Shown: one piece after another, positions 1 through 25,992 of the stretch
Layout of the letters: each line of letters starts with the position of its first letter
Numbering within the stretch: position 1 is the stretch's first letter
From: a virus
Length of the DNA: 25,992 bases
Virus record (IMG/VR): IMGVR_UViG_3300045286_000013
Span: 1-25,992 of that record
Reading direction: 5' to 3' (one strand)
The notes under the pieces: generated by a model
What the model was told of the DNA's origin: nothing
The model's database searches: none
What the model saw: only the letters and a program-made list of their open reading frames with translations
Position numbers and translations under genes: made by a program

Positions 1-798
1 GGGTCAAGTAATTTATCATTGTTGACAGGCCAGAAGGCACACGCTGACCCTGTACAACTTGGAACAGACAATGCGTTCTACATTGAAAACAGTGAGTTCT
101 TTACGAACGTGTGGCAGGGTGGGCAAAACATTGGCGATGGAACGGGCGGACAAAGAGTTGTGATAAGGCGAAATCTTGACCGTGGCTCGATGATTGAAAA
201 CCACGGCGCATGTTCTGGACAGTCAAGAGGAACGTATTGGCTGGAAATCTATGAAAATGACATTTACCCGCAGGATTGGAACGGTTCTTCCGGATATCAA
301 TACTCTGGAATAAAGACTCGTGGAGGTACTGGAGTCATTTACAACAATAGATTCTATGGATCATGGGATTCCAGTTCAGGAGAAATCCATCTTGATGCAC
401 AAAGAGAAGCTACGTTTGTCGCTCCCGACTGCGGTTCTCCTGTAAACGTTCCATGCACTTCCGGAAGTAACATTGATACGGTAGTTGCTGGACGACCCGC
501 CGGTACGACGGGAGGAAGGCTATGTCTAGATCAGATTGGCGGGGGTACAGGTGCTATCGGCTCACAAACGGAAGATCCATTTTATGTATGGGGCAATGTT
601 AACAAAGGATCGGGCGGCGGTAATACTCCGATAAGTTATAGAATCGTTCCATACCCAGGGGGGAGTGGTAATAGTCCTATTATTGGCGGAAGGGACGTGC
701 TTTCTGGTCAAAAACCTGGATACACGCCACTGCAATATCCTCACCCGTTGAGGGGAGTATGGGGAGACTCCATTGTGCGACCCCCAGTAAGAAGGTAA
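1..798 (+). CDS. Right-handed beta-helix virion-associated protein, 5' end cut by window
   Basis: The frame is open from the first base, so the gene starts outside the window; a TTG at 19 is an internal codon rather than a convincing start. The visible 265 residues are rich in short beta-strand and turn repeats with Asn ladders (for example IYENDIYP, VIYNNRFYG, VVIRRNLDRG), the pattern of a right-handed parallel beta-helix such as pectate-lyase-like folds. The C-terminal part is Gly/Pro rich and irregular, which suggests a surface or attachment segment. Related beta-helix proteins occur in phages as fibres, tailspikes or polysaccharide-binding decorations; which applies here cannot be decided. 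The gene looks more A+T rich and uses more AGA/GGA/AAA codons than the coat gene, hinting at a separate origin. The next gene starts 4 bases after its stop. Confidence 0.7.
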   Translation, partial: GSSNLSLLTGQKAHADPVQLGTDNAFYIENSEFFTNVWQGGQNIGDGTGGQRVVIRRNLDRGSMIENHGACSGQSRGTYWLEIYENDIYPQDWNGSSGYQYSGIKTRGGTGVIYNNRFYGSWDSSSGEIHLDAQREATFVAPDCGSPVNVPCTSGSNIDTVVAGRPAGTTGGRLCLDQIGGGTGAIGSQTEDPFYVWGNVNKGSGGGNTPISYRIVPYPGGSGNSPIIGGRDVLSGQKPGYTPLQYPHPLRGVWGDSIVRPPVRR

Positions 799-801
799 AT
801 C

Positions 802-1497
802 ATGCCCGCGCCAACGTTAGTCACGACGTGTCAGATTGTTTGGGGACAGACACAGAATATCCTCGCCGGGAATGCCACTCTTGCCTACGGAACTACCGTT
901 GCGACGCAGGCAGGCGATTTGATTGTTGGGTTGCAGGGCGGTGAAGACTTCGCAGCGTTAGGCTCGCTCACCATTACAGATGGATCGAACAGTTATGCAG
1001 TTCGAGCCCAGGAAACAGTGGGATCTCATTGCGCTTTGAATATATCTAGTGCTACGGACGGAGCGGGCAGCGGTAGCCGACAACTTACGCTGAATAGATC
1101 AGTCTCTACGAACGCAGAAAGATGCGGAGGATGGGGCCTTATTTTCCGCAACCACGGCGGAGTGGGTAACGTCATTGTATGTACAGATGGTGTCCAAACA
1201 GGAAACCTGACATGCAGCGCGAACAGTTCCATTGCAGTGATTTGCCTAGACTGGGGCGCCAAAGATACGGCCAGAAGTTGGGCAACGATCAACGGAAACT
1301 CCCCAACGCAGACGAACGGTGTCGATGGGGACCTTGTTCATTGGGCGGCGGCATTGGCTTACTGGGCAGACGTTGGCTCGGCTGGTACAAAAACAATCAC
1401 CTTATCCACTCCGACATATGTGACGCCCAACTTCGCTGCGATTGAGATCCTGGCCGGAGCAGGAAGTACCAACGCTATCGCATGGGTGAAAGCATGA
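802..1497 (+). CDS. Beta-rich phage structural protein, function unknown
   Basis: This 231-residue protein starts at ATG 802 with an AAGGT ribosome-binding site that overlaps the end of the preceding gene. Composition is typical of virion proteins: many Gly, Ser, Thr, Ala and Val, few Lys, and alternating hydrophobic residues suggesting a beta-sandwich (for example GDLIVGLQGG, IAVICLDWGA, FAAIEILAGA). No catalytic motif or transmembrane segment is visible. Several Cys residues (C45 region, SHCALN, ERCGG, VIVCTDG, LTCSAN) are unusual for a cytoplasmic protein but could be buried in the fold. It sits between the beta-helix gene and a glycosyltransferase and overlaps the latter by the ATGA motif, so it could be a substrate or partner of that enzyme; this is inference from position. 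A head fibre or decoration role is the best guess. Confidence 0.7.
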   Translation: MPAPTLVTTCQIVWGQTQNILAGNATLAYGTTVATQAGDLIVGLQGGEDFAALGSLTITDGSNSYAVRAQETVGSHCALNISSATDGAGSGSRQLTLNRSVSTNAERCGGWGLIFRNHGGVGNVIVCTDGVQTGNLTCSANSSIAVICLDWGAKDTARSWATINGNSPTQTNGVDGDLVHWAAALAYWADVGSAGTKTITLSTPTYVTPNFAAIEILAGAGSTNAIAWVKA

Positions 1498-2219
1498 AGC
1501 CTCAAATCGTCGCTCCCGATTTCGGGAAGCACAACGCCGATCTGGAAGCCTCGATCAGCCGCGTCAAGAAGACAGCGGCGTGGAAGAAGCTGGACACCAT
1601 CGTCCTGATTCCAGCGGCAGGCTCTGTGCCAACCAAGGCCGTAGCCAGTTGGATGAATCTCTACGCTCCACCGAACAACCAGCTTTACAGGATGTTCTGC
1701 GTCGGGATGGAGGTCGGAGAGGCATACTCAACGGCGATCGAAAACATCCTCGCTCACCCGGATTTGTCGAAGTTCAAGTACATCCTGACCATCGAACATG
1801 ACAATATCGTTCCACCCGACGGCCTTGTCAAGCTACTGGAAAGAATGGAGAACCATCCCGAGTATGACTGCATCGGCGGTCTTTACTGGCTCAAGGGTGA
1901 AGGTGGACATGCGCAGATTTGGGGAGATCCACGGGACGCCACAACCAACTTCAGACCACAACCTCCCATTCCCGGTGAACTGGTCGAGTGCTGTGGCACA
2001 GGGATGGGGTTTAACCTCTGGCGGCTCGATATGTTCCGTGATCCCGGTCTCAGGAAGCCTTGGTTCAAGACACAGACCGAAGGAGGGGTTTCTACGCAAG
2101 ATCTCTACTTCTGGTCCGATGCTCGTAAGCACGGCTACCGATGTGCCGTGGACTGCTCCGTTATGGTCGGACATTACGACCTGGATGGTAAGTTTGGACA
2201 ACCGGACATGACATGGTGA
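1494..2219 (+). CDS. GT-A fold glycosyltransferase (family 2-like)
   Basis: The 241-residue product resembles nucleotide-sugar-dependent glycosyltransferases of the GT-A type. The N-terminal strand KLDTIVLIPAAG (residues about 32-43) is the first beta-strand of the Rossmann-like half. TIEHDNIVPP (99-108) carries the DxD-type metal/sugar-nucleotide motif as EHDN. A GLYWL strand and the C-terminal STQDLYFWSDARKHGY segment match the usual acceptor-side acidic motif. I chose ATG 1494, which overlaps the upstream stop as ATGA and follows GGGTGAAAG; an in-frame ATG at 1482 would add four residues and overlap more. It is followed three bases later by a SAM methyltransferase. A second, divergent glycosyltransferase of the same type lies at 6361. 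Likely target is a virion protein or cell-surface sugar; the sequence does not say which. Confidence 0.82.
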   Translation: MKPQIVAPDFGKHNADLEASISRVKKTAAWKKLDTIVLIPAAGSVPTKAVASWMNLYAPPNNQLYRMFCVGMEVGEAYSTAIENILAHPDLSKFKYILTIEHDNIVPPDGLVKLLERMENHPEYDCIGGLYWLKGEGGHAQIWGDPRDATTNFRPQPPIPGELVECCGTGMGFNLWRLDMFRDPGLRKPWFKTQTEGGVSTQDLYFWSDARKHGYRCAVDCSVMVGHYDLDGKFGQPDMTW

Positions 2220-2222
2220 AGC

Positions 2223-2789
2223 ATGGCTAAAGGCTCGATCCTCCGCAAAGTAGAAGTCCCGCAAGGGGAAGTAGTCCCTGAGATCATCCGTCTCGACATT
2301 GGGTGCGGCAAAACGACTCCCGAGGGCTGGATTGGCATCGACGCCATCGACTTCGGACAAAAGCACGTCCACGACGTCCGAAAAGGCATCCCTTACCCAG
2401 ACGACTCAGTAGACGAGGTTCGGTCGAGCCACTTTGTCGAGCACCTTACTGGCGCGGAGCGGATCTCGTTCTTCAACGATCTGTGGCGGGTGATGAAGAA
2501 AGATGCCACCTCGCTGATCGTCACCCCCAATTGGAGCCACTCATGCGCCTACGGAGACCCCACGCATCAATGGCCCCCCATGAGCCAGTGGTACCCACTG
2601 TATCTCCACAAGGATTGGCGTGCTGCCAACGCCCCTCATGCTCCTTATACCTGCCACTTCGACCATGTGATTGCTGGCAGCTGGGATCAAAGCCTCGAAT
2701 TGAGGAACGGGGAATACAAGCAGTTCGGGATGAACCACTACACGAATGCTTGGCGCGACCTGATCGTGACCCTGACTTGCCGTAAATGA
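2223..2789 (+). CDS. Class I SAM-dependent methyltransferase
   Basis: This 188-residue protein has SAM motif I as RLDIGCGKTTPEG (residues about 23-35), followed by the acidic second strand GIDAID and the DVRKGIPYPDDSVDEV segment, which matches the motif II region of methyltransferase family 11/23 proteins. SSHFVEHL and LWRVMKKD also fit the type 11 pattern (xxxEHL, then the helix before the terminal sheet). The C-terminal half is rich in Trp, His and Tyr and may bind the acceptor. It follows the glycosyltransferase by three bases and overlaps the next gene by ATGA, so the two enzymes are probably made together. A sugar O-methylation or related modification is a reasonable inference, not shown. 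A second methyltransferase, only distantly similar, is at 5876. Confidence 0.85.
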   Translation: MAKGSILRKVEVPQGEVVPEIIRLDIGCGKTTPEGWIGIDAIDFGQKHVHDVRKGIPYPDDSVDEVRSSHFVEHLTGAERISFFNDLWRVMKKDATSLIVTPNWSHSCAYGDPTHQWPPMSQWYPLYLHKDWRAANAPHAPYTCHFDHVIAGSWDQSLELRNGEYKQFGMNHYTNAWRDLIVTLTCRK

Positions 2790-3250
2790 CTACGGCTTTC
2801 CAGCCTAATGCCTTCCAGCCTGATGCATTTCAGGAACATGCGGGCGTTACGGGTGCGAACATCACCATTGTCATCAATGGTGTACAGGAAGGTGACTCTG
2901 GTCTACTGACGATATTCGCCAAGAAGACCGCTGAAGAGCATTACAGCGGTGGTTATTGGCCCGAGTATGGATACGTCAGACGGAAACGGGTTCGCAGGGA
3001 AGAGCCTGAAACTGTCCCTGAGACGCCCGAACAGATCACCGCAAGACTTGCTGCGGCGCAGCAAAGAATCGCACGAGCGAAGGTACTAAGACAGGCTGAA
3101 CAACGTGATCGAGAGATCACGGCCCAGTTGAGGGCGATTTACCAGCAGCAGGATGAAATGCTCCTGAACCTTGAGCAGATTAACGCTCTGGTCGAAGGGC
3201 AGGCCAAGGACGACGAGGATCTAGCACTGCTATTAGCACTTGCTTCCTGA
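2786..3250 (+). CDS. Coiled-coil phage protein with N-terminal AFQ repeats
   Basis: The 154-residue protein begins with three short repeats, AFQPN, AFQPD and AFQEH, a motif seen at the start of many phage structural-region proteins. A short beta segment (NITIVINGVQEG) follows, then a basic patch VRRKRVRREE (about residues 65-74) and a long predicted helix from about 80 to the end that is rich in Gln, Glu, Ala and Arg and ends with acidic KDDEDLALLLALAS. No enzyme motif is seen. It overlaps the methyltransferase as ATGA and is the last gene before the largest gap in the virion operon, just upstream of scaffold and coat. A virion-assembly or minor head role fits the location; function is not known. 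Confidence 0.72.
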   Translation: MTTAFQPNAFQPDAFQEHAGVTGANITIVINGVQEGDSGLLTIFAKKTAEEHYSGGYWPEYGYVRRKRVRREEPETVPETPEQITARLAAAQQRIARAKVLRQAEQRDREITAQLRAIYQQQDEMLLNLEQINALVEGQAKDDEDLALLLALAS

Positions 3251-3268
3251 TAGTCTAGGTCATATACT
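3240..3268 (+). promoter_or_regulatory. Candidate promoter ahead of scaffold and coat genes
   Basis: TTGCTT (3240-3245) and TATACT (3263-3268) are spaced by 17 bp, giving a weak -35 and a good -10 (5 of 6 to TATAAT). They lie at the start of the 64-base gap before the scaffold gene, the longest gap in the virion block. A start near 3275 would give a leader of about 40 nt. The -35 match is poor, so activity would need support from an activator or from run-through transcription. Confidence 0.35.
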
Positions 3269-3314
3269 GTTAGCACCCACTTACCGGGGTTTGTCGGTAT
3301 GAACATCGGGAACG

Positions 3315-4079
3315 ATGAGCACAGAACCAGTTGCCTCTGCTGACGTTGAGGCCGAAAAGCAAACGTCTGAGGTCCAACCCAAAGTTGAGACTGCTGTTGA
3401 ACCAGTTAGTGAAACCGTTGCTGAACCTGTAGCAGCGCAGTCCGAAGAGGGCAAAGAGCCAGAAGACGAGATTGCAAAAGAGCTAAAAAGGTTGAAGCGT
3501 CGGGTTGATAAGCGGACGGCTGACATTTATCGCATTCGCGCCGAAAACGAACAGTTGAAGGCGCAGTTAAGTCAGAAGGAAGCTAGCCTAGCCAATATCC
3601 AAGAAACACACGCATTAACGGACCCTGTAACTCTGGCGAAGGAAATCTCCCGGATCGACAGGTTTACCGAGAAGTCCAACGAAATCGTTGGCAGAGGATT
3701 AAGCAAGCACACTGACTATCTACCTGTACTGAGGGACTTGTCTTCCGAAGTGGGAGATTTCGTCCTGCCTAGTGGGGCGCCGAGCAGGTTTATGGAAGTT
3801 GTCCTTGAAGTATCCGAAAAGCCTCACGAGTTGTTGTACTACCTTGGTAAGAACCCGGAGATTGCGAGTGATCTGGCGGACCTGACACCGGCTAAGTTGG
3901 CGACCAGACTTGATCGAATCGAGCGAGAAATGGCTGAAACGTCGAAACCGAAAACCTCCAGTGCCCCGAAGCCCATTGAGCCTGTAAAGCCAGCGGGTAC
4001 GCCGATGAAAGACCCTAGCAAGATGACGGACCGAGAGTTCGCCGCCTGGCGAAGGGCCCAAATCGCACAAAGGCACTGA
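3315..4079 (+). CDS. P22-like head scaffolding protein
   Basis: The 254-residue product has the features of a capsid scaffold and lies directly before the coat gene, as gp8 does in P22. Residues 1-55 are acidic and disordered (many Glu, Val, Pro). Residues about 55-110 form a charged coiled coil (KELKRLKRRVDKRTADIYRI onward). The middle is helical, and the C terminus contains a Pro/Lys linker followed by a short helical basic end, MTDREFAAWRRAQIAQRH, resembling the coat-binding helix-turn-helix of scaffolds. It is somewhat shorter than P22 gp8 (about 303 residues). The start at ATG 3315 follows CGGGAACG at close spacing; no better in-frame start is present. It would direct coat assembly and then leave the procapsid. 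Confidence 0.78.
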   Translation: MSTEPVASADVEAEKQTSEVQPKVETAVEPVSETVAEPVAAQSEEGKEPEDEIAKELKRLKRRVDKRTADIYRIRAENEQLKAQLSQKEASLANIQETHALTDPVTLAKEISRIDRFTEKSNEIVGRGLSKHTDYLPVLRDLSSEVGDFVLPSGAPSRFMEVVLEVSEKPHELLYYLGKNPEIASDLADLTPAKLATRLDRIEREMAETSKPKTSSAPKPIEPVKPAGTPMKDPSKMTDREFAAWRRAQIAQRH

Positions 4080-4094
4080 CACTAGGAAAGCAAC

Positions 4095-5336
4095 GTGTCA
4101 AACACTCTACTTACCATTGACATGGTGACGCGGGAGGCACTCCGCATCGCCCATGAGCAATGCGCCTTCATCGGGACTACGGATCGTCAGTACGACTCTA
4201 GTTACGGTGTTTCTGGTGCCAAGATCGGCTCGGTCCTCCGAGTTCGCAGGCCTAATCAGTACGTTCGCACGACGGGCTCCCGCGTTATGGACGTGCAGGA
4301 CCAGAACGAGGCGTACACCAACTTCACGTTGGCGACGCAGGATCACGTCGATATGCGGTTCAACTCCGCGGAAATGGCCCTGCAACTCGATGACTTCAGT
4401 GCTCGCTACATCGAGCCTGCGGTCAAGGTCCTCGTGTCGGCGATTGAAGGCGACTTCATCGCTTATGCGACCAAGGCCGTCTGGAACACCGTAGGCACGG
4501 CAGGTACGCCTCCTGTCGATCTTGCGGCCCCTGGTGCAGCCCGTGCGAAGCTGAATCAGAACCTGGCTCCGAAGGACGGTAATCGCTACGTCCAGATGGA
4601 CTCGGTGACGATGGGCGGTCTGGTCAACGGTCTGAAGGGTCTATTCCAAGACTCGGCTCAGATCCGCGAACAATATCGGGAAGGCATGATCGGGCGTACC
4701 GGCATGGCGGACTGGTATGAAAATGATCGCATGTGGGCTATGACGAACGGTGCGGACGTCACCAGCAACACGACGGATGGAGCTTCGCTGGTCACTGACG
4801 GCGGCACGACGATGGACATGCACTCGACGGTTGCCACTTCGGCAATGAACGTCGGGCAGGTCTTCACCGTGGCGGGTATCTATGCCTGTCACCCTGAAAC
4901 CAAGCAATCGTTGGGCTACCTTCAGCAGTTTGTCGTGACGGCTCTCGATAGTCCGGCGGCTAACCAGATCACGGTGGCGCCGGCAATCTATCTGGGTCTG
5001 AGCGGCTCGACCGCTGCAAAGCAGAACGTCTGCAAGTCCACCAGTGCGAAACTGGCTCTGACGGACTTCAACTCGCAAGTCGTGACGTTCATCGGGGCAG
5101 CAAGCACCAGCTATACGCAGAACCTCATGTATCACAAGGAGGCGTTCCAATTCGTGACCGCTGACTTGCCGATCATGGATGACGCGGCTCGTTGTGTGCG
5201 TAGGTCGCAAGACGGTCTGTCGTTGCGTGTCTGGCAAGCGTCGGATATCCGTAATGACGAGCAGTTGATGCGTATCGACATCCTGTACGGGTTCGCTGCT
5301 CTGCGTCCCGAATGGGCCTGCCGTATCACCAACTGA
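4095..5336 (+). CDS. Major capsid (coat) protein, P22 gp5-like
   Basis: A GTG start at 4095 is preceded by AGGAAAG. The 413-residue protein matches the P22 coat protein family in length (P22 gp5 is 430), in its N-terminal segment (MVTREALRIAHEQCAF), the RVRRPNQY strand followed by HVDMRFNSAEMALQLDDFS, and the C-terminal IDILYGFAALRPEWACRI, which is the typical closing strand of this family. HK97 folds with an inserted I-domain are expected; the segment of about residues 225-345, beta-rich and beginning near the DGGTTMDMHS stretch, probably corresponds to it. Position after the scaffold gene agrees. The gene is strongly coding with high GC third positions. It is flanked on both sides by sugar-modifying and methyl-transferring enzymes, so post-translational modification of the coat is possible but not shown. 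Confidence 0.9.
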   Translation: MSNTLLTIDMVTREALRIAHEQCAFIGTTDRQYDSSYGVSGAKIGSVLRVRRPNQYVRTTGSRVMDVQDQNEAYTNFTLATQDHVDMRFNSAEMALQLDDFSARYIEPAVKVLVSAIEGDFIAYATKAVWNTVGTAGTPPVDLAAPGAARAKLNQNLAPKDGNRYVQMDSVTMGGLVNGLKGLFQDSAQIREQYREGMIGRTGMADWYENDRMWAMTNGADVTSNTTDGASLVTDGGTTMDMHSTVATSAMNVGQVFTVAGIYACHPETKQSLGYLQQFVVTALDSPAANQITVAPAIYLGLSGSTAAKQNVCKSTSAKLALTDFNSQVVTFIGAASTSYTQNLMYHKEAFQFVTADLPIMDDAARCVRRSQDGLSLRVWQASDIRNDEQLMRIDILYGFAALRPEWACRITN

Positions 5337-5354
5337 TGACGAAAGGAATCTGAC

Positions 5355-5594
5355 ATGCCTTCAGTCGAACAAGTCACCTATAACTCGCCCGATGGGGCGA
5401 CTATGGGAGCATCGGCCACCGAGAAAATCAGTTTCTACGGTGTCACTCCGGCCACGCAACGTGCCAGCTCGATCCAGGCGGCTTCGGTCGTTTCGGCTCA
5501 GTCCTTCATCAGCGTTACTTCCAACTTGGCGGCATTCTGCGCCGAAGTGGCGGCAACCCTGACTGGTCTGGGTCTCTGGAAGGGCGTCGCATAA
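5355..5594 (+). CDS. Small structural/decoration protein, copy 1 of a tandem pair
   Basis: This 79-residue protein starts at ATG 5355 after AAAGGAATCTGAC. Its C-terminal 53 residues (from FYGVTP at residue 27) are nearly identical to the protein of the next gene, while the N-terminal 26 residues are unrelated. The FYGxTPATQRASS motif followed by a hydrophobic helix ending LGLWKG is a module common in phage head or tail knob proteins; a further relative is at 9924. No signal peptide or membrane segment. Its place directly after the coat gene suggests a capsid decoration or head-fibre base. Function is inferred from position only. Confidence 0.75.
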   Translation: MPSVEQVTYNSPDGATMGASATEKISFYGVTPATQRASSIQAASVVSAQSFISVTSNLAAFCAEVAATLTGLGLWKGVA

Positions 5595-5871
5595 CCAACA
5601 AGGGGTTGACATGGGACGTAGCCTCGGGGTTGCAAACAGTACCGCAGACATTGACGGTGGAACGATTTCCGGCGTCAGCACGCTCGGTACTGCGAGCGGC
5701 AGTAGCGTAGGCTTTTACGGAACGACCCCCGCTACCCAGCGGGCAAGTTCTGTTCAAGCAGCGTCCGTCGTTTCCGCCCAGTCGTTCATCAGCGTGACCA
5801 GCAATTTGGCGGCGTTCTGCGCCGAAGTTGCAGCCACGTTGACGGGCCTGGGTCTGTGGAAAGGCGCGGCG
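5433..5871 (+). repeat. Duplicated 53-codon module (5433-5591 and 5713-5871)
   Basis: The two copies encode 50 identical residues of 53. By direct codon comparison 33 of those 50 codons differ in synonymous bases and 17 are identical. The repeat is therefore obvious in protein and weak in DNA, which points to an old duplication kept under strong protein-level selection, or to two independently acquired homologues. Confidence 0.85.
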
Positions 5872-5874
5872 TGA
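5611..5874 (+). CDS. Small structural/decoration protein, copy 2 of a tandem pair
   Basis: The 87-residue product starts at ATG 5611 with AAGGGG five bases upstream, 16 bases after copy 1. Residues 1-34 are Gly/Ser/Thr rich (ADIDGGTISGVSTLG), a pattern found in phage fibre N termini. From FYGTTP (residue 35) on it differs from copy 1 by only three residues (V/T, I/V, V/A). Two proteins with one conserved C-terminal module and different N-terminal parts suggests that the module docks on or trimerises at the same site while the N-terminal parts differ in exposure or partner. Gene 5876 (GTG) begins two bases after the stop. Confidence 0.75.
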   Translation: MGRSLGVANSTADIDGGTISGVSTLGTASGSSVGFYGTTPATQRASSVQAASVVSAQSFISVTSNLAAFCAEVAATLTGLGLWKGAA

Positions 5875-5875
5875 C

Positions 5876-6364
5876 GTGAGAACGGTTCTTATTGCGGGCT
5901 GTGGTGCCGAAGGCCCGCAATGGACCGAGCAAGGGTGGTCCGTGGTGAGATTAGACATTGATCCACGGACCGAACCCGATGTAGTGGGGTCTATGACGGA
6001 ACTGGGTGACATAGGTCCGTTCGATGCCGTGGCGTGTAATAACGCTCTGGAGCATCTTTATCCCCACGAAGTGCTCAAGGCACTTCAAGAATTTCATCGT
6101 GTGCTGGCCCCTGGTGGGCACGCGATCATCCAGGTTCCTGATCTTCAGGATGCCAAACCCACAGAAGAGATGATCCCGGAAATCTGCATGTCCGGTCTTC
6201 ACTTGTTCTATGGTGATTCTGGAAGACTGGCAGAATTTCCCTACATGGCGCATCACTCGGGGTTTGTCGAAGCCACATTGAAACGAGTGATGGAAGAAGT
6301 AGGGTTCACGACGATAATGAAGAGATTGCCCTGCTATCAACTCATGGGAATTGGCATCAAATGA
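5876..6364 (+). CDS. Class I SAM-dependent methyltransferase (type 11-like)
   Basis: A GTG start at 5876 lies just after the upstream stop with only a distant GGAAAGG, so expression may depend on coupling. The 162-residue protein has motif I as VLIAGCGAEG (residues 4-13), the acidic strand-2 end VRLDIDP, motif II as FDAVACNNALEHL and motif III as HRVLAPGGHAIIQVPD, a clear methyltransferase type 11/23 signature. It is a little shorter than most, with a reduced N-terminal region. It overlaps the next gene by ATGA. The order here is methyltransferase then glycosyltransferase, the reverse of the pair at 1494-2789. Substrate unknown; a sugar or virion protein modified by the neighbouring glycosyltransferase is the likely target. 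Confidence 0.84.
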   Translation: MRTVLIAGCGAEGPQWTEQGWSVVRLDIDPRTEPDVVGSMTELGDIGPFDAVACNNALEHLYPHEVLKALQEFHRVLAPGGHAIIQVPDLQDAKPTEEMIPEICMSGLHLFYGDSGRLAEFPYMAHHSGFVEATLKRVMEEVGFTTIMKRLPCYQLMGIGIK

Positions 6365-7101
6365 TGTACGGATTCGACGACGAGGAAAAGCCCAAGGTCA
6401 CACCCAAAAAGGTCGTGTTCTGCGTTCCCATCGTCAATCGGCCATACCCAGCGTTCATAGATGCTCTGGAGCGTTCTATCCCCTACGTCAAAGAGGCGGG
6501 ATGGGATGAGCTTCTAGTCCAGGAGATCAACAACCCGTATATCTCCGGCGCGAGAGCCAAGATGCTCCGCAAGGCAATGGATAACCAGGCCGACGTAATC
6601 GTATTTCTTGACTACGATCTTGAGTGGAAGCCGAAACATCTTCTTGAACTGATCGAGACGGAAGGCGACGTCGTTGCGGGGACGTACCGCTGCAAGGTGG
6701 ATGAAGAGCAGTACATGGGTACTGTGTTTTCTGGGCCCGATGGGACCCCTATCGTCCGTGCTGACGGCTGCGTCAAGGGGTCTGTAGCCCCCGCAGGGTT
6801 CCTGAAGATCACCAAAGAGGCCGTCGATATGTTCATGGATAAGTGGCCCGAGCTGTGCTACGGACCCAGATATCGTCAGAGCGTGGACTTGTTCAATCAT
6901 GGAGTCCACGAGCGTCTGTGGTGGGGCGAGGACTACTCGTTCTGCCGGCGGTGGCGAGAGCGATGTGGTGACCTGTGGATCAAGCCTGACATTACTATCA
7001 CGCACTGGATGGGCGACAAGCCCTATCCTGGCAACTTCCACGAATTTCTCCTGCGCCAGCCGGGTGGGAGCAACGACCCAAAGAGGCTAACCAATGTATA
7101 A
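6361..7101 (+). CDS. GT-A fold glycosyltransferase (family 2-like), second copy
   Basis: The 246-residue protein begins with an acidic leader, then KKVVFCVPIVNRPYP (first Rossmann strand, about residues 16-30). ISGARAKMLRKAM matches the nucleotide-sugar helix, and VIVFLDYDLEW (about 79-89) has the DxD motif as DYD. GTYRCK and the later LWWGEDYSFCRRWRE segment contain the acceptor-side GEDxxF motif of family 2-type enzymes. The C terminus TITHWMGDKPYPGNF is characteristic of phage relatives. Its start overlaps the methyltransferase stop as ATGA, and its own end overlaps the next gene by eight bases. It shares fold but little sequence with the enzyme at 1494, so the two may add different sugars or act in sequence. 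Confidence 0.84.
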   Translation: MMYGFDDEEKPKVTPKKVVFCVPIVNRPYPAFIDALERSIPYVKEAGWDELLVQEINNPYISGARAKMLRKAMDNQADVIVFLDYDLEWKPKHLLELIETEGDVVAGTYRCKVDEEQYMGTVFSGPDGTPIVRADGCVKGSVAPAGFLKITKEAVDMFMDKWPELCYGPRYRQSVDLFNHGVHERLWWGEDYSFCRRWRERCGDLWIKPDITITHWMGDKPYPGNFHEFLLRQPGGSNDPKRLTNV

Positions 7102-7606
7102 GCTATTCGTTCCCGGTCAGGCTGTAGGCGCCAATTTGGTCTATTTCGATCTTTGGAACACAGCAGCTTCCGGTGTGGTGGTACAGGTCATGTCCTGCAA
7201 CCCCATCGTTGTTGGCTCTACAGCGGTGTCTGGTGTCGTCGGTATCGACCTATTCTTGACGCGCACGACGGCGGTTGGAACCGGCGGTACCGCAGCGACC
7301 ATTGAAGGCACGTCCCTGACGGCTTGTACCTTCTCCGACATGACCGGTTCCCAGTTGTTTCCAACGTCCTTGGTAAGCGCCCGATTGACGCCTACCGGAG
7401 GAGGTACAGCGGGAGCAGTGTTGTCCTACATGAGCGTGTTTGGCGAGGAAACCAATTCGGCCGCCTATAACCCGCATAACGATCTGGTGGACAACGATTT
7501 ACCTTTTGGTGTCACAGTCAATCCAGGTACTGGTATTCGAGTCGTGCAGAGTTCTATCGCCTCTGCCGGTAATGTGGCCTTCAACGTACTCATCAACCTA
7601 AAATGA
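7094..7606 (+). CDS. Beta-rich structural protein, possible decoration
   Basis: This 170-residue protein is rich in Gly, Val, Thr and Ala and is predicted to be nearly all beta-strand (VYFDLWNTAASGVVVQV, GVVGIDLFLTRTT, AVLSYMSVFGEE). It lacks Trp-rich, metal-binding or signal features. It begins inside the glycosyltransferase gene (ATGTATAA overlap) and ends in an ATGA overlap with the next gene. The C-terminal LPFGVTVNPGTGIRVVQSS followed by NVAFNVLINLK looks like a jelly-roll-type closing sheet. Genes of this kind next to coat and gp4 genes are often capsid or knob decorations. I do not recognise a named family. Confidence 0.68.
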   Translation: MYKLFVPGQAVGANLVYFDLWNTAASGVVVQVMSCNPIVVGSTAVSGVVGIDLFLTRTTAVGTGGTAATIEGTSLTACTFSDMTGSQLFPTSLVSARLTPTGGGTAGAVLSYMSVFGEETNSAAYNPHNDLVDNDLPFGVTVNPGTGIRVVQSSIASAGNVAFNVLINLK

Positions 7607-7824
7607 AGCGTCTATATCATCCTGACCACGGGTTCACTCACGTCTATAATCCGACGGAAGAGACTTGGCACCGTTCGAGGGGCTGGGTGGACGAGTCCCA
7701 TGCTCCCAAGAAAAAGGGCGTCGCCCCGATCCCGGTGGCTGAAGTCATCGAAGAAGTGGAAATCCCTACAATGGGTGAACCTGCGGAGATTCCCGCTTCG
7801 CCCAAAGGCTGGAAGAAACGCTAA
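7603..7824 (+). CDS. Small phage protein, function unknown
   Basis: The 73-residue product starts by ATGA overlap with the preceding gene and ends directly against the next start (TAA then ATG). The N-terminal half contains several aromatic and His residues (LYHPDHGFTHVYNPTEETWHR). The second half is acidic and Pro rich (IEEVEIPTMGEPAEIP), then basic (KGWKKR). Small proteins of this kind with a YHP/DHG start are common between head genes of phages. No function can be assigned from sequence; coupling to its neighbours and normal codon use support that it is a real gene. Confidence 0.65.
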   Translation: MKRLYHPDHGFTHVYNPTEETWHRSRGWVDESHAPKKKGVAPIPVAEVIEEVEIPTMGEPAEIPASPKGWKKR

Positions 7825-8535
7825 ATGCCTGTCAGCGCCCTAGACCTCATCGAATCGGCGCTAGGACGCATTCAGGTTCTAGCGGCAGGGGAAACCGTCG
7901 CGGCGGAAGACGCGGCGACCTGTCTTGCCCGTCTCAATTCCCTGGTGAGTGCCTGGGAAGCGGAGGGCATGTTTGCCTACACGATTACCGAAACGGTGTT
8001 TACCCTTCCGGCCAATACCACGACGATGACCATTGGGCCGCTGCAACAGGTGGACCTGATGAGGCCCATCAAGGTCCTTTTGGGGTCGTTCACGCGGATC
8101 AACAACGTCGATTACAGACTGAATCCAGCAACTCAGACCGAATACAACCTGATCGGCCTGAAGTCGGCTTACAACGCCCTAGCTCCGTCCATCGTCTATT
8201 ACGACGGGGAAACCCCTACGGGTAATCTCTACTTCTGGCCCCCGGTGGGTGGAGACGTCGAGGTTCACCTGATGACCCCGGAAGAGGGCGGCAGAGCGGA
8301 AGACCTCTATACCTCCTACCTCTTCCCGGACGGATACCAAAGGGCTATCGAGTTGGCGTTGGCGATAGATATTGCCCCTGACTTCTCGATCACGCCGAGT
8401 CCGTACCTGCTCCAGCAAGCCGCCACCGCTCAGAGGGCCGTCAAACGTCAGAACCAGAGGGTTCCTGAGTTGGACATGGCCTACCCGAGCGACACCAAAC
8501 ACAGCAGCGTCTACGATCTTCTGTCGGGGGGGTAA
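7825..8535 (+). CDS. Head completion / tail accessory factor, P22 gp4-like
   Basis: The 236-residue protein begins with a helical N terminus (ALDLIESALGRIQVLAAGE) followed by CLARLNSLVSAWEAEGM, the conserved start of the P22 gp4-type adaptor family that binds the portal after packaging. The rest alternates strands and loops (FTLPANTTTMTIGP, NLYFWPPVGGDVEVHLM) and ends with a long helix, AIELALAIDIAP onward, and VPELDMAYP. It is longer than P22 gp4 (about 166 residues), with extra sequence in the beta part. The order coat, gp4-like, gp10-like agrees with P22. It should act as the first portal-closing ring. Confidence 0.82.
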   Translation: MPVSALDLIESALGRIQVLAAGETVAAEDAATCLARLNSLVSAWEAEGMFAYTITETVFTLPANTTTMTIGPLQQVDLMRPIKVLLGSFTRINNVDYRLNPATQTEYNLIGLKSAYNALAPSIVYYDGETPTGNLYFWPPVGGDVEVHLMTPEEGGRAEDLYTSYLFPDGYQRAIELALAIDIAPDFSITPSPYLLQQAATAQRAVKRQNQRVPELDMAYPSDTKHSSVYDLLSGG

Positions 8536-9924
8536 GTGAAGCCGATCCCGTTCATTGGGGACGCCTACTCAGCCAGAAGCCCGAATTTCGCATCTAGCCG
8601 GTGTATCAACTGGATGCTGGAAGGAGGATCTGGCAAGGACCAGGCCTATCTCGTTGGGACGCCTGGACTCACTGCCCCGTGGTTAACCCTAACGGGCGGC
8701 GGGATGAGGGGTATGTATCTAGTGGACGCCTCTACCGCCGTGATGGTCTGCGGTCCAAAGGTCTTCAAAGTGACCTTAGGAGGGGCAACTACGCAGATCG
8801 GTACGGTTCCTGACGATGCCACCCCTGTTCACATGGCTTGGAACGGCCAGAGGATGCTCATCGCCAGTTCTGGGTCGTGCTGGGGAGTAACGCTAGATGG
8901 TACGGTAAGCACCTTCGTCCGAGACAACATCGGCATGGTGGATACGATCGGATCGTATTTCATCCTGTCCAGGAACGACGAAAACCGCTTTTTCTACATG
9001 TTCGAATCGGACGGGTTTATCCTGGATGAGTTGAACATCGAGCAGACCAATAGTGCCAGTGACGTCCTGGTTGGATGTAGGACTTCGCGCCGGACGGCGT
9101 ACTTCTTTGGCACCAAGTCTATTGAGCCTTGGTATCTGACGGATAACGTCGATTCTCCGTTCAACCGGATCGACGGCGGTGTCTTTGAAGTCGGCACTAT
9201 TGCCAAGCACTCGATTGCGGAATTGGATGCGATCTTCTTCCTTGGCGGCGATGAGAGCGGAGTCGGGGCAGTCTGGACCCTGGAAGGCGGTTCACCGAAG
9301 CGTATCTCTACCCCAGCGATCGAGTTTGCCATCAACAAATGGCCCACGATCAGTGATGCCGAAGCGTTCACTTACTCTCAGGAAGGGCACGCTTTCTACG
9401 TACTTTCGTCCAACTCAGGGAATGAAACATGGGTGTACGACATTACGACCGGGAAGTGGCATCAACGGGCCTGGTTGCACCCGTCAGGAGAGTTGAGACG
9501 CATCCGCCCAAGGTGCCATCTCTACTTTGCGGGCAAACACCTGGTCGGGGATTGGGAGAACGGGAACGTCTACCAATACGACCTGAACACGTACTCGGAC
9601 AACGGCAACCCGATGCCCAGTATCCGGGCGTTCCCGTGCATGTTTGCCGGATTCGAGCAGATCAAGACGATGACGGTGCAACTTGACATGGATACGGGTT
9701 TCGGAACGACTACCGGTCAGGGTGAAGAGCCGCAGGCCATGCTCCGCTGGTCCCGAGACGGAGGAATGACGTGGAGCAATGCGCTCTGGCGGTCATTCGG
9801 TCGGATCGGGGAGTACAGCACGCGCTGTATCTGGAACCGGGTAGGAGGCGGTCTGAGGGTGGTCTTTGAAGTGACGATCACGGACCCCGTGCGAAGGAAC
9901 ATCACCGGAGCGTTTGCCCAGTAA
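8536..9924 (+). CDS. Packaged DNA stabilisation protein, P22 gp10-like
   Basis: A GTG start lies immediately after the upstream TAA. The 462-residue product is close to P22 gp10 (about 472). The N terminus IPFIGDAYSARSPNFASSRCINWMLE with GTPGL soon after is a signature of this phage stabilisation family. The body contains repeated beta-blade-like segments with GYF/AYFFGTKSIEPWYLTD, FFLGGDESG, WVYDITTGKWHQRAW and YQYDLNTYSDNG, consistent with the beta-propeller fold expected for the hub below the portal. The C terminus (MLRWSRDGGMTWSN) also fits. It would cap the gp4-like ring and provide the site for the needle and fibres. Confidence 0.88.
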   Translation: MKPIPFIGDAYSARSPNFASSRCINWMLEGGSGKDQAYLVGTPGLTAPWLTLTGGGMRGMYLVDASTAVMVCGPKVFKVTLGGATTQIGTVPDDATPVHMAWNGQRMLIASSGSCWGVTLDGTVSTFVRDNIGMVDTIGSYFILSRNDENRFFYMFESDGFILDELNIEQTNSASDVLVGCRTSRRTAYFFGTKSIEPWYLTDNVDSPFNRIDGGVFEVGTIAKHSIAELDAIFFLGGDESGVGAVWTLEGGSPKRISTPAIEFAINKWPTISDAEAFTYSQEGHAFYVLSSNSGNETWVYDITTGKWHQRAWLHPSGELRRIRPRCHLYFAGKHLVGDWENGNVYQYDLNTYSDNGNPMPSIRAFPCMFAGFEQIKTMTVQLDMDTGFGTTTGQGEEPQAMLRWSRDGGMTWSNALWRSFGRIGEYSTRCIWNRVGGGLRVVFEVTITDPVRRNITGAFAQ

Positions 9925-10439
9925 TGGCTGTCCGCGTCCGTCTCTTCCCCCCTAACGTCCCCTTCGTGGACGCTAATGGATCTCCGACCCAGTTGGCGGA
10001 GGGCTGGATGCGGGCTATTGCTCTGTTCTGTGGAGCGGCCCAGGGAACGATCCCGGCTGGCAGTCTAGGGGGTGGCGGAAGCGCTACTACGTTCCTGCGG
10101 GACGACGGGACCTTTGCCGTACCTGATTACCCGGTTGGGGCCAATCCATCAGCGAAGGTAGGCACTTCGCAGGTCAATGGAACCGCAGCGACTTTCATGC
10201 GCAGCGATGCTGCTCCAGCGCTCGACCTGACGCTGAACTACACCTTTACAGGGGATGTTGCGACCAACAAGTTCGGGTGTAATGGAAAGACTCCCCAAGG
10301 AGCCTACACCGTCAACGCAGCGGTGGCCGGGGCGGCTGGTGGCGCCTATACGGGCACCGAGCAGACCATGATTAACGACCTTCAAGCTCTGGTGAACCAG
10401 ATGCGATCTGCTCTCATTGCCAATGGTATAGCGGTATGA
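9924..10439 (+). CDS. Tail protein in the needle position, fibre-like
   Basis: The 171-residue protein starts by TAATG overlap with the gp10-like gene, where P22 has its tail needle gene. It does not have the long trimeric coiled coil of a needle. Instead it has two copies of a phage-fibre motif, SATTFLRDDGTFAVP (about 51-65) and TAATFMRSDAAPALD, and a C-terminal module FGCNGKTPQGAY followed by a helix MINDLQALVNQMRSALIANGI. That module resembles the FYGxTP module of the genes at 5355 and 5611. A closure, knob or short-fibre role is likely; needle function is inferred from order only. Confidence 0.7.
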   Translation: MAVRVRLFPPNVPFVDANGSPTQLAEGWMRAIALFCGAAQGTIPAGSLGGGGSATTFLRDDGTFAVPDYPVGANPSAKVGTSQVNGTAATFMRSDAAPALDLTLNYTFTGDVATNKFGCNGKTPQGAYTVNAAVAGAAGGAYTGTEQTMINDLQALVNQMRSALIANGIAV

Positions 10440-10723
10440 CATACAAAGTACCCGTCGTCGAAAGAGAGGATTACACGATCTACTTTCAGGATCTAAACGG
10501 GGAAACGTGGGTTCATTGCGACGTAAGACATTGGTCTCCGACAGCGGCAAAGTCTATAAAGCGCGATGCTGATGCGCTGAAGAAGATTGTTAGTGGTCCT
10601 GTTTATGCACTGAACGAACCCAAAGGGTGCAAGAAGCACATCAAATTCTTGAAGATGTTGGGCTTTAGATTCCTTGGTGAGTTGTCGAGCAACGCAGGAA
10701 TACAATACGTGTATACGAGGTAA
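10436..10723 (+). CDS. Small acetyltransferase-like phage protein
   Basis: This 95-residue protein overlaps the previous gene by ATGA. It has an N-terminal strand region (YTIYFQDLNGETWVHCDV), a helix with many Lys residues, and a C-terminal segment HIKFLKMLGFRFLGELSS that resembles the last helix and strand of GNAT acetyltransferases. It is too short for a full GNAT domain and lacks the acetyl-CoA P-loop. Similar short proteins occur near ejection protein genes in podoviruses, some grouped with the DUF2833/T7 gp13 type internal virion proteins; assignment here is tentative. The gene is more A+T rich than its neighbours, suggesting separate transfer. Confidence 0.6.
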   Translation: MTYKVPVVEREDYTIYFQDLNGETWVHCDVRHWSPTAAKSIKRDADALKKIVSGPVYALNEPKGCKKHIKFLKMLGFRFLGELSSNAGIQYVYTR

Positions 10724-10726
10724 ATC

Positions 10727-11428
10727 ATGGGACTTGACCCCTTAACGCTAGGTATTGCTGGTATTGCTGGCAATTTGATCGGGTCGTCCATGCAGGCCGA
10801 CGCGATGAGTTCGGCTGCGGATCAGCAGTCACAGGCAGCCAAGGACGCTAATGCCCTCCAAAAGTACCAATACGACACGACCCGCCAGGATACGGCACCG
10901 TGGCGTCAGGCAGGTCAAGCGGCGCTAGAGAAACTAACCGGGATCATCAATCAGGGACCGTACAAGTTCCAGCCTGGAGACTTGACGCAAGACCCCGGAT
11001 ACCAGTTCCGTCAACAACAAGGGCAACGGGCAGTTGACGTCTTTGGCGCCAACCACGGCTACGGTGGCGGGGCTTTGAAATCTGCGGCCAGATTCAACTC
11101 CGGCCTGGCGAGTCAGGAGTACCAAAGCGCATTCGACCGAGCGATGGCCGAGAGGAACGCAACGCTGGACCCGATCTATCGTCAGGCTGGGTTCGGTCCT
11201 GCTGCACTGCAACAGACGATTGGTGCGGGCCAGAACTACGCCAACCAAGCCGGAAGCAACATGCTCGGAGCAGCAAACGCTGGAGCGGCGTCTACAGTGG
11301 CGCAAGGCAACATCTGGGGCAACGCGCTTAATCAAGGCATCGCCCAGATTGGACGCCTTCCTATTGGTACGCCTGACCCTTGGTTGAGAGGATTTGGCGG
11401 TACGCCTAGCGACCCTTGGTACGGATGA
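10727..11428 (+). CDS. DNA ejection protein, P22 gp7-like
   Basis: The 233-residue product matches P22 gp7 in size (229) and place. It starts with a hydrophobic Gly/Ala segment, PLTLGIAGIAGNLIGSSM (residues 4-21), typical of ejection proteins that form a membrane channel. A Gln/Ala-rich helix follows, then PWRQAGQAALEKLTGI and GYQFRQQQGQRAVD, which are hallmarks of the phage DNA transfer protein family (DPGYQFR). The C-terminal half is Ala, Gly, Gln and Asn rich. It would be packaged in the head and leave before or with the DNA. It starts 4 bases after the preceding stop and is followed by the two larger ejection proteins. Confidence 0.85.
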   Translation: MGLDPLTLGIAGIAGNLIGSSMQADAMSSAADQQSQAAKDANALQKYQYDTTRQDTAPWRQAGQAALEKLTGIINQGPYKFQPGDLTQDPGYQFRQQQGQRAVDVFGANHGYGGGALKSAARFNSGLASQEYQSAFDRAMAERNATLDPIYRQAGFGPAALQQTIGAGQNYANQAGSNMLGAANAGAASTVAQGNIWGNALNQGIAQIGRLPIGTPDPWLRGFGGTPSDPWYG

Positions 11429-11436
11429 GGTAGATC

Positions 11437-13266
11437 ATGCCCATTGATATCAGCATGTATAGCACTCCTCCTGTGAGGAGTGTGCTGGACTACCAGAACG
11501 ATTACCTCAAGAACGATCTGGGTCGGCAGACGTTGCAGGCAAACGCTCTTGCTTTTCAGCAAGCGCAGCAAGCCAATGCGCGTCAGATGGCCGTGCAGAA
11601 CCTGCTACAGCAAGGTCTAGATCCCAATAACCCAGCACATCAGCAGCAGATCATGGCTGCTGGCGGTCCTGAGGCTATAAAGTTCCTAGACACCTTCGCA
11701 CAGACGAAACAGAGGTTATCTCAGTCGAAGGTCGAAGACATTACCGCCGATGAGAAGAAGTACAACCTTGGAATTTCCAAGATCAACCAAGCACACAAGG
11801 AAATTACGAGCGCGTCGAGTCCTCTTGATATCGTTGACATTATTTCCAGGTATCGCAAGCAGGGTGATCTTCCTGATGATGTGGCGATGACTTTGTTGAA
11901 TGGTCTTGGTCAAGCTGCACAAAAAGGCCCAGAAGGAATCAAACAGTACCAAGACAGGGTTGGTCAATGGTTGATTGCCGAGAAGGACAAACGTGAACTT
12001 GATCGGCAGAATAGACAACTCGCCGCAGAGAATGCTAACAGGCCGCTAGTTCAAGATAGCAGTGGAAATTGGGTAATCAATCAGAAGTGGGTGACGGCTA
12101 AACAACTTACCACGCCACCCCAAGCTCTAGCGACGGATCAGGGCGTCATTACCGTCCAGCCGTATAGTGGTGCAGCGCGTCCTGCCTATTGGGAAAGTGC
12201 GGGTCAACCTCCACCGGCGGCGGGAGGAACCCCGCCGCCATCGCCACAAGTAGCAGCCGACCAAGCCGCATTCAACGCACGCCCCGAAGCACAGAGTGCG
12301 ATCGTTGGTAATGCTAGGACGCCTAGCTCTATCGAAGAGCAGATAAGGATCATCAGTGGAGAAATTCCTAAGATGAATCCTGACGAGCAACAAGCAGCAT
12401 TACGTGAGATCAGTCGGTTAAGGGCGCAACGGGAGCAACTTGGAACGGCTCCATCGGCTCCCACAATGGGGGCGCCGGCGCAGGCTGCTCCACCAACTTC
12501 ATCCCTAGCGGCTGGCAGGTATCCTCAAGCATTGCCTGGTGCAGTAGGGCCGAAGCCGGTAGCAGTTGAACCGATGCAGATGGTTGATCCAGAAGATGCT
12601 ACTAAGTTGATATGGGTTAACAGGAATCTACTTTCGACAAAGGATAGATCCCAGTATTACCTTGGTGATGTAGGAAAGACGCCAGAAGCGTTAGCTAAAC
12701 AGACTCAGGCGCAGGCTGGACTCGATTCAGCATTGAACATCATCAACAGGCTCAAGTCTGCCTACACCGTATTGCAGGGAAGCAAGGGAATCACAGATCC
12801 AAATCAGACGACGCTAGAAAATTCCCTAGCGTTTGTTCGGTCATCTGCGCCAGGCCAACTTGCCGGAAGCATTATTGGATCACCTGAGCAGAGTGCTCGT
12901 AACCTCATCAACGCGGAACGTCCGTTGGTACTCGGGCAGATCAAGTCTGCATTTGGTACGGGCACCCGTGAAATGGACAGTAATGCCGACATGAAGCGTT
13001 GGATGAGCACACTAGGTGATCCGACGAAGGATATCAAGTCAACGTTGGAAGCATTGAATGGGTTTGAAGAAGCGTTGCGGAAACGTGCCCAGACCAAAGA
13101 AAATTTGGATGCGGAAGCTGCCAGGCAGCGTGGAAAGTCTACTAGTGGTACGTCCGAGGCAACGCCAGCGACAACTAGATATTCCGTCACGACGCCTGAT
13201 GGAAACACGCATACGTTTCCGACACCAGAAGCTCTAGCAGCATTCAAGAAAGCGGCAGGTTTGTAA
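11437..13266 (+). CDS. Large ejection protein, P22 gp20 position
   Basis: The 609-residue protein has a long Gln/Ala/Asn-rich helical N-terminal third (LAFQQAQQANARQMAVQNLLQ and similar), a Pro-rich linker around residues 250-390 (PPPAAGGTPPPSP, APAQAAPPTS), then another helical part. It ends with YSVTTPDGNTHTFPTPEALAAFKK, a short motif that recurs at the ends of phage ejection proteins. There is no enzymatic motif. The order gp7-like, this gene, then the 548-residue gene is the P22 ejection cluster order. The start at ATG 11437 follows GAGGTAGATC, a good ribosome-binding site. Confidence 0.75.
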   Translation: MPIDISMYSTPPVRSVLDYQNDYLKNDLGRQTLQANALAFQQAQQANARQMAVQNLLQQGLDPNNPAHQQQIMAAGGPEAIKFLDTFAQTKQRLSQSKVEDITADEKKYNLGISKINQAHKEITSASSPLDIVDIISRYRKQGDLPDDVAMTLLNGLGQAAQKGPEGIKQYQDRVGQWLIAEKDKRELDRQNRQLAAENANRPLVQDSSGNWVINQKWVTAKQLTTPPQALATDQGVITVQPYSGAARPAYWESAGQPPPAAGGTPPPSPQVAADQAAFNARPEAQSAIVGNARTPSSIEEQIRIISGEIPKMNPDEQQAALREISRLRAQREQLGTAPSAPTMGAPAQAAPPTSSLAAGRYPQALPGAVGPKPVAVEPMQMVDPEDATKLIWVNRNLLSTKDRSQYYLGDVGKTPEALAKQTQAQAGLDSALNIINRLKSAYTVLQGSKGITDPNQTTLENSLAFVRSSAPGQLAGSIIGSPEQSARNLINAERPLVLGQIKSAFGTGTREMDSNADMKRWMSTLGDPTKDIKSTLEALNGFEEALRKRAQTKENLDAEAARQRGKSTSGTSEATPATTRYSVTTPDGNTHTFPTPEALAAFKKAAGL

Positions 13267-14913
13267 GTGGACTACGAAGCACTTGCCAAGCAATACGGTG
13301 GAGAAACCTCGTCCGCGCCCGTAGACTATGAGGCACTGGCGAAGCAATATGGCGGCAAGACGACAGTCACAACCAAGCAAGAGGACAAACTACCTCCTCT
13401 GATGCGCACCATGACCGATCTGGCCTATGGTGGACTGAACACGGCAGGCAACATCGGCGCGACGATCCTAGAGGGCGTCAACAACATCAATCCGTACTCG
13501 GTCTATCGACGGATGACGGGCCAGGATATACCGGGTCCTGTTGTTGATAGGAATGTCCTCAGGGACGCAACTGAGTCGCTAGGCGCAGACCCCAATTCGC
13601 TAGCTTACAAAACGGGTGGCGTGGCGGTAGGTGTAGCCGGAACTGCGGGCATCCCGTTCTCTCGCTTTGTCCCCGGATCGGGGGCAGTGGGCTACGCGAC
13701 AAACGTTGCCAAGAATGCTTTGGCCGGTGGAGCAGCAGCGGGTCTTATCAACCCAGACGAAGCAGCAACCGGGGCACTGGTTGGCGGTGCTATTCCAGCC
13801 GTCGGAACACTTGTCGGTGGTGCAGTTAACAAGTTGAACCGTGGAGTGATCCAGCCGACGATCAATCTCCTGACCGGCGATGCAGGCGCAGTGCGGATTG
13901 CTCGAAATTTTATTGGCGATACAGTTGGAGAGGCAAATATCCCAGCAACAATCCAGGCTGCTCGAAGTGCCAAGCCACAACTTGCTGGGTATCCAATAAC
14001 GACGCCAGAGGCGATGGTGCAGCCGACGGTGAACTTGGCGACGGGCAAGACTGAACAGGCAATGATCCCAGAGGGAACGGCAGTTTCCAGAATCTACGAC
14101 CTAATCGGTAAGCAACCCGGCGGCGCCTCCACCAAGGCATATCAAAGAACTATAGATCAAAAAAACGTGGTTGATCTAGCCTATGCTGCCAGGAAAGCAG
14201 CCGCAGATCCAGCCTACGCCGCGGCCTTTGCTCCGAAGGCTATTGATCTGAGTGCTGGTGGTCCTATAACGTCTGTTGACAAATTGGAGTTAGCGAAGAT
14301 TCTTGAGAATCCTTACATCAAGGAAGTGATGCCTGATGTACAGGACATTGTGAAGACGTTTGGATATACAGCAGAGAATGACACAACTAGGATTCTTGAT
14401 GCCATCAAGAAGGGGCTTGATACAAAACTGAAGAACTCTGAAGGGCTCGCGGTATCAGGTATGCCATCGGCTAGCAAACAAACAATCCTTGCTGTCACTA
14501 AAGTTAAAAATGACTTGGTGAACTGGATAAGCAGCCATAATGACGCATACGCAAAAGCCAATGCGGGTTTCGAGGCTGCTACCAAGCCTATCAATGCCAT
14601 GTTGGAACGTCAGGCACTAGCGAAGAAGCCGCTTCAACCAACAACGATAGGTAGTGCGTCAGACATGACGGGAGATGTGACTCCACAAGTCGCAAACATG
14701 CTATCCAGACCTGTAATGCTGACCAATTTCATCCTTAGAAACCTTGGCAAGCGCGCGAATCCAAAAGTCGAATCTGCCATGATGGAACTGATGCAAGACC
14801 CGTCGAAGTATGCCGACGTCATGTCTACGCTTACCCCGGCAGGGAAGTCACAACTTGCCCAGTTGCTTGCGGCTGCTCGTAACCCACTTGTCGTTGCGGC
14901 GACTGCGCCATGA
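13267..14913 (+). CDS. Ejection protein, P22 gp16 position, with N-terminal tandem repeat
   Basis: A GTG start lies immediately after the upstream TAA. The 548-residue product opens with DYEALAKQYGGETSS and a repeat VDYEALAKQYGGKTT (residues 2-12 and 19-30), a short repeat typical of phage ejection proteins. A Gly/Ala-rich hydrophobic region (about residues 110-190, including GGVAVGVAGTAGIPF and ALVGGAIPAVGTLVGGA) could insert in membranes. The C-terminal two-thirds is helical and Ala/Lys rich, without lysozyme or transglycosylase motifs. It overlaps the first fibre gene by ATGA. It most likely enters the host envelope with the DNA. Confidence 0.75.
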   Translation: MDYEALAKQYGGETSSAPVDYEALAKQYGGKTTVTTKQEDKLPPLMRTMTDLAYGGLNTAGNIGATILEGVNNINPYSVYRRMTGQDIPGPVVDRNVLRDATESLGADPNSLAYKTGGVAVGVAGTAGIPFSRFVPGSGAVGYATNVAKNALAGGAAAGLINPDEAATGALVGGAIPAVGTLVGGAVNKLNRGVIQPTINLLTGDAGAVRIARNFIGDTVGEANIPATIQAARSAKPQLAGYPITTPEAMVQPTVNLATGKTEQAMIPEGTAVSRIYDLIGKQPGGASTKAYQRTIDQKNVVDLAYAARKAAADPAYAAAFAPKAIDLSAGGPITSVDKLELAKILENPYIKEVMPDVQDIVKTFGYTAENDTTRILDAIKKGLDTKLKNSEGLAVSGMPSASKQTILAVTKVKNDLVNWISSHNDAYAKANAGFEAATKPINAMLERQALAKKPLQPTTIGSASDMTGDVTPQVANMLSRPVMLTNFILRNLGKRANPKVESAMMELMQDPSKYADVMSTLTPAGKSQLAQLLAAARNPLVVAATAP

Positions 14914-15863
14914 GCCAAGTCATCCCATCCCCCAAATTCACGGCCTTCGGTCTGGATGCTGATGGTGCGTCTGTGCCGTTAGTGGGCGGGAAGCTCTACA
15001 GCTACATCGCCGGCACGAGCACCCCCAAGGACACCTACACCAGTTCGACCCTTGGTGCGGCCAATGCCAACCCGGTCATTCTGGACACGATGGGGCAGGC
15101 CGACGTCTGGCTGAGTGGCTCGTACAAATTCGTCCTGACCGATGCCAATGACGTCCTGATGTGGACGGTGGATAACGTCCAAGACGTCACCCATGACCAG
15201 ACGTTCACCAATGCGACCTTGGCTGGTACGCTGACGATCACCAATACGACGGTGACATGGAGCGGTAACCCGACGCATACCGGGAACCATACGTTTGCTA
15301 ATAACGTCACCATCAACGGCAACACGATCCTGGGTGACTCGTCGGTAGATTTCCTAACGATCAATCCGGCTACGGTCTATTGGCCGAATAATCCTACCCA
15401 TACTGGAAATCACACCTGGATCGGTACCCAGACTCACAACGCAGCGGTGACGTTTGGTGCGGCGACGTTCTTCAACGTAGTCCCCACGTTCAACGTCAAT
15501 CCTGACGGTCGGGTGATTGGGGATCTCTACACCCCTACCCTGACCGCTGTCAGCAATGTGGACTCACTGTCGTCGGCAAAGGTCTGTCAGTACATCCGTG
15601 TGGGAAAAGTCGTCACGGTGTCGGGTCGGTTCGGCGTAGATACGACCGCCGCGGCCAGTGCCAATACGCGCGTGGACATATCTTTGCCGGTCGCGTCTGA
15701 TCTGGCATCTACGAACCAACTGGCAGGAACAGCAGCATCTTTCGTGGGTGAATTTGCGGCTATCGAAGCCGATATCACCAATAATCGTGCGGCAGTGGAG
15801 TGGCTTTCCAATTCCACGGTATCGCATGATTTCACGTTCACTTTTACCTATGTCGTCTTATGA
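14910..15863 (+). CDS. Tail fibre with P22-tailspike-type head-binding adaptor
   Basis: The 317-residue protein begins with a head-binding adaptor of the type found on podovirus tailspikes: FGLDADGASVPLVGGKLYSY, GTSTPKDTYT, NPVILDTMGQADVWL and YKFVLTDANDVLMWT (residues about 13-88). The middle carries fibre repeats, SGNPTHTGNHTF and PNNPTHTGNHTW, with Asn-ladder strands. The C terminus (residues about 215-317) is a beta-sandwich-like domain with VGKVVTVSGRFGVDT, which resembles phage fibre tip domains. No catalytic motif is visible. It could be a non-enzymatic receptor-binding protein or a connector to which the next protein attaches. Confidence 0.8.
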   Translation: MSQVIPSPKFTAFGLDADGASVPLVGGKLYSYIAGTSTPKDTYTSSTLGAANANPVILDTMGQADVWLSGSYKFVLTDANDVLMWTVDNVQDVTHDQTFTNATLAGTLTITNTTVTWSGNPTHTGNHTFANNVTINGNTILGDSSVDFLTINPATVYWPNNPTHTGNHTWIGTQTHNAAVTFGAATFFNVVPTFNVNPDGRVIGDLYTPTLTAVSNVDSLSSAKVCQYIRVGKVVTVSGRFGVDTTAAASANTRVDISLPVASDLASTNQLAGTAASFVGEFAAIEADITNNRAAVEWLSNSTVSHDFTFTFTYVVL

Positions 15864-15874
15864 ACGGATAACGC

Positions 15875-17722
15875 ATGTCTGGGGTCATATTACCTAACGG
15901 CAAGAACTACTTTGCAACGACGGAAGGACTCCCCCTCGTCGGTGGCAAGGTCTACACCTACGTCCCGGGGACCTCTACACCAAAGGACACCTATACGACC
16001 TATGCAGCCAGCGTAGCCAATACGAATCCAATCATCCTAGATACGCGAGGAGAAGCGGCGATCTATTGGACGGGTGATTATGACGTTGTACTCAAGGATG
16101 CCAATGATGTCGTGATTTGGGGGCCTGAGAGGCTCAACCAACCAGAGACCCTAGGCGTAGCGGATACGCTGCGAGCCGATCTTGCTTTGACGACACCGGG
16201 ATCTAAAGGCGCCGGCCTGATCGGGTATTCGGTGTCTAGCACGTATGTCGCTGGTACCGTCGGTGCAAAGCTCGCCCAGGTAATCAGCGTTTTTGACTAC
16301 ATGACGTCGGCGGAGATCGCAGACGTACAGAACGGGACGTTAGCGAAAGACGTCACTTCGGCCGTGCAGGCGGCAATGTCGGCAATGTCTGCCAGCGGAC
16401 ATTTGTCTCTGTACTTTCCGCCAGGCAATTACAAGATCACCAGCACGCTAATTCCTCCTACGGGTCTATTTGGTGCGCAGTTGATAGGTGCCGGTGGTTA
16501 CGACGGTGTTCGAGGTTTCTTCAATAGCGGGTTCAGGACCGTACTGACCTGGGCGGGGGCGACTTCAGCCACTACCGCAGTAGTCAAGTTCAATCAAGCT
16601 AGCGGTGTGGTGTGGAAGGGCATTTCCATCAACTGCGATTACAAGGCTGGCTATGGGTTGCAGTTCTACTCTAGCGTACAAGCAGGTTCCTCCGTCAAGA
16701 ACATCGTTGAGAACTGCACCATCGTCTACGCAAAAGCTGACGGGATCATTGTGGGCGAGGACGGTAACCCGACCGCCAACCCCGGTGATCGTCAGTTCTT
16801 TGGGAATGTCTTCAGGAACCTGACATTCACGGGGTGCGCCAGGTCAGGTATCCATATCAATGAATGGAACGCTGATCAACAGATGATGGACACCGTGATG
16901 GTGTACCTGGACGATGCTGTATCCCCTCAGAATACGCTGAATGCGTTCTGGTTCGATCACGGCGGTCAGCAAACAATGCTGTTGAACTGCCAGTCGGGGG
17001 GCATGACGGTTGTGGGAGGTGTCCCGAGTTCAGGATTTGCCATCAAAAACAAGGCAGTGGATTCCAGCCCATACTCAACAACGGGGGGCGCATTTGGTCT
17101 TACGGTCATTGGTTTCTGGCAGGAAGGCCAAGGAGGTCTTTATTACGGAGTCACTAGCACGACGTCTGGGAACCCGTTTACGTTCACGAATTGTCGGTCG
17201 TACACCGCAAACACTGCTAATAGGTCGGTCTACATCGACAAGGGCACCAGCCTACAAATTCCATACTCGTTCTGGAATTGTGTATTTTTCAGCGATGTAG
17301 AGGTAGCATCCAACACGTTCAACAAAGAATCTTTATTGTTTAGTAACTGTATCCAGGCATCAGGAAGGTTCCTGATTGACGATACAGGTACGAATGTCAC
17401 GCTTGATGGGGTCTATACCCTGTCATCCATCACGGGCGGCGGATTCAACGTGCCTAGATTCTGCAATTTGATGTTTGTCACGCTGACTTCTAACGTCGGT
17501 AACGGCATCTATATGATCGGTGTGACCAAGCAGAATGACGAAGTAACGATGGTCGTGAGCCAGAATGGCGTAGGTGGATACACGATCACTTGGGGGGCCA
17601 CGGGAGCGTTTTCATCGAAGCCAACCATTCCAGCCCCCAATGCAGCGGCCAGTTCCAAGAGTACCTACACGTTCCGGTCCGACGGATCGGTCTACTACCT
17701 GACGGCAGTAGTCAACACATAG
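15875..17722 (+). CDS. Tailspike, beta-helix pectate-lyase-like receptor-binding protein
   Basis: The 615-residue protein shares the adaptor of the previous gene (LPLVGGKVYTYVPGTSTPKDTY, NPIILDTRGEAAIYW, YDVVLKDANDVVIW; residues about 19-85). A linker and a segment VISVFDYMTSAEIADVQNG introduce the beta-helix, with LYFPPGNYKITSTL (about 181-194) matching the pectate-lyase 3 entry motif and VWKGISINCDYKAGYGLQF, FRNLTFTGCARSGIHINEW as helix coils. Such tailspikes often degrade capsule or O-antigen; candidate acidic residues (D, E) are present but no active site can be assigned with confidence. The C-terminal 80 residues form another beta domain. The start has only a weak GGATAA upstream. Confidence 0.85.
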   Translation: MSGVILPNGKNYFATTEGLPLVGGKVYTYVPGTSTPKDTYTTYAASVANTNPIILDTRGEAAIYWTGDYDVVLKDANDVVIWGPERLNQPETLGVADTLRADLALTTPGSKGAGLIGYSVSSTYVAGTVGAKLAQVISVFDYMTSAEIADVQNGTLAKDVTSAVQAAMSAMSASGHLSLYFPPGNYKITSTLIPPTGLFGAQLIGAGGYDGVRGFFNSGFRTVLTWAGATSATTAVVKFNQASGVVWKGISINCDYKAGYGLQFYSSVQAGSSVKNIVENCTIVYAKADGIIVGEDGNPTANPGDRQFFGNVFRNLTFTGCARSGIHINEWNADQQMMDTVMVYLDDAVSPQNTLNAFWFDHGGQQTMLLNCQSGGMTVVGGVPSSGFAIKNKAVDSSPYSTTGGAFGLTVIGFWQEGQGGLYYGVTSTTSGNPFTFTNCRSYTANTANRSVYIDKGTSLQIPYSFWNCVFFSDVEVASNTFNKESLLFSNCIQASGRFLIDDTGTNVTLDGVYTLSSITGGGFNVPRFCNLMFVTLTSNVGNGIYMIGVTKQNDEVTMVVSQNGVGGYTITWGATGAFSSKPTIPAPNAAASSKSTYTFRSDGSVYYLTAVVNT

Positions 17723-17766
17723 AACAGTGAATACGTCACACATTACAGTAGGCTAGGAACCATGAA

Positions 17767-18108
17767 ATGCCTGAAACTGACTTCATGGATACAGCCTCGG
17801 AGCACAGGACACTCAGTAAGCGCGAGTTTTGGTATCGCATCGCAGGAGTATCGTTCGCCCTGTGGTCTATCCTGCTCTCATTAGTAGCCTGGATCATCGG
17901 TAACGCCACGTTCAGCTTCATCGAGGAACAGAAACGGCAAGGAAGTGTCTTTCAGGAATACGTGAAGAACATGGAGCACCGGGTCACGATCATCGAGGAG
18001 AGGCAGAACATCGTGCTTCAGAATCTACAGTTCAACCGTGAAGTGAACGAAAAGCAGAACGAGCGTATCGGTGCGGTAGAACTCAAGATCGGAAACGGAA
18101 AGCACTGA
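17767..18108 (+). CDS. One-TM coiled-coil protein of the lysis cassette
   Basis: This 113-residue protein has one transmembrane segment, ALWSILLSLVAWIIGNATFSF (about residues 31-51), after a charged N terminus. It continues as a charged helical tail (FIEEQKRQG, MEHRVTIIEERQN, REVNEKQNERIGAVELK) with coiled-coil periodicity. It overlaps the two-TM holin by one base and is the first lysis gene, so an antiholin or accessory holin role is possible. The AGGAA site lies seven bases before ATG 17767. No catalytic motif. Not the same as XhlA, where the TM is C-terminal. Confidence 0.68.
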   Translation: MPETDFMDTASEHRTLSKREFWYRIAGVSFALWSILLSLVAWIIGNATFSFIEEQKRQGSVFQEYVKNMEHRVTIIEERQNIVLQNLQFNREVNEKQNERIGAVELKIGNGKH

Positions 18109-18362
18109 TGGACAAACTCAAGCGACTCGGTTTCATGCAGTCCCTGTTGGCGATTGCCGTAGTGGTTGCATTCTTCGGGTGTATCTGGCTGGTGATGCGA
18201 CAGGACGTCATGGCGAACATGCGCGACGCACTTCTGATCTTGATCGGAGCACTGGCAGCAGCTTTCGGGAACATCATCAATTACTACTTCGGATCGAGCA
18301 AGGGCAGTGCTGACAAGAATGAGCTACTGGCTGCGCGGGATTCTCAACTTCCGCCGGCCTGA
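18108..18362 (+). CDS. Two-TM (class II-like) holin
   Basis: The 84-residue protein has two hydrophobic segments, FMQSLLAIAVVVAFFGCIWLVM (about 9-30) and ALLILIGALAAAFGNIINYYF (about 41-61), joined by a short charged turn (RQDVMANMRD), and a hydrophilic C terminus. NIINYYFGSSKGSADKNELL is the typical end of a phage holin family in which the FGSS motif follows the second TM. The start overlaps the stop of the preceding gene (TGATG). It would form the inner-membrane holes that release the endolysin; the endolysin begins two bases after its stop. Confidence 0.82.
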   Translation: MDKLKRLGFMQSLLAIAVVVAFFGCIWLVMRQDVMANMRDALLILIGALAAAFGNIINYYFGSSKGSADKNELLAARDSQLPPA

Positions 18363-18363
18363 C

Positions 18364-18789
18364 GTGATTACACTCGAAGAATATTGGATGGGTAGAGACG
18401 CTACCTGTCCTACCGAGATGACGCCGGCCATCGAGACTAACGCCCAGCGCATGATCGCCCTAGCCCAGCAACTGCTCGACACGGCGGCGCTATTTGGCAT
18501 CATCACGCCCAAGAACCCGGCGACTGGTTCATTGCTTACAAGTGGCTGGCGTCCGCCGTCTTACAATTGCACCGTGCCCAACGCAGCGCCCAACAGCAAG
18601 CACATGACCGGACAAGCCATCGACCTGTATGACCCGGACGGGTTACTTGATGATTGGCTCCTGAGCGAGAAGGGTCAAGGCACCCTAGCCGCGATTGGTC
18701 TGTGGATGGAACACCCAGCCGCGACAAAATCATGGTCGCATGTGCAGAGCGTTCCCCCTAAATCAGGGCGCCGCTGCTTCTACCCTTAG
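18364..18789 (+). CDS. Endolysin, M15 peptidase family
   Basis: I chose GTG 18364, two bases after the holin stop, because the product then begins ITLEEYWMGRD, the usual start of phage M15 endolysins; in-frame ATGs at 18307 and 18319 would give a longer N terminus inside the holin gene. The 141-residue enzyme has TSGWRPPSYN (residues about 59-68), the metal-binding SKHMTGQAIDLYD (His80, Asp87 by this start) and SWSHVQ (His126), the third zinc ligand. This fits the D-Ala-type carboxypeptidase/L,D-endopeptidase M15 family that cuts peptide cross-links of peptidoglycan. There is no signal peptide, so export depends on the holin. Confidence 0.88.
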   Translation: MITLEEYWMGRDATCPTEMTPAIETNAQRMIALAQQLLDTAALFGIITPKNPATGSLLTSGWRPPSYNCTVPNAAPNSKHMTGQAIDLYDPDGLLDDWLLSEKGQGTLAAIGLWMEHPAATKSWSHVQSVPPKSGRRCFYP

Positions 18790-18797
18790 GAGAAACC

Positions 18798-19040
18798 ATG
18801 ACTGAATTCGCCGTTATCGCTGTCCTGATTGCTTTAGCCGTGGGGGCTCTGATCGGTAACTGGTACGCCAGGTTTCGGGCGACACTGGAGACTCGTCTTA
18901 TTCAGACGGCCACGAAGGCGCTCAACGAACTTGCGCACCTTGACCTCGACGCCTCGCTCACCAGCCAAGCCGCCCAACAAGCGGCGGTCAGGAAAGCAGC
19001 GGTTGAAGCGTTGAAGGCGCAGGCAGCGGCCTTGCAATAA
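18798..19040 (+). CDS. Small membrane protein of the lysis cassette
   Basis: The 80-residue protein has one N-terminal membrane segment, FAVIAVLIALAVGALIGNWYA (about residues 4-24), and an Ala/Gln-rich amphipathic helical tail (TATKALNELAHL, SLTSQAAQQAAVRKAAVEAL). A strong TAGGAG site lies six bases before ATG 18798, so it is independently translated and probably abundant. Its stop lies one base before the GTG start of Rz. It might be a second holin, a pinholin or a phage-specific spanin helper. It is the third membrane protein in a short cassette. Confidence 0.7.
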   Translation: MTEFAVIAVLIALAVGALIGNWYARFRATLETRLIQTATKALNELAHLDLDASLTSQAAQQAAVRKAAVEALKAQAAALQ

Positions 19041-19041
19041 T

Positions 19042-19512
19042 GTGGAAGCCAGACTTATCGCACTGGTGGCACTCATTCTGGGTGTGGGCCTCGGGCTCGC
19101 CGCGTTCGTCAAGTACGAGCGCAACCTCGGAGCAGCCTCAGTCCAGCAGCGATGGGACGCCGAGCGTGCCGCCGTCGCCAGCGCCCAGAGTGCCGAAGCT
19201 GCACGGCAAGTCGCCGCGCAAGCGGAAGTAGCTCGCCTAGCCCAGCAAGCGAGGGACCATGCGCAGGCTGATGCCGATTCTGCTAAGTCTGCCGCTGATC
19301 GGCTCCGGGTGCGGTACTCCCAGCTCCTCGCTAGTTGTGGTGCGTCCGCCGCCGCTTCCAGCCCAGGCGCAGCAGCCAGTAGTCCCGAAGGAATGCTTGC
19401 CAACGTGTTCGGGCAAGTTACAGAGCTTGCTCGACGCTATGCTCAAATCGCCGATGAGCGCGGGATCGCCGGGCACGCCTGCGAGCGGGCCTACGAAGCC
19501 CTAGTCAAGTGA
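19042..19512 (+). CDS. Rz: Inner-membrane spanin (Rz-like, DUF2514-type)
   Basis: The 156-residue product begins at GTG 19042 with a membrane anchor, LIALVALILGVGLGLAAFV (about residues 5-23), followed by a periplasmic Ala/Gln/Glu-rich coiled coil (residues about 30-105). It ends with ELARRYAQIADERGIAGHACERAYEALV, a motif seen in phage Rz/DUF2514 proteins. An embedded second reading frame at 19259 encodes the lipoprotein partner Rz1. Together they would link inner and outer membranes and fuse them at lysis. The spacing to the previous gene is one base. Confidence 0.85.
   Translation: MEARLIALVALILGVGLGLAAFVKYERNLGAASVQQRWDAERAAVASAQSAEAARQVAAQAEVARLAQQARDHAQADADSAKSAADRLRVRYSQLLASCGASAAASSPGAAASSPEGMLANVFGQVTELARRYAQIADERGIAGHACERAYEALVK
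19259..19504 (+). CDS. Rz1: Outer-membrane spanin lipoprotein (Rz1-like), embedded in Rz
   Basis: This 81-residue frame lies wholly inside Rz in another reading frame. It has a short signal peptide (MRRLMPILLSLPLIGSGC) with a Cys at residue 18 in a lipobox-like context (IGSGC, slightly atypical at -3), then a Pro-rich stretch RPPPLPAQAQQPVVPKECL, the usual feature of Rz1 proteins. GAGGGA sits five bases before the ATG. Nested Rz1 is well known in lambda and relatives. It ends eight bases before the Rz stop. Confidence 0.82.
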   Translation: MRRLMPILLSLPLIGSGCGTPSSSLVVVRPPPLPAQAQQPVVPKECLPTCSGKLQSLLDAMLKSPMSAGSPGTPASGPTKP

Positions 19513-19796
19513 ACATCCTCGACCTGTTCCTATTACCCGCCAACCGTACAATCCTGTATGAAATCCTCGACAACCAAAGGAAAATCATGAGCGCACTTAC
19601 CGACCTTCAAGCCGCCGTTGCTGCGGAAGATACCGTCATCGCTTCGGCGATCACCCTGCTCAACGGGCTCAAGGCTCAACTCGACGCTGCGATCGCCTCG
19701 GGTGATCCTGCGGCTTTGACTGCTCTATCGGCTGACATCGCTGGTCAGACTGCGGCTCTGGCTGCGGCTGTGACTGCGAATACGCCGGCTGCGTGA
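19509..19796 (+). CDS. Small coiled-coil protein after the spanins
   Basis: A GTG start at 19509 overlaps the Rz stop as GTGA; the 95-residue product begins NILDLFLLPANRTILYEILDNQRKI, then an Ala-rich helical part (SALTDLQAAVAAEDTVIASA). An internal ATG at 19587 with AAAGGA six bases upstream gives a 69-residue version and may be the main start. Both could be made from the same message. The Ala/Asp/Leu composition resembles phage structural or phasin-like coiled coils. Function unknown. Confidence 0.62.
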   Translation: MNILDLFLLPANRTILYEILDNQRKIMSALTDLQAAVAAEDTVIASAITLLNGLKAQLDAAIASGDPAALTALSADIAGQTAALAAAVTANTPAA

Positions 19797-20140
19797 AACT
19801 AGCGCTACTCCTCGCCCTTGCGCTTCCCGCTTATGCGGGCGGCCACGGCATGGGCCACGGTGGCCACGGCAAAGGCGATCACGGCCATGCCGATCACGGC
19901 CATGTCGGCAGCCACGGCAGCCCAGGACCAAGCCCAGCGGCAGGCCCTGGTCACAGCGTGGGGCCTAGCGATCGGGGGCCATCTCGTGGGCTCGTGCATG
20001 GCGACAGTGTAGACCGTGCAAAGGCTCAGTTGGTCAGCAACCAGCCGGCAGTGTGCCCGAGTCCACCTGTCGCGCGTGTCGATAGGGTCAAGAAGCCCGT
20101 CAAGAAAAAGGTCGTCAGGAAGCATCTGACTTGCTCCTGA
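19793..20140 (+). CDS. Secreted His/Gly-rich small protein
   Basis: A GTG start overlaps the previous stop as GTGA. The 115-residue frame begins with a clear signal peptide, MKLALLLALALPAYA, probably cut before GG. Residues 16-45 carry eight His, mostly in GH or DHGH contexts (GGHGMGHGGHGKGDHGH and so on), encoded by a GGCCAC/GGCCAT near-repeat. A Pro/Ser region and a Lys/Arg-rich C terminus (VKKPVKKKVVRKHLTC) follow. A metal-binding or peptidoglycan/LPS-interacting exported protein is a guess. Nearly all of it is opposed by the minus-strand frame 19805-20179, so one of the two may be a shadow; signal peptide and coupling argue for this one. Confidence 0.55.
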   Translation: MKLALLLALALPAYAGGHGMGHGGHGKGDHGHADHGHVGSHGSPGPSPAAGPGHSVGPSDRGPSRGLVHGDSVDRAKAQLVSNQPAVCPSPPVARVDRVKKPVKKKVVRKHLTCS

Positions 20141-20179
20141 TTGCGCGCTAGACGGTGCTGGCGAATCGCTTTCGGTCAC
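19805..20179 (-). CDS. Possible last gene of the minus-strand operon, antisense to the His/Gly gene
   Basis: The 124-residue frame starts with GTG overlapping the preceding stop as GTGA, exactly the coupling used elsewhere in this operon. An internal ATG at about 20125 has GGAGCAAG upstream, the same element that precedes other genes of the operon. The sequence has acidic ends and a hydrophobic C-terminal stretch WAAVAADMAVIGMAVIAFAV that could span a membrane, but this stretch is the antisense of the GGCCAY repeat of the gene at 19793. It is not recognised as a known family. Either this or the plus-strand frame, or both, may be real. Confidence 0.35.
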   Translation of the reverse strand: MTESDSPAPSSAQSGASQMLPDDLFLDGLLDPIDTRDRWTRAHCRLVADQLSLCTVYTVAMHEPTRWPPIARPHAVTRACRWAWSWAAVAADMAVIGMAVIAFAVATVAHAVAARISGKRKGEE

Positions 20180-20505
20180 GTCTTCCTCGCTTTGTCAATG
20201 GCAGCGTCAATTTCGTGCGTAAATCTGACGTTAGGGCGTTTCCCAAGCGGGATCCACGTTTCATCGCCAACGTCCCGAAGCCACCGATACCGCCCCGCAT
20301 CCTTGCGCAGCTCCTCGTTCTCGGCGCGCAAGCTATCCAGAGCCTGCTTGTCAATGGCTGCGTTTAGAGAAAGACGCGCGTTCTCGGCGCGTAGGCGCTC
20401 GATCTCGTCGGCGGCTTCACGCAGGTCTACCGCGATTTGTCGCTGCTCGTCAATTGTCCTGTCGGGCGGGTTATAGCCGCGTAGTCTCTGAATCAGCTCA
20501 CTCAT
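20176..20505 (-). CDS. Coiled-coil phage protein with YRWLRD motif
   Basis: The 109-residue product is helical and rich in Glu, Arg, Leu and Ala, with heptad-like spacing (RLRAENARLSLNAAIDKQ, SLRAENEELRKDAGRY). It ends in YRWLRDVGDETWIPLGK, a motif found in many small early phage proteins. The start ATG overlaps the stop of the upstream HNH gene as ATGA with GGAGCAAG ahead. No catalytic or DNA-binding motif is seen. Likely a homo-oligomeric accessory protein; function unknown. Confidence 0.72.
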   Translation of the reverse strand: MSELIQRLRGYNPPDRTIDEQRQIAVDLREAADEIERLRAENARLSLNAAIDKQALDSLRAENEELRKDAGRYRWLRDVGDETWIPLGKRPNVRFTHEIDAAIDKARKT

Positions 20506-20780
20506 GCTTGCTCCATCAATCGTTTGATCGTGATATTGAGCGCGCTCAACTCATCGAGTTTGCGTAGTTTCCATACTCTGCGCTGACCATGCCAGCCATT
20601 GAACGCCCCACGGTGACACTCTGGGCATAGGGCAATAACCGTGTATGGCTGGTCCTGCTTGATATGGTGCGCCTCGCCTTGGGCAAAAACGCCGCATACC
20701 GAGCACGGCAAAGACTTGACCCGCTCAAGGTGGGCGCGCTCGGCTTTGGTGTAGGACTGGTTCATAGCATTAACGGTCAT
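20502..20780 (-). CDS. HNH/Ref-like (DUF968-type) nuclease
   Basis: The 92-residue product (start MTVNAMNQ, overlapping the upstream stop by 11 bases; a second Met is five codons in) has paired zinc ligands CSVCG (about 26-30) and CPECHRG (52-58) with an intervening AHHI (37-40) and later GWHGQRR (62-68). This is the layout of the small HNH family that includes the P1 Ref-type RecA-dependent nucleases and DUF968 proteins. An upstream extended frame to 20867 would overlap the previous gene by about 100 bases and is not preferred. In the same operon as the annealing protein, it suggests a recombination role. Confidence 0.72.
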   Translation of the reverse strand: MTVNAMNQSYTKAERAHLERVKSLPCSVCGVFAQGEAHHIKQDQPYTVIALCPECHRGAFNGWHGQRRVWKLRKLDELSALNITIKRLMEQA

Positions 20781-20985
20781 TCTTTTGGCAAAGTATAGTC
20801 CAAAGTTTTTCCGCGAGTTCTCGATGAGCGCGCTCCTCAGCCATATGAGAAGTAATGTCGGCGACATGGCCTGAGACCTTTAATATGCCGCGCATTTGGC
20901 CAATGGCGTGCATCAGTGCCGTGGCGCTTTCCACAGTGATATCTTGTTCCAAAACTACTGTGAGTGTGTGATATGTGTCGCTCAT
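20770..20985 (-). CDS. Conserved small early phage protein
   Basis: The 71-residue protein, SDTYHTLTVVLEQDITV then ALMHAIGQMRGILKVSGHV and SHMAEERAHRELAEKLW, has the beta-hairpin/helix pattern of a small family that occurs widely in phage early regions near recombination genes. I recall the family but no assigned function. The start overlaps the upstream stop as ATGA with AGGG upstream; the stop overlaps the start of the HNH gene. Confidence 0.7.
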   Translation of the reverse strand: MSDTYHTLTVVLEQDITVESATALMHAIGQMRGILKVSGHVADITSHMAEERAHRELAEKLWTILCQKNDR

Positions 20986-21314
20986 CGCGTAGCCCTGTCC
21001 GTAGCCCGATTAGACGCTTCCTGAGAGCGCCACACTTCGACCGCAGCCTCGTAGGTCACCATGCGCCACTTCAAGGTCTCCTCCTCCTCCACCGCGACCC
21101 GGAGCGCCTTCAAGTGCTCCAGATATTGTGGATCGGCGTAAGCCTCCCTCTCTTGGGCTACGGCAGATTGTTCTTTGCAGGCTTTCATCAGTAGAGCCTT
21201 GAGCGACTTGCGGTATTCCTCAAGATACACACGCTCGGATTTCGCTTTCGCTAGAGCTGGGGAAGTCTTCCACATCTGCTCGATGGCGGCTTGGGGGTCG
21301 ATTGGCTTTACCAC
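20982..21314 (-). CDS. Conserved helical phage protein
   Basis: The start is GTG at 21314, seven bases inside the upstream gene; no strong ribosome-binding site is visible, so coupling is likely. The 110-residue product is helical and charged (AKAKSERVYLEEYRKSLKALL). ADPQYLEHLKALRVAVEEEE and the end EVWRSQEASNRATD match a widespread small protein found in phage early operons near single-strand annealing proteins. No enzymatic motif is seen. It may be a structural partner of the recombination module; this is inference from position. Confidence 0.7.
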   Translation of the reverse strand: MVKPIDPQAAIEQMWKTSPALAKAKSERVYLEEYRKSLKALLMKACKEQSAVAQEREAYADPQYLEHLKALRVAVEEEETLKWRMVTYEAAVEVWRSQEASNRATDRATR

Positions 21315-21631
21315 GGCAAATCGCTATCGTCGGTTGGCGGCTCAGACTGACCTCTTGCTTTGCGTTCCGAGAGAGTCTTCGGCATCTTTTCGATCTCGGC
21401 GAGGATCGCGGCTTGGAAAGCCTCGCTCGCCTTGCAGTGGTTCCACCATTTTCCATCGTCAGACTTACGGGCAGGGAAACTCACCCACGGGCCTTTGCTG
21501 CCGCCCATCAGTTTGCAGCCAAAGATGGTCAAGAATGGTTCGGGGCCGTTCGCCAACTGAAGGTTGAAGCTCTTAACCTCGTTGCCATTTGGCAGGAAAC
21601 GAGTCTCGAAGCGGTCAATGATGATTTTCAT
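21308..21631 (-). CDS. SSB-like phage protein
   Basis: The chosen ATG at 21631 follows AGGAGCAAGA, a strong site; the longer frame (10 residues more) has no such site and overlaps the previous gene. The 107-residue protein has beta-strands suggesting an OB-like fold (IIIDRFETRFLPNGNEV, SFNLQLANG, FLTIFGCKLMGG, PWVSFPARKS) and an acidic tail ending DDSDLPW, resembling the C-terminal tip of single-stranded DNA-binding proteins. It lies close to the annealing protein, as in other phage recombination modules. SSB identity is inferred; it does not show classical SSB spacing. Confidence 0.6.
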   Translation of the reverse strand: MKIIIDRFETRFLPNGNEVKSFNLQLANGPEPFLTIFGCKLMGGSKGPWVSFPARKSDDGKWWNHCKASEAFQAAILAEIEKMPKTLSERKARGQSEPPTDDSDLPW

Positions 21632-21882
21632 TCTTGCTCCTGTTGAGAATATGCGACCCATACTGCTTTGCCGCCGGTAGGCTCCATTTCATCCCAATGC
21701 GCCCTGTAATATGCCTGCCCCGCTGGAGTTTCGCGATCATCGCCAAGCCCTTGCACATATCCTTGAGCTCCGAAAGCCTTCGGCTCGCTCACAATAAATA
21801 GGCATCCTGCGAAAGCCTTGTTTCGTGTGTCGAACGGGCTAAGTTGCATGATGTCTCCCTGCTCTAATGTGCTCTTGTTCAT
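21628..21882 (-). CDS. Small conserved phage protein
   Basis: The 84-residue protein starts by ATGA overlap with AAGGAA upstream; an internal ATG at 21849 with GGGAG upstream is an alternative start. The recognisable part is LSPFDTRNKAFAGCLFIVSEPKAFGAQGYVQGL, followed by an aromatic-rich AYYRAHWDEMEPTGGKAVWVAY, which looks like a small beta domain. No catalytic motif is seen. It is common in phage early operons; function unknown. The C-terminal QQEQE doubles as the ribosome-binding site for the next gene. Confidence 0.7.
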   Translation of the reverse strand: MNKSTLEQGDIMQLSPFDTRNKAFAGCLFIVSEPKAFGAQGYVQGLGDDRETPAGQAYYRAHWDEMEPTGGKAVWVAYSQQEQE

Positions 21883-22532
21883 GCGGGTTCCTTCTGTGCT
21901 GCCTTGATAGCGGCGCGTGTTTTAGAGTCAAGTAGATAGAACAAGCCAGCCTCGATGTCTTGGCGCATCTCAGGATCGTAGTTGTCGATGACCCACTGAT
22001 AACGCTCCATCACCGTGCCGATCTCGGGCATGGCTGCGGCGATCTTCGGGGCAGCTTTGCGGAGCAGTGTCTGTATCTCAGGCTGTAGGTTCTTGAAGGC
22101 TTCCTCGGTCGGGCTAACGGTGAAGTCCTTGGAAATGCCGTTTTCCTTCGACTCCTCGCCTTCCGGAAAGTCCTCGCCCGCGTAGATATACAAGCCCAGC
22201 CCGTGCATGGCGATAGCCTTTGCCAGGCATCGCATGATGGCTGTATTAATGGCGAAAGCGTCGGGGTTCTTGATGGCTTTGTTGCGGTAATCCATGACCG
22301 GAAGAATGGCGCTCTTGTGCTTGTCCTTGATAAACACGCTGACACGCACGATGGCTGTGCCGTCAGGCAGGAAGCAGCAAGGAAGCAGACCGGGGCCGTA
22401 TTCGTTGGCCGACCATTGCGCGTCCGGGTCGATCTTGAGCACTTCAGCCCACGCCCAAGCCCATGAAAGGTATGTGAGCCCGTTTTTCTTTTCGATGTGA
22501 TCGTTGACGTTGATATTCAGTAGGTCAGTCAT
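21879..22532 (-). CDS. Single-strand annealing recombinase, DUF1071/Sak3 type
   Basis: ATG 22532 follows AGGAAG and gives a 217-residue protein; a longer in-frame extension to 22724 reads through the gap and is not preferred. The core GLTYLSWAWAWAEVLKIDP (about 18-36), VMDYRNKAIKNP and FAINTAIMRCLAKAIAMHGLG (about 93-113) with LYIYAGEDFP following is the DUF1071 signature, a Rad52-like group including the Sak3-type phage recombinases. The C-terminal half is helical. It would coat and anneal single-stranded DNA during phage recombination or replication. The neighbouring SSB-like and HNH genes complete a plausible module. Confidence 0.82.
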   Translation of the reverse strand: MTDLLNINVNDHIEKKNGLTYLSWAWAWAEVLKIDPDAQWSANEYGPGLLPCCFLPDGTAIVRVSVFIKDKHKSAILPVMDYRNKAIKNPDAFAINTAIMRCLAKAIAMHGLGLYIYAGEDFPEGEESKENGISKDFTVSPTEEAFKNLQPEIQTLLRKAAPKIAAAMPEIGTVMERYQWVIDNYDPEMRQDIEAGLFYLLDSKTRAAIKAAQKEPA

Positions 22533-22553
22533 TGTTTCTTCCTGGTGTTGTTC

Positions 22554-22568
22554 GGTCCAGTCTGGACC
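22554..22568. promoter_or_regulatory. Palindrome in the gap ahead of the annealing protein gene
   Basis: GGTCCAG-T-CTGGACC is a perfect 7-bp inverted repeat around one base. It lies in the 56-base gap at 22533-22588, the only real gap in the minus-strand polycistron, about 22 bases before the start codon of the annealing protein. In RNA it could form a 5-bp stem with a 5-nt loop; as DNA it could be a protein site. There is no U tract, so it is not an intrinsic terminator. Confidence 0.4.
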
Positions 22569-22588
22569 TAGATTCGCTGAGATGTGGT

Positions 22589-22867
22589 TCACGTCTTGAT
22601 CCTCAGCGGCGAGGTCATGCTCAGTCCCGTGGCGGCGTCGTAGATCGTGCCTGTCACGGTCGCAGCAAGCACCGAGCCGATTCTGGTAGAACAGCGCACG
22701 AACTTGCGCGGATAGGTTCCCCAAGGTGTGACTAGCACATGCTCCTCCGTGGTCAGCAGTCCTTTGGCCTCCTTGGCGAGCCAGCCCTCGACATAGGCAG
22801 CGGCGATACAGGAGCCGTCCTCGGAGAGCGGGATCAGCTCGGGCTTCTGGTGCTTGCGCTCAATCAT
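22589..22867 (-). CDS. Small beta-rich phage protein, unknown function
   Basis: The 92-residue product begins MIERKHQKPELIPLSEDGS, then AYVEGWLAKEAKGLLTTE, and is predicted to be beta-rich in its second half (HVLVTPWGTYPRKFVRCS, LAATVTGTIYDAATG). The start overlaps the upstream stop as ATGA with TAGGAGCAAGAC ahead. It is followed by the only gap in the operon. No known motif found. Confidence 0.65.
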   Translation of the reverse strand: MIERKHQKPELIPLSEDGSCIAAAYVEGWLAKEAKGLLTTEEHVLVTPWGTYPRKFVRCSTRIGSVLAATVTGTIYDAATGLSMTSPLRIKT

Positions 22868-23100
22868 GTCTTGCTCCTAGCGGGCCAATTCTTCGGTCGT
22901 TGTGACCACATAATGATGCCGGTTCCATGCTCAGATTTAGACTTTGCAAAGATGCCTGCCTCGGTTTTATTCCTATAACCTCCCACCGGACGTGACCAAC
23001 ATTTACCATCCCACCACCTATAGAACATATAGGTTTGATACAGCGTAATCGTCGGCCACCAACCGATGCTTGGTGGTGGTCCTTGATGCCATTTAGACAT
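22864..23100 (-). CDS. Small Trp-rich phage protein
   Basis: The 78-residue product has eight Trp (SKWHQG, IGWWPT, RWWDGKCW, IIMWSQRPKNWP), with a central FYRWWDGKCWSRPVGGY that resembles small phage proteins with a WWDG motif. It is basic and Gly/Pro rich. Its start overlaps the upstream 44-residue gene; the site GGAGG lies upstream. No known function. An alternative frame covering the same bases at 22860-23120 was judged to be a shadow because it lacks such a site. Confidence 0.62.
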   Translation of the reverse strand: MSKWHQGPPPSIGWWPTITLYQTYMFYRWWDGKCWSRPVGGYRNKTEAGIFAKSKSEHGTGIIMWSQRPKNWPARSKT

Positions 23101-23227
23101 TCAGCGCCCTCCTCACCCAACGCCAGAAGATCGCCCGGATACTCATGTCGAAGTAAATGCTGCCAGGATACTGAGACGGGAAAGCCTCTGCCAATGTTCT
23201 AGGGAATCGCTTGGTGGTGGTGTTCAT
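23093..23227 (-). CDS. Short phage protein (TLAEAFPSQYPG motif)
   Basis: The 44-residue product begins NTTTKRFPRTLAEAFPSQYPG, a motif common to short early phage proteins, and ends with WRWVRRALN. GGAGCGAGT is directly upstream of its ATG at 23227, which overlaps the preceding stop as ATGA. A longer frame to 23299 would lie inside the previous gene and lacks a site. Function unknown. Confidence 0.62.
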   Translation of the reverse strand: MNTTTKRFPRTLAEAFPSQYPGSIYFDMSIRAIFWRWVRRALNV

Positions 23228-23475
23228 ACTCGCTCCGGCTTGCCAACGCGGACGATAATCTCGTCGCGATCGCCGCTCCAGCGGATCGGGCGCAGGCACT
23301 CGTCATTGGCGAGCACCACTGTCCCGTCCTTGACGAACTGCGGATCGGTCTGCCAAGCCATGTTCCCTCGCTTGGTTAGGGCTAGGTCCTTGACTCGTAC
23401 GATATGACCAAGGAACTCGCGGAAGCTTGGCGTCGTGTGGATCACGATCGCCAGGTCACCGGGTTTGCAGTTCAC
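23224..23475 (-). CDS. Conserved early phage protein (NCKPGDLA family)
   Basis: A GTG start at 23475 overlaps the preceding stop as GTGA and follows GGAG. The 83-residue product begins VNCKPGDLAIVIHTT, a strong signature of a widespread small beta-barrel-like phage protein (GDLA, then GHIVRV, then WQTDPQFV and LRPIR). It ends with DEIIVRVGKPERV. Function of the family is not established to my knowledge. The frame extends upstream to 23511 as MVLHLYLLELH, but that part would lie within the gene at 23472. Confidence 0.7.
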   Translation of the reverse strand: MNCKPGDLAIVIHTTPSFREFLGHIVRVKDLALTKRGNMAWQTDPQFVKDGTVVLANDECLRPIRWSGDRDEIIVRVGKPERV

Positions 23476-23618
23476 GATATGCAGCTCCAAAAGATAAAGA
23501 TGCAGAACCATCCCGCCAGCAGCAGAATGAACAGGTCAGCCAGCCAGCCAAGCACCTTAACCTTCACAGGATCGGCGGGCTCGGCGTCGATCTCAGAGTC
23601 ATGGAAGATGATGCTCAC
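23472..23618 (-). CDS. 48-residue membrane microprotein
   Basis: This short gene fills the space between two others. GTG 23618 overlaps the upstream TGA as GTGA, and its own TGA overlaps the next GTG start in the same way. The product begins SIIFHDSEIDAEPADPVKV, an acidic segment, then one transmembrane stretch, VLGWLADLFILLLAGWFCIF, and ends WSCIS. Perfect tiling with neighbours and normal codon use support a real gene. Role unknown; small phage membrane proteins may act in lysis control, superinfection exclusion or host-takeover, none of which can be read here. Confidence 0.6.
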   Translation of the reverse strand: MSIIFHDSEIDAEPADPVKVKVLGWLADLFILLLAGWFCIFIFWSCIS

Positions 23619-23914
23619 GGGTCGATCCCCCTGTTTTGTGCCCATGCTTCGTACATCTCGACTTCTTCGGCACGGTTCTTATCGTCTTCATAGTCAATGA
23701 CCTGCTGCTCGACGTAAGCCTGGTCAGCCTCCGAAAGCTGATCGAAGTCGATAGCCCAGATACCGCATCGGATGGCGTTGATTGACAACTCCGGGGGATC
23801 ATCCGGGTAGCCCGGATCGCCATTTCGCAGGGTGTGGACACCAGGCCGACCGGGGCTGTAGTCGTAGTCCACGGTCCACTCCTCGTCGTCGTAGAAGACA
23901 GTGCAGGTTCTCAT
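23615..23914 (-). CDS. Conserved acidic early phage protein
   Basis: The 99-residue product begins RTCTVFYDDEEWTVDYDY, followed by SPGRPGVHTLRNGDPGYPDDPPELSI, a Pro/Asp loop typical of a small conserved phage protein, then an acidic helix FDQLSEADQAYVEQQVIDYE. GGGAGGTCGC lies before its ATG, which overlaps the preceding stop as ATGA. Very acidic overall, possibly a DNA mimic or inhibitor; that is a guess from charge only. Confidence 0.68.
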   Translation of the reverse strand: MRTCTVFYDDEEWTVDYDYSPGRPGVHTLRNGDPGYPDDPPELSINAIRCGIWAIDFDQLSEADQAYVEQQVIDYEDDKNRAEEVEMYEAWAQNRGIDP

Positions 23915-24156
23915 GCGACCTCCCGCGATTCAATGGCTCCAGCCATCTCATTCATGGCATCGTGCAGCAACGTTCCAACCCAATCGCGGCTCGGGAAGTT
24001 CGCCCGCGTGACAAGCAGTTCCAGCACCGCGTTGAGGATGGTCACTACCTCCTCCTCTAGCAGCGTGGCTTTGTAGCCGGTGATCGTGTTCGCCAGCTTG
24101 TGCGCATCGGCACAGGCCAGGTCTTGTGCGGCGCGTATCAGTTCAGAGTGTGTCAT
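23911..24156 (-). CDS. First gene of the minus-strand operon, small helical protein
   Basis: The 81-residue product is helical: HSELIRAAQDLACADAHKLA, then TLLEEEVVTILNAVLELLVT, then WVGTLLHDAMNEMAGAIES. It is the first gene after the divergent control region, with GGAA eight bases before ATG 24156. No helix-turn-helix is obvious, so it does not look like the missing repressor. Function unknown. Confidence 0.65.
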   Translation of the reverse strand: MTHSELIRAAQDLACADAHKLANTITGYKATLLEEEVVTILNAVLELLVTRANFPSRDWVGTLLHDAMNEMAGAIESREVA

Positions 24157-24196
24157 TGCGTCGGTTCCAGGGTGTACGCCTCATTGGCGTGAATGA

Positions 24197-24225
24197 ACTG
24201 TAGACTAGCTTTTGCATCGCTGCAA
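24197..24225 (-). promoter_or_regulatory. Candidate leftward early promoter
   Basis: Read on the minus strand, TTGCAG (24225-24220) and TACAGT (24202-24197) are spaced by 17 bp. The -35 matches 3 of 6 and the -10 matches 4 of 6, so it is weak on sequence alone. The -35 hexamer lies within the first operator-like palindrome, so a bound repressor would block it. Expected start near 24190, about 34 bases upstream of the first gene. Confidence 0.4.
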
Positions 24226-24246
24226 GTGGTTTTTGCATCTTTACAA
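24212..24246. promoter_or_regulatory. Two operator-like palindromes, O1 and O2
   Basis: O1 at 24212-24225 is TTGCATCGCTGCAA, a perfect 5-bp inverted repeat around TCGC. O2 at 24233-24246 is TTGCATCTTTACAA, the same left half with one change in the right half. Their starts are 21 bp apart, two turns of DNA, so bound dimers would sit on one face. They overlap the candidate divergent promoters. This is the usual arrangement of Cro/CI operators; the Cro-like gene follows at 24292. Confidence 0.55.
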
Positions 24247-24256
24247 AGTAACAGTC

Positions 24257-24285
24257 TTGCTATGCACTTGCGGCGCGGCTAAAGT
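24257..24285 (+). promoter_or_regulatory. Candidate rightward promoter, possibly for a leaderless cro message
   Basis: TTGCTA (24257-24262) and TAAAGT (24280-24285) are spaced by 17 bp, each matching 4 of 6. The predicted start is near 24292, the A of the ATG, and no ribosome-binding site precedes that ATG. An alternative upstream pair (TTTACA at 24240 and TATGCA at 24261, spacing 15) is possible and would give a leader of about 20 nt. Confidence 0.35.
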
Positions 24286-24291
24286 AGCGGC

Positions 24292-24459
24292 ATGACTACA
24301 AACGATGCTATCAAGCTCGCTGGCTCACGGGATGCGCTGGCGCGTCTGCTTGGCGTAGCGACGATTACCACTTATCGCTGGAAGCCTAGTCCGCCCCGAG
24401 CAAGGATGTATCAGCTAGAAGTGCTCAGGCCGGAGTGGTTCAAGAAGGGGACTCAATGA
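24292..24459 (+). CDS. Cro-like small DNA-binding repressor
   Basis: This 55-residue gene begins TTNDAIKLAGSRDALARLLG, followed by VATITTYRWK, a short helix-turn-helix of the Cro/YdaS type in which the recognition helix ends with the TxYRW motif. PPRARMYQLEVLRPEWF forms the C-terminal part. It is the first rightward gene after the two operators, the place of cro. ATG 24292 has no clear ribosome-binding site, so a leaderless or weakly translated message is possible. It would repress both divergent promoters. No CI partner is visible nearby. It ends by ATGA overlap with the next gene. Confidence 0.75.
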   Translation: MTTNDAIKLAGSRDALARLLGVATITTYRWKPSPPRARMYQLEVLRPEWFKKGTQ

Positions 24460-24650
24460 CCAAGAAGCAAGCTCTATTGGCAGCCCTGCGCCAACGCTGG
24501 CTAACCCCGCTTGAGGCGGCCCAGCAGGTAGGCGTGTTTGCCCTATCTCAGCGCGTGGGCGAGTTCAAGCGCGAGGGGCACAAGATCGTGGATCGCTGGG
24601 TCGATACAGGCGCTGCGCGGGTCAAGGCTTACCACGTGGAGGAAGTATGA
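24456..24650 (+). CDS. Winged-helix phage protein (HTH_39-like)
   Basis: The ATG at 24456 overlaps the stop of the Cro-like gene as ATGA and follows AAGGGG; a GTG at 24435 would overlap more. The 64-residue product, KKQALLAALRQRWLTPLEAAQQ then RVGEFKREGHKI and YHVEEV, matches a compact winged-helix family common in phages and prophages, in which TPLEA is followed by a recognition helix and a hairpin wing. A DNA-binding role in early control is likely. Its last bases are repeated ahead of the gene at 24921. Confidence 0.75.
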   Translation: MTKKQALLAALRQRWLTPLEAAQQVGVFALSQRVGEFKREGHKIVDRWVDTGAARVKAYHVEEV

Positions 24651-24925
24651 CACTTAGCGTTCAAGAGATAACAGATCGGCTAAGGTACGGAGTGGACGGT
24701 CTTGGACCTGATAGCAGTTTTGACCCGGATCGGGCCGATTACATTGAGGCCCTTGAGCGCGCTTTGCATGACATATGCGAGGAATGGGCAGGCGCGGAGT
24801 GCGGGGAGCCCGCCTATGCCCAGGAAGCCTATGCAATAGGACTTGCGAAACGAATGTACGAACTGGCAAAGTCGGCAATTGACAATGGAGTTTGACAAGC
24901 GTTTACCATGTGGAGGAAGCATGAC
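24621..24925 (+). repeat. Repeated gene-junction segment (24621-24652 and 24894-24925)
   Basis: Two segments of 31-32 nt align with about 27 identical positions and one gap. Both contain TTACCAYGTGGAGGAAG followed by ATGAC, so each carries the ribosome-binding site and start codon of the gene that follows. In the first copy the bases also encode the end of the winged-helix protein. Confidence 0.6.
24647..24895 (+). CDS. Small acidic helical early phage protein
   Basis: The 82-residue product starts by ATGA overlap with GTGGAGGAAG upstream. It begins TLSVQEITDRLRYGVDGLG, then ADYIEALERALHDICEEWAG and GLAKRMYELAKSAIDNG, mainly helical and acidic. No motif identifies it. Followed after 25 bases by another small gene. 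Confidence 0.62.
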   Translation: MTLSVQEITDRLRYGVDGLGPDSSFDPDRADYIEALERALHDICEEWAGAECGEPAYAQEAYAIGLAKRMYELAKSAIDNGV

Positions 24926-25121
24926 GACGGACGAGATCATGGGGCTGGCCGATGATTACGCTAATGCGTTGGCCAAGTTTGTATTAGCTGAAGAAGGACG
25001 AGCTTACAGGGGAATAATTGTCGATCTTGACATCGAAGTGCAGCGAGCACGGTCCGATCTGCAAGTAGCCATTGAATCGCTACAAAAGCACTTGACAGCG
25101 GCAAGTGAGCGTGTAGAATGA
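24921..25121 (+). CDS. Small helical early phage protein
   Basis: ATG 24921 follows GGAGGAAGC, an excellent site; an upstream in-frame ATG at 24843 lies within the previous gene and is not preferred. The 66-residue product begins TTDEIMGLADDYANALAKF, then IIVDLDIEVQRARSDLQVAI and ESLQKHLTAASERVE, a helical and mildly acidic protein without a known motif. Its stop overlaps an ATG at 25118, but the frame after that (25118-25408) does not look like protein and crosses the structured RNA. Confidence 0.65.
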   Translation: MTTDEIMGLADDYANALAKFVLAEEGRAYRGIIVDLDIEVQRARSDLQVAIESLQKHLTAASERVE

Positions 25122-25133
25122 CGAACATCAGGT

Positions 25134-25268
25134 ATGGTGCCTGGAGTAGAGCGCTTGCACATGGGGGCCGGAATCAACCGGACGCAATCGCTAGACAGGA
25201 GCCTCCGGGCTCTCACCTCTGTCTAGTGACTGTGGCACCATCCCCCAGTTGCAAGCGCTTTTTCTTTG
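25134..25268 (+). ncRNA. Structured RNA with two crossing long-range helices
   Basis: All pairings were checked by hand. Helix A: 25134-25141 with 25234-25241, 8 bp (ATGGTGCC with GGCACCAT). Helix B: 25150-25159 with 25250-25259, 10 bp (AGCGCTTGCA with TGCAAGCGCT), continued after a 2x2 mismatch by 25162-25167 with 25242-25247, 6 bp (TGGGGG with CCCCCA). A and B cross (A, B, A', B'), so they form a pseudoknot or are alternatives. Hairpin C: 25168-25181, 4 bp with a 6-nt loop. Hairpin D: 25188-25229, 11 bp (one GU), then a 5-bp upper stem capped by cUCCGg, with a 6-nt bulge at 25213-25218. B' is followed by a U-rich run. No tRNA, tmRNA or other family is recognised. It lies between early regulatory genes and the replication block. 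Confidence 0.62.
25148..25268 (+). terminator. Intrinsic terminator formed by helix B of the structured RNA
   Basis: The 3' strand of helix B ends in GCGCTT and is followed by TTTCTTT, giving a long GC-rich stem next to an interrupted U tract at 25259-25268. The loop is large (74 nt) and contains hairpins C and D. A classical terminator has a short loop, so termination may be partial or regulated. It would limit rightward early transcription before the replication genes. Confidence 0.5.
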
Positions 25269-25298
25269 CGCCACCCTTTTCCTCAGGGCGGGTTAGCA

Positions 25299-25484
25299 AT
25301 GGGCCTGTATGGGCTGCACCCAAGAAACACAACCGGCACGTGGCTCACCCTGCGCGACCGGCCCGGCGTGTCAGTGAGCGACCGGGGCAAGCTGGGGTCG
25401 AGTGGTGACATGCAACGCCCAGCCGATAGAGACTCGCTGCCTCCTGGGTGCGCTGGTTGGATCAATCCAATGGGCGAGGGATGA
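25299..25484 (+). CDS. Possible small phage protein
   Basis: A 61-residue frame begins at ATG 25299 after a weak GGCGGG. It is Gly/Pro/Arg/Asp rich (GLYGLHPRNTTGTWLTLRD, ADRDSLPPGCAGWINPMG) with no known motif. Codon choice looks acceptable, but neither the start site nor homology is convincing. A perfect palindrome, TTGGATCAATCCAA, lies inside at 25457-25470, and a 6-bp hairpin (TGACCC/GGGTCA) straddles the end at 25482-25497. The stretch 25269-25523 may otherwise be untranslated leader. Confidence 0.35.
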   Translation: MGLYGLHPRNTTGTWLTLRDRPGVSVSDRGKLGSSGDMQRPADRDSLPPGCAGWINPMGEG

Positions 25485-25523
25485 CCCAAGGGGGTCACCC
25501 TTGCAGAAGTTATGGAGAATACA

Positions 25524-25688
25524 ATGGCAAAAGACTGGAAAGCAGAATATGACAGGCTGCTAGGAGAGAAGAAGCAGCTAGAAGAAGAACTCAGATACTT
25601 GAGGCAAGAGCGTGAGGACAGATTCAGGCGCGAGGAACAGGCGAGGGATAAATTCAAGGAGCTGTTAATCGACGTTCTGGGGCGCTGA
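25524..25688 (+). CDS. Short coiled-coil early protein
   Basis: The 54-residue product starts at ATG 25524 with GGAG seven bases upstream. It is one charged helix (KDWKAEYDRLLGEKKQLEEE, RYLRQEREDRFRREEQARD), ending ELLIDVLGR, with heptad-like Leu/Arg/Glu spacing. It ends one base before the replication-type gene and is probably co-translated. Function unknown. Confidence 0.65.
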   Translation: MAKDWKAEYDRLLGEKKQLEEELRYLRQEREDRFRREEQARDKFKELLIDVLGR

Positions 25689-25689
25689 A

Positions 25690-25992
25690 ATGGAAGGATT
25701 CGATTTATTCTGGAGAGATTGGCCCAGGAATTCGGAGAGATACAGCAGAAAAGGGGCCAAGTCGCAATGCCTGAAAGTGTGGATAACACGGCACCATGAA
25801 TCGCAGAGCGAAACTATCCTCGCTCATATCCGCTGGCTCAAAACTACGGCGGATTGGCTCAAAGAAGGCGGCGCATTTATCCCAGCCCCTTTGGTATATC
25901 TGCACCAGCAGCGGTGGGACGGGGCGGAGATCCCTCCTCCGCCTGAGAAGCTGGAACAGGACCGCGAAGCGATATATCAGGCACAGTTACGT
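25690..25992 (+). CDS. Replication-type phage protein, 3' end outside window
   Basis: The open frame starts at ATG 25690 and runs past the window edge (101 codons seen). FDLFWRDWPRNSERYSRKGA, then CLKVWITRHHES, and AFIPAPLVYLHQQRWDGAEIP match the conserved helical domain of phage replication or helicase-loader proteins (FW..WPR, K.C...W, PLVYLHQ.RW). In many phages this domain stands alone or as the C terminus of a larger replication protein. It is the first clear replication gene on this side of the structured RNA. Confidence 0.7.
   Translation, partial: MEGFDLFWRDWPRNSERYSRKGAKSQCLKVWITRHHESQSETILAHIRWLKTTADWLKEGGAFIPAPLVYLHQQRWDGAEIPPPPEKLEQDREAIYQAQLR

Follow-up and report, generated by a model that had tools for sequence, protein, structure and literature searches.

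RNA-1 is a structured RNA encoded on the + strand of a phage record of 26 kb, which was analysed over its whole length of 25,992 nt (the window). Judged from comparison of sequences, it is probably an autonomous phage RNA gene that has its own promoter, a pseudoknot and a terminator, is moron-like, and would act in trans. Relatives are present in more than 120 viral contigs (aquatic phages) and in one named phage, MW202484; the family and its fold are well supported. RNA-1 is apparently undescribed so far, though it occurs in more than 100 aquatic phage contigs at several unrelated sites. No earlier report was found in the open-access literature, which does not prove its absence from the literature. 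The evidence on RNA-1 is all comparative. The window record encodes a P22-like major head protein and a Cro-like regulator, together with a Sak-like annealing protein and a small protein similar to the C-terminal part of replication initiators. Table 1 gives the features discussed below.

Table 1. Features of RNA-1 and its surroundings (window positions, unless a locus is named).
Feature	Positions	Strand	Basis
Sigma-70 promoter, TTGACA-16-TAGAAT	25092..25119	+	11/12 consensus; directly upstream of RNA-1
RNA-1, extent of the covariance-model match	25125..25270	+	best match of 24000-25992
5′ hairpin, CAGG (25129-25132)/CCTG (25140-25143), 1-nt loop T25133	25129..25143	+	sequence; relatives share geometry
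ATGGTG, helix A 5′ strand within the 5′ hairpin; partner CACCAT	25134..25139	+	sequence
Helix A 5′ strand (A5), ATGGTGCC	25134..25141	+	complementarity persists in relatives while sequence changes
Helix B 5′ strand (B5), AGCGCTTGCA (25150-25159), CA internal loop, TGGGGG (25162-25167)	25150..25167	+	fold, sequence
Small hairpin, CCGG-AATCAA-CCGG	25168..25181	+	fold
Long hairpin, CGCAATCGCTAGACAG/CTGTCTAGTGACTGTG, cUCCGg tip at 25199-25212	25183..25234	+	fold, sequence
Helix A 3′ strand (A3), GGCACCAT	25234..25241	+	sequence
Helix B 3′ strand (B3), CCCCCA (25242-25247) and TGCAAGCGCT (25250-25259), with U-run; intrinsic terminator	25242..25263	+	fold; GGC-TTTTT terminator conserved in family
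RNA-2, second structured non-coding RNA	~25283..25520	+	alignable with its counterpart at six other phage loci
RF02932 as RNA-2	L087 4461-4585; L177 356-474; L186 3442-3558; L198 7363-7492		Rfam match

An earlier note, made from the letters of this DNA, had described two long crossing helices, a cUCCGg hairpin and a terminator. All strands are present where it placed them, with a helix A of 8 bp and a helix B of 10 bp with a 6-bp continuation; a T-rich tail begins at position 25259. None of 3,000 dinucleotide shuffles contains a crossing pair of helices with ≥8 and ≥10 Watson-Crick bp. The nested part alone has a fold energy of -84.1 kcal/mol (z = -7.6) on the + strand, versus -74.1 on the - strand, with G-U pairs accounting for part of the difference. 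The + strand is the better folder, partly via G-U pairs, and thus an RNA read from this strand is favoured. RNA-1 of the window is about 140 nt long, as compared with about 105 nt in most relatives, and its 3′ end is expected at ~25263-25267. The long hairpin is an insertion peculiar to this phage's copy and is absent in other RNA-1 members; the CA/GT internal loop and TTGCACATG of helix B are as in relatives.

The same note had proposed a structured, terminator-ended RNA of the early region and had recognised no known family in it. This is supported; Rfam 15 gives no match at the gathering cut-off over RNA-1, either in the window or in relatives, and a permissive Rfam 15 scan of the window gives chance hits only. 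Searches of named phages yielded no nucleotide match with the window and none with an 18-nt pattern; weak blastn matches in capsid relatives were set aside as chance matches. A coding reading was also rejected, since the spacings between the strands vary without regard to threes.

Relatives, and the promoter described below, go beyond what the earlier note had noticed. Loci L087 and L088 were reached through a neighbouring gene of the window and L089 through the promoter. In all three the RNA sequence past the promoter is largely different, and the order A5-B5-hairpin-A3-B3-U-run is the same. Their loop pairs change in compensation: GGGTGCAAC/GTTGCACCC, GCCTGCAAC/GTTGCAGGC and GGCTGCAAC/GTTGCAGCC. 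A Rep-like gene served as bait for the family search (80 loci). When regions upstream of it were scanned blindly for crossed helices with a U-run at their end, 29 of 81 gave a match, versus 0.67 expected from shuffles, and 16 of these 29 loci were aligned and used to build a covariance model. A pattern scan of IMG/VR, in which portions of the 5′ hairpin and of the terminator stem were specified and A3 was left free, gave at least 120 stretches.

The window displays the crossed order A5-B5-A3-B3-U-run, with A5 inside the 5′ hairpin loop. With filters off, its match to the family covariance model has a score of 14.6 bits (E = 0.017 over 2 kb, E-values of this model being rough), 10 bits above the next match. 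Under default filters RNA-1 of the window is not found by this model because of its 50-nt extra hairpin. The window copy is divergent, and it is assigned to the family by its topology, promoter, synteny and RNA-2. The terminator stem with its internal loop (CTTGCACATG.../...CAGTTGCAAGCGCTTTTT) resembles that of L118 (TTTGCACATG.../...CAGTTGCAAGCGGCTTTTT), and, as in other carriers of the family, there is a promoter at the 5′ stem and an RNA-2 downstream. This likeness of the terminator stem, together with the RNA-2 alignment, the promoter and the synteny, makes it very likely that the window copy belongs to the RNA-1 family. A second, weak match to the model (4.2 bits) lies at 24180-24270, between divergent operons, and is probably due to chance.

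A search for compensatory changes in both helices, which the earlier note had suggested as a check, is strongly positive. In the 16-sequence alignment pairing is 97.3% and 13 pairs are changed on both sides. Among 97 members, 97.5% of the cells in 23 nested pairs are paired and 15 pairs have changes on either side, a level reached in 0 of 500 shuffles. These covariation alignments are partly fitted to the structure; a test of whether each phage carries the complement of its own helix A loop is independent of such fitting. An exact 7-nt complement of the phage's own loop is found in 67 of 71 distinct segments among the IMG/VR matches listed, and when loops are exchanged between phages of this set it is found in 0 of 1,306 combinations. 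In a held-out set the complement is present in all 32 distinct relatives and in 0 of 573 swaps. The four misses of the 71 include cases in which the pattern had started at the wrong place; read from the model alignment, the complement is present in 96 of 97.

The loops number 28 in all. While the outer G-C and T-A pairs do not vary, each of the five inner positions of helix A (3-7) displays several Watson-Crick types. The RNA tree requires a minimum of 46 loop changes, which exceeds the figures for the other helices, and haplotype changes number 47 in helix A as compared with 31 in helix C. This suggests diversifying selection on helix A. The loop pair is best understood as a structural lock, one that is free to change its sequence or is pushed to do so. 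The paired hypervariable strands also offer a ready test of how RNA-1 works, within and between molecules.

Chance, or inverted repeats at the DNA level, might be considered for the window copy alone in view of its divergence. This explanation is nevertheless extremely improbable given the shuffles, the strand-specific G-U pairs and covariation over approximately 100 distinct sequences; for the RNA-1 family it is refuted.

In relatives a 5′ stem of 4-5 bp is followed by one nucleotide and then by the 5′ strand of helix A, which leads without a gap into the 3′ half of the stem. The length of helix A is 6-7 bp, in most cases exactly 7. In classical H-type pseudoknots, 1-2 nt bridge the deep groove of a helix of 6-7 bp. 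The window shares the geometry of the relatives (CAGG, T, ATGGTG, CCTG); six base pairs of helix A are compatible with its hairpin stem, and eight if the stem frays. By its predicted pairing, the 5′ part of RNA-1 with helix A is a classical H-type pseudoknot. The earlier note had argued that helices A and B can hardly form together. Nearly all relatives retain the two helices, however, and a short linker to helix B is also found in members that have both. With the 1-nt-loop geometry, these short-linker members show the steric objection not to be compelling. The longest helix A seen among the relatives, 12 bp (TCACCGCCATGA), occurs in L092 (4595-4694).

The promoter of the window overlaps the end of the preceding small open reading frame, and its hexamers and spacing are identical in L087, L088 and L089. 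The start of transcription is probably near 25126. A promoter that matches 8 or more of the 12 consensus bases is present in 59 of 77 RNA-1 copies, as compared with 14 expected in shuffles. In 50 of the 59 scored copies the -10 element ends 9-10 nt before the GYCGT of the loop, and thus transcription should begin at the first stem. Nine copies display a possible terminator-like hairpin just upstream of RNA-1; in these (L199, L211, L231 and six others) the hairpin, which would serve the preceding gene, is ~20-45 nt upstream and overlaps the promoter of RNA-1 at its -35 region.

RNA-1 is found in several genomic settings. In 51 of 117 loci the setting is an early region with annealing and Rep-like genes nearby, in 11 it is between the scaffold and major head protein genes, and in several others it is near the large terminase gene. 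Across settings RNA-1 is 95-96% identical and the upstream flanks are unrelated; for example, the scaffold/capsid copy of L199 and the copy of L244, located elsewhere, are 95% identical with flanks at background identity. All 26 long contigs have a single copy. In about 1,200 host genomes there is one clear match, on a short contig of a Comamonadaceae MAG; weak matches in host genomes were discarded as plain terminators or as unsupported. RNA-1 thus appears to behave as a moron: single copy, self-contained, moved among unrelated sites and dispensable for its neighbours. This mobility suggests a benefit in trans during infection, e.g. in host takeover, counter-defence or competition between phages.

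The main rival is attenuation into RNA-2, the structured and apparently non-coding RNA, usually of 230-280 nt, that follows RNA-1 in most loci in both early and late settings, including several scaffold/capsid loci. The pseudoknot would then modulate termination and with it expression of RNA-2 and of the replication gene downstream, as in the attenuator or replication switch of the earlier note. No separate promoter is obvious for RNA-2, the 3′ strand of helix A directly abuts that of helix B in the window, and the phage RNA AbiF/RCd22 joins an RNA antitoxin with leaky termination (PMC12373285). But RNA-1 has its own promoter at the 5′ stem, the geometry permits both helices, and no alternative helix competing with helix B was found. 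Contrary to what an attenuator requires, RNA-1 is not always upstream of, or tied to, a replication gene: it is at unrelated sites, the protein genes downstream differ between loci, rep may be upstream (in MW202484 RNA-1 is downstream of rep), and 18 examined Rep loci are without RNA-1. Attenuation is for these reasons rather unlikely. The mobility, the single copy, the unrelated sites and the Rep-like genes that lack RNA-1 fit an autonomous trans-acting gene better than an attenuator of a replication gene. Regulated read-through from RNA-1 into RNA-2 is possible, and a mobile single-copy RNA-1 could act in cis on RNA-2.

In the autonomous gene favoured here, comparison supports a dedicated sigma-70 promoter that would drive the transcript, a predicted H-type pseudoknot in which the loop of the first hairpin is paired to a stretch within the last stem, and a last stem that would form the terminator. 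The pseudoknot would form during transcription, the terminator stem would next close around it, and RNA polymerase would leave a compact RNA with both ends protected. In trans, a partner from host or phage may recognise the RNA as a folded object, and not by way of a fixed antisense seed. Recognition of the fold is favoured because the fold is conserved and none of the exposed segments is, and because targets within the phage's own genome that match the loop are at chance level and thus not enriched.

By lifestyle, though not by structure, the nearest kind of RNA is that of the small phage RNAs PreS/LPR1 of lambda and the moron-site anti-sRNAs AgvB and AsxR of lambdoid prophages; the anti-sRNA genes are at a phage site that tolerates insertions, and PreS is among early genes (PMC4104026, PMC12197685). 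Those RNAs are 51-88 nt long, bind Hfq and have antisense seeds, whereas RNA-1 has a conserved pseudoknot and keeps its fold while its sequence changes. A conserved single-stranded seed of an Hfq-type antisense sRNA was not found in RNA-1, where loops and linkers vary. The U-run of 5-8 in the family is only suggestive with regard to Hfq binding.

The earlier note had also raised a put-like antitermination RNA. The put RNA of HK022 is not known to be ended by a terminator of its own or to be pseudoknotted. RNA-1 recalls it as a structured nascent RNA with two hairpins in an early phage region, and put acts in cis on early transcription (PMC9378689). A put-like cis element is nevertheless hardly credible here, as RNA-1 has a terminator of its own (25250-25263), its own promoter, a pseudoknot and copies between late genes.

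Self-assembly has also to be weighed. The pRNA of phage phi29 is comparable in size and carries complementary loops on a single molecule. Loops of RNA-1 might pair between molecules to give dimers or rings, in the manner of phi29 prohead RNA or of the ROOL and GOLLD cages, with the variable loops separating the assembly of each phage. Both complementary halves are on each molecule, the loops change in pairs, and some copies adjoin scaffold/capsid or terminase genes. ROOL and GOLLD, whose function is unassigned, are likewise structured RNAs of phages and prophages with covarying loop contacts and nearby tRNA sequences, and one covarying contact in ROOL proved to be intermolecular (PMC12286853). 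The 1-nt loop and 7-bp geometry, however, are what an intramolecular H-type pseudoknot needs, and most copies with recognised neighbours are in early regions. A single terminator-bound RNA of 105 nt is moreover far smaller than ROOL or GOLLD (>600 nt, versus ~105-140 nt for RNA-1, which has no Rfam match). Unlike phi29 pRNA, RNA-1 has no three-way junction within a closing helix; its 5′ hairpin is outside the closing helix and its 3′ stem is a terminator. Self-assembly is accordingly judged quite unlikely. A reading in which RNA-1 and RNA-2 form one mobile RNA-only system, the hypervariable loop pair being an identity tag for self-assembly or self-recognition of each phage's own RNA that avoids cross-pairing when competing phages share a cell, is unlikely.

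RNA-2 of the window has a mean column identity of 69% with that of six other phage loci. One class of RNA-2, as read by eye, contains a variable complementary helix of its own that encloses a conserved GTACATSGGTGG core. In the window (25283-25520) and in L190, L196, L211, L221, L225 and L241, the variable helix surrounds a conserved GTACATGGGTGG core and the conserved end is CACCCTTGGGGAA..TATG. Another class, directly downstream of RNA-1, is Rfam RF02932 (Betaproteobacteria-1 RNA), which is thereby given a phage setting; RF02932 is one class of RNA-2 and not RNA-1. That RNA-1 is a mere 5′ part of RF02932 was rejected, since RF02932 copies in bacterial host genomes occur without RNA-1 upstream. 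In L230, L233 and L199, tRNA-like stretches with a T-arm (GGGTTCGAA..CC, CTGGTTCGATTCCAG) are inserted in the RNA-2 region, up to ~300 nt downstream of RNA-1; these recall the tRNAs within GOLLD linkers.
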